Of a stretch of DNA of 64,000 nucleotides, positions 1 through 64,000 are shown piece by piece. The notes beneath the pieces are model-generated. The model ran no database searches. It saw only the letters and a list, made by a program, of their open reading frames with translations, and was not told the DNA's origin. A program made the position numbers and the translations under genes. The stretch comes from Streptomyces sp. NBC_01429. GTDB lineage: Bacteria > Actinomycetota > Actinomycetes > Streptomycetales > Streptomycetaceae. The stretch is from positions 7,219,501 to 7,283,500 of the forward strand of contig NZ_CP109599.1 in NCBI RefSeq assembly GCF_036231945.1, given 5' to 3'. Each line of letters opens with the position of its first letter. Position 1 is the stretch's first letter.

Positions 1-355
1 CGTTGCGGCCCGGCGTGTTGCACACCCGGACACCGTGCTCGCGCGCCGCGTCGAGGCTGACATTGACGGGCCCGCCCCGCCCGACGACCACCAGCCGCAG
101 ACCGGGGGAGCCCTCGATGACCTTCCGGGTCAGCGGAGCCATCTGGGTGACGCAGACCTCAGCTCCGGCGAGCGCTTCGAGTACGGTCCGCTCGTCGCCG
201 GACGCCTCGTCGACCTCGGCGACCGGTCCGAACGGGGTCAGCGGCCACGGCAGGCACAGCCGGTCGACCGTATGACCGGCGCCGATCTCGGCCGTCAGCT
301 CGCGGGCGAACAGTTCGGGGGCGACGAAGTGGTCGCCCGCGGCGAGGATTCTCAT
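1..355 (-). CDS. 2-hydroxyacid dehydrogenase, NAD-dependent (partial, N-terminal part)
   Basis: The reading frame starts at ATG 355 and runs off the left edge, so only about 118 N-terminal residues are present. They resemble the catalytic-domain start of D-3-phosphoglycerate/2-hydroxyacid dehydrogenases: the stretch with VTQMAPLTRKVIE is followed by LRLVVVGRGGPVNVSLDAA, the hinge into the nucleotide-binding domain. Family members reduce or oxidise 2-keto/2-hydroxy acids with NAD(P). An AAGGAG ribosome site lies just upstream of the ATG. It is 39 bases downstream of the DeoR-type regulator on the same strand and is probably co-transcribed with it. The substrate cannot be told from this fragment; the neighbouring FGGY kinase suggests a sugar-acid or polyol route. 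Confidence 0.8.
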   Translation of the reverse strand, partial: MRILAAGDHFVAPELFARELTAEIGAGHTVDRLCLPWPLTPFGPVAEVDEASGDERTVLEALAGAEVCVTQMAPLTRKVIEGSPGLRLVVVGRGGPVNVSLDAAREHGVRVCNTPGRN

Positions 356-394
356 CGGCGGGGGTCTCCTTGGCGGTGGAGGGGAGGTGCCTCG

Positions 395-1195
395 TCAGGT
401 CGGAGCGAGCCGGTAGGGGACGCCGCTCTCGTCCAGGGAGCGCAGCGTGTCCGGCGGGACGCGGTCGTCGATCAGTATCAGATCGAAGGCGGACAGCGGG
501 GTCAGCCGGTGCAGCGCGGTGCGGTCGAGTTTCGAGTGGTCGATCATCAGGACGCTGCGGTCTGCGGCCTTGAGCATGGCCCGTTTGACCGCGACTATGC
601 GCTGTTCCTGGTGGAAGGCGAAGTCGCCGGAGACCGACGACACGGACACGAAGCACAGATCGACCCGCAACGCCTCGACGGCCTCCACGCAGGGCACCCC
701 GAGGAACGAGTCGTGCAGCGGATCGTAGTCGCCGCCGAGGGCCATCAGATGCAGACCGCGCTCGTCCGCCAGCAGATTCAGCGCCTCCAGGAAGTTGGTC
801 ACCACGGTCAGCGGCTCGATGCCCGGCAGCAGCCTGGCCAGCTCCAGCGCGGTCGTGGAGTCGTCGATCATCACGGACATGCCGGGTTCGACCAGGCTCA
901 CCGCCTCCGCGGCGATCGCCTCCTTCTCCCGCCGCATGGAGGTCTTGCGGTAGGCGACATTGCTCTCGAACACCCCGGAGGGCTGCGCGGTCACACCACC
1001 GCGGAACTTGCGCAGGACGCCCTCGCGTTCGAGTTCGTCGATGTCGCGGTAGATCGTCATCACACTCACGCCGAACCGCTCCGCCAGGTCCGACGCCGAC
1101 GCCGATCCCTCCGACAGCACATGATCGGAGATCTCCCGGCGCCGTCGCAGCGGGCCACGGCGGCTCTCGTCCTGGGGCATTCCTCGGTCTGACAT
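395..1195 (-). CDS. DeoR-family transcriptional regulator
   Basis: 266 aa. An N-terminal DeoR helix-turn-helix (about residues 15-70, with ASDLAERFGVSVMTIYRDIDELE) is followed by a DeoR C-terminal effector domain of the sugar-phosphate isomerase fold (MIDDSTTALELARLL; LMIDHSKLD). DeoR proteins usually repress sugar catabolism genes and respond to phosphorylated sugars. The frame is open further upstream to 1246, but ATG 1195 gives a typical length; a second ATG lies at 1180, each preceded by ACCGAGGA. It is divergent from the FGGY kinase across an AT-rich region with an inverted repeat, so it probably controls both sides. Confidence 0.88.
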   Translation of the reverse strand: MSDRGMPQDESRRGPLRRRREISDHVLSEGSASASDLAERFGVSVMTIYRDIDELEREGVLRKFRGGVTAQPSGVFESNVAYRKTSMRREKEAIAAEAVSLVEPGMSVMIDDSTTALELARLLPGIEPLTVVTNFLEALNLLADERGLHLMALGGDYDPLHDSFLGVPCVEAVEALRVDLCFVSVSSVSGDFAFHQEQRIVAVKRAMLKAADRSVLMIDHSKLDRTALHRLTPLSAFDLILIDDRVPPDTLRSLDESGVPYRLAPT

Positions 1196-1506
1196 TCCTC
1201 GGTCCTGTCCGCACCTCAGTAACATCAAGTTCTGAGGATATAACATAGTTTTTTGATGTACCGTCGGCAGTGTTCACCACGGACACGCACCGGTCAACCC
1301 TTCGGCCGACGCGTGGAAGACCCCGGCGACACGTACCTCACCAGGCGTGACAAGCCGAGCGCGGCTCCGCGACCGGCCGCCGGCGCACCCGGCCGAACGC
1401 GTGGCCGCGGGTGTGAAAAGCCGCACGGGTGAAAGGCATGAAGGGTGCGGAACGCGGCGCGTGCCGAACACGGTGGGGGATCGCCGGCCGACGAGAAGGC
1501 GGACCA
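1196..1506. promoter_or_regulatory. Divergent promoter region with inverted repeat ACATCAA...TTGATGT
   Basis: This 311-base gene-free stretch separates the DeoR gene from the FGGY kinase. Its segment 1220-1260 is strikingly AT-rich for this genome. It carries ACATCAA at 1222-1228 and its inverse TTGATGT at 1253-1259, flanking a TATAAC box (1239-1244) and two TAACAT copies (1220, 1241). This is the likely operator/promoter for both transcripts. The rest (1270-1500) is GC-rich with no gene or clear hairpin seen. Confidence 0.5.
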
Positions 1507-3030
1507 GTGACGGACCTTGAGATGGGCCCGGCGACCACGGGCGGACTGACGGACGCACGCCACCAGGACGTGTGGATGGGCGTCGACCTCGGGACCCAGA
1601 GCGTCCGCGCCCTGGCCGTCACCGACGACGGCCGGGTGCTCGGGCGCGGCTCCGCCCCGCTCACCGGCCACCGCGACGGCGACCGGCACGAACAGCACCC
1701 GTCCGACTGGTGGGAAGGCACCGTCACCGCGCTCTCCCGGGCCCTGCGCGGCATCCCCGCCACCCGGGTCCGCGGGGTGGCGGTGTGCTCCACCTCCGGC
1801 ACCGTCCTGCTGGCCGACCCCGCCGGGGAGCCGCTGACACCCGCGCTGATGTACGACGACGGCCGGGCGGGGGAGCAGGCCCGGCGCGCCCAGGAGGCGG
1901 GCGACGAGGTGTGGCGCGCGCTGGGCCACCGGATCCAGCCGACCTGGGCGCTCGCCAAGCTGCTGTGGCTGGCCGGGAATCCGGCGGACGGCCGGCCGCC
2001 GTGGTGGCCCGGCGCCCGCGTCTGCCACCAGGCGGACTTCGTCACCACCCGGCTGGTGGGACGCCCCGTGCCGACCGACACCAGCCACGCCCTCAAGACC
2101 GGCTACGACCTGGCCACCGGCGCCTGGCCCGGCGCCGTCCACGACCGGCTGGGCCTCTCCGGCCTCGACTTCCCGGCCGTCGTCGCCCCCGGCTCCCCGC
2201 TCGGTACGGTGTGCGGCGCGGCGGCCGACCGTACCGGACTCGCCGAGGGCACCCCCGTCGTCGCGGGCATGACCGACGGCTGCGCGGCGCAGCTCGGCTC
2301 GGGCGCCTGGGAGGTCGGGCAGTGGAACACCGTCCTCGGCACCACTCTCGTCCTCAAAGGCGTCACGGCGACCCCGCTGCACGACCCCGCCGGAGTGCTC
2401 TACAACCACCTCTCGCCCGACGGCGACTGGCTCCCGGGCGGCGCCTCCAGCGTCGGCGCGGGCGCGCTCACCCTGGCGTTCCCCGGCGCCGACCTGGGCC
2501 ACCTCGACCGGCTCGCCGCACACCGCGAACCGGCGGGCGCCGTGTCCTACCCGCTGGTCTCGCGCGGCGAACGCTTCCCGTTCCTGGCCGCCGAAGCGGA
2601 GGCATTCACCCTCGGCAGGCCCGCCGACGACGCCGACCGGTACGCCGCGCTGCTCCAGGGCGTCGCGCTCGTCGAGCGGCTCGCGCTGTCCTACGTACGC
2701 CAGTTGGGCGCGCCCGTCGACGGTCCGCTCACCTTCACCGGCGGCGCCACCCGCAGCGGCTACTGGAACCAGCTGCGCGCCGACATCCTGGGCAGGAACG
2801 CCAGGGTCCCGGCGCACACCGACTCCGCCCTGGGCATGGCGGTGCTGGCCGCCCGGGGCGTGCGCGGCGAGACCCCGCCCCGTGGCATGGTGCGTATCCG
2901 TACGGTCCTGGAACACCGGCCACGGGTCGGGGCGCGCTTCGCCGAGCCCTTCGCCACGCTGGTCGACGCACTCGAACAACGCGGCTGGCTGCCCCCGGAG
3001 ACGGCCGCCCACGCACGGGAGCACGGATGA
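1507..3030 (+). CDS. FGGY-family carbohydrate kinase
   Basis: 507 aa. Phosphorylates a sugar or polyol with ATP in the cytoplasm. The N-terminal actin-like fold opens with MGVDLGTQSVRALAV near residue 24; the catalytic-base region is AGMTDGCAAQLGSGA near residue 256; the C-terminal FGGY signature is FTGGATRSGYWNQLRADILG near residue 410. GTG 1507 is chosen because GAGAAGG lies at the right distance upstream; the frame is open back to an ATG at 1429 without a ribosome site. Its stop overlaps the ATG of the downstream phosphatase (ATGA), indicating translational coupling. Closest in look to xylulokinase/autoinducer-2 kinase-like proteins; the substrate is unknown. Confidence 0.9.
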   Translation: MTDLEMGPATTGGLTDARHQDVWMGVDLGTQSVRALAVTDDGRVLGRGSAPLTGHRDGDRHEQHPSDWWEGTVTALSRALRGIPATRVRGVAVCSTSGTVLLADPAGEPLTPALMYDDGRAGEQARRAQEAGDEVWRALGHRIQPTWALAKLLWLAGNPADGRPPWWPGARVCHQADFVTTRLVGRPVPTDTSHALKTGYDLATGAWPGAVHDRLGLSGLDFPAVVAPGSPLGTVCGAAADRTGLAEGTPVVAGMTDGCAAQLGSGAWEVGQWNTVLGTTLVLKGVTATPLHDPAGVLYNHLSPDGDWLPGGASSVGAGALTLAFPGADLGHLDRLAAHREPAGAVSYPLVSRGERFPFLAAEAEAFTLGRPADDADRYAALLQGVALVERLALSYVRQLGAPVDGPLTFTGGATRSGYWNQLRADILGRNARVPAHTDSALGMAVLAARGVRGETPPRGMVRIRTVLEHRPRVGARFAEPFATLVDALEQRGWLPPETAAHAREHG

Positions 3031-3662
3031 CACACACCCCTCGCACCACTCTCTTCCTGGCCCGGCACGGCGAGACCGTCTGGCACGAGGAGAACCGGTA
3101 CGCCGGCGTCAGCGACATCGCCCTGACCCCGCGCGGGACCGAACAGGCCGAGGATCTCGGCGCGTGGGCGGCGGGCGCCGCTCTGGACGCGATCGTGACC
3201 TCGCCCCTGTCGCGGGCCCGGCGTACGGCGGCGCCCGCCGTCCTGGTGACGGGTCTGGAGGCCGGGGTGGACTCGGATCTGGCCGAACTCGGCTTCGGAC
3301 TGGCCGAGGGCAGAACCCTCGCCGAAGTCCGGGCGTCGCATCCGGAGCGCTGCGCGGCGTTCCTCCGCGACCCGGCCGCCCACCCGCTGCCGGGCGGGGA
3401 GGACCCCGCCGCAGCGGCGGCCCGGGGCGTCGCCGCGCTGCTCCGGCTGGCGGACCGTCACCCGGGCGGCCGGGTGCTGGTGGTCGCGCACGGCACGCTG
3501 CTGCGGCTGGTGCTCTGCCGGCTGCTCTCCATCCCGCCGAGTGAGTACCGGAGGGTGTTCCCCGCGCCGCTGAACTGCGCGGTCACCGAACTCCGGATGG
3601 CGGACGGTCAGGCGGCTCTGATGTCGTACAACGTCCCCACCGCCCGGGTCGCGCGCGGCTGA
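3027..3662 (+). CDS. Histidine phosphatase family protein (phosphoglycerate mutase-like)
   Basis: 211 aa. The phosphate-accepting RHGE motif is at residues 13-16 (LFLARHGETVW) and the second catalytic histidine is in VVAHGTLLRLV near residue 155. The domain fills the protein, as in small cytoplasmic phosphatases that act on sugar phosphates or other phosphoesters. ATG 3027 overlaps the stop of the kinase gene. Pairing with a kinase suggests it acts on the same metabolite pool, but this is inference only. Confidence 0.9.
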   Translation: MTHTPRTTLFLARHGETVWHEENRYAGVSDIALTPRGTEQAEDLGAWAAGAALDAIVTSPLSRARRTAAPAVLVTGLEAGVDSDLAELGFGLAEGRTLAEVRASHPERCAAFLRDPAAHPLPGGEDPAAAAARGVAALLRLADRHPGGRVLVVAHGTLLRLVLCRLLSIPPSEYRRVFPAPLNCAVTELRMADGQAALMSYNVPTARVARG

Positions 3663-3721
3663 AACGCGGACAAAGGGGCCGGACGGCGTGCCCTCGGGCG
3701 CTCCCGCTCGTTGTATGGATC

Positions 3722-3985
3722 ATGAACGTGCAACGCATTCTCACCGCCGCCGCTGCCGGCTCCGCGCTCCTCGCCGCCGTCGCTCCCGCCGCCCTGGCCG
3801 CCCCTGGCGACCTCGGATCCACCCTGAACAGCACCGCGCAGACCGCCGTCGCCGTCGGCACGGAGGCCAAGCCGGTGCTCGACGCGGTCGCCGGGGACAA
3901 GGTCAACAAGAAGGTCGGCGCCGTCAAGAGCGCCGTCCAGGCGGGGTCCGACGCGGTCAAGGCCGGTAACGACCTCATCAACTAG
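3722..3985 (+). CDS. Small secreted protein, function unknown
   Basis: 87 aa. A Sec-type signal peptide (MNVQRILTAAAAGSALLAAV, cleavage after the ALA at about residue 26) is followed by a roughly 60-residue mature part with repeated TAVAVGTEAKPVL / KSAVQAGSDAVKAG heptad-like segments that look helical and amphipathic. No known domain was recognised. No clear ribosome site precedes the ATG. It ends in front of a strong hairpin terminator and lies between the phosphatase and a secreted protease. Confidence 0.7.
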   Translation: MNVQRILTAAAAGSALLAAVAPAALAAPGDLGSTLNSTAQTAVAVGTEAKPVLDAVAGDKVNKKVGAVKSAVQAGSDAVKAGNDLIN

Positions 3986-4030
3986 TAAGTACCGCTCGAC
4001 CTTTCTCGGCCTTCTCGTACCGCCCGACGG

Positions 4031-4080
4031 AGCGGGACACCGGGAGCGTGATCCTCGCGATCCGCCCCCGGTGTCCCGCT
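4031..4080 (+). terminator. Hairpin terminator after the small secreted protein
   Basis: AGCGGGACACCGGG (4031-4044) pairs perfectly with CCCGGTGTCCCGCT (4067-4080); the 22-base loop holds a further small GATC-centred pairing. It ends the transcript of the 87-aa protein. Confidence 0.7.
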
Positions 4081-4186
4081 CTTCGTGCTGCCGAGGCGTG
4101 GTTGCCCCCCGACGTACATGAGTCAACAATGCTCAATGCTCATGACAAGTCACCGAAAGATCTTCGGTCACAGAGGGGACCCCACA

Positions 4187-5059
4187 TTGAGAAAGCCTCT
4201 CCTCGGCGCGCTCCTCGCCGTACTGCTCCTCGGAACGGGCGCGGCACCCGCGATGGCCACAAGCCATGAAGCGGGCGCGTCCACCCGAACCGTCCAGGCC
4301 GCGGCCCCGGCCCAGGAGGCCGTCGCGGCGGTCGACTTCGCCGGAACGGTGGCGCTCAGCAACTGTTCCGGCTCCGTCGTGCGTACCCCCGGATCCCTGT
4401 CCACCGATCCCGCTCTCGTGCTGTCCAACGGCCACTGCCTGGAGACCGGATTCCCCGCCGCCGGTCAGGTCATCGTCAACCAGGCGTCCACCCGTACCTT
4501 CACCCTGCTGAACTCCGCCGGCACCGGAGTCGCGACGCTGCGCGCCAGCAAGGTCGCGTACGCGACGATGACCGACACCGATGTCTCGCTGTACCAACTC
4601 ACCAGCACCTACGCCCAGATACAGAGCGCGTACGGAATATCGGCGCTGGAGCTGAACTCCGTGCGGCCCACCCAGGGCACCGCCATCAAGGTGGTCTCCG
4701 GCTACTGGAAGCGCATCTACAGCTGCTCCATCGACGGCTTCGCCTATCAGCTGAAGGAGGGGAGCTGGACCTGGAAGGACTCGGTCCGCTACACCTCCTC
4801 CTGCAACACGATCGGCGGCACCTCGGGCTCGCCCGTGATCGACGACGCCACCGGCAAGGTCGTCGCCGTCAACAACACCGGTAACGAGGACGGCGCGCGC
4901 TGCACCGTCAACAACCCGTGTGAGGTGGCCGAGAACGGTACGGTCACCGTGCGCCGGGGCATCAACTACGCCCAGCAGACCTACGGGATCGTGGCCTGCG
5001 TCGGCTCGGGCAGCCAGATCGACCTGAGCCGTACGGGGTGCACCCTGCCGAAACCGTAA
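4187..5059 (+). CDS. Secreted trypsin-like serine protease (S1 family)
   Basis: 290 aa. TTG 4187 is chosen: GAGGGG lies nine bases upstream and translation from it gives a clean signal peptide (LRKPLLGALLAVLLLGTGAAPAMA). The frame is open back to an ATG at 4085, but that would bury the signal sequence. The catalytic triad is visible: histidine in LSNGHCLE, aspartate in DTDVSLYQL, serine in GGTSGSPVID. Cysteine pairs (NCSGS/HCLE; YSCSIDG/SSCNTIG) fit an extracellular fold. Expected to act as an extracellular endopeptidase. A monocistronic unit closed by a hairpin at 5111-5141. Confidence 0.88.
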   Translation: MRKPLLGALLAVLLLGTGAAPAMATSHEAGASTRTVQAAAPAQEAVAAVDFAGTVALSNCSGSVVRTPGSLSTDPALVLSNGHCLETGFPAAGQVIVNQASTRTFTLLNSAGTGVATLRASKVAYATMTDTDVSLYQLTSTYAQIQSAYGISALELNSVRPTQGTAIKVVSGYWKRIYSCSIDGFAYQLKEGSWTWKDSVRYTSSCNTIGGTSGSPVIDDATGKVVAVNNTGNEDGARCTVNNPCEVAENGTVTVRRGINYAQQTYGIVACVGSGSQIDLSRTGCTLPKP

Positions 5060-5110
5060 CGGCCCGCCCCCGCACGACGGCCCGAAGGGGCCGCGGTCCG
5101 CACCCGTACA

Positions 5111-5141
5111 GAGGCGCCGCCGGGTCACCCGGCGGCGCCTC
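5111..5141 (+). terminator. Hairpin terminator after the serine protease
   Basis: GAGGCGCCGCCGGG (5111-5124), loop TCA, then CCCGGCGGCGCCTC (5128-5141): a perfect 14-bp stem directly downstream of the protease gene. Confidence 0.75.
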
Positions 5142-5148
5142 CCACGTA

Positions 5149-5206
5149 TTGACGCTCCTCGCCACCGCTGACTAGGGTCGCACCCGCCGCGATTTTACCG
5201 GTAAAA
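5149..5206 (+). promoter_or_regulatory. Promoter with LacI-type palindromic operator ahead of the GH2 remnant
   Basis: TTGACG (5149-5154) and TAGGGT (5173-5178) are spaced by 18 bases. About 15 bases downstream is the perfect 14-bp palindrome TTTTACCGGTAAAA (5193-5206), the CG-centred form of LacI-family operators. The site differs from the operators of the two LacI genes in the window. It now drives only a truncated gene. Confidence 0.6.
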
Positions 5207-5234
5207 ATCCCTTGAGCACGCAGGAGCCGCCACC

Positions 5235-5618
5235 GTGCGACACCGGAGCACTGTCAACCGCGCCTGGCGCTTCGCCCTCGGTGAGCACCCGGGGGCGCAG
5301 CGCGAGGACTTCGACGACGCCGACTGGCAGGAGGTCGGCCTGCCGCACTCCTTCAGCCTCACGCTCGACGAGCGGCAGCTGTCCGGTGAGCACGCCTTCT
5401 CCGGGGGCCTCTACCGGGACGTATGGCTCGACACCATGAGCCCGCTGCACGTGGACTGGTACGGAACCCGTGTCACCACACCCGGGCTGGACCGGGACGA
5501 GCCCTCGGTGTGTGTGGAGACGGAGGTGCGCAACGCCGGCGAGCGCCCGGTCCGCGCCCGGCTGATCACCCGCGTCCTTGCCACCCTGGAGTCGGAGGAG
5601 TCGGAGGAGTCGAAGTAG
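5235..5618 (+). pseudogene. Truncated GH2 beta-galactosidase remnant
   Basis: The 127-codon frame from GTG 5235 begins like a GH2 sugar-binding domain (NRAWRFALGEHPGAQREDF, then WQEVGLPHSFSL). It jumps straight to GEHAFSGGLYRDVWLDTMSPLHVDWYG and an Ig-like segment ending RARLITRVL. About 80 residues normally lying between the LPHSF and GGLYRDV motifs are missing. The TIM-barrel catalytic domain is absent too, so the product cannot be active. The frame ends in a 9-base repeat (SEESEESK) that marks the junction with the convergent GH43 gene. Promoter and operator are still present upstream. Interpreted as a decayed beta-galactosidase gene with at least two deletions. Confidence 0.75.
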
Positions 5619-7246
5619 TGGATGTCCGGGTCGGCGGTGAGACCCGGCAGCACCGGGCTGCGCATGTGCAGTGCCGTCACGGTCCAGACCCTGCTGGTCC
5701 CGTCCGCCGCCGTCACGGTGTACGTCCGCGGGGTGCGGAAGTCGCGCCGGGTGCCCGAGGCCGGGCTGATCCTCGCCCCCGCCCCCAGGCTGAACGCCGG
5801 TGCCAGCGTGTCCAGTTCGGTGCCGGGATCCAGCGGCAGGGTGATCTTCGCCGCCGCCTCGTCGACCATCGCGTACGCCTTGAGGCCCGGCACCGTGGCA
5901 TCGGCGACCGACGCCGTGGCCGCGTGGGCGCCGAGCAGCCGCTCGTACTCGGCGGCCGTCACCGGCAGTACGGTGCCGTGCCGGGGGTTCACCGGGAGTT
6001 CGAAGTTCTCCGACATGGTCCACTTGCCCGAGTCGAGGTCGGTGGTCTCGAAGGGGATGTAGCCGCGTCCGCCGAACTCGTCGATGAACAGGTACCACTT
6101 CTCCTCGGTGTTGGATTTGAAGACCGTCGGTCCCTCGCCCTGGCTGATCGAGCCCTTGCCGATGCAGTCGGCGACGAAGTCGTAGGACGTCGAGCGCAGA
6201 TCGGTGGACTTCTCCGCCGTGATGAACTTCGAGCAGGGGGTGGTCGAGGAGGCGTTCCGCTCGTCCTTCGTGAAGCGGTAGTAGCTGCCGTTGTGGCTGA
6301 TCACGGTCGAGTCGATCACCGAGTAGCCGGGGTCGCTCCACACCTCGGGCTCGCTGAAGGTGCGGAAGTCCCTGGTGGTGGCGTACAGCATCTTGTTGTA
6401 GGTGGAGCCGGTGTGCTGCGGGTCGTCGTCGGCGTAGATCTTCGACGCCCAGAAGACCACGTACGCGTTCAGCGACGCGTCGTAGTACGCCTCGGGGGCC
6501 CAGGTGTTGCCCGCCGTGTCGGGGGCGACCTTCACCAGCCGCTGATCGGTCCAGTTCACCAGGTCCGTGGACTCCCACACCATGATCGACTTGCTGCCGG
6601 TGCGCTGCACCTGGTCCCAGTCGCCGTTGCCGTAGATCCTGAGATCGGTGGCGATCTGGTAGAACTTGTCGCCCTCGGGGGAGCGGATGATGAACGGGTC
6701 GCGCAGCCCCTTGGTGCCCAGCTCCGAACTGAGTACGGGCTTGCCGCCGTTGAGCTCCCGCCAGTGCAGCGGATCGTTGCCCCGGCTGAGCGCCATCCTG
6801 ATCTGCTCACCGTCGGCGGCGCTGTCCCCGGTGAAGTAGGTGAACGCGTAACCGGTGTAGTCCTGCCGCACCGGCAGCTCGGGCACGGTGGCCGGGAACA
6901 CCCGGGTGGTGCGCGCCGTGCCCCGGGTGACCGTCGCGGTGAGCTTGACGCGCGCCGGGCCCGCGCCGTGCCGGGGGCGGTGGACGAGCCCGGTCGTGCC
7001 GATGACCTTCGGCCGGTCGGACCGCCAGCTGACGGTGGTCGCGTGGTCGCCGGTGGTCGGCAGGGTCAGATGACCGCGTACGTCGTCGAGGCCGTGGAGT
7101 GTGATCCCCTCGGCGGCGAGCCGGGTGGCGGACTTGTCGTCGTTCCCGGCGGACTCGGCGTGTGCCGGTCCGCCGGGGACGGCGAGCAGACTCAGGAACA
7201 GTGACAACAGGGGAATGAAGGCTCTTCGTGCGGTGCGGGGGCGCAT
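5411..7246 (-). CDS. Secreted GH43 glycoside hydrolase, C-terminally truncated
   Basis: 611 aa from ATG 7246 (GGGAGGA upstream). Signal peptide about residues 1-30 (LSLFLSLLAVPGGPAHA), an Ig-like domain to about 110, then a five-bladed GH43 domain with RDPFIIRSPEGDKFYQIAT, STDLVNWTDQRLV, TWAPEAYYD and EGPTVFK. The likely roles are arabinofuranosidase or related exo-acting enzyme on arabinogalactan side chains. After an Ig/F5-type linker the sequence reaches LPGLTADPDIHYFD, the usual opening of a second GH43 domain, and then stops being protein-like: residues from about 547 to 611 are the antisense of the GH2 remnant. The second domain has been deleted. The first catalytic domain looks complete. 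Co-directional with the GH36 gene, 98 bases upstream. Confidence 0.82.
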   Translation of the reverse strand: MRPRTARRAFIPLLSLFLSLLAVPGGPAHAESAGNDDKSATRLAAEGITLHGLDDVRGHLTLPTTGDHATTVSWRSDRPKVIGTTGLVHRPRHGAGPARVKLTATVTRGTARTTRVFPATVPELPVRQDYTGYAFTYFTGDSAADGEQIRMALSRGNDPLHWRELNGGKPVLSSELGTKGLRDPFIIRSPEGDKFYQIATDLRIYGNGDWDQVQRTGSKSIMVWESTDLVNWTDQRLVKVAPDTAGNTWAPEAYYDASLNAYVVFWASKIYADDDPQHTGSTYNKMLYATTRDFRTFSEPEVWSDPGYSVIDSTVISHNGSYYRFTKDERNASSTTPCSKFITAEKSTDLRSTSYDFVADCIGKGSISQGEGPTVFKSNTEEKWYLFIDEFGGRGYIPFETTDLDSGKWTMSENFELPVNPRHGTVLPVTAAEYERLLGAHAATASVADATVPGLKAYAMVDEAAAKITLPLDPGTELDTLAPAFSLGAGARISPASGTRRDFRTPRTYTVTAADGTSRVWTVTALHMRSPVLPGLTADPDIHYFDSSDSSDSRVARTRVISRARTGRSPALRTSVSTHTEGSSRSSPGVVTRVPYQSTCSGLMVSSHTSR

Positions 7247-7344
7247 GGAGTTCCTCCCGAGAGGGTTCCTGTGGGGTATTGCGCGTTCCTGTTGGAACTG
7301 CCGTCCCGAAGTGTTGTCAGTTGTTCGACGCAGCGTCAACCGTT

Positions 7345-9717
7345 CTACAGGGACCGATCCGTGGCGAAAGTTTTCGACGCGCCCGTGGGGACCGCGCCCG
7401 TGGGGACCGCGCCCGCGCGGGCCTCGGCGGGAGCAGCCGCGGACAGCCGTACGAGCAGACAGGCGGGGGCGGCCGGCAGCTCGACGGCGAGTTCCGCGCG
7501 GTCCGCCAGCCACCGCGCGGAGCCGGCGGGAGCGGCGGGATGCAGGATCTCGGCGCGCACGTCGCGGCCCGCGAGATGCGGTACGGGCAGCACGCGCCCG
7601 GTGGAGCCGTCCCTGCGCCAGACCGACAGATACGTCGTGCCGCCCGCCCGCAGCCCGAGCGCGCACCAGTCGTCGGCCCACCCCGGCAGGCCCAGCGGCC
7701 AGAAGGGCAGGGCGCCGGGCAGGTCGCCCCGTACCGTCTTGTACGCGGTCACCGCCTGCTGGACCAGGGCGAGCCGGTCCGGTGACATCCGGTCCAGATG
7801 GCCCGAGAGATGGATCCGGCCGAGCAGCGCGCCGCCCAGCGTGAAGGAGATCTCGTCCGCGCTGTACTCCGGCTGCGGATAGGCCCAGACCGCGCCCTGT
7901 TCCGGCGGGACGGCCGTCGGCGCGGAGGCGGCGATCGGCGGGTAGTACAGCGGGTCCTGCTGGTCGCTGGTCGACTGGATCTGGGCGACGGCGAGCGACG
8001 CGCCGTCCATCCGCATCCCGCCGGACGCGCAGTTCTCCACCACCAGGTCCGGGTAGCGGTCGAGGACGGTGGAGAGCCAGTCCAGATACGCGCGGGTGTG
8101 ACCGAGCAGTCCGCCGCCGGGCGAGATGTCCCCGGGGCCCTGTGTCCCCGGTGCCACGGCGATGTTGTAGTCGAGCTTGAGATAGCCCACGCCCCACTCG
8201 CCGACGATCCGGTCGATGGTCCCGTCGAGATGCGCGCGGGCCGCCGGGTGGCGCAGATCCAGCTGGTGGCGGCCGTGTTCGGTGATCCGGACGCCGTCGC
8301 GCTGGAAGAACGCGTCGGCGGGCAGGGTCTCGGCGACCGGGCTGCGTACGCCGACGACCTCGGGCTCCAGCCAGAGCCCGGGGACCATGCCCCGCTCGCG
8401 AATGCGCCCGAGAACCACCTGGATGCCGCCGCCGGGGAAGCGGCGGTCCGAGGGCAGCCACGCGCCGACACTGTCCCACCAGCCCTTCGCGTCGTCGTCG
8501 TACCAGCCGGAGTCGATGCAGAAGTACTCCGCGCCCGCCTCGGCGGCGGCGTCGATCAGCGGCAGCAGCTTCTCGGTGGTGGGGTCGCCCATGAGGGTGT
8601 TCATGTAGTCGTTGAAGATCACGGGCAGCGCGGTGTGGTCACGGTGCGGGCGGCGGATCGCCCGGCGGTACGAGGTGAGGTGGGCGAGGGCGTCCTCGAA
8701 GCCCGAGCCCAGCGCGAGGGCCGCCGGGACGGTGGTGAACTCCTCGCCGGGGCCGAGGCGTTCACGCCACTGGTGCTCGGCGTCGGTGGGTCCGTTCAGC
8801 GCCAGGTAGGAGGAGCCCGCGCGTTCGCCGGTGTCCCAGCGCCAGCCGGCGGCCGACTCGATCTGCCAGAGCCAGGCGCGCCCGGCGGTGCGGTCCGTGC
8901 CGCCTGCGCCGCCCGCGCGGTGGGTGCCGCTCGTGCCGCTTGTGTCGCCCGTGCCGCCTGCGCCGCCCGCGCGGTGAGTGCCGCTCGTACCGCCTGTGCC
9001 GCCTGTGTCGCTCGTGCCGTCCGTACGTCCGGTGTTCGCGCGGTGGTCCGTGCCGTCGGCGTGCTCGGTGAGGCCGCCCATCGGGAGATGGCCGTCGCTG
9101 GGCCAGCTGCCGCGTCCGGCGAGGGAGAGGGCGGCGCGGCTGTCGTGCTCGTGGGCCTCGTGGTTGAGCGCCGCGACGGTGTCACGCAGCGGCTCCCGGT
9201 ACCAACGGCACTCCGCCAGCCAGTCGTTGCGGGCCCGGTGGACGTCCAGGGAGTCGGGGGAGGGGAGGGTGCCCACGACGAGGCTGCTGACGGACTGGAC
9301 CACCAGCGGCCGCGCGCCCTCGTTGCGGAGCCGGACCTCACCGCGCAGCACGGACACCCCGTCGGGGGAGGAGTAGCGCACCTCGGCCGTCAACCCGGAG
9401 TCCGGGTCGTGCAGTTCGACGCCGAGCCGGTGCCAGTCACCCTCGCGTACGGCCCGGTGCGCGCGGTACCGCAGCCGGGAGCCGAGGGCGCCGTCGAGGA
9501 AACGCTGCCCCGACCAGCCGCTGCCGTGCCCGAGGGCCGATATCTCGACCAGCGGGAGCGGCGCTCCGGGGGCAGCGGGGAGGACGGCGGAGTCGTCGGG
9601 GCGGGCCAGCCGGGTCATCCTCAGTGTGCCGTCGGGGGCGGTGGCGAACTCCGTTTCGAGAGCCGAATGGCCCCAAGTGAACTTCACCCGGGTGTGGTTC
9701 GCTGCCTGTCCGGTCAA
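7345..9717 (-). CDS. GH36 alpha-galactosidase
   Basis: 790 aa, no signal peptide, so cytoplasmic. Hydrolyses terminal alpha-D-galactose. The N-terminal beta-sandwich domain (to about 330) is followed by the TIM barrel; the nucleophile motif GYLKLDYN lies near residue 512 and the acid/base region STSDQQDP near 584; ENCASGGMRMD is also typical. TTG 9717 is chosen because AGGAGGGG sits four bases upstream; the frame is open to an ATG at 9798, but that would read back into the operator. A low-complexity Gly/Thr/Ser/Arg insert (about residues 225-280) made of two 54-base repeats interrupts the sandwich domain. Divergent from a LacI gene across a tandem operator, which should control it. Confidence 0.92.
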   Translation of the reverse strand: MTGQAANHTRVKFTWGHSALETEFATAPDGTLRMTRLARPDDSAVLPAAPGAPLPLVEISALGHGSGWSGQRFLDGALGSRLRYRAHRAVREGDWHRLGVELHDPDSGLTAEVRYSSPDGVSVLRGEVRLRNEGARPLVVQSVSSLVVGTLPSPDSLDVHRARNDWLAECRWYREPLRDTVAALNHEAHEHDSRAALSLAGRGSWPSDGHLPMGGLTEHADGTDHRANTGRTDGTSDTGGTGGTSGTHRAGGAGGTGDTSGTSGTHRAGGAGGTDRTAGRAWLWQIESAAGWRWDTGERAGSSYLALNGPTDAEHQWRERLGPGEEFTTVPAALALGSGFEDALAHLTSYRRAIRRPHRDHTALPVIFNDYMNTLMGDPTTEKLLPLIDAAAEAGAEYFCIDSGWYDDDAKGWWDSVGAWLPSDRRFPGGGIQVVLGRIRERGMVPGLWLEPEVVGVRSPVAETLPADAFFQRDGVRITEHGRHQLDLRHPAARAHLDGTIDRIVGEWGVGYLKLDYNIAVAPGTQGPGDISPGGGLLGHTRAYLDWLSTVLDRYPDLVVENCASGGMRMDGASLAVAQIQSTSDQQDPLYYPPIAASAPTAVPPEQGAVWAYPQPEYSADEISFTLGGALLGRIHLSGHLDRMSPDRLALVQQAVTAYKTVRGDLPGALPFWPLGLPGWADDWCALGLRAGGTTYLSVWRRDGSTGRVLPVPHLAGRDVRAEILHPAAPAGSARWLADRAELAVELPAAPACLLVRLSAAAPAEARAGAVPTGAVPTGASKTFATDRSL
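8897..8991. repeat. In-frame 54-bp-period tandem repeat inside the GH36 gene
   Basis: The segment starting at 8897 recurs at 8951 with only a few mismatches over about 41 bases. It encodes two copies of a GTSGTHRAGGAGGT-like peptide, flanked by further GT/GS-rich codons out to about 9050. Confidence 0.6.
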
Positions 9718-9796
9718 CGTGCCCCTCCTGATCCCGCTTCTACCAGCGGATTGCGTCCGGCCCATGAATCCATCGTTACGGTCTCTTGACGCGGTC

Positions 9797-9839
9797 ATTG
9801 TGACCGGTCACAATCCTGGCATGAATGTGACCGGTCACA
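9797..9839. promoter_or_regulatory. Tandem LacI operators and leaderless promoter
   Basis: Operator 1 is the perfect 18-bp palindrome ATTGTGACCGGTCACAAT (9797-9814). Operator 2, TGTGACCGGTCACA (9826-9839), has the same core and lies inside codons 2-7 of the LacI gene. On the plus strand, TTGACG (9786-9791) and CACAAT (9809-9814) are 17 bases apart and place the transcript start at or next to the ATG at 9821. The LacI protein should bind here to control itself and the divergent GH36 gene. Confidence 0.75.
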
Positions 9840-10879
9840 CAAGGAAGCCGGCGGGCACGGCACCCAGCATCAGGGACGTCGCCGCGGCGGCCGAGGTGTC
9901 GTACCAGACCGTCTCCCGCGTGATCAACGGCCATCCCAGTGTGAAGCCGTCGACCCGCGAGCGCGTCCTCGCCGCCATCGAGGAGCTGGGGTTCCGACGC
10001 AGCGCCACCGCGCACGCGCTGGCCAGCGGCCGGTCCCGGTCGGTCACCGTACTCACCGCGAACACCACACACTACGGCTACGCGGCCATCCTCCAGGGCA
10101 TCGAGGAGGAGGCCCGCCGCGCCGCGTACTCCATGGGCATCGCGGTGCTGGAGTCGGCCGACGAGACCGCCGTGGACGCGGTGGTGCGGCGCGCGGCGGA
10201 CACCGGCGGCGGGCTCGTCGTCATCGCGTACGACCCGGCCGGGGTCGGCGCCCTCCGGGCCGTCCCCGCCGGACTGCCGGTCGTGGGGGTGGTCGAGACC
10301 CCGGCGAGCCCGCCCGGCGGCGACCGCCCCTGGGTGTGGACCGACGACCGGGCGGCGGCCGAGGAAGCCACCCGGCATCTGCTCTCGCTCGGCCACGAGA
10401 CCGTGCACTACGTGGCCATACCGTCCAGCACCCGTCGCACCGCCCCGCGTACCGCGGGCTGGCGCACCGCGCTGCGCGAGGCCGGGGCGCCCGAACCGCG
10501 CACCATCCAGGGCGGCTGGGGCCCGGCCGGCGGTTACGCGGCGGGCCGGAAGCTCGCCGGGGACCCGGCCGTCACCGCGATCCTGTGCGGCAACGACGAT
10601 CTCGCGCTCGGCGTGATCCGGGCGCTGCACGAGGCGGGCCGGGCGATCCCCGGCGAGGTGAGTGTGGCCGGCTTCGACGACGCGCCTTCCTCCGCCTACC
10701 TCACCCCGTCACTCACCTCCGTACGGCTGGACTTCGCGGGCCTGGGGCGGGCCGCCTTCGGGCTGCTCCACGACGTCGTGGAGCAGTCGGCGCGGGTGGC
10801 ACCGCATCCGGTGTCCGTACCGGAACTGATCGTCAGGGAAAGCTCAGGCCCGCCGTCGGCCCACCCGGCCCGGCGGTAG
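9821..10879 (+). CDS. LacI-family transcriptional regulator (first sugar module)
   Basis: 352 aa. The LacI helix-turn-helix (SIRDVAAAAEVSYQTVSRVINGHPSV, residues about 18-45, with hinge ALASGRSRSV) is followed by a periplasmic-binding-protein-like effector domain ending in SVAGFDDAPSSAYLTPSLTSVRLDF. ATG 9821 has no ribosome site, but a promoter box places the transcript start on it, so the mRNA is probably leaderless; an upstream ATG at 9764 is less likely. An operator is embedded in codons 2-7. It heads a run with the ABC importer and GH39-like gene and is divergent from GH36. Confidence 0.88.
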   Translation: MNVTGHTRKPAGTAPSIRDVAAAAEVSYQTVSRVINGHPSVKPSTRERVLAAIEELGFRRSATAHALASGRSRSVTVLTANTTHYGYAAILQGIEEEARRAAYSMGIAVLESADETAVDAVVRRAADTGGGLVVIAYDPAGVGALRAVPAGLPVVGVVETPASPPGGDRPWVWTDDRAAAEEATRHLLSLGHETVHYVAIPSSTRRTAPRTAGWRTALREAGAPEPRTIQGGWGPAGGYAAGRKLAGDPAVTAILCGNDDLALGVIRALHEAGRAIPGEVSVAGFDDAPSSAYLTPSLTSVRLDFAGLGRAAFGLLHDVVEQSARVAPHPVSVPELIVRESSGPPSAHPARR

Positions 10880-10924
10880 GCGCACCCTTCACACCACCCC
10901 CTACGCAGCGAGGCGGATCTCACG

Positions 10925-12247
10925 ATGAAGAGAGTTCTACCGGTCCTGGTGCTGATATGCGCCACCGCCCTGACCGCCACCGCGTGCAGCGATCCGACGG
11001 TGACGGACGACGGCGCGGACTCCGGGGCCGCCGCGAAGGTCGACCCCACGGCGAGGCTCGACGGTGTGAAACTGACCATGTGGACCGCCCAGAACACCGT
11101 CAACGCGCCCCGGCAGGTCATCGACGCCTTCGAGAAGGCCACCGGCGCCAAGGTCGACACCCAGGCCATCCCCGATCTGTACGAGCAGAACGTCCCGACC
11201 AAGCTCGCCTCGGGCGACAAGCCGGACCTGATGTTCTGGCAGCCGTCCCTGTCCACACTGCCGTTCATCCAGCCCCGGCAGAATCTGCTCACCCTGGACA
11301 GCGAGCCCTGGGTGAGCAAGCTCGGTGACACGGAGAAGTCGCTCGGTGTGGTGGACGGCAAGCGGTACGCCGCGATCGTCACCAGCCCCGCCATGCTCGG
11401 CGTCTACTACAACAAAGACGTCTTCCGGAAGGCGGGCATCGCCGAGGCTCGATTCCCCAAGAGCTACGACGAGCTGCTGAAGCTCGGCCACAAGATCAAG
11501 GACACGACGGACGCCGCCGCCTTCTACGAGTCGGGCGGCGACAAGTGGCCCATGCAGTGGCAGATGCAGGTGCAGCTCACCGACCTCGACCAGCGGTGGT
11601 GGGCGGGCCTCAACAAGAACGAGGAGAAGTGGACCGACCCGGTCGTCGTCAAGGCCGTCACCACCTACAAGGACAAGCTGCTCGGCGCCGGGCTCGCCCA
11701 GAAGAACTACCGCACCGGCACCTTCACCGGCTCGGCCGACGCGCTGTGGAAGGGCGAGGCGGGCATGGTCCTCAACGTCACCTCCTTCCAGACGCAGTTG
11801 CAGGCGAAGTACAGCACGGCGGAGATCGACCAGAAGATCGGCTGGTTCCCCGTCTCGAACTCCGACGCCACCGGCATGTACTCGCCGGACCAGACCAACG
11901 GCGTGGTCGCCTTCAAGACCGGTGACCAGAAGCGGCAGAACGCCGCCCGCCAGTTCCTCGCGTTCTGGCTCGACACCGACTACGCGGACTACATCAAGGC
12001 GATGAAGATCCCGTCCGTCCAGCCCGCCGTACCCAGCCCCGACGGGCTCCCGCAGACCTCTCTCGACCAGATCAAGGCGCTGCCCACGGCGAACGGTGTC
12101 TTCCAGGCCAAGGCCATCGTCGCGCCCGACACCCACCTTTATCTCGCCGACATGATCTACGGCAAGAAGACCCCCGCGCAGGTGGCGCAGGCGATCCAGG
12201 ACCAGTTCGCCCAGGTGGCCAAGGCCCAGGGCGCGCCCGGCTTCTGA
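10925..12247 (+). CDS. ABC transporter extracellular sugar-binding lipoprotein (module 1)
   Basis: 440 aa. A lipoprotein signal peptide ends at a lipobox (LTATAC) with cysteine 21, then a family 1 solute-binding domain (VKLTMWTAQNTVNAPRQVIDAFEKATG; PDLMFWQPS; LGVYYNKDVFRKAGI). It should capture an oligosaccharide outside the membrane and deliver it to the two permeases encoded downstream. GAGGCGG precedes the ATG. No ATPase gene is in the cluster, so a shared MsiK-type ATPase is expected, as is usual for Streptomyces sugar importers. Confidence 0.92.
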   Translation: MKRVLPVLVLICATALTATACSDPTVTDDGADSGAAAKVDPTARLDGVKLTMWTAQNTVNAPRQVIDAFEKATGAKVDTQAIPDLYEQNVPTKLASGDKPDLMFWQPSLSTLPFIQPRQNLLTLDSEPWVSKLGDTEKSLGVVDGKRYAAIVTSPAMLGVYYNKDVFRKAGIAEARFPKSYDELLKLGHKIKDTTDAAAFYESGGDKWPMQWQMQVQLTDLDQRWWAGLNKNEEKWTDPVVVKAVTTYKDKLLGAGLAQKNYRTGTFTGSADALWKGEAGMVLNVTSFQTQLQAKYSTAEIDQKIGWFPVSNSDATGMYSPDQTNGVVAFKTGDQKRQNAARQFLAFWLDTDYADYIKAMKIPSVQPAVPSPDGLPQTSLDQIKALPTANGVFQAKAIVAPDTHLYLADMIYGKKTPAQVAQAIQDQFAQVAKAQGAPGF

Positions 12248-12267
12248 CGGTCGCTCCGCGACCGCGG

Positions 12268-12307
12268 CTCCCGGACGTCTCCGAACACTCCCGGACGTCT
12301 CCGAACG
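12268..12307. repeat. 20-bp tandem repeat between binding-protein and permease genes
   Basis: Two copies of a 20-base unit beginning CTCCCGGACGTCTCCGAAC (12268-12287 and 12288-12307) differ only in the last base. No function is evident. Confidence 0.6.
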
Positions 12308-12360
12308 CTCCCACCCGCTTCCACTCGCTTCCACACGTTTCCGTACGAGGGATGTCAGCC

Positions 12361-13284
12361 GTGGCGGACACAGTCATACGCACCCGCGGGGCCGCGCCGC
12401 CCACCCGCGGAGGGAAGAGGCCGGGACGGCTGCCCCGTGCCGCCGTCCACCACCCCTGGTGGTTCGCACTGCCGGCCGTCGCGGTCTTCGCGGCCTTCTT
12501 CCTGGTGCCCAACCTGCTCAACTTCTACTACCCGTTCACCAATTGGTCCTCCTACCATCCGGACGTCGCCTTCACCGGCCTCGACAACTTCCGGACGATC
12601 GCCGACGACGGCTCCCTGCTGAGGTCCATCAGGACCACCCTCCTGTACGCGGCGCTCGCCGCCCTCTTCCAGAACGGCTTCGGCCTCGGACTCGCGCTCC
12701 TCCTCGAAGAGGACTCCCGCTTCAACCGCTTCTTCCGCGCCGTCTTCTTCCTGCCGGTGCTCATCTCGGCGCTCGCCGTCGGCTATGTCTTCCAGGCGCT
12801 CCTGGACCAGGACGGCGCGGTCAACGCCGCCCTCGGCACGGACATCCCCTGGCTGGGCTCGACCACCTGGACCGTCGTCCTGGTCTCCGTCATCCACGGC
12901 TGGAAGTGGATGGGCCTGGCCATGCTGATCTATCTCGCCGGGCTCAAGGGCATCCCGGGCGACATGCTGGAGGCCGCCAGGGTCGACGGCGCCGGGCCCT
13001 GGCGCACCTTCCGGTCCGTGCGCTGGCCGATGCTCGCGCCCGCCCTCACCTTCAATGTCACCACCGCGCTCATCGGCTCGATGAACACCTTCGACATCGT
13101 GCAGGCCACCACGGGCGGCGGACCGGCCGCCTCCACCGAGGTCTTCAACATCTACATGTTCCGGATCTTCGGACAGGGGCTGTACGCCCAGGCGTCCGCG
13201 ATGAGCCTGGTCCTCTTCCTGATCGTCGTGGTCATCGCGGTCCCGCTCGTCGTCGGGCTGCGCCGAAGGGAGCAGATGCTGTGA
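12361..13284 (+). CDS. ABC sugar transporter permease, MalF-type (module 1)
   Basis: 307 aa with six predicted membrane segments, starting with WWFALPAVAVFAAFFLVPNLL. The EAA loop that contacts the ATPase reads DMLEAARVDGAGPWRTFRSVRWPML (within residues 195-225). GTG 12361 is preferred because GAGGGA lies nine bases upstream; an in-frame ATG at 12352 sits almost on top of that site. The stop overlaps the next permease start (GTGA). Confidence 0.9.
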   Translation: MADTVIRTRGAAPPTRGGKRPGRLPRAAVHHPWWFALPAVAVFAAFFLVPNLLNFYYPFTNWSSYHPDVAFTGLDNFRTIADDGSLLRSIRTTLLYAALAALFQNGFGLGLALLLEEDSRFNRFFRAVFFLPVLISALAVGYVFQALLDQDGAVNAALGTDIPWLGSTTWTVVLVSVIHGWKWMGLAMLIYLAGLKGIPGDMLEAARVDGAGPWRTFRSVRWPMLAPALTFNVTTALIGSMNTFDIVQATTGGGPAASTEVFNIYMFRIFGQGLYAQASAMSLVLFLIVVVIAVPLVVGLRRREQML

Positions 13285-14192
13285 CCGGCACGCTCGGCAC
13301 ACTCCCCGGAACCAGTGGAACCAGTGGAGGCCGTGGAACCAGCGGCACCAGCGGGAACCGCGGCACCGGGCCGCGGCTGTGGCGTCGCGCCCGCCCGGCC
13401 CTGGTCGTCCTGCTCGCCGGGCTCGCCATCGGCGTACCGCTGTGGCTGGTGCTCGTCACCTCCGCCAAGCCGCAGGGCGAGGCGGTACGGCCCAACCTCG
13501 ATCCGCCGCGCCACTGGCAGCCCGCCGACAACTACGCGGACGCCGTCGGACAGGGCGAGATGTTCCGCGGCTTCTTCAACTCCCTTCTCGTCGTGGTGCC
13601 TTCGGTGGCGCTGGTGCTGATCCTCGGCGCCGGGGCGGCCTGGGTCTTCGCCCGCCGCTCCTCGAAGCTCGTCTCGGCCGCGTACGCCCTGACCATCAGC
13701 GGGCTGCTGCTGCCGCCCGCCGTGATCACCATCGTCATGGAGCTGCGCCAGCTCGGCCTGGCCGGCACCAGACCCGGCATGATCGCCGTCTACACCGGGA
13801 TGTATCTGTCCACCTCGGTCTTCTTCATGACCGGGTTCATCAGAACCATCCCCACCGAGCTGGAGGAAGCGGCCCGCATCGACGGCGCCGGGCCCACGCG
13901 GATCTTCCTGCGGATCATCCTGCCGCTGCTGCGGCCGGTGATCGCCACCGCGACGATCATGGTGATGCTCTACGCCTGGAGCGACATCTTCTACGCCTTC
14001 TTCGTCCTCGGCGGCGGAGACGGGGCGACCCTGCCGATCAATCTCTACCAGGTCGCCGGCGCCCAGCTGTACCTCAACAACTGGCACCTCATCTTCGCGT
14101 ACGTCGTGGTGATGAGCCTGCCCATGGTCGCCGTGTTCCTGGTGGCCCAGCGCAAGATCGTGTCCGGAATCACCAGTGGAGCCGTGAAGTAG
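13281..14192 (+). CDS. ABC sugar transporter permease, MalG-type (module 1)
   Basis: 303 aa with six membrane segments. EAA loop: ELEEAARIDGAGPTRIFLRIILPLLRP. The GTG at 13281 overlaps the stop of the preceding permease. The first 30 residues are an unusual Gly/Thr/Ser repeat (GTSGTSGGRGTSGTSGNRGTG) encoded by near-identical ACCAGTGGA/ACCAGCGGC units, outside the membrane domain. Partner of the MalF-type permease and the lipoprotein at 10925-12247. Confidence 0.9.
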   Translation: MTGTLGTLPGTSGTSGGRGTSGTSGNRGTGPRLWRRARPALVVLLAGLAIGVPLWLVLVTSAKPQGEAVRPNLDPPRHWQPADNYADAVGQGEMFRGFFNSLLVVVPSVALVLILGAGAAWVFARRSSKLVSAAYALTISGLLLPPAVITIVMELRQLGLAGTRPGMIAVYTGMYLSTSVFFMTGFIRTIPTELEEAARIDGAGPTRIFLRIILPLLRPVIATATIMVMLYAWSDIFYAFFVLGGGDGATLPINLYQVAGAQLYLNNWHLIFAYVVVMSLPMVAVFLVAQRKIVSGITSGAVK

Positions 14193-14207
14193 CAACTGGA
14201 GGTCCAA

Positions 14208-16790
14208 ATGAGCACATCCCCCCGCACCTTCCGACCGGCGCGTGGCGCCGGAAGGACCAGACACCGGGCGTCGACCATCCTCGGCGCGACCCTGCTCGGA
14301 GCAGCCATGACCGCCGGATTCCTGCCCGCCGCACACGCCGACCAGCTGCCCGCGCCGGACGGCACCCGGACCGCCGCCGCCCAGCGCGTCACCGTCGACC
14401 TCGCCGCGTCCGAGGGAGAGGTGCTGCGCGGCGCGAACGGCGCGCTGTACGGACTGAGCGACGACGGGGTGCCGAGCGACGCCGCGCTCGCCCCGCTCAA
14501 GCTCACCACCGTCTCCCAGAAGGCCGAGGGCGGCGCCCAGCACCCCAACGGCGACGCCGTCACCGTCTCCAAGTCGTTCTTCCGCAACGGCGGCGGCGAC
14601 GTCCTGGTGATGATGCAGGACATCTACGCCCAGTGGCCCTACGAGGACCTCGGCATCGACGACTACCTCACCAAGGTCGACAAGATCGCCCGCGATGTGG
14701 CGAACGCGCCCAACAGCGAGCACTTCATCTACGTCCCGTTCAACGAGCCCGACCAGATCTGGTACAACCTGGGCGTCTCCGACCAGGCGACGTACCAGAC
14801 CAACCGGGACCGCTTCCTCAAGGACTGGAAGACCGTCTACCAGCGCATCCGCGCGATCGACCCGGACGCTAGGATCGCCGGCCCCAACGAAGCCGGGTAC
14901 CACACCCGGCTGCTGACCGACTTCCTCACCTTCGCGAAGAAGGAGAACGTCCTGCCGGAGGTCACCACCTGGCACGAGCTGAGCCCCTCCTCCCTGCGCG
15001 ACTTCCAGGGCCACTTCGACACCTACCGCGCCATCGAGAAGAGCGTCGGGATCACCCCCCGCACGATCAACATCAACGAGTACGCCAACCGGCGCGACCT
15101 GTCCGTACCGGGCCAACTGGTGCAGTGGGTCTCGATGTTCGAGCGCAACAAGGTGTACGCGGACCAGGCGTACTGGGACGCTGCCGGCAACCTCGACGGC
15201 AATGTCGTCCGTACCAACATCCCCAACGGCGGCTGGTGGTTCTTCCGCTGGTACGCCGGGCTGACCGGCCGCACCGTCAAGGTCACCCCGCCCTCGCTCA
15301 ACACCGTCGACACACTCCAGGGCCTGGCCTCCCTCGACACCACCCGCAAGCAGGCGCAGGTACTGCTCGGCGGTGCGGCCGGTGACGCGGACGTGGCCGT
15401 CCAGCACGTCGACCCGGCGGTCTTCGGCACCTCGGTCACCGCCACGGTCGCCGAGGCCGCCTGGTCCGGGTACGAGGGCCAGCACGCCGCGCCGCGCGTC
15501 CTGTCCCGTACGAAGCTGGGCGTCGCAGCCGACGGCTCCGTGACCGTTCCCCTGACCGGCATGAAGCAGATGTCCGCCTACCGGATCGTGCTCGCCCCGG
15601 CCGGCTCCGGCACCCCCACCGCCGCCACCGTCCCGTGGTCCGCCTCCTACGAGGCCGAGGACGCCCGCATCACCGGCGGTCAGGTCTACACCCAGGGCAC
15701 CGTGTCCAACGCCAACGGCTACGCCGCCTCCGGCACCAAGGACGTCGGCTCGCTCAACACCGCCGCCAGCAAGGTCGACTTCACCGTCACCGTCCCCGCC
15801 ACGGGCAGCTACGACCTGTCCGTCCTGTACGGCAACCAGTCCGGTGCCCCCGCCTCACAACTGCTCTCCGTGGACGGCGGCGCCACGACCAGCGTCGCGT
15901 ACCCCTCCACCGAGAACTGGACGTACCGCGCGAAGAAGGACCTCACCGTCTCCCTCACCGCCGGCAGCCACACCCTCACCCTCGCCAAGGGCACCGGTGA
16001 GGTCACCCTCGACCGGATAGACCTGACCGCGAGCGCCACGCCGTCCGTCTCCTACGAGGCCACCCTCGCCGACATCTCCGGCAGTGTGTCGTACGACTAC
16101 ACCGACGCGTCCGGCACCGGTACCGGCGCGCTCGTGCTGCGCACCGGCGCCTCGGCGGTCTACGACGTGTACGCACCCCGCGACGGGTACTACACGGTGA
16201 CCTCGCGCGGCTCCGCCGCCGTACAGCTCGCCCTGCACGACGAGACGGTGACCGCCGCCCCCGGCCAGGCCCTGCGCCTGTACCTGGTGGCGGGCAACAA
16301 CCGCCTCACCGCCACCGGCAGCGCCGCACTGCGTTCGCTGGACGTGACCGGCACCGGATCCACCACCGGCACGCTCGCCCACGACGGCGCCCAGGCGCGG
16401 CTGGCCGGCGGGGCGCGGCTGGTGGACAGCGCCAACGCCACCGAGGGCAGCTACATCGGCTGGCTGGGCAACAGCGCCGCCGCCACCGCCACCTTCACCG
16501 TGGACGCGCCGCGCGCCGGGAAGTACGTGCTCGTCCTCACGTACGGCCAGAACGACCGGCGCGACAACGGCCACGCGTACAACACCGACATCGTCTCGCG
16601 CACCGCGGACGTCTCGATCGGTGGCACCTCCCGGAAGGTGACCTTCAAGAACACCTGGAGCTGGGAGGACTTCTGGACCCTCGGGGTCCCGGTCACCCTC
16701 CAGCAGGGCGCCAACACCCTGACCCTGTCCAACGCGTCCGCCTGGGCGCCCAACATCGACCGGATCGAACTGGCCCCGGTGCGCGGCTGA
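14208..16790 (+). CDS. Secreted GH39-like glycoside hydrolase with CBM6/35-type modules
   Basis: 860 aa. Signal peptide about residues 1-45 (ATLLGAAMTAGFLPAAHA). A clan GH-A barrel spans about 60-400: acid/base glutamate 180 in PFNEPDQIWY and nucleophile candidate glutamate 291 in NINEYANR. After a beta-sandwich region there are CBM6/35-like domains: about 480-615 (ASYEAEDARITGGQVYTQGT to VTLDRIDL) and a second lectin-like part to the C-terminus (AGKYVLVLTYGQNDRR to NIDRIEL). It closes the LacI/ABC operon, 15 bases after the permease. GH39 enzymes include xylosidases, iduronidases and enzymes releasing Gal-Ara from gum arabic; the last fits the GH36 neighbour. The substrate is inferred from context only. 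Confidence 0.75.
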   Translation: MSTSPRTFRPARGAGRTRHRASTILGATLLGAAMTAGFLPAAHADQLPAPDGTRTAAAQRVTVDLAASEGEVLRGANGALYGLSDDGVPSDAALAPLKLTTVSQKAEGGAQHPNGDAVTVSKSFFRNGGGDVLVMMQDIYAQWPYEDLGIDDYLTKVDKIARDVANAPNSEHFIYVPFNEPDQIWYNLGVSDQATYQTNRDRFLKDWKTVYQRIRAIDPDARIAGPNEAGYHTRLLTDFLTFAKKENVLPEVTTWHELSPSSLRDFQGHFDTYRAIEKSVGITPRTININEYANRRDLSVPGQLVQWVSMFERNKVYADQAYWDAAGNLDGNVVRTNIPNGGWWFFRWYAGLTGRTVKVTPPSLNTVDTLQGLASLDTTRKQAQVLLGGAAGDADVAVQHVDPAVFGTSVTATVAEAAWSGYEGQHAAPRVLSRTKLGVAADGSVTVPLTGMKQMSAYRIVLAPAGSGTPTAATVPWSASYEAEDARITGGQVYTQGTVSNANGYAASGTKDVGSLNTAASKVDFTVTVPATGSYDLSVLYGNQSGAPASQLLSVDGGATTSVAYPSTENWTYRAKKDLTVSLTAGSHTLTLAKGTGEVTLDRIDLTASATPSVSYEATLADISGSVSYDYTDASGTGTGALVLRTGASAVYDVYAPRDGYYTVTSRGSAAVQLALHDETVTAAPGQALRLYLVAGNNRLTATGSAALRSLDVTGTGSTTGTLAHDGAQARLAGGARLVDSANATEGSYIGWLGNSAAATATFTVDAPRAGKYVLVLTYGQNDRRDNGHAYNTDIVSRTADVSIGGTSRKVTFKNTWSWEDFWTLGVPVTLQQGANTLTLSNASAWAPNIDRIELAPVRG

Positions 16791-16814
16791 CCCTGTCCGT
16801 CCCTCTCCGCACAC

Positions 16815-16850
16815 ACCGAGGACCGGCCCGCTCCGGGGCCGGTCCTCGGT
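16815..16850. terminator. Bidirectional hairpin terminator between GH39-like and GH30 genes
   Basis: ACCGAGGACCGGCCC (16815-16829) pairs perfectly with GGGCCGGTCCTCGGT (16836-16850). It sits between two convergent genes and can serve both. Confidence 0.75.
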
Positions 16851-16870
16851 CGTCGTTCACACGGGTTGCG

Positions 16871-18910
16871 CTAGGTCAGATCGGTGACCCTCCAGCGCTG
16901 GTTCGTACCGGAGTTGGGCTTCCAGACCGAGACCCGGGCGCCCTCGGCGGACGACTGCCCCGCGACCTCCAGCAGCTCACCGCTCGCGGCGTTGACGAAG
17001 GTGTAGGTCCCGTCGCCGGTGGTGGACAGGATCCACTGGGCGCCGAGGCCCGGCTTCCCCCGGTCCTTCTCCAGCACCGCCGTACCGGCGCCGACCGCCA
17101 GCCGGCTGCCCTCGGCCGGGTTGCGCAGCACATAGCGCTCCCGGTCGCCGGTCCCCTTCGTCACCTTCTCGACGCGCCACCGCTGACCGGCGTCGGCCGC
17201 GTCGCCGGTACGGATCACGGTGCCCGTGGCGTCGTCGGAGACGCCGAGCGCCTTGCCGCTGCCCACGCCGGTCAGCCCGTACGTGTGACCCCGCTGGATC
17301 GGCGCGGTGTCCTTCGCGACGCCGGACACGCCCGAGATCCGCAGGGTGGTCACCGACCGGGCCGGTACGGTGACGGTCGCACCGCCCTTCGACACGGCGA
17401 CCGGAGCCCGCTTGACCAGTGCGCCCGAGGCGTCCGTGACGACCGGTGTCACCTTCGCGCCCCCGGCCACCTTGGCGAAGCCGGAGAGGTCGAGGGCGAT
17501 GTCGCGGGCGCTGTCGGTGTCATTGACGTGGACGACGGTGGCCTCGCGCCCGGAGGCGGAGACGGCCGCCGCGCTGGCGGTGTCGTCGACCCGGACCAGC
17601 CGGTCACCGGGACGGATGAAGTGCGTGAAGTTCCGCGCGGTGTCGAACTTGGTGTTCGTCAGGACGGGGCAGCTCTTGAGGGTGTCCTTCGCCGTGCAGC
17701 TGAACGGCACCTGGATGGAGCCCCAGTTGCCGCCCTTCGCGGACTCGCCGCCCGGCTTCATGTTGTCGTAGTCCTCCACCGGCTGCCAGAACAGCCAGGC
17801 GGTGGGCTCCAGTTCACGCAGATCGTCCACGATGTGCCTGGCCAGCCCCAGCCCCGGCTTCATGCTGGTGAAGTCCTGGCCGTCGCCCCAGTCGCCGTCG
17901 ACCTCGCTCATCCACAGCGGCTTGTCGGCGCCCTTGGCGATGTCGCGCGCGGTGGTCCTGCCGCCGGTGCCGTAGGTGTGGACGTTGAGCTGCGCGACCA
18001 GGTCGCGTACGTCCTGCGGGTAGGACTCCCAGTTACGGGCGAACGTGGTCGGGTTCGTCTCGTCCATGGCGGAGATCACGGCGTCCGTCTTCGACGTGCC
18101 GAGCTTCTCGGCCAGCGCCCTGATGACCTGCTGCTGGCGTTCGGGGCCGATGTGCGCGCCCTCCTGCCTGCCGCCCACCGGCTCGCCGTCCGGGCCGAGC
18201 GTGGTGCCCCAGTAGGAGGTGTTGGGCTCGTTGAACGGGTCGATGGTGTCGACCTTGATCCGGCTCGACTTCTCCAGCCGCTCCACCGCGCCGGTCAGAT
18301 AGGCGGCGAAGTCGTCCACCCTGTCGGTGCGCAACTGGTCCTGTCCGGCCTGGAAGTTGCCGGAGACGTAGCCGCTCTCCGTCATGAACCAGGGCGGCGA
18401 GTTGGAGAACGCCTCCCAGTGGGTGACGTCCTTCTTGATCCGGTTCACCCACCAGCGCTGGGTGGCGTCGGCGTTGGCGTTCCAGTGGGCGGGGTCGCGC
18501 GCCGACCACCAGTCGCGGTCCTCGCGGGTGGTGCCCTCGGGCGCCTGCCACCAGCCCTCGACCGCGCCGCCCGCGCGCAGATAGTCCTTGACGTCGGGGG
18601 CGTTGCCACCGCCGATGTTGTACCGGGCGATGTTGAGGGCCAGCCCGTCGTCGCCGAAGACCAGCTTCGCCAGCTTCTCGCGTATCTCCGCCGGGTAGCC
18701 GCCGGTCGCGTTGGCGAACCAGACGAGGCTGGTTCCCCAGCCCTCGAACGCGTCCCCCTGGTAGGAGGGGTCGGGCCGTACGGTGACGGTGGAGGCGGCC
18801 GGGACGGCCGAGGCGGTCCCGGCCTGCGGACCGCCGGCCAGCACACCGCCGGCGGCGAGGACGACGGCCAGCGCCGCCGCCGGATACCGGAAGGTACGTG
18901 GTCTCTTCAT
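16871..18910 (-). CDS. Secreted GH30 enzyme with ricin-type lectin domain, probable endo-beta-1,6-galactanase
   Basis: 679 aa. Signal peptide about residues 1-35. The GH30 barrel has FEGWGTSLVWFANATGGYP, LNIARYNIGGGNAPD and FSNSPPWFM; acid/base glutamate 228 in DPFNEPNTSYW and nucleophile glutamate 336 in LWMSEVDGDW. A small beta-domain follows (to about 525), then a ricin B-type CBM13 (about 545-679, with GQRWRVEK, GAQWILS and NQRWRV). The sequence pattern is that of the GH30 subgroup that includes Streptomyces endo-beta-1,6-galactanases acting on arabinogalactan protein. It is the last gene after GH42 and the second ABC importer. Confidence 0.82.
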   Translation of the reverse strand: MKRPRTFRYPAAALAVVLAAGGVLAGGPQAGTASAVPAASTVTVRPDPSYQGDAFEGWGTSLVWFANATGGYPAEIREKLAKLVFGDDGLALNIARYNIGGGNAPDVKDYLRAGGAVEGWWQAPEGTTREDRDWWSARDPAHWNANADATQRWWVNRIKKDVTHWEAFSNSPPWFMTESGYVSGNFQAGQDQLRTDRVDDFAAYLTGAVERLEKSSRIKVDTIDPFNEPNTSYWGTTLGPDGEPVGGRQEGAHIGPERQQQVIRALAEKLGTSKTDAVISAMDETNPTTFARNWESYPQDVRDLVAQLNVHTYGTGGRTTARDIAKGADKPLWMSEVDGDWGDGQDFTSMKPGLGLARHIVDDLRELEPTAWLFWQPVEDYDNMKPGGESAKGGNWGSIQVPFSCTAKDTLKSCPVLTNTKFDTARNFTHFIRPGDRLVRVDDTASAAAVSASGREATVVHVNDTDSARDIALDLSGFAKVAGGAKVTPVVTDASGALVKRAPVAVSKGGATVTVPARSVTTLRISGVSGVAKDTAPIQRGHTYGLTGVGSGKALGVSDDATGTVIRTGDAADAGQRWRVEKVTKGTGDRERYVLRNPAEGSRLAVGAGTAVLEKDRGKPGLGAQWILSTTGDGTYTFVNAASGELLEVAGQSSAEGARVSVWKPNSGTNQRWRVTDLT

Positions 18911-19021
18911 CGTGAGGTATTCCCTTGTCCGTGTCGCGTCATCGGGACAGAACCGCAGACGTGCCTGTGCCTGGTGAGGAACCCCCCTCCCGTGCCTTCC
19001 CGCGCCGGTCCGGCGCGGACC

Positions 19022-21073
19022 TCAGCGGCGTACCACCGCCACGCCGCGCGGTCCGAGGACGATCGGCCCCTCGGCGTCATCGCGCGCGCTGCCCGCCGTC
19101 CCGGCGAGCAACGTGCCGGCGAAGCCGTCCAGTTCGACGGGCTCGTCGGTGCGGTTGACGAGGAACGCGTACGTGGTGTCGCCGGCGCCCCTGACCACCA
19201 GCTCCACCCGGCCGCGCGCGGCCCCGGGCAGTTCACTGGCCACCCCGGCCCGCCCGAGCAGCCGCGCGAGCACACCCCGCAGCCCCTCGGCGCCGAGCCT
19301 GGTGGAGACATACGCGGCGGACCCGCCGCCCACCGCGCGCCGGGTGATCGCGGGCCGGCCCGACTGGTCGCCCGTACGGTACGAGGCGAGCACCTCGACG
19401 GCGTCGTCCGTGACGGCGATCCGGTCGGTCCACAGCGTGCCCGTGGAACCGTCGTCGAGCGTGACGTCCTGCCCGTCGAGCAGCGGCCCGAACTCCTCGA
19501 TCCGGATGCCGAGCAGCTCCCGCAGGGCGCCCGGGTAGCCGCCCAGCCAGGCGTGGTCGTTCTCGTCCACCACGCCGGAGAAGTACGTGGTGACCAGATG
19601 GCCCCCGCCCTCGACGTAGCCGGTCAGCTCCTTGGCGAGATCGCGCGGCACCACGTGCAGCACCGGCGCCACCACCAGGTCGTAGCCGTCCAACGGGGCG
19701 CCCCGGTGGATGACATCGGCCCGTACCCCCAGGGCCAGGAAGGCCGAGTACCAGTCCAGCGCCTCCTGGCGGTAGCGCAGCAGGGAGGTCGGGTGGGAGT
19801 CCTGTTCGCTGGCCCACCACGACTCCCAGTCGAAGAGGATGGCCGCGCGCGCGGGCCGCGCGTGGGAGCCCGCCACCTCGGACAGCTCGCCCAGCAGACC
19901 GCCGAGGGCGGCCACCGAGCGGAACACCTCGCTGTCGGGACCGGCGTGCGGGACCATCGCCGAGTGGTACTTCTCGGCGCCCGCCGCCGACTGGCGCCAC
20001 TGGAAGTAGCAGACGGCGTCGGCCCCGTGCGCCACATGGAGCAGCGCGTCGCGCGCCAACTCTCCTTCTCTCTTGGCCACGTTGACCGGCTGCCAGTTCA
20101 CCGCGCTGGTGGAGTGCTCCATCAGGAACCAGGGGCGTCCGCCGGCTATCGAACCCGTGAGGTTCGCGGAGAACGACAGTTCGTCGAGGCGCTGCGGTCC
20201 GGGCAGGGTGTAGTGGTCGTTGGAGATGAAGTCCACCTCGCGGGCCCAGTCGGCGTAGTGCATCCCCTTGGTCTCGCCCATCACCATGAAGTTGGTGGTC
20301 ACCGGGGTGTCGGGGGTCAGCCGGTACAGCAGGTCGCGCTCGGCCCGCAGATAGTCCTTGAGGGCGTCCGAGGAGAACCGCTTGAAGTCGAGCTGCTGGG
20401 TCGGATTGGGGTGCGAGGCGGCCAGCCGGGGCGGCAGGATCTGGTCCCACTCCGTATACCGCTGCGACCAGAAGGCGGTTCCCCAGGCGTGGTTGAGGAC
20501 CTCGACCGAGCCGTAGCGGTCGCTCAGCCAGGTGCGGAAGGCGCGGGCCGCGTCGTCGGAGTAGTCGTAGACGTTGTGGCAGCCCAGCTCGTTGGAGATG
20601 TGCCAGGCGGTGAGCGCGGGGTGGTTCCCGTACCGCTCGGCCATCTTCTCCGCGAGCCGCAGCGCGTACGTACGGAAGACCGGGGAGGTGGGCCGCCAGT
20701 GCTGGCGGGCGCCGGGCCACACCGTCTCGCCGGACGCGGTGACCGGCAGGATCTCCGGGTGGAGCGTGGTCAGCCACGGCGGCGGGGAGGCGGTCGCGGT
20801 CGCCAGATCCACCGCGATGCCGCCCTCGTGCAGCAGGTCCATGATCTCGTCCAGCCAGCCGAAGTCCCAGCTGTCGGGGGCGGGCTGGATCCGGGCCCAG
20901 GAGAAGATGGCGAGGGACACGATGTTCACCCCGGCTTCGCGCATCAGCCGGATGTCCTCGGGCCACACCTCGCGCGGCCACTGCTCCGGGTTGTAGTCGG
21001 CGCCGTACGCGAACCGCGGTGTGCGGTCGTCGTGGGGCCGGCGCAGCCAGCGGGGCGACGGGACGCGGGTCAT
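19022..21073 (-). CDS. GH42 beta-galactosidase
   Basis: 683 aa, no signal peptide, so cytoplasmic. Opens with FAYGADYNPEQWPREVWPEDIRLM, the GH42 signature; acid/base glutamate 162 in WHISNELGCHN and nucleophile glutamate 319 in WFLMEHSTSAVNW. A class I glutamine amidotransferase-like trimerisation domain follows (from about 400), then a C-terminal beta-domain. ATG 21073 has GAGGAG upstream; the frame is open to 21163 without support. Hydrolyses beta-galactosides, here most likely beta-1,6-galacto-oligosaccharides brought in by the neighbouring importer. Confidence 0.93.
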   Translation of the reverse strand: MTRVPSPRWLRRPHDDRTPRFAYGADYNPEQWPREVWPEDIRLMREAGVNIVSLAIFSWARIQPAPDSWDFGWLDEIMDLLHEGGIAVDLATATASPPPWLTTLHPEILPVTASGETVWPGARQHWRPTSPVFRTYALRLAEKMAERYGNHPALTAWHISNELGCHNVYDYSDDAARAFRTWLSDRYGSVEVLNHAWGTAFWSQRYTEWDQILPPRLAASHPNPTQQLDFKRFSSDALKDYLRAERDLLYRLTPDTPVTTNFMVMGETKGMHYADWAREVDFISNDHYTLPGPQRLDELSFSANLTGSIAGGRPWFLMEHSTSAVNWQPVNVAKREGELARDALLHVAHGADAVCYFQWRQSAAGAEKYHSAMVPHAGPDSEVFRSVAALGGLLGELSEVAGSHARPARAAILFDWESWWASEQDSHPTSLLRYRQEALDWYSAFLALGVRADVIHRGAPLDGYDLVVAPVLHVVPRDLAKELTGYVEGGGHLVTTYFSGVVDENDHAWLGGYPGALRELLGIRIEEFGPLLDGQDVTLDDGSTGTLWTDRIAVTDDAVEVLASYRTGDQSGRPAITRRAVGGGSAAYVSTRLGAEGLRGVLARLLGRAGVASELPGAARGRVELVVRGAGDTTYAFLVNRTDEPVELDGFAGTLLAGTAGSARDDAEGPIVLGPRGVAVVRR

Positions 21074-21130
21074 CTTGCTCCTCGGGGAGATATCGAGCCG
21101 GTGGATACGCGGCCCGGTGGGCCGCGGGCA

Positions 21131-21177
21131 CCGGACGGTGACGGGTGGCGAAGGCGCCGCCATCCGTCACCGTCCGG
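21131..21177 (-). terminator. Intercistronic hairpin between binding-protein and GH42 genes
   Basis: CCGGACGGTGACGG (21131-21144) pairs perfectly with CCGTCACCGTCCGG (21164-21177) around a 19-base loop. It follows the sugar-binding protein gene and precedes GH42 on the same strand, so it may stabilise the upstream message or cut down read-through. Confidence 0.6.
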
Positions 21178-21187
21178 ACGGCCGGCG

Positions 21188-22540
21188 TTACTTGACGGTG
21201 AAGCCCTGTTCCGAGCCGTAGTCGCGGGACTGCTTCTGCCAGGCGGCGAGACCCTCGCTCAACGTGGTGCCGGAGACGTACGCCTTGCCGACGGTGTCGT
21301 TGAAGATGGAGTTCGCGTAGACCTGGAAGGGCAGGTACGACCAGTCGGGCGCGACCTCGGACGCCGACTGGGCGAAGACCTTGTTGATCTCCTGACCGCC
21401 GAAGTAGTCGAACTTCGTGTCCAGGAACTCCTTGGACGTCATGTCGGCGGTGGTCGCGGGGTACGCGCCGTCCTTCACCCGGGACTTGACGCCCGCACCG
21501 GCGGCGGCGTACTCGGTGAACGCGTAGGCGAGCGCCTTGTTCTTGCCCGCGGCGGGTACGGCCAGCGAGCTGCCGCCGCTCTCCGCGCTCGACTTCTCGC
21601 CCGCCTTCCACTGCGGCAGCGGGGCCACGCGCCAGTCACCGGCCGCGGCGGGCGCGCCGGTCGTGAGGTTGGTGGGCATCCAGGCGCCGGTGGCCAGCGT
21701 GGCGATGGTGCCGTCGGCCAGCCCCTTGAACCACTCGTCGGTCCAGGAAGTGACGGGCGCCAGCAGCTTGCCGTCGATCAGCTTCTGCCAGGTCTTGGCG
21801 AACGTGGCACTGCCCGGGTCGGTGAAGTCGATGCCCACATTGGTGCCGTCCACCGTGTACGGGTGGCCGCCGGCCTGCCAGATCAGGCTGGTGGCGAAGC
21901 CCGCCTCGCCGGTGTCGGCGGTGATGTAGGCCTTCGGGTCGGCCTTGTGCAGCTTCTCGGCCGCCGTCACGTACTCGTCCCAGGTGGCCGGAACAGCGAT
22001 CTTGTACTTGTCGAAGACCTTCTTGTTGTAATACAGCGCCATCGGGCCGGAGTCCACCGGCAGTCCGTAGACCGCTTCGCCGGACTTGACCGCGTTCCAC
22101 GGGCCCGGCGAGAAGGAGTCGCCCAGCTTGTCAGCACCGTACTTCGAGAGGTCGGCGACGGACTTGGCGAGGGAGAACTGGCCCAGCGCGAAGTACTCGA
22201 TCTGCGCGACGTCGGGGACGCCCTTGCCCGCCGCGATCGCGTTCTGGAGAGCGGTGTACTCCTCCTTCGAGGTACCCGCGTTGACGACCTTGACCTTCAC
22301 CTTCGGGTGCGCGGCCTCGAAGTCCTTCGCGACCTTGGGCATGGTGGAGTCCCAGGTCCAGACCGTGAGGCTGCCGCCCTTTTCGAGGGCCGTCTTGACG
22401 TCGTCGGCGCTCCCCGAGTCGGAGCCGCTGTCGTCGGAGGACCCACCGCACGCCGTCAGGGTGAGGGCGAGGGCGAGTACGGAGGCCAGACCGGCACCGC
22501 GCACGGTGCGGCGGCGCGCTGTGTTGTACATCAGAGTCAT
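21188..22540 (-). CDS. ABC transporter extracellular sugar-binding lipoprotein (module 2)
   Basis: 450 aa. Lipobox LTAC with cysteine 31, a Ser/Asp-rich tether (SSDDSGSDSGSADD), then a family 1 solute-binding domain (GSLTVWTWDSTMPKVAKDFEAAHP; GVPDVAQIEYFALGQ; ALYYNKKVFDKY). It captures a sugar for the permeases at 22620-24493. The order is unusual: both permease genes precede it. A GAAGTGAG element lies before ATG 22540. Confidence 0.92.
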   Translation of the reverse strand: MTLMYNTARRRTVRGAGLASVLALALTLTACGGSSDDSGSDSGSADDVKTALEKGGSLTVWTWDSTMPKVAKDFEAAHPKVKVKVVNAGTSKEEYTALQNAIAAGKGVPDVAQIEYFALGQFSLAKSVADLSKYGADKLGDSFSPGPWNAVKSGEAVYGLPVDSGPMALYYNKKVFDKYKIAVPATWDEYVTAAEKLHKADPKAYITADTGEAGFATSLIWQAGGHPYTVDGTNVGIDFTDPGSATFAKTWQKLIDGKLLAPVTSWTDEWFKGLADGTIATLATGAWMPTNLTTGAPAAAGDWRVAPLPQWKAGEKSSAESGGSSLAVPAAGKNKALAYAFTEYAAAGAGVKSRVKDGAYPATTADMTSKEFLDTKFDYFGGQEINKVFAQSASEVAPDWSYLPFQVYANSIFNDTVGKAYVSGTTLSEGLAAWQKQSRDYGSEQGFTVK

Positions 22541-22619
22541 CTCACTTCGTTGTCAGAGAACTACCGAACAGCTGGGGAAAACGCGGGGGATCATCCGCAC
22601 CGGGCGATGCGCGAGCGGC

Positions 22620-23567
22620 TCACTCCTTGACGCTTCCGGCGGCGAGACCGGACTGCCAGTACCGCTGGAGCAGCAGGAACGCGGCGATCAGGGGCACGAT
22701 GGTGAGCAGGGAACCGGTGATCACCAGGTTGAAGATGGCCTCGCCGCCGTTGGTCTGGGCCTGGGCGTTCCAGGAGTTGAGCCCCAGGGTGAGCGGGTAC
22801 CAGTCCGGGTTCTTGAGCATGATCAGCGGCAGGAAGTAGTTGTTCCAGGTCGCGACCATGGTGAACAGCAGCACTGTGACGATGCCGGGGGCCAGCAGCG
22901 GCAGGCTCACCGTGAAGAAGGTACGGATCTCGCTGGCGCCGTCGATCCTGGCGGCCTCCAGCAGCTCGGTGGGGATCGCCTCGGCGGCGAAGACCCACAT
23001 CAGATAGAGGCCGAACGGGGAGATCAGCGAGGGGATGATCACCGCCCAGGGGGTGTCGGTCAGCCCCATCTTGCTGAACATCAGGAAGGTGGGGACCGCC
23101 AGCGCCGTACCGGGGACGGCGACGGCGCCGATCACCACCGCGAAGATGCCGCGCTTGCCGGGGAACTGGAACTTGGCGAGCGCGTAGCCGCCGAGCACCG
23201 CGAGAAACGTCGCGCCGCCGGCTCCCACCACCACGTAGAGCAGTGTGTTGAACAGCCAGCGGACGAACACACCGTCGTTGTAGGTGAGGGTGTCCGCGAT
23301 ATTGCGGAAGAACGCGAAGTCGCTGTCGAACCAGAGTCCGGAGGAGCTGAGCAGACCGCTCTGGGTCTTGGTCGAGTTGATGACGAGCCAGACGAGTGGC
23401 ACCAGGGCGTAGACCAGCACCAGACCGGTCAGCACGGTGAGCAGCACACTGCGGCGCGGGCGGTTGACACTGTGCCGTCGTCCGGGGCGGGGGGTGCGCA
23501 GCCCGGTGACGGGGCGTGGCGCGCGGTCCTCGCCCGGGGTGGCGGTGGCCGGGGCGGTGGCTCCCAT
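22620..23567 (-). CDS. ABC sugar transporter permease, MalG-type (module 2)
   Basis: 315 aa with six membrane segments; EAA loop TELLEAARIDGASEIRTFFTVSLPLLAP. ATG 23567 follows AAGGAAG and lies two bases after the stop of the preceding permease gene, so the two are coupled. Together with that permease it forms the membrane channel for the sugar bound by the lipoprotein at 21188-22540. Confidence 0.92.
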   Translation of the reverse strand: MGATAPATATPGEDRAPRPVTGLRTPRPGRRHSVNRPRRSVLLTVLTGLVLVYALVPLVWLVINSTKTQSGLLSSSGLWFDSDFAFFRNIADTLTYNDGVFVRWLFNTLLYVVVGAGGATFLAVLGGYALAKFQFPGKRGIFAVVIGAVAVPGTALAVPTFLMFSKMGLTDTPWAVIIPSLISPFGLYLMWVFAAEAIPTELLEAARIDGASEIRTFFTVSLPLLAPGIVTVLLFTMVATWNNYFLPLIMLKNPDWYPLTLGLNSWNAQAQTNGGEAIFNLVITGSLLTIVPLIAAFLLLQRYWQSGLAAGSVKE

Positions 23568-23569
23568 CG

Positions 23570-24493
23570 TCACGCTTCCTTTCGCATGCCGCGGAGCTGG
23601 ACGGCATAGGCGATGATCATGGTGAAGATGCCCATGATGATCGCGACCGTGGCCGCGTAGTTGTGCTGCTGGCCGGAGAAGGCCAGCGAGTAGGTGTAGA
23701 AGTTCGGCGTGAAGTCCGTGGTGATCGTGTTGGGCGCCAGGTTCTTGAGGATGCTCGGCTCGTTGAAGAGCTGGAAGCTGCCGATGATCGAGAAGATGGT
23801 GGCGATGACCAGCGCGCCCCGGATGGCGGGGAGCTTGATCGCGCTGATGATCCGGAGCTGTCCCGCGCCGTCGATCTCCGCGGCCTCGTAGAGCGAGTGC
23901 GGGATCACCCGGAGCGCCGAGTAGAAGATCAGCATGTTGTAGCCGACGAACTCCCAGGTCACGATGTTGCCGATGGAGGCGAGCACCAGGCCGGCGGAGA
24001 GCGGGTCGGGCAGCGACACCCCGAAGGCGTCGTTGATGTTGCCGACGAGGCCGAAGCGGGTGCCGTACATGAAGCCCCACATCAGGGCGGCGACCACGGC
24101 GGGCACGGCGTACGGCAGGAAGATCGCGATCCGGAAGAAGTTCTTGCCGTAGAGCCGGCCGCTGTCGATGGCCAGCGCGACCAGCAGCGCGATCCCGAGC
24201 ATCACCGGTACCTGGACGGCCAGGAAGAGGGTCACCCGGCCCAGCGCGGACCAGAAGTTCGGGTCCTCCAGCGCCCGCTGGTAGTTGTCGAACCCGACGA
24301 ACGAGGTGCCGCCGACGAGTTGGGTGCGGAAGAGACTCAGATAGATCGAGTAGCAGATCGGGGCCAGGAAGACGAGGGCGAAGACCGCCATGAACGGTCC
24401 GATGAAGCCCCAGCCGATCAGGGCCCGCCTGCGTCGAGGGCCCCGTGGCGGGGCGGGGTGTCCCGCTGTGGAAGGCGGTGACAATGCCGTCAT
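23570..24493 (-). CDS. ABC sugar transporter permease, MalF-type (module 2)
   Basis: 307 aa with six membrane segments (first: ALIGWGFIGPFMAVFALVFLAP); EAA loop SLYEAAEIDGAGQLRIISAIKLPAI. ATG 24493 is chosen with GAGGA nine bases upstream; the frame is open to 24568. First gene of the second importer transcript, reading away from a LacI gene across a palindromic operator. Confidence 0.92.
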   Translation of the reverse strand: MTALSPPSTAGHPAPPRGPRRRRALIGWGFIGPFMAVFALVFLAPICYSIYLSLFRTQLVGGTSFVGFDNYQRALEDPNFWSALGRVTLFLAVQVPVMLGIALLVALAIDSGRLYGKNFFRIAIFLPYAVPAVVAALMWGFMYGTRFGLVGNINDAFGVSLPDPLSAGLVLASIGNIVTWEFVGYNMLIFYSALRVIPHSLYEAAEIDGAGQLRIISAIKLPAIRGALVIATIFSIIGSFQLFNEPSILKNLAPNTITTDFTPNFYTYSLAFSGQQHNYAATVAIIMGIFTMIIAYAVQLRGMRKEA

Positions 24494-24591
24494 GACTTTG
24501 TTCCTCGCTGGTCGTCCTCGGGCACCCGGCACCCGGCAGCCGGATGGAAACGTACGTGAACAGGCCATGCCCCGACGTGGCCACGGGCGAC

Positions 24592-24607
24592 ATGTTTACG
24601 TAAACAT
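24592..24607. promoter_or_regulatory. LacI-type palindromic operator between importer 2 and its LacI regulator
   Basis: ATGTTTACGTAAACAT is a perfect 16-bp, CG-centred palindrome in the intergenic region of the divergent permease and LacI genes. A weaker related sequence (GGAAACGTACGTGAAC, 24546-24561) lies nearby. Likely bound by the product of 24722-25828. Confidence 0.75.
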
Positions 24608-24721
24608 CTGTTGATGGGATGCTTACATTGGGTGCCTGAGGGCGTCAAGATTCATGGCGGGGTCAGTTTTGCCCCGAAGCGGCGTCGACCGCGGAGCGTG
24701 AGAGTGCGGGTGGAGGACATC

Positions 24722-25828
24722 GTGGACAGCGCGGAGCCGGACGACCGGTCGTCGCAGGCCGGAGCGGCCGGCCCCGGGACGGCCGAGGCGGACCGCCCGG
24801 CCGGCGGACCGCCGCGCCGTCGCAGAGTGTCCATGGCGGACGTCGCCCGGCGCGCCGGCGTCTCCTCGCAGACGGTCTCCCGGGTGTCCAACGGCCACCA
24901 GGGCGTGGTGGAGAAGACCCGGGAGCAAGTTCTGGCCGCGATGAAGGAGTTGGGCTACCGGCCCAACAGCGCGGCCCGCGCGCTCAAGCGCGGTGAGTTC
25001 CGCACCATCGGCATCATCCTGTTCACCCTCTCGACCACCGGCAACGTCCGCACACTGGAGGCGATCGCCACCTCGGCGGCGCAGCAGGGATACGCCACCA
25101 CACTGCTGCCGGTCGCCATCCCCACCCAGGACCAAGTGCGGGGCGCCTTCACGCGGTTGGGCGAGCTGGCCGTCGATGCCATCATCGTGATCATGGAGGT
25201 TCACCTGCTGGACGCCGCCACGGTCTCGCTGCCGCCCGACGTGGGCGTCGTGGTCGTGGACTCCAACGCGGGCGACCGCTACAGCGTGGTCGACACCGAC
25301 CAGGCGGGCGGCGCCCGGGAGGCGGTGCGGCATCTGCTGGAGCTGGGGCACACCACGGTCTGGCATCTGGCCGGTCCCGAGGAGTCGTTCGCCGCACAGC
25401 ACCGCGCCGACGCCTGGCGGGCCACCCTGCGCGCGGCCGGCCGCGAGGTGCCGCCGCTGCTGCGCGGCGACTGGTCGGCCGAGTCGGGATACCGCGCCGG
25501 GCTGAGGCTGGCCCGGGAGCCGGGCTGTACGGCGGTGTTCGCGGCCAACGACCAGATGGCGCTCGGTCTGCTGCGGGCGCTGCACGAGTCGGGCCTTACG
25601 GTCCCCGGCCGGGTCAGTGTGGTCGGCTTCGACGACATCCCGGACGCCGGCTCGTACCTGCCGCCGCTGACCACCGTCCGCCAGGACTTCGCCGAGGTGG
25701 GACGGCGGTGCGTCGAGGGCGCGCTGCGCCAGATCCGGGAACACACCGAGGAGCCCGGCACCACGCTCGTCCCCACCCGGATGGTGATCCGCGAGAGCAC
25801 GGCGCCGCCGCCGGAGCCGGCGGGCTGA
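24722..25828 (+). CDS. LacI-family transcriptional regulator (second sugar module)
   Basis: 368 aa from GTG 24722. A disordered N-terminal extension precedes the helix-turn-helix (VSMADVARRAGVSSQTVSRVSNGHQGV) and hinge (AARALKRGEFRTIG). The effector domain carries AVFAANDQMALGLLRALHESG and VVGFDDIPDAGSYLPPLTTV. The start is set by GGAGGA four bases upstream; GTG 24710 and upstream ATGs are in frame but lack a ribosome site. Expected to repress the divergent importer, GH42 and GH30 genes until its sugar binds. Confidence 0.88.
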   Translation: MDSAEPDDRSSQAGAAGPGTAEADRPAGGPPRRRRVSMADVARRAGVSSQTVSRVSNGHQGVVEKTREQVLAAMKELGYRPNSAARALKRGEFRTIGIILFTLSTTGNVRTLEAIATSAAQQGYATTLLPVAIPTQDQVRGAFTRLGELAVDAIIVIMEVHLLDAATVSLPPDVGVVVVDSNAGDRYSVVDTDQAGGAREAVRHLLELGHTTVWHLAGPEESFAAQHRADAWRATLRAAGREVPPLLRGDWSAESGYRAGLRLAREPGCTAVFAANDQMALGLLRALHESGLTVPGRVSVVGFDDIPDAGSYLPPLTTVRQDFAEVGRRCVEGALRQIREHTEEPGTTLVPTRMVIRESTAPPPEPAG

Positions 25829-25876
25829 CGTCCCCGCGTACGCCGTGCATGTGCACGCGCCCGCGCGGGCGGACCT

Positions 25877-26119
25877 TCAGCGCCGCTCGGCCGGCGGCAC
25901 GGGGCCGTTGCTCAGCAGGTCGCCGGGGCCGCAGTCGAGTGCCTGGCAGATCGCGCTGAGCGTGGAGAACCGGATCGCCTTGGCCCGGCCGTTCTTCAGG
26001 ATCGAGAGATTGACGACGGTCACACCGACCCGTCCCGCCAGCTCGGTCAGGGTCATGCCGCGCTCGGCGAGCAGCCGGTCCAGATGGACCACGACACGGT
26101 GCTCGTCCTCCGGCGGCAT
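25877..26119 (-). CDS. Small XRE-family HTH regulator (YozG-like)
   Basis: 80 aa. Almost the whole protein is a Cro/CI helix-turn-helix: LDRLLAERGMTLTELAGRVGV then NLSILKNGRAKAIRFSTLSAICQALDCGPGDLL. Its ATG overlaps the stop of the upstream DUF2975 membrane protein (TGATG), the usual pairing of this regulator type with a membrane partner. Probably autoregulates the pair via the dyad at 26752-26800. Confidence 0.88.
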   Translation of the reverse strand: MPPEDEHRVVVHLDRLLAERGMTLTELAGRVGVTVVNLSILKNGRAKAIRFSTLSAICQALDCGPGDLLSNGPVPPAERR

Positions 26120-26742
26120 CAGACCAGTCCCTCGGCGTCCGCGCGCAGCTGGGTGCCGCGCCGGAACACTTCGGCGAGCGCGGCGATCAGCAGCCCGAGC
26201 AGGACGGGCCCGGAGCTGAACGTCGCCTCGACGGACACCTGGTCCTCGACCGCCGTGCCCAGCACCAGCTGCCCGGTGGTGATCATGTCGAGCAGCGGAC
26301 GCAGGATCGCGAGCCCCAGCACCGTCACCGCGATCGCCCGTACCCGTCGCGCGTTGTCCGGTACGAAGGGGTCGCCGGCCGCGAGCGTCCGCACGATCCG
26401 GTACAGCAGATACGCCACGATCAGCAGCAGCACACCGCTGAAGAATTCGGGCAGCGCGAGCAGCGCGCGCTGGGCCAGGTCCGGGTGGGCGAAGGTCACT
26501 TCCCCCTGGCTGGTGCCGTTCAGCGCGATCCCGTCGCCGCCGCCCGAGCCCGCGACCGTCGCGGCGCCGCGCAGCGGTACGGTCCGCCCGGCGCCGTCCT
26601 GGCCGGTCACCCCCAACACCCCCAGCAGCGGGCTCAGTACGGCGAATCCGGCCACCAGGGCCGCGCCCACGCCGAGGACGACACGCAGGGCGGTGTTGTC
26701 GCCGCGATCCCACTCGACCCGGTACCAGGGGGACGTGTTCAT
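26119..26742 (-). CDS. DUF2975-family membrane protein
   Basis: 207 aa with four predicted membrane segments (ALRVVLGVGAALVAGFAVLSPL; LLALPEFFSGVLLLIVAYLLY; VRAIAVTVLGLAILRPL; SGPVLLGLLIAALAEVF). Extracellular loop with GDGIALNGTSQGEVTF between segments 1 and 2. GAGG precedes ATG 26742. The function of the family is unknown; it nearly always accompanies an XRE regulator, as here. The promoter region upstream holds a long inverted repeat. Confidence 0.82.
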   Translation of the reverse strand: MNTSPWYRVEWDRGDNTALRVVLGVGAALVAGFAVLSPLLGVLGVTGQDGAGRTVPLRGAATVAGSGGGDGIALNGTSQGEVTFAHPDLAQRALLALPEFFSGVLLLIVAYLLYRIVRTLAAGDPFVPDNARRVRAIAVTVLGLAILRPLLDMITTGQLVLGTAVEDQVSVEATFSSGPVLLGLLIAALAEVFRRGTQLRADAEGLV

Positions 26743-26751
26743 GACAGCCTC

Positions 26752-26800
26752 GTATCGAAAGTCGTTGTTATCGGTAATCGATAGTAACGACTTTCGATAC
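26752..26800. promoter_or_regulatory. Long inverted repeat at the DUF2975/XRE promoter
   Basis: GTATCGAAAGTCGTT (26752-26766) and AACGACTTTCGATAC (26786-26800) are perfect 15-bp arms. The 19-base centre contains a second, smaller dyad (TATCG...CGATA). Overall AT-rich for this genome. Probable operator of the XRE protein. Confidence 0.65.
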
Positions 26801-26870
26801 CCTCGTGTCAAGTACGTGGCTGCGCTTAGCATGCGGTGATCATCGATGTGGTTCTGCGAGAGGGGCGGGC

Positions 26871-27722
26871 ATGCGCGCGGAGGACTGGACCGGAGTCGTC
26901 ACCCATCACGGCGAGGGGCCCGGCTGGGACCCGCACACGGGACAGCTGAGGATCGTCGACATGCTGGCCGGGGACCTCCTGGCCTTCGACGCCGGGGGCG
27001 CGTACGTACGGCAGCACCTCGGCGACGTCGCGGCGGCCTGGCGGCCCCGGGCGTCCGGCGGCGTCGTGGCGGCCGTCGAGCGGGGCTTCGCGCTGATCGC
27101 GGCGGACGGCACGGTCAGCGCCGGGGAGGAGCTGTGGACCGACGGCTCGATCCGGATGAACGAGGGCGGCTGCGACCCGGCCGGCAACTTCTACTGCGGC
27201 ACGATGGCCTACGACGCGCGCCCCGGCGCCGGCTCCGTGTACCGGCTGACCCCGGGCGGCGCCGTCTCCGTCGTCCACACCGGAGTGACCATCTCCAACG
27301 GCCTCGCCTGGGCCCCGGACGGCACCTTCGCGTACTACGTCGACACCCCCACCCAGTCGATCGCCCGCGTCACGGTCGACCCGGAGGCCGGCCGCTTCTC
27401 CACCCCCGAGCCCTGGGTCACCATCGACCCGGCCGACGGCGCCCCCGACGGCATCACGCTCGACGCCCGGGGCGGCGTCTGGGTCGCCCTGTGGGGCGGC
27501 TCGGCGGTACGCAGGTACGCCGAGGACGGCACGCTGGACGAGGTGGTCGAGGTCGACGCCCGCCAGGTCAGCGCCTGTGCGTTCGGTGGCGACGACTACG
27601 GGCGGCTGTTCATCACGACCTCCCGCCAGGACGTACCGGACGGCGAGGACCCGGCGGCGGGCGCGGTCTTCACCGTCGAGCCGGGGATCGGCGGGGTCGC
27701 GCCGCTGATGTTCGGCGGGTAG
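26871..27722 (+). CDS. SMP-30/gluconolactonase/LRE-type beta-propeller protein
   Basis: 283 aa. A six-bladed propeller with the family motifs GEGPGWDPHTGQLRIVDM, MNEGGCDPAGNFYCGTM, ISNGLAWAPDGTFAYYVDT and APDGITLDARGGVWVALWGG; acidic residues in these loops bind the catalytic metal. Members hydrolyse sugar lactones. GAGAGGGG precedes ATG 26871; the frame is open upstream but without support. It stands alone; the substrate is unknown. Confidence 0.88.
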   Translation: MRAEDWTGVVTHHGEGPGWDPHTGQLRIVDMLAGDLLAFDAGGAYVRQHLGDVAAAWRPRASGGVVAAVERGFALIAADGTVSAGEELWTDGSIRMNEGGCDPAGNFYCGTMAYDARPGAGSVYRLTPGGAVSVVHTGVTISNGLAWAPDGTFAYYVDTPTQSIARVTVDPEAGRFSTPEPWVTIDPADGAPDGITLDARGGVWVALWGGSAVRRYAEDGTLDEVVEVDARQVSACAFGGDDYGRLFITTSRQDVPDGEDPAAGAVFTVEPGIGGVAPLMFGG

Positions 27723-27744
27723 GACGTCCTTCGTCCGCGCGGGT

Positions 27745-28482
27745 TCAGGCCTGCGCCGTGGGGCGGATGACGATTTCGTTGATGTCGACGTCGGCGGGCT
27801 GTTCGATGGCGAACCGGATGGCCCGGGCTACCGCCTCGGGCGGGATCGCCATGTCGTCCATCGTCTCGCTCATCCGCGCGCGCAGGTCCGGGTCCGGGAC
27901 GGACCCGAGGAAGTCGGTGGCCACGAAGCCCGGCGAGACCATCGAGACCCGGATCGACGGGCCGGCCTCCTGTCGCAGACCGTCGGTGAGTGCGCGGGCG
28001 GCGGCCTTGGAGGCCGAGTAGACCGCCTGCCCGGGGACCGTCTTGAAGGCGGAGGTCGACAGGGTGTGCACGAACTGGCCGTGCCCCTGGCCCCGGAAGA
28101 CGGGGAGGGCCGCGGCGATGCCGTGCAGGAGCCCCTTCACGTTGACGTCGATCATCGCGTCCCAGTCGTCCACCCGCAGGTCGTCGAGGAAGGACACCGG
28201 CCCGATCCCGGCGTTGCCGACCAGGACGTCCAGGCGGCCGAAGGTGTCCTGGGCGAGCGCCACCAGGTCGGCCGTGTCCTCGCGGCGCCGGACGTCGACC
28301 GCCCTGAACTCGACGTCGTGGCCTTTGCTCCGGAGTTCGCCGGCCAGGTCGGCGAGCCGCTGCTCGCGGCGCGCCCCGAGTACGAGCTTCGCCCCGCCCT
28401 CCGCCAGTGCCCGGGCGGTGGCGGAGCCGATGCCGCTGCTCGCTCCGGTGATCGCCACGACCTTGCCCTCGATGCCCGACAT
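27745..28482 (-). CDS. Short-chain dehydrogenase/reductase
   Basis: 245 aa, classical SDR: cofactor motif TGASSGIGSATA near residue 12, NAG in VGNAGIGPVS near 88, catalytic YSASKAAA near 155, and GFVATDF after it. The basic residues after the glycine motif (GARREQRL) suggest NADP. Start ATG 28482. Divergent from a TetR gene across two copies of a CGGACacGTGTCCG dyad, so probably its target. Substrate unknown. Confidence 0.9.
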   Translation of the reverse strand: MSGIEGKVVAITGASSGIGSATARALAEGGAKLVLGARREQRLADLAGELRSKGHDVEFRAVDVRRREDTADLVALAQDTFGRLDVLVGNAGIGPVSFLDDLRVDDWDAMIDVNVKGLLHGIAAALPVFRGQGHGQFVHTLSTSAFKTVPGQAVYSASKAAARALTDGLRQEAGPSIRVSMVSPGFVATDFLGSVPDPDLRARMSETMDDMAIPPEAVARAIRFAIEQPADVDINEIVIRPTAQA

Positions 28483-28511
28483 GCGGTACCACCGTTCTGG
28501 AATCGTATAAG

Positions 28512-28556
28512 CGGACGTGTGTCCGGTACGATTCGACGGTAACGGACACGTGTCCG
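28512..28556. promoter_or_regulatory. Twin TetR-type operators between SDR and TetR genes
   Basis: CGGACACGTGTCCG (28543-28556) is a perfect 14-bp palindrome. CGGACGTGTGTCCG (28512-28525) is a near copy with the same CGGAC/GTCCG arms, 31 bases away centre to centre. Confidence 0.7.
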
Positions 28557-28598
28557 GATAGGCAAGCGGGCTCGTCACGGCCCGGATCGGAGCACCAG

Positions 28599-29168
28599 GT
28601 GGAGCAGCCCCGTCAACGCGCCACGCGTTCGGACGCCGAGGGCAACCGCGCACGCATCATCGAGATCGCGCGCACCGCCTTCACCGGCACCCCCGACGCG
28701 ACCCTTCAGTCGATCGCGAGGACGGCAGGCGTCGGCCAGGGGACCATGTACCGGCACTTCGTGAACCGCGAAGCCCTGCTGCTGGCCGTCTACCGGCACG
28801 ACGTCGAGGAACTCATCGACGCCGCACCCCGTCTGCTCGGAGAGCACGAGCCGCTGGAGGCGCTGCGCCTCTGGTTCGACCGCCTCGCCGCCTACGGCCG
28901 CATCAAGCACGGAGCGTCCCTGGCCATCGAGGCCGCCACCCGCGCTGACCTCGGCAGCCAGTACTACGCGCCGGTCATCGCCGCACTGGATCAGTTGCTC
29001 ACCGCAGGCAAGGCCGCCGGGCGGCTGCGGCCCGACGTCGACGCCGACGAGGTCCTGCTGCTCGTGTCGTTCCTGTGGAAGGCCGGCGGCGGACCCGACT
29101 GGCAGGAACGCGGCGCACACATGCTCGCCATCGTCATCGACGGGCTGCGCGCCGGAACGCGCGGCTGA
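28599..29168 (+). CDS. TetR-family transcriptional regulator
   Basis: 189 aa. N-terminal helix-turn-helix: RIIEIARTAFTGTPDATLQSIARTAGVGQGTMYRHFVNREALLLAVY, followed by an all-helical ligand domain with FDRLAAYGRIKHGASLAIEAATR. GTG 28599. It likely represses itself and the divergent SDR gene through the twin dyads. Ligand unknown. Confidence 0.9.
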   Translation: MEQPRQRATRSDAEGNRARIIEIARTAFTGTPDATLQSIARTAGVGQGTMYRHFVNREALLLAVYRHDVEELIDAAPRLLGEHEPLEALRLWFDRLAAYGRIKHGASLAIEAATRADLGSQYYAPVIAALDQLLTAGKAAGRLRPDVDADEVLLLVSFLWKAGGGPDWQERGAHMLAIVIDGLRAGTRG

Positions 29169-29192
29169 GGCCCCGCCCGGCCGCCCGGCCGG

Positions 29193-29777
29193 TCACAGCC
29201 CCGGGGCGCCCCACACCGGGAACCAGCGGGCGAGGTCGGGTTCGATCCGCAGATCGTCCCCGAGTACGGCCCTGACCTGGAGTTCTCGTGGACTGTCGCG
29301 CTTCTCGGCGTCACCGGGCAGCGGCGCGAAGGGGTAGAAACTGCCGCGCTTGTAGAGATAGACGAGGGCCAGCGATCGCTGCTCCGTGTCCTGGAAGCCG
29401 ATCAGGGAGCAGAGCAGCTGCGGCCCGAAGCCGCCGTCCTGGAGCAGCGTGTTGACCGCGTGCAGGTCGTTGACCAGGGCAGCCGTGTCGTCCGGCGCCC
29501 GCTGGGCGAGGAGCCAGGTGTAGCCGTACGAGTCCTGGCTGAACGTCACGGGCGGCCCGGAGCGGTCCTTGTCCGCGTCGAGCAGCTCCCGCACGTCCTG
29601 CCTGATCCGCGCGAATCCGCCGCCCTCGACGCCCGCGAAGCAGACGGATCCCAGGCCGGTGGGCGTGTACCCGGCGCCGGCCTCAAGGGTGAGGGCCGCG
29701 GACGGCAGCGAGAACAGCTGGTCGAGATCGGGCCGGACGGGCTTGCTCCGGCCGAGGATGGTGTCGAGAAGGCCCAC
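29193..29777 (-). CDS. pspAB: PspA-associated protein PspAB
   Basis: 194 aa. Matches the actinobacterial PspAB family: MGLLDTILGRSKPVRPDLDQLFSLPSA at the start and VRELLDADKDRSGPPVTFSQDSYGYTWL in the middle. Probably a soluble partner of envelope-stress (PspA) responses. It follows the HtpX gene on the same strand by about 110 bases, an arrangement common in Streptomyces. Confidence 0.8.
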   Translation of the reverse strand: MGLLDTILGRSKPVRPDLDQLFSLPSAALTLEAGAGYTPTGLGSVCFAGVEGGGFARIRQDVRELLDADKDRSGPPVTFSQDSYGYTWLLAQRAPDDTAALVNDLHAVNTLLQDGGFGPQLLCSLIGFQDTEQRSLALVYLYKRGSFYPFAPLPGDAEKRDSPRELQVRAVLGDDLRIEPDLARWFPVWGAPGL

Positions 29778-29888
29778 AGGGCCGGCTCCTCACTGTGCGG
29801 GGGTGGCGGCGTCCGGCGCTCTGGCGGTCCGGCGTCCGGGAAACCTGGAGTTTGAGTTGGAGCTGGAGGCGGAGGCGGTTGCGTACGG

Positions 29889-30799
29889 TTACGGGCGGGC
29901 CAGGTCGGCGGAGATCCGGGCAAGCTGGTCCAGCCGCTGCTCGAGCGTCGGGTGCGAGGAGAGCAGCCGGCCCAGGCTCTCCTTCGAGGAGAACGCCGGG
30001 ACGAAGAAGAAGGCGTTGTACGGCTCGGCCTTGCGCAGGTCCTCCGTGGGGATCCGGGCCATCTGCCCGCTCACCTTCGTCAGGGCCGAGGCCAGGGCCG
30101 AGGGGCGGCCGGTCAGCAGGGCGGCGGCGCGGTCGGCGGACAGCTCGCGGTAGCGCGAGAGCAGCCGGGTCAGCAGGAAGCCGACCGCGTACACCACCGC
30201 GCTGACCAGCGGTATCAGCATGATCGCGATACCGGCCGGGCCGGCGTTCCTGCTGCCGCGCGCCAGTCCGCTGTAGAGCGCGAACCGGGTGATCAGGCCG
30301 GCGAGCACGCCCAGGAACGAGGCGATGGTCATCACCGCGACATCGCGGTGCGCGACATGGGACATCTCGTGCGCGAGGACGCCTTCCAGCTCCTCGGGCT
30401 CCAGCCGGCGCAGCAGCCCGGTGGTGGCGCAGACGAGAGAGCTGCGCTCGCTCCTGCCGGTGGCGAACGCGTTGGGGATATCGCTCTGGGCGATGGCCAC
30501 CCGTGGCTTGGGCATGTCGGCCAGGGCGCAGATGCGGTCCACGGCGCCGTGCAGCTCGGGCGCCTCCTCGGGGGTGACCTCCCGCGCGCCCATGCTGAAG
30601 GCCGCGATCTTGTCGCTGAACCAGAACTGCGCGATGAACAGACCGCCCGCGAAGATCAGGATGATCGGCCACGCGTGGTTCAGCACCGCCAGCAGTACCC
30701 CGATCAGGACCACGTACAGCAGGCCGCGATCAGGAACATGGTGGTCACCATGCGCGTGGTCAGACCGCGGTCCGGGGTGTAGCGGTTCTTCGTCGTCAT
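29889..30799 (-). pseudogene. htpX: HtpX-type M48 membrane metalloprotease with a 5' frameshift
   Basis: Membrane-bound zinc protease for envelope quality control. The natural start, ATG 30799 (MTTKNRYTPDRGLTTRMVTTMFLIA, GAGGCGG upstream), runs into CCTWS-stop after about 30 codons. The rest of the protein (VVLIGVLLAVLNHAW onward) continues in the -1 frame from about 30725. Restoring one base around 30722-30730 would give MFLIAGLLYVVLIGV, the normal first membrane segment. Downstream features are intact: zinc motif LAHEMSHVAH, third ligand region YRELSADRAA, four membrane segments. A GTG at 30713 could give a product lacking the first helix. It is either a real mutation or a sequence error. 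Confidence 0.75.
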
Positions 30800-31140
30800 C
30801 TTCCGCCTCCTGTAGCTCTCACTGCTGCCATTTTCCTCCCTTTCCGGCGAAACGGAGTAAACGGAGGATATGGAAGGGCCACGGAAGGCCCGGTGACGCT
30901 CCTGTCCCGCCCGGAGCGGGCCGCCCCTGCGTCGCCCGTCTCTAGAGGCACGGACGGCCCGTCTGCCAGGGGCGCACAGTGGCGCACTGCTGTACGCGGG
31001 GGCTCGCGCGGTGGCGAGAAGTGCCTCCCGTGCTGCCGGTGTTGTGTTCCTCACTTTATGGGGCCGGGCATTGAGGTAGGCGCGGTGTAGGTAAATGGCC
31101 ACCATGTGTGTGGGTAGGTGAAGGCGATAAGGAGGTGCGC
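30800..31140. other. Gene-free region between htpX and ramR
   Basis: 341 bases. It must hold the divergent htpX and ramR promoters. Segment 31030-31125 is less GC-rich than the surroundings and contains a GGTAGG motif twice (TTGAGGTAGGCG near 31075 and GTGGGTAGGTGA near 31110), which could be a regulator site. No hairpin or small gene was recognised. Confidence 0.4.
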
Positions 31141-31746
31141 ATGATCAGAGTTCTCGTGGTGCACAAACTGGGTCTGTTTCGTTCGGCCCTGGTGGCGTTA
31201 CTCCGTCCCGAGACGACTCTCGATGTGTCGTCGGCGTCGGGGCGTACGGCATTTCGCGGGGCCTACGGTGTTCCCCCGCATGTCTATGTGGCCGACATCG
31301 ACTGTCTTGATTCTCCCGGCTACGAGGAAGAGACCGGTCTCACACGCGATGACCTGGGCTACGATCCGGCCCTTCTGGTCCTGGCAAGCTCACGGAAACC
31401 AGGAGCTTTGCGCAAAGCTTTTGACGCGGGTGCGCTCGGATACGTCAGCAAGGACGGGGAGCCGGGGAGATTAGTGGAAGGCATCCACAAAGTCGCGCGA
31501 GGCGAGCGATTCGTCGATGAAGCACTGGCATTCGATTTTCTCCAGGCGGCGAAGATGCCGCTGACCCCGAGAGAACTCAGCGTCCTCGCGCTGGCCGCGG
31601 AGGGGGCCCCGATCGATGAAATCGCGAGATCACTGCATCTGTCCAACGGCACGATACGCAACTATCTGGCCGCCGCGATACGGAAGGTGGGCGGCCGGAA
31701 CCGTTTGGACGCCATACGCATTTCACAGGGCGCGGGCTGGCTGTGA
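31141..31746 (+). CDS. ramR: RamR-type response regulator, activator of the SapB operon
   Basis: 201 aa. N-terminal receiver-like domain (MIRVLVVHKLGLFRSALVALLR), with the acidic pocket at VYVADIDCLDSPG and a conserved lysine in YVSKDGEPG, then a LuxR/NarL helix-turn-helix (LTPRELSVLALAAEGAPIDEIARSLHLSNGTIRNYL). Length and position beside ramCSAB match RamR/AmfR. A perfect AAGGAGGT precedes ATG 31141. Two leucine TTA codons (31198-31200 and 31471-31473) make it dependent on the bldA tRNA. Codon use is visibly less GC-rich than that of its neighbours. No cognate kinase is nearby, as for known RamR. Confidence 0.9.
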   Translation: MIRVLVVHKLGLFRSALVALLRPETTLDVSSASGRTAFRGAYGVPPHVYVADIDCLDSPGYEEETGLTRDDLGYDPALLVLASSRKPGALRKAFDAGALGYVSKDGEPGRLVEGIHKVARGERFVDEALAFDFLQAAKMPLTPRELSVLALAAEGAPIDEIARSLHLSNGTIRNYLAAAIRKVGGRNRLDAIRISQGAGWL

Positions 31747-31850
31747 ACCGCCCGGACCGCCCGGCCCCGGACGGCCCCGGACACGCGCCCGCCGCCCGGA
31801 CACGCGCCCGTCGCGACGGCCGACCGCTCTCCCGCACGGCCGCTCCCTGC

Positions 31851-33761
31851 TCAGCCTGCCGGGCCCGCGGCGCTCCGGTCCCCGGCCCCCTGCCAGTGCC
31901 CCACCAGATCGCGGTAGAGAGCCGACCGTGTGAGCAACTCGTCGTGCGTCCCGTACGCGGGCCTGGTCCCGTCCAGTACGAGGACACGGTCCGCCCTGCG
32001 CGCCGACGACAGCCGGTGCGCGACCACGATCAGCGTCCCCGGCCGCTCGGCGAGGGCCAGCTCCGCGCGGGCCTCCGCGACCGGGTCCAGATGGCAGGTC
32101 GCCTCGTCCAGGATCATCAGCGGGGCGGGGGAGACATAGGCGCGGCACAGCGCCAGTGACTGGCGCTCTCCCTGCGACAGCCTGGCGGGCTCGACCAGGG
32201 CGTCCAGCCCGCCCAGCCTGCTGATCAGCTCGCCGATGCCCAGCGCCTCGACGGCCCGGACCAGAGCCGGCGGCGACGCCCCTGGCGCCAGCTGGAGCAG
32301 GTTCTCCCGCACCGTGCCCGTGAACACGTACGCCTGCTGCGGGATCAGCACCCGCAGCGCCGCCAGCTCGGACGGCGTCCGGCCGGCCACCGGCTCTCCC
32401 GCCAGGAGGACGGTTCCCCGGTCGGGCGCGAGCAGCCCCGCGAGGACGCCGGTGAGCGTCGACTTGCCGATGCCGCTCGGCCCCACCACCGCGATGTGCT
32501 CGCCCGGCCCGACAGCCAGGTCCAGCCCGGCCAGGACCGGCGGCGCGCCCGGCCCGTACGCGAGGGTGACGGAGCGGATCTCCGCCGCCGGAGGGACGGG
32601 CGGGCGGTGGGGGAGGGGATCCGGCCGCGTACCGCCCCGTCTCGGCGCGGGTGGCCCGGCGTGCACCGCTGGAGTCACTGGTGCCGGTGGTACCGCTGGT
32701 GTCGGTGATACGGCCGGCGCGGGCGTCCCCGGCGTTGGCGGCTTCATGAGGGGCGCGTCCGGCGCCGCGTCCTCGAACCGCTCCAGCACCACCAGCAGCC
32801 GCGTACCGGCCGCGCCGAGGGCGGTCATCAGCGTGTGCAGCGCGGGCAGCAGGGCCTGTACGAGATAGGTCAGCGCCCCCATCAGCGCCCCGGCCGTGAT
32901 GCCCTGCCGCAGCAGCCAGGGGGTGGCGACCAGCAGCACGACCACCGGCAGTTGACCGGCCACACCCAGCGCCAGCGCGCGCACGGCCGCCCAGCGGGCC
33001 AGGACGCGCGATGTGCGCTCCCCGGCCGCGATCAGTCTCTCCGTACGGTCGGCCGCCTCCGCCCGCGTACCGCAGGCCGCGATGTCCCGCAGTCCCGCGC
33101 CGAGCGCGCCCGCCCGGTCGGCGACGGCCTCGTCGGCGTCCAGGAAGGCGCGCTGCGCGGCGGCCATCGGGGCCAGCGTGGCGAGGAACAGCGCCAGCCC
33201 CAGCGCCAGCGGACCCACGACCACCAGCAGGAGCTGGGGCGCCAGCGCCAGCAGCCCGGCCAGCGCTCCCACGGCGGTGAAGACGAAGGAGCGCGCGGTG
33301 AGCACCAGTCCGGCGAAGCTGTCCCGGACGATCTCCGTCTGATGGGTGAGCCGCGAGACGGCGCCGCTGTCGGTACGCGCCGGGTCGGCCATCGCCCGGC
33401 GCAGATACTGGTTCACCGCCCTGCGCACCAGCGCGTCGCGCAACGGCTCCACCAGCGCGGCCAGTTGGGCGAAGACCCCGCGCACCAGCGGTCCGCCGAC
33501 CAGGATCGCCGCCGCGGCGACGGCCAGCCACATCAGGCCCGTCCGGGTGTCCCCTGCCAGAAAGCCCCGGTCGAGCGCCCGCGCCAGGCAGTAGCCGCCC
33601 AGGAAGGTCTGCGCGGACTCCAGCAGCGACCAGCCGCCCAGCCTGATCAGCGCGCCTTTCCTGCGCAGCAGGAAACGACGGCCCTCGGGCAGCATCCGGC
33701 GCAGCGTCCCCCGGCCGTCCCGCGGCCCCTTCTCCACGCCCGTCCGGGCCGGGGCCGTCAC
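31851..33761 (-). CDS. ramB: ABC transporter (membrane-ATPase fusion), RamB-type
   Basis: 636 aa. N-terminal transmembrane domain of about six helices (to about 330), a proline-rich linker (TPGTPAPAVSPTPAVPPAP, about 345-395), then an ATPase domain: Walker A GPSGIGKST, Q-loop LIPQQAYVF, signature LSQGERQ, Walker B LMILDEATCHLD, H-loop VAHRLSS. The GTG at 33761 overlaps the ramA stop (GTGA). With RamA it forms the exporter assigned to SapB in S. coelicolor. Confidence 0.88.
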   Translation of the reverse strand: MTAPARTGVEKGPRDGRGTLRRMLPEGRRFLLRRKGALIRLGGWSLLESAQTFLGGYCLARALDRGFLAGDTRTGLMWLAVAAAAILVGGPLVRGVFAQLAALVEPLRDALVRRAVNQYLRRAMADPARTDSGAVSRLTHQTEIVRDSFAGLVLTARSFVFTAVGALAGLLALAPQLLLVVVGPLALGLALFLATLAPMAAAQRAFLDADEAVADRAGALGAGLRDIAACGTRAEAADRTERLIAAGERTSRVLARWAAVRALALGVAGQLPVVVLLVATPWLLRQGITAGALMGALTYLVQALLPALHTLMTALGAAGTRLLVVLERFEDAAPDAPLMKPPTPGTPAPAVSPTPAVPPAPVTPAVHAGPPAPRRGGTRPDPLPHRPPVPPAAEIRSVTLAYGPGAPPVLAGLDLAVGPGEHIAVVGPSGIGKSTLTGVLAGLLAPDRGTVLLAGEPVAGRTPSELAALRVLIPQQAYVFTGTVRENLLQLAPGASPPALVRAVEALGIGELISRLGGLDALVEPARLSQGERQSLALCRAYVSPAPLMILDEATCHLDPVAEARAELALAERPGTLIVVAHRLSSARRADRVLVLDGTRPAYGTHDELLTRSALYRDLVGHWQGAGDRSAAGPAG

Positions 33762-35584
33762 CGGCCGCGCTCCCCGTGCGCCAAGGGGCCGGGGCACGCC
33801 GCGTCCGACGCCGCGTCCGTCCCGGTATCCGTATCCGTCCCCGTACCCGTCTCCGCCTCCGGCACCGCGAACACCGCGCGGTACGCGGGGATCCGCCACA
33901 GTTCCGCGTGCGGCCCCACCGCCCGTACCCGTCCCTCCTCCAGCCAGACCACCAGATCGGCCCGGACCGCCGAGGAGAGCCGGTGGGCGATGATCAGCCG
34001 GGTGCCGGCCCGTACGTCCCGGGCGAGCGCCCGCTCCACCTGGCGCTCGGTGACGGTGTCCAGGCTGGACGTCGCGTCGTCGAGGATCAGCAGCCGTCCG
34101 GCGTGCGCGAAGGCGCGCGCCAGCCCCAGCCGTTGCAGTTCCCCGCCGGACAGCGGCGCCTCGCCCGGCGGGGTGTCGTATCCGCGCGGCAGCAGAGTGA
34201 CGAACGCGTCCGCGCTCGCCGCGCGGGCCGCCGACCGTATACGGCCGGGGGAGGCCCGCTCGGCCCCGGCGGCCAGCGCCTCGCCGATCGAGTCACCGAA
34301 CAGCACCGGCCGCTCGAACGCGTAACCGACCTCGCGGCGCAACGGCCCGTACGCCACGGACTCCAGCGGTACGCCGTCGAGCAGCACCCGGCCCCCGTCC
34401 GGATCGGTCAGCCGTCCGGCGACCGCCGCGAACGTCGACTTGCCGGCGCCCGAACGGCCCACCACGGCCGCCGAGACGCCGCCGGGGATCGTCACGTCCA
34501 CCTCGGTGAGCAGCGGCCGGCCGTCCCGTACGACCCGTACGCCCCGCAGTTCGAGCGTGCCAGGACCGTCGGCCGGGAGGGTTTCGGCGCCGTACGTCAT
34601 GACCGGCAGCTCGGCCAGCCCGGCCGTTCTGCGGGCGGCGGAGCGGCTGCGTACGAGCGCGCCGATCAGCCCGGCCCCCGCGCCGATCCCGGCGGCCAGC
34701 GTCGCGTAGCGGGAGGCGGCCAGCAGGTCGCCGACGCTGATCCGGCCCGCCGTGAGCGCCACCCCGCCGACTGCCAGCACGCCGGTCGTCAGCAGCGGCA
34801 TGAGGACACCGCCGCGCGCGACGGCCCGGCCGTGCACCCTCCACATCCGCCGCCCCTGGACGGCGAGTTCGGGCAGGGGCGCCAGGACGCGGTCGCGTTC
34901 GCGTTCCGCCGTACCGGCGGCGGCCACCGTACGCGCGCCGTCCACCACCTCGACCAGCCGGGAGGCGATGTCGGCCTGGACCAGCTGGTAGCGCGCGACG
35001 CTGTCGGAGGTGCCCCGGGCGAAGGCGCGCACCACCAGCGCCAGCAGGGGCAGCCCGGCCAGGAACGCGACGGCCGTCCACACGTCGATGAGGAACAGCG
35101 CGACGATCGCCCCGGCCGGAGCCAGCAGCGAGGCCGCCAGCGCCGCCGCGCTCACCGGCGCCGTACCGGCCTCCGTGGCGTTCGCGGACAGCCGGGTCGC
35201 CAGGTCGCCGGGCGTCAGCCGCGCGGCGCGCTCCGGCGGGGCGGCCAGCAGCCCGGTCAGCGCGCGTATCCGCAGCCAGGCGGTCGATCTGGCGCTCGTC
35301 ACCCCGCTCAGCAGGGCCTCCAGCGCGTCGAGGAGCACCTCGGCGGTGATCAGCGCGACGCATACGGCCAGCCAGGATCCGGCCGCGCCGTCCCGGCCGA
35401 GCGAGAGATCGAGCGTCCGGCCGAGGACCGCGGGCAGCGCGAGGGACGCGCCCGCCGAGGCGGCGGAGCAGACGAACACCGCCGTCGTACGGCCCGCGCT
35501 GTGCCGGGCGGCGCCGAGCAGCAGGCCGGTGCCGGGGCTCGCCGCGGCGCGTTGCTCGCGGGCGCCACGAGGTGAGAACACCAT
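33758..35584 (-). CDS. ramA: ABC transporter (membrane-ATPase fusion), RamA-type
   Basis: 608 aa. Six-helix membrane domain (to about 310) and ATPase domain: Walker A GRSGAGKST, signature LSGGELQ, Walker B LLILDDATSSLD, H-loop IAHRLSS. Chosen start ATG 35584, with GGAGGAGG about a dozen bases upstream. The C-terminus is a Thr/Asp/Gly run (ETGTGTDTDTGTD) from a hexanucleotide-like repeat (33820-33860). Lies after ramS, separated by a strong hairpin; half of the heterodimeric SapB exporter. Confidence 0.88.
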   Translation of the reverse strand: MVFSPRGAREQRAAASPGTGLLLGAARHSAGRTTAVFVCSAASAGASLALPAVLGRTLDLSLGRDGAAGSWLAVCVALITAEVLLDALEALLSGVTSARSTAWLRIRALTGLLAAPPERAARLTPGDLATRLSANATEAGTAPVSAAALAASLLAPAGAIVALFLIDVWTAVAFLAGLPLLALVVRAFARGTSDSVARYQLVQADIASRLVEVVDGARTVAAAGTAERERDRVLAPLPELAVQGRRMWRVHGRAVARGGVLMPLLTTGVLAVGGVALTAGRISVGDLLAASRYATLAAGIGAGAGLIGALVRSRSAARRTAGLAELPVMTYGAETLPADGPGTLELRGVRVVRDGRPLLTEVDVTIPGGVSAAVVGRSGAGKSTFAAVAGRLTDPDGGRVLLDGVPLESVAYGPLRREVGYAFERPVLFGDSIGEALAAGAERASPGRIRSAARAASADAFVTLLPRGYDTPPGEAPLSGGELQRLGLARAFAHAGRLLILDDATSSLDTVTERQVERALARDVRAGTRLIIAHRLSSAVRADLVVWLEEGRVRAVGPHAELWRIPAYRAVFAVPEAETGTGTDTDTGTDAASDAACPGPLAHGERGR

Positions 35585-35734
35585 CGGGGAGAAGTCCTCC
35601 TCCGGAGCGGGACCGGAACGGGGTGTTCGAGGGGCGGGGGCAGGGGTCGGGGTTCTGGGCTCGGAGTGAGGGGGAGTGAGGGTGTGGGGTGGGGCGGATC
35701 GTGCGCCGGACCCGCCGATCCGTGACGCGGGGGA

Positions 35735-35764
35735 GGCCCCGGGCGCGCTCACGCGCCCGGGGCC
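35735..35764 (-). terminator. Hairpin between ramS and ramA (partial terminator)
   Basis: GGCCCCGGGCGCG (35735-35747), loop CTCA, CGCGCCCGGGGCC (35752-35764): a perfect 13-bp GC stem just after the ramS stop. It would let ramC-ramS be transcribed in excess of ramA-ramB, fitting the need for much precursor and little exporter. Confidence 0.7.
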
Positions 35765-35774
35765 CCGCCGTACG

Positions 35775-35903
35775 TCAGTTACAGGTGGTGATGCTCAGGC
35801 TGCTGTTGCCGCAGAGGAGCAGGCTCGCGCGGCTTCCGGTCTCGACGTCGCCGATGGCCTCTTCCTTCGGGGTCTCCAGCGACTGCAGGTCGAGAAGGTT
35901 CAT
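35775..35903 (-). CDS. ramS: SapB lanthipeptide precursor
   Basis: 42 codons, too short for routine gene finding. Leader: MNLLDLQSLETPKEEAIGDVE. Core: from Thr22, TGSRASLLLCGNSSLSITTC plus a final Asn. Cys31 and Cys41 are preceded by the Ser residues (Ser27, Ser34, Ser37) that RamC dehydrates to form the two lanthionine rings and dehydroalanines of SapB, the surfactant that lets aerial hyphae break the surface. The core is identical to S. coelicolor SapB as recalled, except Asn for Asp at core position 12. AGAGGA precedes ATG 35903; the gene lies between ramC and ramA, as in known ram/amf clusters. Confidence 0.93.
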   Translation of the reverse strand: MNLLDLQSLETPKEEAIGDVETGSRASLLLCGNSSLSITTCN

Positions 35904-35918
35904 GATTGTTCCTCTCAT

Positions 35919-38606
35919 TCATGGGGACGTTGTCTTGCCACGGCTCGTGGGATGAGCCGGCTCATGGGCCCGCCGGAGCGGCGGGAGGAACGGCAGGCAT
36001 GCCTGCCGGTCGGGCGAGGAGGCGGCGGCCAGTGCCAGGAGCGCGCCGGCGGTGCCGGTCGACAGATCCATGGACAGCCGCATCATCTGCTCGCCGGGAA
36101 AGGCCAGTTGGCCCCGGTACGTCATGGCGTGCCAACTGAGGGCGTCGACCTGACGCCGCACGTCGGCCGCGCCGGTGCCGGGCCCGGCCGCCGTGGTGCG
36201 GCTGAGGTACAGCACCATTCCGGCGGCGCCGCGGAAGAGCCCCGGCTGCGCGTAGAACGTGGCCTGCGCGGCCCGTACGATCTCGCCGCGCGCCCGCTCG
36301 AACGCGTCGTCGGCGCGGTGGGCGAGATAGTCGTCCAGCACCATCCCGATGCCCACACTGCCCGCGCCCAGGTACGGCATGGTGCGCCATCCCTCGTCGA
36401 CCTGGAGCGCGCCGCCGATGCCCTGTTTGCAGCGGGCCAGATCACGGCGCAGCGCGTCGGCCGCCAGGTCCAGCAGGGCGCCGTCGCCCGTCCGCTCGTA
36501 CAGCCGGATGAACAGCAGCGCGACGCCGCTCGCGCCGTGCAGCAGACCGGCGCGGGGCAGACCCCCACCGGGCCGTCCTGGGCCGCCGGACCGATCGGCG
36601 CCGCCCGCCAGCGACGCGGCGGCGAGCTCCGCGCAGCGCAGGGACGCGTCGCGCAGCGCGCTCTCGCCGGAGGCCGCGGCGAGCGCGTCGAGCGCGAGAC
36701 CGAGCCCGGCGGCGCCGCTGTGCAGATCGGGCGGCATGTCCTGCCATGACTGACCGAGCATCAGATCGGCCAATTGCAGGGCCGCTTGACGGTGACCGAG
36801 CCGGTCCAGGCTCCAGGCGACCCCCGCCAGCCCGTCGTAGAAACCCAGCGGGGTGCCCGACGCGGGCTCCTTGGCCCTCAGCAGCAGCCACTCCTCGGCC
36901 GGGGCGCTGCGCACGGCCGCGCTCAGGTCCAGCGCGTACAGCACCCCGGCGGCCCCGTATCCGAACGACAGGCCGCCGCCGGGCGTTCCGAACTGGGCGA
37001 TGTCACCGGGGAAGAAACGATCCTCCCTGTCCGGTGAGGCCGAGGACAGGATGGCCTTCACCAGGGAGTCGCGGCTGCGCGGCCAGTCGCCGGGCGCCAC
37101 CGGCAGATACGCGCCGGGGCGGGGTCGCCCCTCCGCCGCTTCCTCGGTGCCGCCGGGCCCGCGCGCCGCCGCCGCGCCGGGCTCGCGCAGGATCTCCGCC
37201 ACCGCCGCGTCGAGGAACGCGCGATCCACCGGGAACTGCTCCGCCACCACCTCGGCCAGATGCGCCGCCTTCCCGCGGTCGATGGCGAACAGGCTGGTCA
37301 GCGGGATGAACAGAGCGAGGCGCAGACAGGCGAGCGCGTAGCGGTCGACATCGAATCCGCGTCGGTCGGGCGGCGCCACGAACCCCGGATTGGCCACCGT
37401 CTGGCGCCCGTTGTCCTCGACGCGCGCCGCCGCCTCGAAGTCCAGCAGGACCACCGACGACTCGTCCTCGGAGACCATGATGTTGAACAGGTGCAGGTCG
37501 TTGAAGACCACTCCGCGCCCGTGCACGGCGGCCACGGCCTCCTCCACCAGGCGGTGGATCCGCAGCGCCCACGCGGTGTACTCGGCGAGCCGCTCGGCGT
37601 CCGGCTCCGCGTCGATCAGCGGATGGCGGCGGGCGAAGAAGGAGTTGAGCGGCTTGCCCTCGATGAATTCGAGGACCAGGAAGTGGTGGCCGCCGACTTC
37701 GAGACTGTCCCGGACCTCCGGGGTGCATCCCAGCCCCGACAGCCTTTCCAGCGCGGCCTGTTCGCGCCCCAGACGCGTCACCGCGTCGGCGCCGTCCGCC
37801 GCGAGTCCCGCGTGCGGTCTCGCCTCCTTGAGCACCACCTGCTCGCCGGTCTCCAGATGCCGGCCGACGTACACACCGCCGCCGTTGGAGAAGTGCAGCG
37901 CCCGCTCCACGCGGTACGGCAGCCCGGCCACGCTCATCGCGTCCCTGGCCACGAGGTGCGGACGCAGGAAGGCGGGCGGCGTGACCCACTCGGGTATGCG
38001 GAAGACCGGACCGCGCAGATCCGGAACGAGTCTGCCCTCGGCGTTCTCCACGGCGGGGCGCAGCAGCCCCTCGGCGTCGTAACAGTTCCGCTCGGTGAAG
38101 CTGCCGTAGCGCAGATGGACCGGTCCCGCGCCCCAGCGCAGATCGCTCAGGATGTACGGGCCGTCCTCGCCGGTCAGCAGCGCGTCCAGTTCGGCGGCCG
38201 TCACACCGCACTGCTCGTCGTCCGCCGGATAGACGGTGATGAACTTGCCGCTGGCCGCGCGGTCCGCGTACTTGGCGTTGCGGTTGTGCAGCAGATAGCG
38301 GCTCGGTACGAACTTGAAGGCCACGCGGCGCGGTACGCAGTACTCCATGACCCGGGCGAGAACCGATTCGGCGTTGTCGAGACGCGCCGATACATGGATC
38401 TTCCAGCCCTGGGCGGGCAGTGGGCGGTCGAGCGGACGCCAGGCCAGCCAGTCCCCGGCGCGGTGGCGCTGCCAGCCGACGGGCGCCGGCCGTTCGGCGG
38501 CTTCGTACAGCGCGCCCTGCCCGGTGGCGTCGGTGGACGCCGTCCGGTGCGGTGCGTCGTAGAAGTGCCGGTCCGCGTCGCAGAATACGGCGTAGCCCTT
38601 GTTCAC
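35919..38606 (-). CDS. ramC: RamC class III lanthionine synthetase (LanKC-type)
   Basis: 895 aa. Three parts: N-terminal lyase region (about 1-215; ADRHFYDAP, KFVPSRYLLHNRNAKYADR, KFITVYP); Ser/Thr kinase domain (about 235-480; lysine in VVLKEARP, catalytic loop VVFNDLHLFNIM, metal site VLLDFEAA); C-terminal LanC-like cyclase domain (about 530-880; FYDGLAGVAWSLDRLG, LHGASGVALLFIRLYE), lacking the zinc-ligand cysteines and histidine, as expected for class III. It phosphorylates and eliminates Ser in RamS and closes the thioether rings. GTG 38606 is preceded by GAAGGAG. First gene of the operon. Confidence 0.92.
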   Translation of the reverse strand: MNKGYAVFCDADRHFYDAPHRTASTDATGQGALYEAAERPAPVGWQRHRAGDWLAWRPLDRPLPAQGWKIHVSARLDNAESVLARVMEYCVPRRVAFKFVPSRYLLHNRNAKYADRAASGKFITVYPADDEQCGVTAAELDALLTGEDGPYILSDLRWGAGPVHLRYGSFTERNCYDAEGLLRPAVENAEGRLVPDLRGPVFRIPEWVTPPAFLRPHLVARDAMSVAGLPYRVERALHFSNGGGVYVGRHLETGEQVVLKEARPHAGLAADGADAVTRLGREQAALERLSGLGCTPEVRDSLEVGGHHFLVLEFIEGKPLNSFFARRHPLIDAEPDAERLAEYTAWALRIHRLVEEAVAAVHGRGVVFNDLHLFNIMVSEDESSVVLLDFEAAARVEDNGRQTVANPGFVAPPDRRGFDVDRYALACLRLALFIPLTSLFAIDRGKAAHLAEVVAEQFPVDRAFLDAAVAEILREPGAAAARGPGGTEEAAEGRPRPGAYLPVAPGDWPRSRDSLVKAILSSASPDREDRFFPGDIAQFGTPGGGLSFGYGAAGVLYALDLSAAVRSAPAEEWLLLRAKEPASGTPLGFYDGLAGVAWSLDRLGHRQAALQLADLMLGQSWQDMPPDLHSGAAGLGLALDALAAASGESALRDASLRCAELAAASLAGGADRSGGPGRPGGGLPRAGLLHGASGVALLFIRLYERTGDGALLDLAADALRRDLARCKQGIGGALQVDEGWRTMPYLGAGSVGIGMVLDDYLAHRADDAFERARGEIVRAAQATFYAQPGLFRGAAGMVLYLSRTTAAGPGTGAADVRRQVDALSWHAMTYRGQLAFPGEQMMRLSMDLSTGTAGALLALAAASSPDRQACLPFLPPLRRAHEPAHPTSRGKTTSP

Positions 38607-38720
38607 AGGCGCTCCTTCGGCTGATGACAGGGCCAACCGTGTCATCCCCCGGAAACGTCAGACAGTCGCCGATGTCACCTCCCGCCCGTGGACTACGCAC
38701 AGGTAACCCGGGCGCGACGG
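38607..38720 (-). promoter_or_regulatory. ramC upstream region
   Basis: It contains GATGACA (38623-38629) and its inverse TGTCATC (38640-38646), able to form a small hairpin just ahead of the ramC ribosome site. The RamR-responsive promoter should lie here, but no binding repeat was identified with confidence. Confidence 0.4.
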
Positions 38721-38751
38721 ACCGGCGGACCCCTGGACGGGGCCCGCCGGT
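38721..38751 (-). terminator. Hairpin terminator of the GH5-GH6 operon
   Basis: ACCGGCGG (38721-38728) pairs with CCGCCGGT (38744-38751), extended inwards by a CCCC/GGGG pairing. It lies about 40 bases beyond the GH6 stop. Confidence 0.6.
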
Positions 38752-38792
38752 CCTGGTGCCGGTGGGACGGTGGAGCGGCGGAACGCGTGCTT

Positions 38793-40526
38793 CTACAGCG
38801 CCGGGTAGGCGTTCTTCAGCAGCTCCTGGAACTGCGCGGAGAACCAGTCACCCGAGAGGGGTGCGTTGGCCAGCGCCCCGGACAGGTGGTTGTTGTTGCG
38901 CGGGTTGCCGGTGTACGTCGGGTCGCACATCCGGTCGAAGCCCTTGCCCTGGTCGTTCGGGATGGCCTTGCTCGCACCGTCGGACTCGCCCGGGGGCTTC
39001 ATCCAGACGTACGCGTCGATCCCGGTGGCGGGCGCAGCGGTCGGCCGCTGGCCGAGCCCGGCTCCGGACTGGTTGCACCAGTTGCCCAGGTGGATGCGGC
39101 GGTCGTAGCGTCCACCGTCCACATAGGTGTCCACACTGGTCTGGGCGCCCGGTCCGGTGGGCCGTGCCGTGCCGCCCCAGCCGTTGCGGGAGGTGTCGAT
39201 CAGCATGCCGATGTCCGACTTGAAGCCGACGCCGACGAGTTCCTGCCGGAACGCCTGGGCGAAGGACTGCTCGTCGACGTACCGGTTCCAGTCCACCCAC
39301 GTCGACTCACGGACCGACTTGCCGGCCACGCTGTCGTTGATGGTGAAGTTGTTCTCCTTCGTCGCACCGTAGTTGGCGGTGTTGACGATGAAGCCGGCCA
39401 CGTTGTCGACCGTGCCGCCCTCGGTGGTCGCGGCCTGCTTGAAGATCTGCGCGGACGGAATGAGGTTGTCGTCCCAGCCGAGCCAGCCGTGGTGTCCCGC
39501 GTCCACGTAGTTGTAGACGTTGGGGACGGCGCCGAGCTTCCGCAGCGCGTAGCCGACGCCCTTGACGTAGTTGCCGTTGGCCTTCATCACGTCGCACTCA
39601 GGGGTGGCGGTGGCCCGCGGCGAGACGTTGGTGACCAGGTTGGGCAGCGAGTCGATCTCGACCGTCGTCACGATGCGCAGGCTCGCGTACTTGGTGTCGG
39701 CGAGGATGGCCGCGATCGGGTCGATGTACTCGGTCTGGTAGCGGCCGATCTCCGTCGGGCCCAGCTCCCCGTTGGAGGCGAGCGCCGAGCAGTCACGGCC
39801 GGGCAGGTTGTAGATGACGAGCTGGACGACCAGCGGGCTGCCGGCCGCCTGGGTCAGGGCCGTGTCGAGGTGGGCGCGCAGCCCGCGGGCGCTGCTCGTG
39901 CCCTGGATGGCGGCGATCCGGTCCAGCCACACACCGGTCGGCTGGTTGGAGACCTTGCTGCCGCCCGGCTCGGCCGCCGCCTTCGCGGACCAGTCCGGGT
40001 TGACGTACACCTTGGCACCGGCGTACGGGTTGTCGACCTTGGCGCTCGGCCCGTCGGTTCCGCCGCCGCCGTCGCCACCGCCGCCGCCGCCCGAGACGTT
40101 GCAGGTCACCCCGTTGAGCTTGAACGTGGTCGGTATCGCGTTGGTCCCGGTGGCGTTGCCGTTGAAGCCGAAGCTCGCCGACCCGCCGGTGGCCAGGGTG
40201 CCGTTCCAGGCGACGTTGGTGGCGGAGACCGCCGTGCCGCTCTGGGTGATGGTGGAGTTCCAGCCCTGGGTCACCTGCTGGTTGCCGGCGAATCCCCACT
40301 CCAGCTTCCAACTGCTCACCGTGTCACCGGTGTTGGTGACGGCGACATTGGCGGAGAAGCCGCCGGACCAGGAACTCTGGATCTTGTAGTCGACGGTGCA
40401 GCCCGCCGCCGCCGCGCTGGCGGGCCCGCTCAGCGCGGTCGTCGTGCCGGCGACCCCGGCGACCAGGGCGAACGCGGCCAGGACCGCCGTCCTGGTCCGG
40501 CGCGGTGGAGAGGTGGTGCGGCTCAT
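38793..40526 (-). CDS. Secreted GH6 cellobiohydrolase with N-terminal CBM2
   Basis: 577 aa. Signal peptide about 1-38; CBM2 about 40-145 (CTVDYKIQSSWSGGFSANVAVTN, NLVTC-type end GVTCNV); Gly-rich linker; GH6 domain about 165-577 with VQLVIYNLPGRDCSALASNGEL and VTTVEIDSLPNLVTN, the acidic catalytic motifs, plus GWLGWDDNL. Length and loop content suggest the exo-acting type that releases cellobiose from cellulose chain ends. The ATG overlaps the GH5 stop (ATGA), so the two cellulases are translated together. Confidence 0.93.
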   Translation of the reverse strand: MSRTTSPPRRTRTAVLAAFALVAGVAGTTTALSGPASAAAAGCTVDYKIQSSWSGGFSANVAVTNTGDTVSSWKLEWGFAGNQQVTQGWNSTITQSGTAVSATNVAWNGTLATGGSASFGFNGNATGTNAIPTTFKLNGVTCNVSGGGGGGDGGGGTDGPSAKVDNPYAGAKVYVNPDWSAKAAAEPGGSKVSNQPTGVWLDRIAAIQGTSSARGLRAHLDTALTQAAGSPLVVQLVIYNLPGRDCSALASNGELGPTEIGRYQTEYIDPIAAILADTKYASLRIVTTVEIDSLPNLVTNVSPRATATPECDVMKANGNYVKGVGYALRKLGAVPNVYNYVDAGHHGWLGWDDNLIPSAQIFKQAATTEGGTVDNVAGFIVNTANYGATKENNFTINDSVAGKSVRESTWVDWNRYVDEQSFAQAFRQELVGVGFKSDIGMLIDTSRNGWGGTARPTGPGAQTSVDTYVDGGRYDRRIHLGNWCNQSGAGLGQRPTAAPATGIDAYVWMKPPGESDGASKAIPNDQGKGFDRMCDPTYTGNPRNNNHLSGALANAPLSGDWFSAQFQELLKNAYPAL

Positions 40527-41995
40527 GAGAGTCCCTTCAGATGGTCACGGAGTCCCACGCCGAAGGTGGTCGGCGTGCCGTTGTAGTCGCTGATCAGGGC
40601 GGGGCCCGAGGAACAGTCCCACGTGTTCCAGGTCCACCCGAGGTACGAGGCGCCGCGGCCGTCGAGCCAGGCCATGACCCGGTCGATATAGCCGTGCGCA
40701 CAGGTGTTCTCGCCGATCTCGCCCGCCACCAGCGGCACCTGTGCCAGTACCGGGGCGAGTTGTTCGTTCCAGCAGCTCTCGCTGGAACAGGTGTTGAAGT
40801 TGTACGTGTGCCAGGCGGCGGCGAGGTTGCCCGCCGGATCGCTCGGCCGGTACTGGAGCCACTGGCGCATGTCGTTCGCGTACGCCAGACCGGGTACCAG
40901 CACCAGGTTCTGGGCGCCGGTGGCCCGTACCGCGTTCACCAGGGACTGCATTCCGGCCACCTGGAAGTCGATCCCGGGGCAGCTGCCGCCGTCGCGCCAG
41001 CAGGTCCAGGCCGCGTCCAGGCTGGAGGTGGCCCGGTCCGGGAAGGGTTCGTTGAACAGGTCGAACACCACCGCCGGATCGCTCTTGAACGTCTCGGCGA
41101 CCGAACTCCAGAACGCCGGGGTGTACTTCGCGTTCGGCATCGGCTTCTGGCAGGTCGCGTACTCGGTGTCGGGGCAGTGGCTGTCGCCGCCCGTGTACTT
41201 CCCGTTGGTCCAGTGCAGTTCGACCACGGGGGTGATGCCGTGCGCCTCCAGTCCGGCCACGTAATCCTTCACCGCGTTGATGTAGTTGGCCCCGGCGTAC
41301 TCCGGTTTGACATGGGAGAGCCCGAGCCAGCACTCCTCGTTGAGGGGTACCCGTACGGTGTTCACCTTCCAGTCCGCGATGGCTTTCACGGACGCGTCGT
41401 CGACCGGTCCGTCGAAGAAGCCGTAGCCCTGGATGCACATGAACTCACCGCCGGAGCGGTTGACTCCGAGCATGCGGCGGGTGGCGCCGTTCGCGTCGAC
41501 CAGCTTGTTGCCCGAGACGTGGAGCTTCGGTGGAGCGCCGGCCGGGTCGGTGGGTGGGTCGGTCGGGTCACCGGAGCCCGGCTGCCCGTCGCACGTCGTG
41601 CCGTTGAGCTTGAAGGCGGCCGGAGCGGGGTTCGACCCCGACCACGAGGCGGTGAACCCGGCGCTGAGCGAGCCACCGGTCGGAATTGCGCCGTTCCAGC
41701 TCTCGTTGACGACGGTCACCGTCCGGCCGGACTGTGACCACTTGCCGTTCCAGCCCTGGGTCACCCGCTGACTTCCGGGGAAGTCGAAGGTGAGGCTCCA
41801 GCTCGCGACCGGCGATCCGTTGTTGGTCAGTGTGACGCCGCCCTGGAAGCCGCCGTCCCACTGACTCGTGGCGCTGTACTCGACCGTGCAGGTGGCCGCG
41901 GTTCCCGACGCGGCCGACTGCGGAACCAAGGCTGTGCCCGCCACGGCCAGGGCCGCGGCGGCCAGCAGCGCACAGAGGCGCGGTGGTGCTCGCAT
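40523..41995 (-). CDS. Secreted GH5 endo-beta-1,4-glucanase with N-terminal CBM2
   Basis: 490 aa. Signal peptide about 1-33; CBM2 about 35-135 (CTVEYSATSQWDGGFQGGVTLTN); short Pro/Asp/Thr linker; GH5 barrel about 150-490, acid/base in VVFDLFNEPFPDR, nucleophile in LVAGEIGENTC, substrate site LGWTWNTWDC. Cuts cellulose internally. AGGAG lies eight bases before ATG 41995. First gene of the GH5-GH6 operon, under a CebR-type operator at 42045. Confidence 0.92.
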   Translation of the reverse strand: MRAPPRLCALLAAAALAVAGTALVPQSAASGTAATCTVEYSATSQWDGGFQGGVTLTNNGSPVASWSLTFDFPGSQRVTQGWNGKWSQSGRTVTVVNESWNGAIPTGGSLSAGFTASWSGSNPAPAAFKLNGTTCDGQPGSGDPTDPPTDPAGAPPKLHVSGNKLVDANGATRRMLGVNRSGGEFMCIQGYGFFDGPVDDASVKAIADWKVNTVRVPLNEECWLGLSHVKPEYAGANYINAVKDYVAGLEAHGITPVVELHWTNGKYTGGDSHCPDTEYATCQKPMPNAKYTPAFWSSVAETFKSDPAVVFDLFNEPFPDRATSSLDAAWTCWRDGGSCPGIDFQVAGMQSLVNAVRATGAQNLVLVPGLAYANDMRQWLQYRPSDPAGNLAAAWHTYNFNTCSSESCWNEQLAPVLAQVPLVAGEIGENTCAHGYIDRVMAWLDGRGASYLGWTWNTWDCSSGPALISDYNGTPTTFGVGLRDHLKGLS

Positions 41996-42044
41996 GGAGC
42001 GACTCCTCAGGGCCGATACGCCGCCTGACGCGACGTATGACTGA

Positions 42045-42058
42045 TGGAAGCGCTCCCA
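42045..42058. promoter_or_regulatory. CebR-type operator upstream of the GH5-GH6 operon
   Basis: TGGAAGCGCTCCCA, one mismatch from the CebR consensus TGGGAGCGCTCCCA. CebR, a LacI-family repressor released by cellobiose, controls cellulase genes in Streptomyces. Confidence 0.85.
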
Positions 42059-42187
42059 CTGGTTGTGTTCGACGGTAGCGCCGAAGTGGCCTGAGTCAAC
42101 AGTCCAGTTGAATTCTTTTACCTCCGGAGTCGGCTGGACGTGCGTCTTGTTCAAAGTCTTGACAGGTGCACGTACCCGCTCAACGCT

Positions 42188-42201
42188 TGGGAGCGCTCCC
42201 A
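42188..42201. promoter_or_regulatory. CebR-type operator upstream of the GH48 gene
   Basis: TGGGAGCGCTCCCA, a perfect match to the 14-bp CebR palindrome, 54 bases before the GH48 start. Confidence 0.9.
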
Positions 42202-42254
42202 CTGGTTCGTATCCCCGCCCCCCACCCGCACCGGACCGCGAGGAGGACCCCTCC

Positions 42255-45212
42255 ATGCTCGGTTTACGAGGCTCCCCACCAGGCGCACCACCATCGCTCG
42301 GCGGACCCCGCCGCCGACGCGGCACCCGGCGGCTGCTCACCGCCCTGGCGGCCGCCCTGTCCCTCCCGCTCGCCATGACCGCGATCGGCTCCACGCCCGC
42401 GCGGGCCGCGGCGGTCCAGTGCGGCGTCGACTACAAGACCAATGACTGGGGCTCCGGCTTCACCGCCGACCTCACGATCACCAATCGCGGTACGGACGCC
42501 CTCGACGGCTGGACGCTGACCTACGGCTACGCCGGCAACCAGACCCTCACGAGCGGCTGGAACGGCACCTGGACGCAGTCCGGCAAGACCGTCACGGTCA
42601 AGAACGCCTCGCACAACGGGTCGATCGCGCCAGGGGCGGCGGCGACCACCGGCGCCAACTTCACCTACAGCGGCGCCAACGCCGCGCCCACCGTCTTCGC
42701 CGTCAACGGTGTCACCTGCGCCGGCGCCCATCAGCCGCCCATCACCGTCCTGAGCAGTCCGGCCCCCGGCGCCGTGTTCACCGCGGGCGGCACCATCCCG
42801 ATGGCCGCCACGGCGGCGGCCGCCGACGGCGCGGGGATCACCAAGGTCGAGTTCTACAGCGACACGACGCTGCTCGGCACCGACACCACCTCGCCGTACA
42901 CCTTCGACTACACGAACGTTCCCGCCGGTGATCACTCCCTGTACGCCAAGGCGTACGACGGCCAGGCCGCCTCGTCCGAGTCGACCCCGGTCGGGGTACG
43001 GGTCGTCGCGGGCCCCTCGCTGGTCGCGACCCCGGCCCAACTGGGCGTCCAGCAGGGGAAGACGGGCACCTTCGGGGTGAAGCTCTCCGCCCAGCCGACG
43101 GCCAGTGTGAACGTGGCCGTCGCCCGCACCGCGGGCAACACCGGCCTCACCGTCACCGGCGGCGGCAGCCTCACCTTCACCACCGCCAACTGGAACACCG
43201 CCCAGCAGGTGACCATCACCGCCGCGGCCACCGGCACCGGCGCCGCCACCTTCACCGCGACCGCGCCGGGACAGGCCAAGGCGGACGTCACCGTCACCCA
43301 GCTGGCCGCCGCGAGCACCTCCGACGCCCGGTTCCTGGAGCTGTACGGCAAGATCACCGACCCGGCCGCCGGTTACTTCTCGCCCGACGGCATCCCGTAC
43401 CACTCGGTGGAGACCCTCATCGTCGAGGCGCCCGACCAGGGCCACGAGACGACCTCCGAGGCGTACAGCTATCTGATCTGGCTCCAGGCCATGTACGGCA
43501 AGGTCACCGGCGACTGGACCAAGTTCAACGGCGCCTGGGACATCATGGAGAAGTACATGATCCCCACCCACGCCGACCAGCCGACCAACAGCTTCTACAC
43601 CGCGTCGAAACCGGCCACCTACGCGCCCGAGTGGGATCTGCCCTCGCAGTACCCCTCCCAGCTGAACAGCAACGTCCCGGTCGGCAACGACCCGATCGCG
43701 GCCGAGCTGAAGAGCGCCTACGGCACCGACGACATCTACGGCATGCACTGGATCCAGGACGTCGACAACGTCTACGGCTTCGGCAACTCGCCCGGCAAGT
43801 GCGAGGCGGGCCCGGCGGACAAGGGTCCCTCCTACATCAACACCTTCCAGCGCGGACCGCAGGAGTCGGTCTGGGAGACCGTGACCCAGCCGACCTGTGA
43901 CTCCTTCAAGTACGGCGGCAAGAACGGCTATCTGGACCTGTTCACCGGTGACGCCTCCTACACCAAGCAGTGGAAGTTCACCAACGCCCCCGACGCCGAC
44001 GCCCGGGTCGTCCAGGCCGCGTACTGGGCCTCGGAGTGGGCGAAGGAGCAGGGCAAGGGCAGCCAGGTCGCGGCCAATGTCGCGAAGGCCGCCAAGATGG
44101 GCGACTACCTCCGCTACGCCATGTATGACAAGTACTTCAAGAAGGTCGGCGACTGCGTGGGGGAGACCGCCTGCCCGGCGGGCAGCGGCAAGAACAGCTC
44201 GCACTATCTGCTCTCGTGGTACTACGCCTGGGGCGGCGCCACCGACACCTCGGCCGGCTGGGCCTGGCGCATCGGATCCAGCTTCAGCCACAGCGGCTAC
44301 CAGAACCCGATGGCGGCCTGGGCGCTCAGCTCGTACGCCGACCTCAAGCCCAAGTCGGCCACCGGCCAGCAGGACTGGACCACCAGCCTCAAGCGGCAGG
44401 TCGAGTTCTACCGCTGGCTCCAGTCCGCCGAGGGCGGCATCGCGGGCGGCGCGACCAACAGCTGGCAGGGCCGCTACGCCCAGCCGCCGGCCGGTACCCC
44501 GACCTTCTACGGCATGTACTACGACGAGGCCCCCGTCTACCACGACCCGCCGTCCAACCAGTGGTTCGGCTTCCAGGCGTGGTCCATGGAGCGCGTCGCG
44601 GAGTACTACCAGCAGACCGGTGACAGCGCGGCCAAGGCCGTGCTGGACAAGTGGGTGAGCTGGGCGCTGTCCAAGACCACCATCAACCCGGACGGTACGT
44701 ATCAGATCCCGTCGACCCTCCAGTGGTCCGGCAAGCCGGACACCTGGAACGCCACGACGCCCGGCGCCAACACCGGACTGCACGTCACCGTCGCGGACTA
44801 CACGAACGACGTCGGCGTGGCCGCCGCGTACGCCAAGACCCTCTCCTACTACGCGGCGAAGTCGGGGAACACGGCCGCCAGGACCACGGCCAAGGCCCTG
44901 CTCGACGGCATGTGGGACCACCACCAGGACGCCCTGGGCATCGCGGTCCCCGAGACCCGCGCCGACTACAGCCGCTTCAACGAGCCGGTGTACGTACCGA
45001 GCGGCTGGACCGGGACCATGCCGAACGGCGACGCGATCGGCTCCGCCTCCACCTTCGCCTCGATCCGCTCCTTCTACAAGAGCGACCCGGCCTGGTCCAA
45101 GGTCGAGGCCTATCTGAAGGGCGGCGCCGCGCCGACCTTCACCTATCACCGGTTCTGGGCGCAGGCGGACATCGCGCTGGCGCTCGGCTCGTACGGGGAT
45201 CTCTTCGAATAG
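42255..45212 (+). CDS. Secreted GH48 reducing-end cellobiohydrolase with N-terminal CBM2
   Basis: 985 aa. Signal peptide about 1-53; CBM2 about 55-155 ([22 protein letters not shown]); Ig-like Big domain about 160-255 ([18 protein letters not shown]); a second beta-domain about 258-350; GH48 (alpha/alpha)6 barrel about 355-985 with the acid region [27 protein letters not shown] and [11 protein letters not shown] processive exocellulase acting from the reducing end; it works together with the GH6 and GH5 enzymes encoded divergently. AGGAGGA precedes ATG 42255. Regulated by the CebR site upstream. Confidence 0.94.
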
Positions 45213-45240
45213 CGCGGGCCATCTCCCACGCCCCCGACGC

Positions 45241-45274
45241 GGAGGGTCCCGGCTGTCGCCCGCCGGGACTCTCC
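45241..45274 (+). terminator. Hairpin terminator after GH48
   Basis: GGAGGGTCCCGGC (45241-45253) pairs with GCCGGGACTCTCC (45262-45274) with one G-T wobble, about 30 bases after the stop. Confidence 0.65.
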
Positions 45275-45553
45275 GTCCTCATGTTCGCTGCCCGAACACC
45301 CCTGTCGTTACGACCGTTTGATGCGATTTTGGGACACGGATTTGACAACACAAGGTCAAATCCTGGTTTCCGACCTGTCCGAGCGGGTCGAATGGATGTC
45401 ACTCTCTGGACGGCTCACCGCGCGTAGAGCGCACGGCGGGCTGCTTCATGACATGCACAGCTCAGCACCATTGGGCGGTGGCCGCACCCCTACGGCCCCC
45501 GCTTTCCCCACAGAGGGTCCGCTCATCGGCGGCCCGACACTCTTGGAGACTGA
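45275..45553. promoter_or_regulatory. M4 protease upstream region with a 9-bp-arm inverted repeat
   Basis: Gene-free. GGATTTGAC (45338-45346) and GTCAAATCC (45355-45363) are perfect arms around AACACAAG; a TTGACA box lies in the left arm. The surroundings (45300-45370) are AT-rich. Likely the promoter and operator of the protease gene. No -10 box stands out. Confidence 0.5.
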
Positions 45554-47194
45554 GTGAGACTCGTAGCTTCCTCCCCCCGCACCACCACCTCCCGCAAGAC
45601 CCCCCTGCGCGTCGCCGCGCTCGTCGCCTCCGCGGCCATGGTCGTCGTCGGCGTGCAGTCGGGCACCGCGAGCGCCCAGCCCGACACCGCCCGCGAGAGC
45701 GGTGCCGCGGCCGTGGCGTTCACGCCCAGCCAGCGTGTCGAGGCCATCAAGGACGCGCAGGCGGACACCGCGAGCCAGGCGAAGTCCCTGGGCCTCGGCG
45801 CCCAGGAGAAGCTGGTCGTACGGGATGTGATCAAGGACGCCGACGGTACGGTCCACACCCGTTACGAGCGGACCTACGCCGGTCTGCCCGTACTCGGCGG
45901 CGACCTCGTCGTCCATGAGCCCGCCGCCGGGAAGACCAGCGTCACCAAGGCGGTCTCGGCCCGGATAGCCGTGGCCTCCACCACCGCCGAGGTCGCCTCC
46001 TCGGCCGCCAAGTCGACCGCGCTCAGGACCGCCAAGGCGGAGAAGACCGCCGAGGCCGCAGCCGAGGGCGCGCCCCGCAAGGTGATCTGGGCGGCCGACG
46101 GCACCCCGGTACTCGCCTGGGAGACCGTCGTCGAGGGCTTCCAGCCCGACGGCACGCCGAGCGAGCTGCACGTCGTCACCGACGCGGCCACCGGCAAGGA
46201 GCTGTTCAAGGACGAGGCCATCGAGACCGGCACCGGAACCGGCAAGTACAACGGCTCGGTGACCATCGGCACCACCAAGAGCGGCACCACGTACAACCTC
46301 ACCGACAGCGGCCGCGGCGGTCACAAGACATACGACCTCAACCAGGGCACCTCCGGCACCGGCACGCTCTTCACCAACTCGACCGACACCTGGGCGGGCG
46401 GCCGGCTGACCGCCGGTGTCGACGTCCACTACGGCGCCGCCACCACCTGGGACTTCTACAAGAACGTGGTGGGCCGCAACGGCATCAAGAACAACGGTGT
46501 CGCGTCCTACTCCCGCGCCCACTACGGCAACAGCTACGTCAACGCGTTCTGGAGCGACAGCTGCTTCTGCATGACGTACGGCGACGGCTCGGGCAACAGC
46601 AACCCGCTCACCTCGCTCGACGTGGCCGCCCACGAGATGACCCACGGCGTCACCGCCGCCACGGCCAACCTCAACTACAGCGGTGAGTCCGGCGGCCTCA
46701 ACGAGGCCACCTCCGACATCTTCGCCGCGGCGGTCGAGTTCTACGCCAACAACCCGAGCGCGCCGGGCAACTACCTGGTCGGCGAGCAGATCAACATCAA
46801 CGGCAACGGCACCCCGCTGCGCTACATGGACAAGCCGAGCAAGGACGGCGCGTCCAAGGACTACTGGTCGTCCACCCTCGGCAACGTGGACGTCCACTAC
46901 TCCTCCGGCCCCGCCAACCACTTCTTCTACCTGCTGTCCGAGGGCAGCGGCGCGAAGACCGTCAACGGCGTGAGCTACAACAGCCCCACGTACGACGGCT
47001 CCACGCTCGCCGGTATCGGCCGGGACAAGGCCATCCAGATCTGGTACAAGGCCCTGACGACGTACATGACGTCCACCACCAAGTACGCCGGCGCGCGCAC
47101 CGCGACGCTGAGCGCGGCGGGCGCCCTGTACGGCACGACCAGCACCGAGTACAAGGCGGTCGCCGCCACCTGGACCGCGATCAACGTCAGCTGA
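45554..47194 (+). CDS. Secreted thermolysin-like M4 metalloprotease
   Basis: 546 aa zymogen. Signal peptide about 1-42; propeptide with an FTP/PepSY-like region (RYERTYAGLPVLGGDLVVHEP; VIWAADGTPVLAWETVVEG) to about 225; M4 catalytic domain to the end. Zinc site HEMTH near residue 360 (LDVAAHEMTHGV) with the third ligand in GGLNEATSDIFAAAVEFY; catalytic His in SGPANHFFYLL. The GTG at 45554 has GGAGA upstream. Extracellular neutral endopeptidase, activated by autocleavage of the propeptide. Confidence 0.93.
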   Translation: MRLVASSPRTTTSRKTPLRVAALVASAAMVVVGVQSGTASAQPDTARESGAAAVAFTPSQRVEAIKDAQADTASQAKSLGLGAQEKLVVRDVIKDADGTVHTRYERTYAGLPVLGGDLVVHEPAAGKTSVTKAVSARIAVASTTAEVASSAAKSTALRTAKAEKTAEAAAEGAPRKVIWAADGTPVLAWETVVEGFQPDGTPSELHVVTDAATGKELFKDEAIETGTGTGKYNGSVTIGTTKSGTTYNLTDSGRGGHKTYDLNQGTSGTGTLFTNSTDTWAGGRLTAGVDVHYGAATTWDFYKNVVGRNGIKNNGVASYSRAHYGNSYVNAFWSDSCFCMTYGDGSGNSNPLTSLDVAAHEMTHGVTAATANLNYSGESGGLNEATSDIFAAAVEFYANNPSAPGNYLVGEQININGNGTPLRYMDKPSKDGASKDYWSSTLGNVDVHYSSGPANHFFYLLSEGSGAKTVNGVSYNSPTYDGSTLAGIGRDKAIQIWYKALTTYMTSTTKYAGARTATLSAAGALYGTTSTEYKAVAATWTAINVS

Positions 47195-47236
47195 CCGAGG
47201 CGGTCCGCCGGTCCCGGCCGGCTGACCGCTCACCGG

Positions 47237-47273
47237 GCACGGGCCCGCGCGTTCACCACGCGCGGGCCCGTGC
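47237..47273 (+). terminator. Hairpin terminator after the M4 protease
   Basis: GCACGGGCCCGCGCG (47237-47251), loop TTCACCA, CGCGCGGGCCCGTGC (47259-47273): a perfect 15-bp stem. Confidence 0.75.
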
Positions 47274-47378
47274 GCGTGTGCGCCCCGCCGGGGCCGGGCA
47301 CGGGCAGTAGGGTGCGGTGCCGGATCCGTACGACAGGTCCGAAGTGTCCCCCGTCCCCACCCGCGAAGGAGACCGGCG

Positions 47379-48398
47379 ATGAGCGCGTCCACCGAAGGCA
47401 ACCGGCAGTACGGGAAGAATCCCTTCAAGCGTTCCACGAGCCACTTCGCGGACCGGATCACGGCCGACGGCCGCGACGGCTGGCCCGTCGAGGCCGGCCG
47501 CTACCGGCTGGTGGTCAGCCGCGCCTGCCCGTGGGCGAGCCGCGCCCTCGTCTCGCGGCGCCTCCTCGGGCTGGAGAGCGCCCTCCCGGTCGCCGTCGCC
47601 GACCCGATCCAGGACGACCGCAGCTGGCGCTTCACCCTCGACCCGGACGGCCGCGACCCCGTCCTCGGCATCCGCTTCCTCGCCGAGGCGTACGACGCGC
47701 GCCGGACCGGCTACCCCGGCGGGGTCAGCGTGCCCGCGATCGTGGACGTACCCAGCGGGCAGCTGGTCACCAACGACTTCCAGCGCATCACCCTCGACCT
47801 GGCCACCGAGTGGACGCCGCTGCACCGGCCGGGCGCCCCCGACCTCTATCCCGAGCCGCTGCGCGAGGAGATCGACGAGGTCATGGAGGGCGTCTTCCGC
47901 GATGTCAACAACGGCGTGTACCGGGCCGGCTTCGCGACGGGGCAGAGCGAGTACGAGGACGCCTACCGAGCCGTGTTCCGCCGGTTCGGCCTGCTCTCCG
48001 AGCGGCTGGCGAACCGCCGGTACCTGGTGGGGGACACCCTCACCGAGGCGGACATCAGGCTGTTCACCACGCTGGTGCGCTTCGACGCCGTCTACCACGG
48101 ACACTTCAAGTGCAACCGGTACAAGCTGACGGAGAACCCGGTGCTCTGGGCCTACGCCAGGGATCTCTACCAGACGCCCGGGTTCGGCGACACGGTGGAT
48201 TTCGACCACATCAAGCGCCACTACTACCAGGTCCACACCGGTATCAACCCGACCGGCATCGTGCCCCTGGGCCCCGACCTGTCGGGCTGGCTGACCGCGC
48301 ACCACCGCGCGGAGCTGGGCGGCCGGCCGTTCGGGGACGGGACACCCCCGGGCCCGGTGCCGCCCGGCGAGGAGATCCCGCCCGCAGGGCGCCCCTGA
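47379..48398 (+). CDS. Glutathionyl-hydroquinone reductase-like GST family protein
   Basis: 339 aa. Thioredoxin-like N-terminal domain with the CPWA active site (VVSRACPWASRALVSRRLLGLE, Cys near residue 50), the WRFTLD and YPGGVSVPAIVD elements, then the helical GST C-terminal domain (RRYLVGDTLTEADIRLFTTLVRFDAVYHGHFKCN). Matches the Xi-class YqjG/ECM4 group that removes thiols from quinone conjugates. Actinomycetes use mycothiol, so the natural co-substrate is uncertain. The Pro/Gly-rich tail (PPGPVPPGEEIPPAGRP) is extra. GAAGGAGA precedes ATG 47379. Confidence 0.88.
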   Translation: MSASTEGNRQYGKNPFKRSTSHFADRITADGRDGWPVEAGRYRLVVSRACPWASRALVSRRLLGLESALPVAVADPIQDDRSWRFTLDPDGRDPVLGIRFLAEAYDARRTGYPGGVSVPAIVDVPSGQLVTNDFQRITLDLATEWTPLHRPGAPDLYPEPLREEIDEVMEGVFRDVNNGVYRAGFATGQSEYEDAYRAVFRRFGLLSERLANRRYLVGDTLTEADIRLFTTLVRFDAVYHGHFKCNRYKLTENPVLWAYARDLYQTPGFGDTVDFDHIKRHYYQVHTGINPTGIVPLGPDLSGWLTAHHRAELGGRPFGDGTPPGPVPPGEEIPPAGRP

Positions 48399-48460
48399 GG
48401 CTGTCGGGCGGCCTTCGGGCGGCTTTCCGGTCGACAGAAGCCGAACGCTGAGCGCCGCCG

Positions 48461-49699
48461 TCAGCCCCCGGCCGGGGGCCGGCGCAGCAGATACAGCCCG
48501 ACGCCCGCCGCCAGTGCCAGCACGACGACGGTGAAGGTCATCCCCGCGCCCCGCAGGCCCAGCCAGAGGGTCAGCGCTCCGACGCCGACGACCGGCAGCG
48601 AGATGCCCAGATAGGCGACGACGAAGAACGCGGAGACCGTGCCGCCCCGGTGCTCGGGCGGCGCGGCGCCGCTGACCGCGGTCATGGCGGCCCGGAAGGC
48701 GAGCCCCTGGCCGAGCCCGCCGCAGAGCGCGCCCGCCACGAGCAGCGGCAGCGACCGTACGGCCAGGGACGCGCCCACCAGCGCCAGCCCGACGACCAGC
48801 ACGAGACAGCCGCCCGGCAGCGCCGCCCGTACCCCCACCCGTCCCAGCAGCGACTGGCCGACGGTGGAGGCCAGGAAGACGGAGAAGACGACCGCGCCCG
48901 AGACCGCGAGATTGCGCACCTGGAGCGTCTGGGCCATGAAGGACGGCGCCACCGCCGTGAACAGCCCCAGCAGCGCGAACCCGGCGAAGGCGGCGAGGGC
49001 CGACGACGCGAACACCCCACGGACCTGCGGCGGCACCACCAGCCCCTGCGGCCGCAGCGGCCCCCACCGCCCCCGCGTCCTCTGCCCCTGGTCCTGCTCG
49101 GCCCGCTTCTTCCGCGCGACCGTCTCCGGCAGGTACCAGGTCAGTACGCCGGCCACCGCCACCAGCGCCAGATGCGCCAGAAACGGCAGCCGCAGCGGCC
49201 AGGGCGCGTACTGGGCGAGCAGCCCGGCCAGCAGCGGGCCGCACCCCAGACCGCCCATGTTCGCCGCCGTGGCCGCCAGCCCCGCGCGCGCCTCGCGGCC
49301 CGGCGGCGCCAGCTCCATCACGGTGACGGTCGCCGCCCCGCTGAGCAGCCCGGCGGCGAAGCCCGACAGCAGCCGGCCCGCGAAGAGCGCCACGAGCCCG
49401 CCCTCGAACAGGAAGCACAGCGCGCTGGCCGCCGACAGCCCCAGCGCGCACAGCAGCACCGGCCGGCGGCCCACCTCGTCCGAGACGTTGCCCGCCAGCA
49501 GCAGCGTGGCGATCACCCCGAGGGCGTAGACGGCGAACACGATCGTCACCATCAGCTCGGAGAAGCCGAGCTGGGCGCGGTAGAGCCCGTACAGCGGGGT
49601 GGGCAGGGTCGTACCGGCCATGCCCACGGCGAAGATCCCGGCGGCCACCGGATATCCCGGGCGCCGGTGGCCGCGGCCGTGGTCCATCTGGCGGTGCAT
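48461..49699 (-). CDS. MFS transporter
   Basis: 412 aa with twelve predicted membrane segments, starting GYPVAAGIFAVGMAGTTLPTPLYGLY. The MFS loop motif is GNVSDEVGRRPVLLCAL between helices 2 and 3. It looks like the drug-exporter-type group, but the substrate is unknown. ATG 49699 is the best of several starts (GAGGGGG upstream, a little far); the frame is open to 49756. Confidence 0.85.
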   Translation of the reverse strand: MHRQMDHGRGHRRPGYPVAAGIFAVGMAGTTLPTPLYGLYRAQLGFSELMVTIVFAVYALGVIATLLLAGNVSDEVGRRPVLLCALGLSAASALCFLFEGGLVALFAGRLLSGFAAGLLSGAATVTVMELAPPGREARAGLAATAANMGGLGCGPLLAGLLAQYAPWPLRLPFLAHLALVAVAGVLTWYLPETVARKKRAEQDQGQRTRGRWGPLRPQGLVVPPQVRGVFASSALAAFAGFALLGLFTAVAPSFMAQTLQVRNLAVSGAVVFSVFLASTVGQSLLGRVGVRAALPGGCLVLVVGLALVGASLAVRSLPLLVAGALCGGLGQGLAFRAAMTAVSGAAPPEHRGGTVSAFFVVAYLGISLPVVGVGALTLWLGLRGAGMTFTVVVLALAAGVGLYLLRRPPAGG

Positions 49700-49901
49700 C
49701 GGGAACACGCCCCCTCGGCGGAACTCCACGCGGGTCGGGCGGGCCCCCGCGCCCATCAGGTCACCGCGCGCCGCGAGGGCGCGCGCCTGGCTCCATCAAC
49801 CCCCACATCGGTCCCCCGCACCATCCGGGACCGGCGTAAGAGGGAAGGGGCCGAGCGGTGCGGGAGGGATGGAGCCGGGACGTACGCGCGCGTACCGTCG
49901 G

Positions 49902-50645
49902 TCAGTCGGCAGGCCGGGCGGACAGCTCCCGCGGCAGCCCGGCGCCCGGCTGCGGAACCTCGCCGAAGTCCTCGTCGTCGCTGTCCACCCGCAGCCGGTT
50001 GATCACCGCCTCCAGCGAGGCCGGCAGGGTGGGGCGGCGGCCGTTGTGGCACTGGCTCAGCAGATCGTGCCCGACCGCCTCCGGCAGCAGCGCGGAGAGC
50101 ACGGCCGGCGTCGCGGCACGGCCGGCTCCCGGCAGCCGGCGGGACTGGTCGCGCCAGTGGGCGGCGTCCCTGAACTCGGCTCTCTGCTGGTGCGCGAGGA
50201 AGAGACAGAAGGCGGCCGTCCGGTTGCCGCCCCCGGCGGCGAACTGCCACCAGAACTGCGCCGCGTCCCGGTGGCCGGTCAGATGCAGGAGCGCGGCGAA
50301 GACGACGGCGCCCTCCGGATCGATACGGTCGTGCGCCACCAGCCGGGTCAGCGCGCCGGCCGCCTCGGGCGCGTTGAGGACGAGGGAGACGGCGAGGCTC
50401 AGATCGTGCGCGGCCTGCTCGTGGGCCGAGGGAAAGCGGGTGGGAGGCGTCGCCGGTCCCGGCGGGCGCGCGGCGGCCGTGCCGTCGGTACGGCGCGCGG
50501 TCAGACGTCTGCGGGTGGCCTCGGCGTCGTATTCGTCGTAGTCGTCGTACGTGTGGTCGAGGACTTCCGCGTCCTCCAGCAGCAGGTCGACCGCGGCGGC
50601 GGGCGTCCTCGGAGCGCTGGGGGTGGGGTCGTTCGTGCGGCGCAC
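49902..50645 (-). CDS. Hypothetical protein linked to the ECF-like sigma factor
   Basis: 247 aa, no signal or membrane segment. An acidic/Tyr stretch (DHTYDDYDEYD) and a disordered part precede a helical region (about 70-200) with tetratricopeptide-like helices (DPEGAVVFAALLHLTGHRDAAQFWWQFAAGGGNRTAAFCLFLAHQQRAE has that look). It starts five bases after the sigma factor gene, so the two are co-transcribed. No family recognised; it could modulate the sigma factor. Confidence 0.72.
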   Translation of the reverse strand: MRRTNDPTPSAPRTPAAAVDLLLEDAEVLDHTYDDYDEYDAEATRRRLTARRTDGTAAARPPGPATPPTRFPSAHEQAAHDLSLAVSLVLNAPEAAGALTRLVAHDRIDPEGAVVFAALLHLTGHRDAAQFWWQFAAGGGNRTAAFCLFLAHQQRAEFRDAAHWRDQSRRLPGAGRAATPAVLSALLPEAVGHDLLSQCHNGRRPTLPASLEAVINRLRVDSDDEDFGEVPQPGAGLPRELSARPAD

Positions 50646-50650
50646 GGTGG

Positions 50651-51295
50651 CTACTCTCCCGTTTCCGTCTCGTCTTCCGTATCCGTATCAGTCCCGGTTC
50701 CGGTCAAGCCGAGATCCTTGGCCAGCCGTCGCCTCGCGTGCCGTACATGGGAGCGGACGGTGGCCAGTTCCACCCCCAGGTACTCGGCGACGACCTCGTC
50801 CGGGATCCGCAGGACGTAGCGCAGCACGATCACGTCGTACTGCCGCTCGGGGAGCCGGGAGATGGCCGCGTAGAGTCCGATCTCGCCCTGGAGCACGGCG
50901 AACCGATCGCGGGACTCGTACAGCAGGAGCTTGCGGATCGCGGCCTGGAAGGCGGCGGTGTCGACCAGCACCGGCTGAAGGCCGCGCGCGTCCAGCCAGC
51001 GGGCCACCTCCTCCTTGAGGACGGCCCACGCGTACTGGGCCACCGATTCCTGGATCAGGACATGGGGCCAGTGTTCCAGCAGCCGGGCACAGGTCGCGTC
51101 CACCACGCTCTCCGCCGCGGCCCGGCTGCCGACCTGGGTGTGGGCGTAGCGCAGCCACAGCCGGTGGTGGTGCGCGTCGAAGGCGTCGAAGGTCAACGCC
51201 AGCCGCCGCTCGGGCGGTTCACCGGGGGAGAGGGCCGCGCCGAAGGCGCCCACACCCTGGACGGCCCGGGTGGCGCGCGCCCTCACGAGCCGCAC
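50651..51295 (-). CDS. ECF-like RNA polymerase sigma factor
   Basis: 214 aa. Region 2-like part: FDAFDAHHHRLWLRYAHTQVGSRAAAESVVDATCARLLEHW. Region 4: ISRLPERQYDVIVLRYVLRIPDEVVAEYLGVELATVRSHVRHARRRLAKDLG. The inserted central segment and the acidic tail (GTGTDTDTEDETETGE), encoded by short repeats, are unusual. GTG 51295 is the first start; GTG 51286 is also possible and no strong ribosome site is seen. The promoter specificity is unknown. Confidence 0.75.
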   Translation of the reverse strand: MRLVRARATRAVQGVGAFGAALSPGEPPERRLALTFDAFDAHHHRLWLRYAHTQVGSRAAAESVVDATCARLLEHWPHVLIQESVAQYAWAVLKEEVARWLDARGLQPVLVDTAAFQAAIRKLLLYESRDRFAVLQGEIGLYAAISRLPERQYDVIVLRYVLRIPDEVVAEYLGVELATVRSHVRHARRRLAKDLGLTGTGTDTDTEDETETGE

Positions 51296-51622
51296 CCGGC
51301 GGTGGCGCGTGCGGCCAGGATGGTCGGATCAACGTGCACTGAGGCCCCGTTCACTGGGCACCACGCCGCTCCACGGCAGAGGGCGTCGGTGCGGGAGGTG
51401 TGTCTCCTCCCACCTGTCAGCCAACCGGATATGCGCCGTCGATGTGCAGGGCACGCCCGGTATTTTTCGCCGATAGTGATCATACGACTACTCAAGGGTG
51501 GGGTGGGTGTGTTCCGGATGTCCCTCCACCTCACTCCTCAGCAGGCCCTTCTGTAAAGAGGGTTGGTGTACGTCGTACGGTTGTCCGTATACGAAGCTGG
51601 GCAGTTACCCGGAGGCCATCCG
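51296..51622. other. Gene-free region between sigma factor and methyltransferase genes
   Basis: 327 bases between divergent genes. An AT-richer part at 51455-51490 (TATTTTTCGCCGATAGTGATCATACGAC) and CGTACGG/CCGTATACG at 51570-51595 could be promoter elements for the two directions. No gene or strong hairpin was seen. Confidence 0.4.
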
Positions 51623-52453
51623 GTGACGAGGACGGGGCGAGCGGTGGGCGACAGCGGCACGGTGGACCTGGAGCTGGACCGGGCGCACTCGGCCCGGATG
51701 TACGACTACTACCTGGGCGGGACGACCAACTTCCCCGCCGACCGGGAGGCCGCGGCGCGCGCCATGTCGGCCTTCCCCTCCATCCTGGCCACCGCCCGTA
51801 TCAACCGGCGCTTCATGCACCGCTCCGTGCGCTTCCTCGCCCGGGAGGGCATGCGGCAGTTCCTCGACATCGGGACCGGCATCCCCACCTCGCCGAACCT
51901 GCACGAGGTCGCGCAGCGCGAAGTCCCCGACGCACGCGTCGTCTACACCGACAACGATCCGATCGTGCTGGCCCACGCCCGCGCCCTGCTGCGCAGCACC
52001 CCCGAGGGGCGTACCGCCTACGTCCACGGGGATGTCACCGAGCCCGAAGTCCTGCTGGCGGCGCCGGAGTTGCGCGAGACGCTCGACTTCACCCGGCCGA
52101 TCGCCCTCAGTCTCAACGCGCTGCTGCATTTCGTCACGGACGAACACGACGCGTACGCCGTGGTCGAGCACCTCAAGGCCGCGCTGCCGTCCGGCTCCAC
52201 CCTCGCGATAGCCCATGCCACCACCGAGTTCGACCCGGAGGGCATGGCGCGACTCACCACCGCGTACCAAGCCGCCGGCACTCCCGGCCAGGCGCGCACC
52301 CGCGAGGAGATCGACCGCTTCTTCACCGGGTGGCGGCTCCTCGGCCCCGGGATCACCCCGTCGCACGAATGGCGTCCCGATCCCGAGGAGTCGACCGAGC
52401 CGGTGACCCTCAAGGAGGCGGCCTGCTACGTGGGCGTGGCCCGCAAACCCTGA
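51623..52453 (+). CDS. SAM-dependent methyltransferase (Methyltransf_19/DUF574 family)
   Basis: 276 aa. Actinomycete family hallmarks: AHSARMYDYYLGGTTNFPADREAA at the start, SAM-binding FLDIGTGIPTSPNLHEVAQ, VVYTDNDPIVLAHARALL, LNALLHFV. The start GTG 51623 is set by GGAGG seven bases upstream; the frame is open to ATG 51563. Streptomyces carries many paralogues, often near regulators; the substrate is unknown. Confidence 0.9.
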   Translation: MTRTGRAVGDSGTVDLELDRAHSARMYDYYLGGTTNFPADREAAARAMSAFPSILATARINRRFMHRSVRFLAREGMRQFLDIGTGIPTSPNLHEVAQREVPDARVVYTDNDPIVLAHARALLRSTPEGRTAYVHGDVTEPEVLLAAPELRETLDFTRPIALSLNALLHFVTDEHDAYAVVEHLKAALPSGSTLAIAHATTEFDPEGMARLTTAYQAAGTPGQARTREEIDRFFTGWRLLGPGITPSHEWRPDPEESTEPVTLKEAACYVGVARKP

Positions 52454-52491
52454 CCGGGAGCGGGCCCCCGGCGGCCCCGGCCCCCGGGCGG

Positions 52492-53388
52492 TCAGGAACG
52501 CGGACCCACGTCGTCCAGCACACCGCCGTCACGGCGCGCCGTCAGCCCGGCCTCGATCTCGTCCAGCGCGTGGCGCGCCGCGGCTATCCGGGCCAGCAGC
52601 ACCGTCGGGTGCTCGGCGGCACCGGCCGGCGGGGCAGGCACGTCGCCGGCCCGCTCGTTTTCGAGTTCCCGCGCCTCCTCAAGGGAGTTGATGACCACTC
52701 CGATCAGCAGATTGACCAGAATGAACGACCCCAGCAGCACGAACGAGGCGAAGTAGAGGATCGTCCACCGGGACACCTCAAGACCCCCGCGCACCGCGTC
52801 ACCGAGACCGTCGAGGGTGATCAGCAGGAAGAGTGTGAGCGCGGCGCGCCCCAGGGAGCCGTAGTGCTCGGGATCGGAGCGGGCGAAGAAGACCCAGCCG
52901 ACCATGGCGTACACGTACAGCAGCAGCGCGCCCACCAGTACGAAACTCAGCGTGCCGGGAAGGCTCTTGCCGACCGCCACGATCACGATGCGCAGCTGCG
53001 GCAGGAACCGGGCCGCGCGCAGCACCCGGGCGAGCCGCAGCAGCCGCAGCGCGGTGGCGTTGTCGCGGGCGAACGGCGCGAGCGCCAGCAGGACGACCAC
53101 GAGGTCGAACATGTTCCACGGGTCGCGGAAGAAGTCCTTCGGGCGGTCCGCGCAGGCGGCGGCGCGCAGCAGGATCTCCCCGGTGAACGCGGCGAGGAAC
53201 AGATACTCGGCGGTCTTCAGTTCATCGCGCCACTGATGGACCGCGCCGGTGTACGTCTCGACGCCCAGCAGAACGGCGTTGCCGACGATCAGACAGAACA
53301 CCACGAGCTGGAAGCCGTCGGACTCCACGACGTGCCGGCTGCGAGCGGCGAGAGCGGGTGGCCGTAATCGACTCGTCCCGTTGGACAT
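52492..53388 (-). CDS. Voltage-gated-type ion channel (single six-helix domain)
   Basis: 298 aa. Six membrane segments. S1 FQLVVFCLIVGNAVLLGVE; S3 PWNMFDLVVVLLALAPFA; S4 with regularly spaced arginines ALRLLRLARVLRAARFL; pore loop ALTLFLLITLDGLGDAVRGG; S6 FVLLGSFILVNLLIGVVINSLEEAREL, then a C-terminal coiled-coil-like helix (IAAARHALDEIEAGL). It resembles the bacterial NaChBac-type tetrameric channels. The filter reads TLDGLG instead of the usual TLESW, so the ion selectivity cannot be assigned. ATG 53388; the frame is open to 53451. Confidence 0.85.
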   Translation of the reverse strand: MSNGTSRLRPPALAARSRHVVESDGFQLVVFCLIVGNAVLLGVETYTGAVHQWRDELKTAEYLFLAAFTGEILLRAAACADRPKDFFRDPWNMFDLVVVLLALAPFARDNATALRLLRLARVLRAARFLPQLRIVIVAVGKSLPGTLSFVLVGALLLYVYAMVGWVFFARSDPEHYGSLGRAALTLFLLITLDGLGDAVRGGLEVSRWTILYFASFVLLGSFILVNLLIGVVINSLEEARELENERAGDVPAPPAGAAEHPTVLLARIAAARHALDEIEAGLTARRDGGVLDDVGPRS

Positions 53389-53575
53389 GAGCTGAACCTG
53401 TTTTCTTAGCGACGTGCGGACGTGCGGGCGTGCGGACGTGCAGGGATGCACGCGGATCGTGTGCGCACAAAGATACGGAGGTCACGGAACGGGTCGGCGA
53501 CCGGTGCCCGGGGCGGGGCACCGGCCGCCGGCCGGTGGGTGCTGATGACCACTGTCAGCGCGCTCGCGCCGGCTG

Positions 53576-54607
53576 TCAGTCTGTGGCGGGCGATCCCGCC
53601 GCGGGGCCGACCAGCTCCTCCAGCACGTCCTCCATGGTCACGAAGCCGATGACCGTCCCCTTGTCACCGGTGACGGCGGCGAGGTGCGTTCCGGCGGCGC
53701 GCATGGCCGTCATCGTGTCGTCGAGCGGGGTGTCGATCTCGACCCTGATCACCGTGTGCAGCGCGGCGCGCGGGAAGGGCCGCGTCCGCTCCGTGACGCC
53801 GAGGGCGTCCTTGATGTGCAGGTAGCCGAGAATCGTGTCGTCGGGTCCGGTGACCGGCAGCCGGGAGAACCCGGAGGACGCGGCGGCGCGCTCCAACTGC
53901 TGCGGGGTGGTCAGGTGGTCGACGGTGATCGTCCGGCTGAGCGGGACCATCACCTCGCCCGCCGGGCGGGTGCCCAGCTCCAGGGCGTCCCGCAGCCGCT
54001 CGCCGTCCGCCGGGTCCAGCAGCCCCGCCTCGCTGGAGTCCGTGACCAGCCGGACCAGCTCGTCGTCGGTGAACACCGAGGCGACCTCGTCCTTGGGCTC
54101 GACCTTCAGCAGCCGCAGGATCGAGTTGGCGAACGCGTTGATCCCGAAGATGACCGGCCGCAGCGCCCGGGTCAGCGCGACCAGCGCGGGGGCGAGCGCC
54201 AGCGCCGTGGGGGCGGGCGCGGCCAGCGCGATGTTCTTCGGCACCATCTCGCCGATCAGCATGTGCAGATAGGTCGCCAGGGTCAGCGCGATCACGAACG
54301 CGATCGGGTGGATCAGCGCCGAGGGCATCCCGATGGCCTCGAACGGCGGCTCCAGCAGATGCGCGATCGCGGGCTCGGCGACGGCGCCCAGCACCAGCGA
54401 GGAGATGGTGATGCCGAGCTGCGCGGTGGCCATGGCCGCGGAGAGATGACGCAGCCCCCACAGGGTGCTCGTCGCCCGTCGGCTGCCCTTGAGCGCCAGT
54501 GGCTCGATCTGGCTGCGCCGTACCGAGATCAGGGCGAACTCGGCGCCGACGAAGAACGCGTTGGTGAACAGGGTGAGCACGCCGATGGCGAGCTGAAGGG
54601 CGGTCAT
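53576..54607 (-). CDS. CNNM/HlyC/CorC-type membrane protein with CBS pair (1)
   Basis: 343 aa. DUF21 membrane domain of three to four helices (about 1-190), then two CBS domains (MVPLSRTITVDHL...; FPRAALHTVIRVEIDTPLDDTMTAMRAAGTHLAAVTGDKGTVIGFVTMEDVLEELVG). Shorter than the usual family and lacking the CorC_HlyC C-terminal domain. ATG 54607 overlaps the stop of its paralogue (ATGA). Family members are linked to magnesium/cobalt efflux or resistance. Confidence 0.9.
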   Translation of the reverse strand: MTALQLAIGVLTLFTNAFFVGAEFALISVRRSQIEPLALKGSRRATSTLWGLRHLSAAMATAQLGITISSLVLGAVAEPAIAHLLEPPFEAIGMPSALIHPIAFVIALTLATYLHMLIGEMVPKNIALAAPAPTALALAPALVALTRALRPVIFGINAFANSILRLLKVEPKDEVASVFTDDELVRLVTDSSEAGLLDPADGERLRDALELGTRPAGEVMVPLSRTITVDHLTTPQQLERAAASSGFSRLPVTGPDDTILGYLHIKDALGVTERTRPFPRAALHTVIRVEIDTPLDDTMTAMRAAGTHLAAVTGDKGTVIGFVTMEDVLEELVGPAAGSPATD

Positions 54608-55938
54608 CGGGCATCCTCCGGAAGCTGCGCGGCCGGAGCGGGCGCGGTGACACCGACCCGGTCGGCCCGGTGGTGGTCGACCCGCAGGACGGCGAACCGC
54701 CAGCCGTCGATCTCCAGGGTGTCGTCCGGCACGGGCAGTCGCTCCAGCCGGGTCGCGAGCAGCCCGGCCAGCGTCTCGTACGGGCCTTCCGGCGCGTCGA
54801 AGCCGATCTCGCGCAGCTGGTCGAGCCGGAGGGAGCCGTCCGCCTCCCAGACGCCCCGGCCGTCGGGGGACGGGTCGCCGGCGGCCAGCCCCGGGATCTC
54901 GTCCGGGTCGTGCTCGTCGCGCACCTCGCCGACGACCTCCTCGACGATGTCCTCCACGGTGGCGACCCCGGCGGTGCCGCCGTACTCGTCGATGACCACG
55001 GCCATCGTCCGCGACTCCCGCAGCCGGCGCAGCAGCCGGTCCACCGGCAGCGAGTCGGGCACCAGCAGCGGGCCGGTGGACAGCTCGGTGACCGGGGTGT
55101 GCGCGCGCCTGGACTCCTCCAGGGCCAGCACGTCGCGGATATGGACGGTGCCGATGACCTCGTCCAGGCTGTCCCGGTAGACGGGGAAGCGGGACAGGCC
55201 GGTGGCCAGCGCCAGCAGCGCCGCGTCGGCGGCCGTGGCATGCGCCTCCAGCGCCCGGACGTCCACCCGCGGCGTCATCACGTTCTCCGCGGACAGCTCG
55301 GCCAGGTGCAGGGTCCGTACGAACAGCTCGGCGGAGTCCGGCTCTATGGCACCCTCCCGCGCGGAGTGGCGCGCCAGGGCGACCAGCTCCTCGGGGGTAC
55401 GGGCGGAGGCCAGCTCCTCGGCGGGCTCCAGGCCCATCCGCCGCACGAGACGGTTCGCGGTGTTGTTGAGATGGCGGATCAGCGGGCCGAAGGCGGCGGT
55501 GAAGCCGCGCTGCGGTCCCGCCACGACCTTGGCGACGGCGAGCGGACTGGAGATCGCCCAGTTCTTGGGGACCAGCTCGCCGACCACCATCAGCACCACG
55601 GTCGACAGCGCGACCCCGAGCAGGGTGGCCACCGTGGACACCGCGCCCCCGGGCAGGCCGACGGCCTCCAGCGGGCCGCGCAGCAGCACGGCGAGGGACG
55701 GCTCGGCGAGCATGCCGATGACCAGCGAGGTCACCGTGATGCCCAGCTGGGCGCCGGAGAGCTGGAAGGTCAGCCGCTTGGCCGCCTCCAGCGCACCGGC
55801 GGCGCCGCGCTCACCGGCCTCGGCGGCCCGTTCCAGCTCGCCGCGCTCGACGGTGGTCAGGGAGAACTCGGCCGCGACGAACACCGCACAGGCGAGGGTG
55901 AGCGCGAGGGCGAGCAACAGCAGAAGCACTTCGGTCAC
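54604..55938 (-). CDS. CNNM/HlyC/CorC-type membrane protein with CBS pair (2)
   Basis: 444 aa. DUF21 membrane domain (TEVLLLLLALALTLACAVFVAAEFSLTTVERGELE; SLVIGMLAEPSLAVLLRGPLEAVG), two CBS domains (MTPRVDVRALEAHA; RESRTMAVVIDEYGGTAGVATVEDIVEEVVGEVRDEHD), and the C-terminal CorC_HlyC domain (YETLAGLLATRLERLPVPDDTLEIDGWRFAVLRVD). GTG 55938 follows GGAGGTGG. The two paralogues probably work as a heteromeric pair, since they overlap by four bases. Confidence 0.92.
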   Translation of the reverse strand: MTEVLLLLLALALTLACAVFVAAEFSLTTVERGELERAAEAGERGAAGALEAAKRLTFQLSGAQLGITVTSLVIGMLAEPSLAVLLRGPLEAVGLPGGAVSTVATLLGVALSTVVLMVVGELVPKNWAISSPLAVAKVVAGPQRGFTAAFGPLIRHLNNTANRLVRRMGLEPAEELASARTPEELVALARHSAREGAIEPDSAELFVRTLHLAELSAENVMTPRVDVRALEAHATAADAALLALATGLSRFPVYRDSLDEVIGTVHIRDVLALEESRRAHTPVTELSTGPLLVPDSLPVDRLLRRLRESRTMAVVIDEYGGTAGVATVEDIVEEVVGEVRDEHDPDEIPGLAAGDPSPDGRGVWEADGSLRLDQLREIGFDAPEGPYETLAGLLATRLERLPVPDDTLEIDGWRFAVLRVDHHRADRVGVTAPAPAAQLPEDAR

Positions 55939-56044
55939 CGTGCCACCTCCGGCCCTGGACTCGACGGGACGGGAATGGCACGGCTCGTACTGGGAGGCTC
56001 ACCCATTGCGGGACCGCAGCTCCTTCTCGGATCAGACGTTCGGG

Positions 56045-56121
56045 ACGGGGCGGGCACCCCGTCCATCAATAGTAAAGGAATCGCAAAACAGTGCAACGTG
56101 ATGGCGGGTATCTGCCATCAC
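56045..56121 (-). promoter_or_regulatory. Promoter and hairpins upstream of the CNNM pair
   Basis: On the minus strand, TTGCAC (56096-56091) and TACTAT (56074-56069) are 16 bases apart, a plausible promoter. The leader holds GACGGGG...CCCCGTC (56045-56064). Upstream of the promoter, GTGATGGC (56098-56105) and GCCATCAC (56114-56121) form perfect 8-bp arms, either an operator or the terminator tail of the preceding LCP gene. Confidence 0.5.
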
Positions 56122-56147
56122 ACCGGCCCCCGGCCGGGCCGGGGGGC

Positions 56148-57608
56148 TCAGCGGACCCCGTCGAAGTCCTTGCCCACGGTCAGGGTGACCACACCCGGCG
56201 TTGCCGTACCGTCCTGCCGCGCGGTGCTGTCCGGCACCCGGGTGGCCAGCACCCGGGCCGGCTCCGCCTGGTCCTGCGGATAGCCGACCGTGGTCCGCTG
56301 CGCGCTCCCGGGAGCGTTGCCGATCTCCGTCACCGTGAAACCGGCCGACCGCAGCTCCTCGGCGACCTTCGCCGCCTGTCCCGAGATCCCGGTCCCGTTC
56401 AGGACGCGCACCCGCACGGTGTGCGCGTACACCGGGTTCTCGGCGTCGGCCTCCAGCTCCTCCTTGTCGACCTCCCGGTCCTTCCCGAGCGAGGCGAACA
56501 ACGCGGCGGCCTGCGGATACTGCCAGACGATATTCGCCTTGTCCGTCGGCACATCGGCCTCGCGCGCGTAGTTCGGCACCGTGAGGAACGTCAGCCGGTC
56601 GCCCGGGATGTCCTTGATCTCGTTGGCCAGCCCGGTCAGCGGCTTGATCCCCGCCAGGTCCTTGTCCGTGGTCAGCGACTTGGTGGCCGAGTCGAGGAAG
56701 CCGTACAGCGCGTTGGGGCTGGTGAGCTTCTGCTGCGCCTTGGCGGCCAGCGCCTCCATGAACTCCTGCTGGCGGCCGATGCGCCCCAGGTCGGAGCCGT
56801 CCCCGATGCTGTAGCGGGTACGGACATAGCCGAGCGCCTTCTCGTCCTTGACCGTCTGGCAGCCGGCCTCCAGATCGAGATGGGCCTTCGTGTCGTGGAT
56901 CGGCGCCTCCGGGCAGACCTCGATGCCGTCCAGCGCGTTGACCATGCCCTTGAAGCCCTGGAAGTCGACCGACATGAAGTGGTCGATGCGCAGCCCGGTG
57001 TTGCGCTCCACCGTCCGGATGGTGCACGCGGCCGCGTCGGCCACCTCGCCGCCGGTGCCGCCGATGGCGAACGCCTCGTTGATCTTGAAGTGGTGCGGAT
57101 CCGACGTGCTGCCGTCGCCCCGGTCGCAGGACGGGATGTTCACCCACGAGTCGCGGGGGAGCGAGACGACCGTGGCCCACTTCCGGTTGGCGGCCAGGTG
57201 CATGACCATCAGAGTGTCCGACTGCATGGTGGTCAGGCCCTTGCCGTACTTGCCGTTGTCGCCGTCGCGCGAGTCGGAGCCGACGACGAGGATGTTCTTG
57301 GACCCCGGACTCGCGTTGACCGGCCTGCCGCCGCCGATCTTGTTGTCGACGTCCGCCGAGTGGATGTTTCCGTCCAGGCTCTGGTACACCCAGGTGCCGG
57401 CCCCGGCCACCCCGATGAGCAGCACCGCCAGGGCGCCGCCCGACCATACGGCTATTCGCCCCCGCCGGGTCAGCCTGGTCCGGCCGCCCGCCCGCTCCGC
57501 GCGGTGCCCCGTACCGGCACCGCCGCCCCGCCGTCCCCTGGATTGCCTGCCCACGCTGATCCTCCGTGCCCCGTTCTCGGCGGTCCTCGCGTCGGACATG
57601 CCGGTCAT
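56148..57608 (-). CDS. LytR-CpsA-Psr (LCP) cell-wall glycopolymer ligase
   Basis: 486 aa. Basic cytoplasmic tail, one membrane anchor (IAVWSGGALAVLLIGVAGAGTWVYQSL), then the extracellular LCP domain (NILVVGSDSRDGDNGKYGKGLTTMQSDTLMVMH; VVSLPRDSWVNIP; FKINEAFAIGG; DGIEVC; GYVRTRYSIGDGSDLGRIGRQQ) with the conserved Asp and Arg residues, and a C-terminal LytR_C domain (VRVLNGTGISGQAAKVAEELRSAGFTV). Attaches teichoic acid-like polymers to peptidoglycan. ATG 57608 chosen; ATG 57599 is also possible, with weak ribosome sites for both. A BlaI-type dyad lies 32 bases upstream. Confidence 0.92.
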   Translation of the reverse strand: MTGMSDARTAENGARRISVGRQSRGRRGGGAGTGHRAERAGGRTRLTRRGRIAVWSGGALAVLLIGVAGAGTWVYQSLDGNIHSADVDNKIGGGRPVNASPGSKNILVVGSDSRDGDNGKYGKGLTTMQSDTLMVMHLAANRKWATVVSLPRDSWVNIPSCDRGDGSTSDPHHFKINEAFAIGGTGGEVADAAACTIRTVERNTGLRIDHFMSVDFQGFKGMVNALDGIEVCPEAPIHDTKAHLDLEAGCQTVKDEKALGYVRTRYSIGDGSDLGRIGRQQEFMEALAAKAQQKLTSPNALYGFLDSATKSLTTDKDLAGIKPLTGLANEIKDIPGDRLTFLTVPNYAREADVPTDKANIVWQYPQAAALFASLGKDREVDKEELEADAENPVYAHTVRVRVLNGTGISGQAAKVAEELRSAGFTVTEIGNAPGSAQRTTVGYPQDQAEPARVLATRVPDSTARQDGTATPGVVTLTVGKDFDGVR

Positions 57609-57639
57609 CGCCGTGTGCGACGCGTGCACTCTACTGGCT

Positions 57640-57653
57640 CTACAGCCCTGTAG
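57640..57653. promoter_or_regulatory. BlaI-type operator upstream of the LCP gene
   Basis: CTACAGCCCTGTAG, with perfect CTACAG/CTGTAG arms, between the LCP start and the end of the M56 gene. It resembles the TACA/TGTA dyads of BlaI/MecI and the site at the BlaI gene in this window. Confidence 0.6.
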
Positions 57654-57689
57654 AAGGCGATGGGCGGGACCGTTCCCTCCCCCGGGTGG

Positions 57690-58619
57690 TCACAGCGGCG
57701 TCGCGGCTTCGAGCACCAGAAACAGCGCGGAGGCCGCGTTCAGCGCGGACACGGTGGACGCGGCCGTACCGGCGGCGGCGAAGTACGCCGCGATCCCGGC
57801 CCTGGTCAGCGCGGGCGGCCAGTTCCTGCGCGGCGGCACCGGCCCGAGCAGCGCGGCCACCCGGCGCGGCACCGGCCCCGCCGAGGCGAACGCGGCCAGC
57901 CCCGGAGGCGTGCCCGGACCCGAGAACAGGGCGGCCTTGCCCACCGCGCGCGCCGTGGTCCGCCGGTCGCCGGTGGCCTGCGCCGCCGCTTCGTCGGCCC
58001 ACCGCTCGGTGCTGAACGTCACCGCGGCCCGCAGTGGACGCAGAAACGGATTCGCGCACCCCGCCAGCCGGACCGCGAGCAGCAGCCGGTGGTGGCGGCC
58101 CGTCAGATGCGCGCGCTCGTGGGCGAGCAGCGCCGCGCGTTCCCCCTCGTTCAGACAGGACAGCATGCCCGTCGAGACCACGACGCGGCCCGGGGAGCCG
58201 GGCAGCGCGTAGGCGTACGGCAGTTCGTCGTCCAGGACGGCCAGTTCGGAGGGCGGCAGCCCGGCCAGCGCGCCATGGGCGCGGGACCGGAAGCGGACAT
58301 GCCGCCGCACGGTGAGCCCGCACCCCACGACGACGGCGGTCAGCGCCAGGATGGCGGTCTTGCCCGCCACCTCGTCGTACGGCACGGCGTCCCGCACCTC
58401 CGGGTCGGACCAGCTGTCCGGCAGCGGATTGCCCGGCAGTTGCGCGGTGCCGACCACCATGAGCAGGCCGAGACAGAACGTGCTGCACGTGGCCAGCACC
58501 ACGGTGACGAAGGTCAGCAACAGCGCGGCGCTGCGCGGATGGAGGTGCTGTTCGGCGAGGCGGGCGATCGGCAGCGCGGTGAGCGGGAGGATCAGCGGCA
58601 GGAAGACGAAGACGCCCAC
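57690..58619 (-). CDS. M56-family (BlaR1-like) membrane metallopeptidase without sensor domain
   Basis: 309 aa. Membrane segments at the N-terminus (two), middle and C-terminus; zinc motif LLAHERAHLTGRHHRLLLA and downstream STERWADEAAAQATGD. Lacks the penicillin-binding sensor of true BlaR1, like many actinomycete paralogues. It follows the BlaI gene by a few bases. Probably cleaves BlaI, or acts upstream of it, on an envelope signal. Confidence 0.9.
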   Translation of the reverse strand: MGVFVFLPLILPLTALPIARLAEQHLHPRSAALLLTFVTVVLATCSTFCLGLLMVVGTAQLPGNPLPDSWSDPEVRDAVPYDEVAGKTAILALTAVVVGCGLTVRRHVRFRSRAHGALAGLPPSELAVLDDELPYAYALPGSPGRVVVSTGMLSCLNEGERAALLAHERAHLTGRHHRLLLAVRLAGCANPFLRPLRAAVTFSTERWADEAAAQATGDRRTTARAVGKAALFSGPGTPPGLAAFASAGPVPRRVAALLGPVPPRRNWPPALTRAGIAAYFAAAGTAASTVSALNAASALFLVLEAATPL

Positions 58620-58622
58620 GGG

Positions 58623-59114
58623 TCAACCTTCCGCTTCGTTCGCGGCCGTACACCCGGGGCGCGCGCCGGCGTGCCGGCCGGAACCGGCGCCCGGGCCGTG
58701 ACCGGAGAGCGGACCCGGGCCGGTACCGGCCTCCTTGAGCAGTGAGCGCAGCACCTGCTCGTCGTGGGGCGAGAGCGCCGACACGAAGCTGGAGAGCACC
58801 GCGTCCCGGTCGTCCCGCTCGTCGAGCAGCCGGCGCATCCGCAGCGCGGTCAGCCCGGCCTCGTCCGCGACCGGGGTCCACAGGAAGGAGCGGCCCGACC
58901 GGCTGCGGGTCACGGCCTGCTTGTCGAGAAGACGCGTGAGGATGGTGATGACGGTGGTGTACGCCAGCTCCCCGTCCAGCCGTTCCTGCACCCAGGTCGC
59001 GGCCACGGGAGCGGTCGCCGACCCCAGGACCGCCAGCACCTGGGCCTCCAGTTGCCCCTGGCCGCGTCTGCGGGCAGGGGACGTCCGGTCCCCGTCGTCT
59101 CTGTTCCCGACCAC
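58623..59114 (-). CDS. BlaI/MecI-family transcriptional repressor
   Basis: 163 aa. Winged helix: GQLEAQVLAVLGSATAPVAATWVQERLDGELAYTTVITILTRLLDKQAVTRSRSGRSFLWTPV, followed by the dimerisation region (RRLLDERDDRDAVLSSFVSALSPHDEQVLRSLL) and a Gly/Pro-rich tail. GTG 59114 is chosen because GGGAGGAGG lies seven bases upstream; ATGs at 59165 and 59237 are in frame but poorly supported. Upstream dyad at 59206-59221. Pairs with the M56 peptidase. Confidence 0.92.
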   Translation of the reverse strand: MVGNRDDGDRTSPARRRGQGQLEAQVLAVLGSATAPVAATWVQERLDGELAYTTVITILTRLLDKQAVTRSRSGRSFLWTPVADEAGLTALRMRRLLDERDDRDAVLSSFVSALSPHDEQVLRSLLKEAGTGPGPLSGHGPGAGSGRHAGARPGCTAANEAEG

Positions 59115-59205
59115 GAAGTGGCCTCCTCCCGCGCTGCCGCCCCAGCCGCCCTGGCGCCGGGGCATCCTAACCAGCGATCCCACCGCACCTTCACGACGGT
59201 CAATT

Positions 59206-59221
59206 TCTACAGTGTTGTAGA
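59206..59221. promoter_or_regulatory. BlaI-type operator at the BlaI promoter
   Basis: TCTACAGTGTTGTAGA, 6-bp arms TCTACA/TGTAGA. Located about 90 bases before the BlaI start and about 80 bases before the divergent TerD gene; fits autoregulation and could also affect TerD. Confidence 0.75.
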
Positions 59222-59299
59222 TTTGAGATCGTGTCATAAGGCACGAGGCGCGTCGGGGCGTCCGGCGTGCCCGGTTTGGGACGGACGGAAGGAAACAAC

Positions 59300-59875
59300 A
59301 TGGGTGTGAGCCTCGCCAAGGGCGGCAACGTCTCGCTGAGCAAGGAGGCTCCCGGTCTGACCGCCGTACTGGTGGCTCTCGGCTGGGACGTGCGGACCAC
59401 CACCGGGGCCGACCACGACCTGGATGCCAGCGCCCTGCTGTGCGACGGCTCCGGCAAGGTCGCCTCGGACCAGCACTTCGTCTTCTACAACAACCTCCGG
59501 AGCCCGGACGGTTCGGTCGAGCACACCGGCGACAACCTGACCGGCGAGGGCGAGGGCGACGACGAGATCGTCAAGGTCGACCTGTCCGCCGTCCCCGCCG
59601 AGATCTCCAAGATCGTCTTCCCGGTGTCGATCCACGACGCCGAGTCGCGCGGCCAGAGCTTCGGCCAGGTCCGCAACGCCTATATCCGCGTGGTCAACCA
59701 GTCGGGCGGCGCCGAGCTGGCCCGTTACGACCTGAGCGAGGACGCCTCCACCGAGACCGCGATGGTCTTCGGCGAGCTGTACCGCAACGGGGCGGAGTGG
59801 AAGTTCCGCGCCATCGGCCAGGGGTACGCCTCCGGTCTCGCCGGCATCGCGTCCGACTACGGCGTCAACGTCTGA
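59300..59875 (+). CDS. terD: TerD-family protein (1)
   Basis: 191 aa, whole length TerD domain: [31 protein letters not shown], calcium-binding [53 protein letters not shown]. TerD proteins bind calcium and are tied to tellurite/stress resistance and, in Streptomyces, to differentiation. GGAAGGA precedes ATG 59300. First of a TerD-TerD-TerB run. Confidence 0.93.
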
Positions 59876-59945
59876 CACCCGTATCCGACCCCTGAGTCCG
59901 GCAGCGGCGTCGAGGCCGGGCCGGTACAACCTCCAGGAGCGAACG

Positions 59946-60524
59946 ATGAGCGTCAATCTTGCCAAGGGCCAGCAGATCAGCCTGACCAAGTCCGGCGGGG
60001 GTGAACTCACCGTCGTCCGCATGGGTCTGGGCTGGCAGGCCGCGCGCAAGGGGTTCTTCGCCCGTATGACCGCCCGTGAGATCGACCTGGACGCCTCGGC
60101 GCTGCTCTTCGCCGGCAAGGAAGCCGTCGATGTCGTCTTCTTCCAGCACCTGACCAGCGACGACGGTTCGGTGCAGCACACCGGTGACAACCGGGTCGGC
60201 GGCGCGGGCCAGGGCGGTGACGACGAGTCGATCGTCGTGGACCTCCAGCGTGTGCCCGTCCACGTCGACCAGATCGTCTTCACGGTGAACTCGTTCACGG
60301 GCCAGACCTTCGAAGAGGTGCAGAACGCCTTCTGCCGTCTGGTCGACGAGACCACCGGCCAGGAGCTGGCCCGCTACACGCTCGACGGCGGTGGCCGCTA
60401 CACGGCGCAGATCATGGCCAAGGTCTACCGGTCGGGCGGTGGCTGGCAGATGTCCGCCATCGGCAGCCCCGCCGAGGGACGCACCTTCCAGGACCTGATG
60501 CCCGCGGTCACCCCGCACCTCTGA
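59946..60524 (+). CDS. TerD-family protein (2)
   Basis: 192 aa TerD domain: [88 protein letters not shown] precedes the ATG. It lies 70 bases after the first TerD gene and is probably co-transcribed. A hairpin follows. Confidence 0.93.
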   Translation: MSVNLAKGQQISLTKSGGGELTVVRMGLGWQAARKGFFARMTAREIDLDASALLFAGKEAVDVVFFQHLTSDDGSVQHTGDNRVGGAGQGGDDESIVVDLQRVPVHVDQIVFTVNSFTGQTFEEVQNAFCRLVDETTGQELARYTLDGGGRYTAQIMAKVYRSGGGWQMSAIGSPAEGRTFQDLMPAVTPHL

Positions 60525-60565
60525 AGCCCTTCCGGTAGAGCCCTTCCGGCACGAGAACTTCCGGA

Positions 60566-60602
60566 CCGGCCTGCCGCTCCCGGTCAGGGAGCGGCAGGCC
60601 GG
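60566..60602 (+). terminator. Hairpin between the second TerD gene and the TerB gene
   Basis: CCGGCCTGCCGCTCCC (60566-60581), loop GGTCA, GGGAGCGGCAGGCCGG (60587-60602): a perfect 16-bp stem. Confidence 0.75.
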
Positions 60603-60646
60603 CCGGTCGTCCATCCATCGCTGAACCACTATTCAGGAGATTTCAC

Positions 60647-61102
60647 GTGGCCCTGTGGGACCGCATCAAGGATTCGGCCTCGTCGATGCAGACGCAGCTG
60701 AACGCGAAGAAGAACGACCTCAAGAGCGGCGCGTTCCGTGACGCGAGCATGGCCATGTGCGCCCTGGTCGCCGCCGCCGACGGGTCCATCGACGCGTCGG
60801 AGCGGCAGCGCGTCGCCGCGCTGATCATGACCAACGATGTGCTCCAGAACTTCCCCGCCGAGGATCTCCAGACGCGGTTCAACGACTACTGCCAGAAGCT
60901 GACGGCCGACTTCGACTTCGGCAAGGTCGCCATCCTCCAGACCATCGGCAAGGTCGCGAAGAAGCCCACCGAGGCCCGCGCGGTCATCCAGATCGGCATC
61001 GTCATCGGCGGCGCCGACGGCGACTTCGACGCGAGCGAGCGCGCGGTCGTGCGCGAGGCGTGCTTCGCGGTCGGTATCGCGCCGAGCGAGTTCGACCTCT
61101 GA
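60647..61102 (+). CDS. TerB-family protein
   Basis: 151 aa, TerB helical domain: ASMAMCALVAAADGSIDASERQRVAALIMTNDVLQNF and its inexact repeat VIQIGIVIGGADGDFDASERAVVREACFAVGI, each with acidic metal-binding loops (AADGSIDASE, GADGDFDASE). CAGGAGA precedes GTG 60647. Associates with TerD proteins in the family's stress system. Confidence 0.92.
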   Translation: MALWDRIKDSASSMQTQLNAKKNDLKSGAFRDASMAMCALVAAADGSIDASERQRVAALIMTNDVLQNFPAEDLQTRFNDYCQKLTADFDFGKVAILQTIGKVAKKPTEARAVIQIGIVIGGADGDFDASERAVVREACFAVGIAPSEFDL

Positions 61103-61177
61103 CAACCGGGCCGGGGACGTGCCGGCGTGCCGCGCGCACGCCCGCACGGCTCCGGCCGTTTCGGCGGCCGGCGGGTT

Positions 61178-62098
61178 TCAGCGGCCGGCGGCGCGCCGGC
61201 CCCAGGACGTGCCCGCCAGGACCAGTACGGCGCCGAGCAGCCCGGCCGCGCCCAGCCGCTCGCCGCCGAGCGTGATCCCGACCGCGGCCGCCCACAGCGG
61301 TTCCGTACCGAGCAGCAGACTGACCCGCGACGGCGAGGTGCGGCGGACCGCCCACATCTGGACAGCGAACGCGGCCAGCGTGCAGAACACCGACAGGAAG
61401 AGCAGCGCCGCCCACTCCCGGGCCCCGAACCCGGCGGCCACCGTCCACGGCGCCGGTCCGCTGCCGGGCAGCGCGGCCAGCACCGCGAACACCGCGACGG
61501 CGCCGCCGAGCTGCACGGTCGTCAGCGACAGCGAGTCCGCGCCCCGCACGGCCCGGCTCCGGGACATGGCCAGCACATGCGCGGTACGGGCCAGCGCGGC
61601 CAGCAGCATCAGCAGATCGCCCACCGACGGCGTGGTGAATCCGCCGCTCTGGGTCAGCAGCACCACGCCCGCGACCGACAGCCCGGCCGCGGCGACGAAC
61701 GAGGCGGGCGGCCTGACCCGGGTGACGGCGGCCTCGGCGAGCGGGGTGAAGATCATGGTGAGGCTGATGATCAGCCCGGCATTGGTCGCCGATGTGTGCA
61801 CGACACCGTACGTCTCCAGCAGGAAGATCCCGCTCAGCACCAGCCCGAGCGCCCCGGCGCCCCGCCACTGCGCCGCGCTGAGCGCCCGCAGCCCGCGCCA
61901 CCCGGCGACCACCAGCACGGGCAGCACCACCGCGAAGCGCAGCACGAGCACGGCGAGCACCGTCGTGCCCGTGGTGATGCCCTTCGCGGTCAGATAGCTG
62001 GCGCCCCACACCACGGCGACCAGCAGGACCGGCAGATCGGTCGCCCAGGCCCGGCGCGGCGCGGGCAGGGACACGGAGGAGGCGGCGAGCGACGACAT
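61178..62098 (-). CDS. EamA/DMT-family transporter
   Basis: 306 aa with ten predicted membrane segments and two EamA repeats (first from LPVLLVAVVWGASYLTAKGIT; second from PSVGDLLMLLAALARTAHVLAMS to GTEPLWAAAVGITLGGERLGAAGLLGAVLVLAG). Probably an amino acid or metabolite exporter. ATG 62098 with GGAGA ten bases upstream; the frame is open to 62170. Confidence 0.9.
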   Translation of the reverse strand: MSSLAASSVSLPAPRRAWATDLPVLLVAVVWGASYLTAKGITTGTTVLAVLVLRFAVVLPVLVVAGWRGLRALSAAQWRGAGALGLVLSGIFLLETYGVVHTSATNAGLIISLTMIFTPLAEAAVTRVRPPASFVAAAGLSVAGVVLLTQSGGFTTPSVGDLLMLLAALARTAHVLAMSRSRAVRGADSLSLTTVQLGGAVAVFAVLAALPGSGPAPWTVAAGFGAREWAALLFLSVFCTLAAFAVQMWAVRRTSPSRVSLLLGTEPLWAAAVGITLGGERLGAAGLLGAVLVLAGTSWGRRAAGR

Positions 62099-62221
62099 CG
62101 GGGACGGTCTCCAGCGGGTGCGAGGGGCACGGGGCTGCGGAGACGGCGGCGGCTCGCGCGGAGCGATCACCGTACCCGCGTTCGCTCCGGCCGGGAAGTG
62201 GAGGGACCGGCGGACCGCCGC

Positions 62222-63109
62222 TCAGCGGCCCCCCGCGTCCCCCCGCGCCCCCTGGGCGCCGTCCCCCTCGACGAGCCGCCGCCCCAGGCGCAGCCGGGTG
62301 CGGTGGTCGTGGTACAGACGCCCCACCAGCGCCCCGCCGTACACGACGAAGCCCACGCCGACGAGCCAGGACTGGAGCACCAGCACCGTCCCGAAGGGCC
62401 CGTAGGTGACGGCGTTGGAGGCGATCAGCGGGGAGAAGACGACCCGGGAGAAGAACCGCAGGCCGAGCAGGCCCAGCGCGATCGCCACCGCCCCCGGCAG
62501 CAGGGGCCGCCAGCGGACCCGGCCCGCGAGCAGCAGGTGCTGGGACCACCAGAAGAAGAGGAACGTCCCGACCAGATCGCCCACCGTGGCGAGCACCAGC
62601 GCGACCGGGGAGTCGGACGTGACCGGCGTGTTGACGAAGATGAGCAGGAAGACGACGAGGACCGCGAGCCACAGCACATGGCGCCACATGGTGTGCCAGC
62701 GGGCCGTCGGCAGCTCCCAGACCCGCTCGTAACCCGTCTGCACCGCGCCCCCGAACGTCAGACCGAACGCGGCGAGCGCGGCGAGACCCAGCGCCGTGGT
62801 CCGCTGCAACGCCTGCCCCGGTCTGCCGAACAGCTGCTGGATCTCCTCCTGCGACGCCCCGGACACCCCCAGCCCCTGCCCCAGCCAGCGGGCGAAGCCG
62901 TGGCCGCTCGCGGGGTCCGCCGCCGCGACGAGGATCAGCAGGGGCACCAGCGTCAGAAAACCGAGCGCGGCGAAGCTCATGGCCCGGTGCATCAGCTCCA
63001 TGTCGCGCCCGCGGTTCCAGGTGAGCACGGCGGGCGCGGCCAGGGCCTGGTGGAACAGGCTCCGCAGCCGCTGCCCGGTCCCCGGCGTACCGAAACGCTT
63101 TCGGGTCAT
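62222..63109 (-). CDS. YihY/virulence factor BrkB family membrane protein
   Basis: 295 aa with six predicted membrane segments: AALGFLTLVPLLILVAAA; ALGLAALAAFGLTFGGAVQTGYERVWEL; VLWLAVLVVFLLIFVNT; and YGPFGTVLVLQSWLVGVGFVVYGGALVG near the end. The length fits the family. The function of the family is not established. Confidence 0.88.
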   Translation of the reverse strand: MTRKRFGTPGTGQRLRSLFHQALAAPAVLTWNRGRDMELMHRAMSFAALGFLTLVPLLILVAAADPASGHGFARWLGQGLGVSGASQEEIQQLFGRPGQALQRTTALGLAALAAFGLTFGGAVQTGYERVWELPTARWHTMWRHVLWLAVLVVFLLIFVNTPVTSDSPVALVLATVGDLVGTFLFFWWSQHLLLAGRVRWRPLLPGAVAIALGLLGLRFFSRVVFSPLIASNAVTYGPFGTVLVLQSWLVGVGFVVYGGALVGRLYHDHRTRLRLGRRLVEGDGAQGARGDAGGR

Positions 63110-63195
63110 GTCTCGTCTACTACCCCGCGGGGACCCCGCGTCCCGGGAACGGCCCCCGGATGGGCGTGCCGCCGGACGTGCCGCGGCTCACCGGC

Positions 63196-63945
63196 TCACG
63201 CGGGCCCCGTCAGCTCCCAGACCCGCTCGGCGCGCAGCGGCCCCCCGCGCGCCAGCAGGCTCCCGTGGTCGACGGCGAGCGGCGCGAGCTGCGAGGCGTA
63301 ACAGAGCACCGCCGCGCGCTTGGCCGCCCACTGGCGGTCCGTGAGGACCGCGTCGTGGGCGATACGGGTACGGAAGCGGCCCGCGATCTCCCGGTACGCC
63401 ACCCCGAAGTCCTTGTTCTCCAGCAGGGCGGCGTCCGTCCCGGCCGTGCCCCACTCCGGCAGATGGCCCGTGTAGGGCAGATCGGCGTAGACGAGGGGCA
63501 GCGGCCTGCCGAGCTTCTCCAGGACGGCCAGCGCGCGGTCGCGGACCTTCGCGTGGTCGGGCTGGTTGGTGGCCAGCGGGATCAGCACACGGGCGGCCGG
63601 ATCGAGGTCCGCCAGAAAGGCGTCGATCTCGTCCGGCGCGCCGTCGCTCCCGTACCCGTAGGGGCCGTCGGGATGGGCCAGGACGACCCGCTCCACACCG
63701 AGCACCGCACAGGCCCGCGCGTCCTCGGCGAGGCGGGCGAGGTGCGCCTCCCCGGCGGAGGAGAACCCGCAGGTGCGGTCCCACCAGGAGACCTCGTGTC
63801 CCGGAGCGGGCGCGCCGCCGTGGACGGTCACCACGGTGACCGGGGAGTCCAGCGCCGGGATCAGTCCCGCCAGCGAGAGCGCGGCGTCGTCGAAGTGCGG
63901 GGAGATGATCACGGTCGCTGCCGGTGCGGGGGGTGGCGTGGTCAT
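63196..63945 (-). CDS. PIG-L family deacetylase
   Basis: 249 aa. Metal-binding motif VIISPHFDDAALSLAGLI near residue 15 (PHxDD with Phe), followed by VTVVTVHGG; the third ligand region is LATNQPDHAKVRDRALAVLEKLG. Members remove acetyl groups from N-acetylglucosaminyl compounds (mycothiol synthesis, glycopeptide tailoring). AGGAG precedes ATG 63945. The right edge of the window (63946-64000) holds only its upstream sequence. Confidence 0.88.
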   Translation of the reverse strand: MTTPPPAPAATVIISPHFDDAALSLAGLIPALDSPVTVVTVHGGAPAPGHEVSWWDRTCGFSSAGEAHLARLAEDARACAVLGVERVVLAHPDGPYGYGSDGAPDEIDAFLADLDPAARVLIPLATNQPDHAKVRDRALAVLEKLGRPLPLVYADLPYTGHLPEWGTAGTDAALLENKDFGVAYREIAGRFRTRIAHDAVLTDRQWAAKRAAVLCYASQLAPLAVDHGSLLARGGPLRAERVWELTGPA

Positions 63946-64000
63946 ACGGAGTCGCTCCTGTCGTTCGCGGTCGTACGGGGACGGGGGCCGGCGAACCGCA

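Follow-up and report, generated by a model that had tools for sequence, protein, structure and literature searches.

A ramC-S-A-B operon in Streptomyces sp. NBC_01429 encodes a form of the class III lanthipeptide SapB with asparagine at core position 12. The variant is genuine, departs from this well-known peptide by one residue, and is rare within its genus and recurrent outside it. The operon lies in the 64,000-nucleotide stretch of contig NZ_CP109599.1 analysed here (the window) and is of normal make-up, a textbook cluster apart from position 12. With a probability of about 0.8, this is a normal ram cluster encoding the natural variant [Asn12]SapB, a change that is most likely tolerated and of little functional consequence.

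The ramS gene and the ram operon

Translation of both strands revealed a 42-codon ramS gene plus stop codon at 35775-35903 on the minus strand, with the product MNLLDLQSLETPKEEAIGDVETGSRASLLLCGNSSLSITTCN; the plus-strand translation of 35775-35903 shows no resemblance to RamS. The sequence-only reading, made without database searches, had found a 42-codon ramS between ramC and ramA at these coordinates without giving a strand, and both the position and the identity of the gene are upheld, by the translation and by profile matches over the whole length of the precursor (NCBIfam SapB_AmfS_lanti, 67.1 bits with a cut-off of 25; Pfam RamS, 64.7 bits with a cut-off of 24.3). As it exceeds both model cut-offs, the precursor belongs to the SapB/AmfS family of class III lanthipeptides. 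The border between leader (residues 1-21) and core (residues 22-42) was placed from SapB, which we take to apply here, giving the core TGSRASLLLCGNSSLSITTCN; codon 33, which is core position 12, reads AAC (Asn; 35805-35807, minus strand). The LLDLQ leader motif is present, and the core contains two S-x-x-S-x-x-x-C units, motifs described for a related subgroup in excerpts of PMC13380574. An alternative in-frame ATG upstream at 35918 would yield 47 amino acids. The 42-residue start at 35903 is favoured, as the purine-rich GAGAGGA stands before this ATG and overlaps the one at 35918, and as the annotated S. fungicidicus orthologue has 42 residues. The gene is single-copy, with one match in its own genome both by protein search and by Pfam RamS search.

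The gene encoding the class III lanthionine synthetase LanKC, ramC (35919-38645, minus strand; 908 amino acids), adjoins ramS, with its stop codon at 35919-35921 and the ramS start at 35903. RamC scores 1140.8 bits with NF038151 (cut-off 575) and comprises RamC_N, Pkinase, and LANC_like domains; another possible start is the GTG at 38606. Solved relatives of RamC exist, e.g., 8sam and 9ugq, but are of no help on position 12. Downstream of ramS, the minus strand encodes two ABC exporters, namely ramA (33758-35584), with membrane and ATPase domains and a likely ATG start at 35584, and ramB (31851-33761), the start of which is uncertain (GTG 33761, GTG 33737, or ATG 33695). Convergent to ramB is a ramR-like gene for a LuxR-family response regulator (31108-31746, plus strand), its real start probably being the ATG at codon 12; the product scores 48.3 bits for GerE, above the cut-off of 23.5, and 21.2 bits for Pfam Response_reg, below the cut-off of 30.2. 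The window thus has the pair of ABC transporter genes after ramS and the neighbouring response-regulator gene that are expected of a ram operon; ramC, the transporter genes, and ramR are described in excerpts of PMC4255298. The ram cluster of S. fungicidicus shows the same gene order and orientation, including the convergent regulator.

Codons 31 and 122 of the open reading frame listed for the ramR-like gene are TTA, and ramC, ramS, ramA, and ramB have no such codon. The two TTA codons fit the bldA control that excerpts of PMC4255298 report for clusters of the ram/amf kind. A strong GC-rich hairpin (35723-35777, minus strand) runs from the stop codon of ramS into the gap that separates it from ramA; the calculated folding energy of 35690-35777 is -65.1 kcal/mol (z -4.24), with none of 200 shuffles as stable. 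Inspection by eye revealed a similar inverted repeat at the same ramS-ramA place in S. corynorhini and in the related genome G225. It is possible that the hairpin serves as an attenuator or as a 3' stabiliser of the mRNA. Directly upstream of ramC on the same strand, 38793-42394 encodes two cellulose-binding cellulases, one GH6 and one GH5, each with a CBM2.

The Asn12 substitution

The annotated S. fungicidicus precursor (WP_003972313.1), MNLFDLQSMETPKEEAMGDVETGSRASLLLCGDSSLSITTCN, which we take to be the same as the S. coelicolor SapB precursor (the ramS product), is as long as window RamS and agrees with it in the leader motif, the pair of S-x-x-S-x-x-x-C units, and core positions 1-11 and 13-21, but carries Asp12 where the window has Asn. 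The core thus agrees with SapB in 20 of 21 residues rather than throughout, and the predicted peptide is, by its sequence, a SapB variant and not SapB proper. The single change proposed from the letters alone holds for the core; it does not hold for the whole precursor, the leader of which differs at three positions (F4L, M9L, and M17I). Counting duplicates, the position-12 codon is GAC in 141 of 141 Asp-form loci and AAC in 12 of 12 Asn-form loci, and therefore a single G-to-A transition separates the two forms.

Asp12 is the sole acidic side chain of the usual core, and its replacement by Asn raises the net charge by one, as the earlier reading had it: the calculated value is +1 for the window core and 0 in 91 of 105 Asp-form cores. 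Its description of the product as a more basic surfactant is correct for the calculated charge, while the surfactant part follows from chemical reasoning and any change in surface activity would be hypothetical. The calculated monoisotopic masses after four dehydrations are 2024.98 (Asn) and 2025.96 (Asp), making the Asn form ~0.98 Da lighter. Assuming that the SapB ring pattern of 3-10 and 13-20 applies, position 12 would be located between the rings.

Since one base separates this codon from one that hardly varies, a sequencing or assembly error, the former named in advance as a possible refutation, or a private mutation of the strain could be suspected. However, the separately deposited genome of S. 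corynorhini AC230 (L111) encodes a RamS identical to that of the window in all 42 residues, Asn12 included, from a ramS that differs by three codons, all synonymous, while the surrounding DNA is 89.2% identical over 4920 aligned bases and 95.1% over 3058. Because the same codon occurs in diverged DNA, a sequencing error is very unlikely and is rejected unless both records share one error, and an error or a private mutation together retain a negligible probability. The diverged DNA around an identical RamS also implies that the Asn form persisted during divergence, and the two strains probably represent different species, to judge from their DNA. However, with no more than three synonymous differences across 42 codons, the evidence of selection is weak.

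Distribution and history of Asn12

Among the genomes read of the window's genus, the Cys-Gly-Asp/Asn linker ends in Asp in 104 genomes and in Asn in one, the window's own, while other linkers comprise the AmfS-type Glu-Tyr/His/Phe in 32 genomes and Phe-Gly in one; a linker acid is kept in nearly all SapB/AmfS peptides surveyed in this genus. The peptides with a Glu-Tyr/His/Phe linker, which we presume to be AmfS of the S. griseus type, share the two-unit layout of the window peptide, and several also match Pfam RamS, but they differ in having Glu at position 11, Tyr, His, or Phe at position 12, and a core ending in Cys-Thr-Pro. The protein search of the genus matched 96 of 392 genomes, and precursors were taken from 95, none being picked out of G252; the family search matched 78 of 394 genomes, all 78 of which were read, and 24 of the 78 overlap the genus-search matches. 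With Pfam RamS, 206 of the 392 genus genomes gave a match, and 54 further genomes were read among the matches listed. The position-12 tally takes only precursors with a SapB/AmfS core and drops these 54 genomes, which encode other class III types; it also drops a few precursors from another Pfam RamS search and from the family search, and one locus (L020) was added by hand.

Outside the genus, Asn12 was found in four of four matched genomes of genus code g9, most likely Embleya, the carriers including E. scabrispora DSM 41855, E. hyalina, SID3343, and G403, and in PH10-H1, the one matched genome of genus code g11; SID3343 and PH10-H1 are recorded as Streptomyces sp. An exact-pattern scan of one genome per each of 84,980 species, which required CTN leucine codons and LLLCGN and so misses divergent Asn forms and may omit records close to that of the window, returned 15 matches. 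Six of the 15 are SapB-type Asn12 precursors (L102, L109, L111, L112, L114, and L116), belonging to S. corynorhini, PH10-H1, SID3343, E. scabrispora, E. hyalina, and Micromonospora qiuiae. One other match (L107, a Pseudonocardiales MAG) is another kind of peptide with a DLQ leader, terminating at CGN, and eight are frames without RamS-like sequence. With the window's own genome and G403, Asn12 is present in eight genomes. The sequence-only reading had allowed that Asn might prove common among reference sequences; this is the case outside the genus only (1 of 105 within it), and the variant, while real, is not private to this genome, being shared with Embleya, PH10-H1, M. qiuiae, and S. corynorhini.

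The SapB homologues of Embleya (L102 and L116) and SID3343 (L112) have Asn12 in the same linker as the window but differ from it in a Gly-rich leader end and other C-terminal residues, and E. hyalina has Asn at core position 4. In M. qiuiae, two ramS genes stand in tandem (L109, 3422-3847), the first with Gln4 and Asn12 and the second with Arg4, Asp12, and a C-terminal Lys. The charge of Asn forms is not one-directional, as those of E. hyalina and M. qiuiae lack Arg4 and have a net charge of 0, and that of G403 lacks Arg4, has a C-terminal Arg, and reaches +1. Arg4 is absent in three of eight Asn12 genomes and in 11 of 105 Asp12 precursors, related rows being counted apart, and salt-bridge or charge compensation, i.e., loss of Arg4 together with Asp12, finds no support (Fisher p = 0.059). 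The protein search of plasmid and phage records yielded no phage match and three matches in Streptomyces plasmids, the best of them (S. fungicidicus) being an Asp form. In G168, two class III precursor genes with equal scores lie in opposite orientation ~15 kb apart (contig 29, 696075 and 711614), possibly a duplicated cluster.

On a rapid maximum-likelihood tree built from 112 C-terminal portions of RamC, the Asn label needs at least three changes, forced by starred branches; without M. qiuiae, we read two. The row of M. qiuiae is a long branch joined to another long one and is labelled Asn although its locus has both forms. The Asn groups are the window with S. corynorhini (SH-aLRT 99), the Embleya rows, and M. 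qiuiae, while PH10-H1 is placed near the Embleya rows in an unresolved fork. The next neighbour of the window and S. corynorhini is G225 (SH-aLRT 99), the cluster of which is 81-82% identical. Its ramS (L061, from 4001) encodes a normal leader and the core TASYASLLLCFGSALSLLTC, which differs from the usual core at seven of the first 20 positions, has no residue 21, and contains no acid. The linker acid is therefore absent in all three members of this small clade, and selection may have changed for the clade as a whole. A search of 296 genomes for further members of the G225 clade gave 17 matches, G225 itself and 16 already in the survey.

Possible consequences of the Asn form

In a normal ram cluster, the LLDLQ leader would be bound by RamC, the core serines would be dehydrated, and two lanthionine rings would be closed, after which the peptide would be exported by RamA and RamB. 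The amphipathic product would then lower surface tension, an activity of SapB given in excerpts of PMC9011353, and allow aerial hyphae to emerge. For [Asn12]SapB, we infer the ring pattern, export, and activity from SapB, and likewise infer the near-neutrality of the change, with GAC having probably become AAC, and the linker acid having been lost, in an ancestor common to the window strain and S. corynorhini. The variant is most likely tolerated because the linker residue would probably be outside the hydrophobic surfaces of the peptide. Yet, the near-invariance of Asp12 in the genus, together with the acid one place earlier in AmfS, argues for a linker acid being important as a rule, in which case its loss may have an effect.

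It could instead be speculated that the change is adaptive, the shift in charge from 0 to +1 adjusting how the peptide binds the anionic cell wall, chaplins, or some particular wetting surface, or rendering the morphogen lineage-specific. The recurrent loss on the RamC tree, the Asn in every matched g9 genome, the tandem Asn12 and Asp12 precursors of M. qiuiae, and the loss of the linker acid by another route in the sister G225 all agree with this view, as does the unusual divergence of amf-cluster genes, with a possible role in speciation, mentioned in excerpts of the review PMC4255298. However, a repeated single transition at a linker site is also expected under tolerance, the charge of Asn forms does not move in one direction (net 0 in E. 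hyalina and in the Asn form of M. qiuiae, +1 in G403), and the same excerpts state that species specificity of SapB-like peptides is not reported; an adaptive origin is thus considered unlikely, if credible. More speculatively, position 12 could be a recurrent switch of the net charge of SapB-type peptides, with the uncharged linker used by lineages such as Embleya and the S. corynorhini group and both forms kept by M. qiuiae as a matched pair, the two peptides acting differently on surfaces, with partner proteins, or between species, an idea to which we give a small chance. Asn12 could also act as a chemical precursor of Asp12, deamidation after export giving partly the usual SapB. Asn12 precedes Ser, or the lanthionine residue formed from it, and an Asn-Ser pair is a deamidation-prone context, but residue 13 is probably inside a lanthionine ring, and Asn-Ser deamidation, with half-lives of days, would lag behind the emergence of aerial hyphae, making this route, as judged from the encoded peptide, highly improbable.

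With tolerance of [Asn12]SapB as the preferred reading, Asn12 alone does not change what is known of how SapB is made or works. As a naturally occurring one-residue change in a classic morphogen, it makes the role of the linker acid addressable by one substitution, and the paired precursors of M. qiuiae offer a second natural comparison. A search of the open-licence literature by topic and by the core strings of both forms, which strings in figures escape, returned no paper on position 12, and the position is not discussed in the excerpts of PMC13380574, PMC9011353, PMC13152386, and PMC4255298. According to PMC13380574, the SapB/AmfS sequences listed by NCBI number more than 4,000. The 2022 survey PMC9011353, which in its excerpts gives conserved motifs of SapB homologues, may already contain Asn12 sequences, and the variant merits a line in surveys of SapB diversity.
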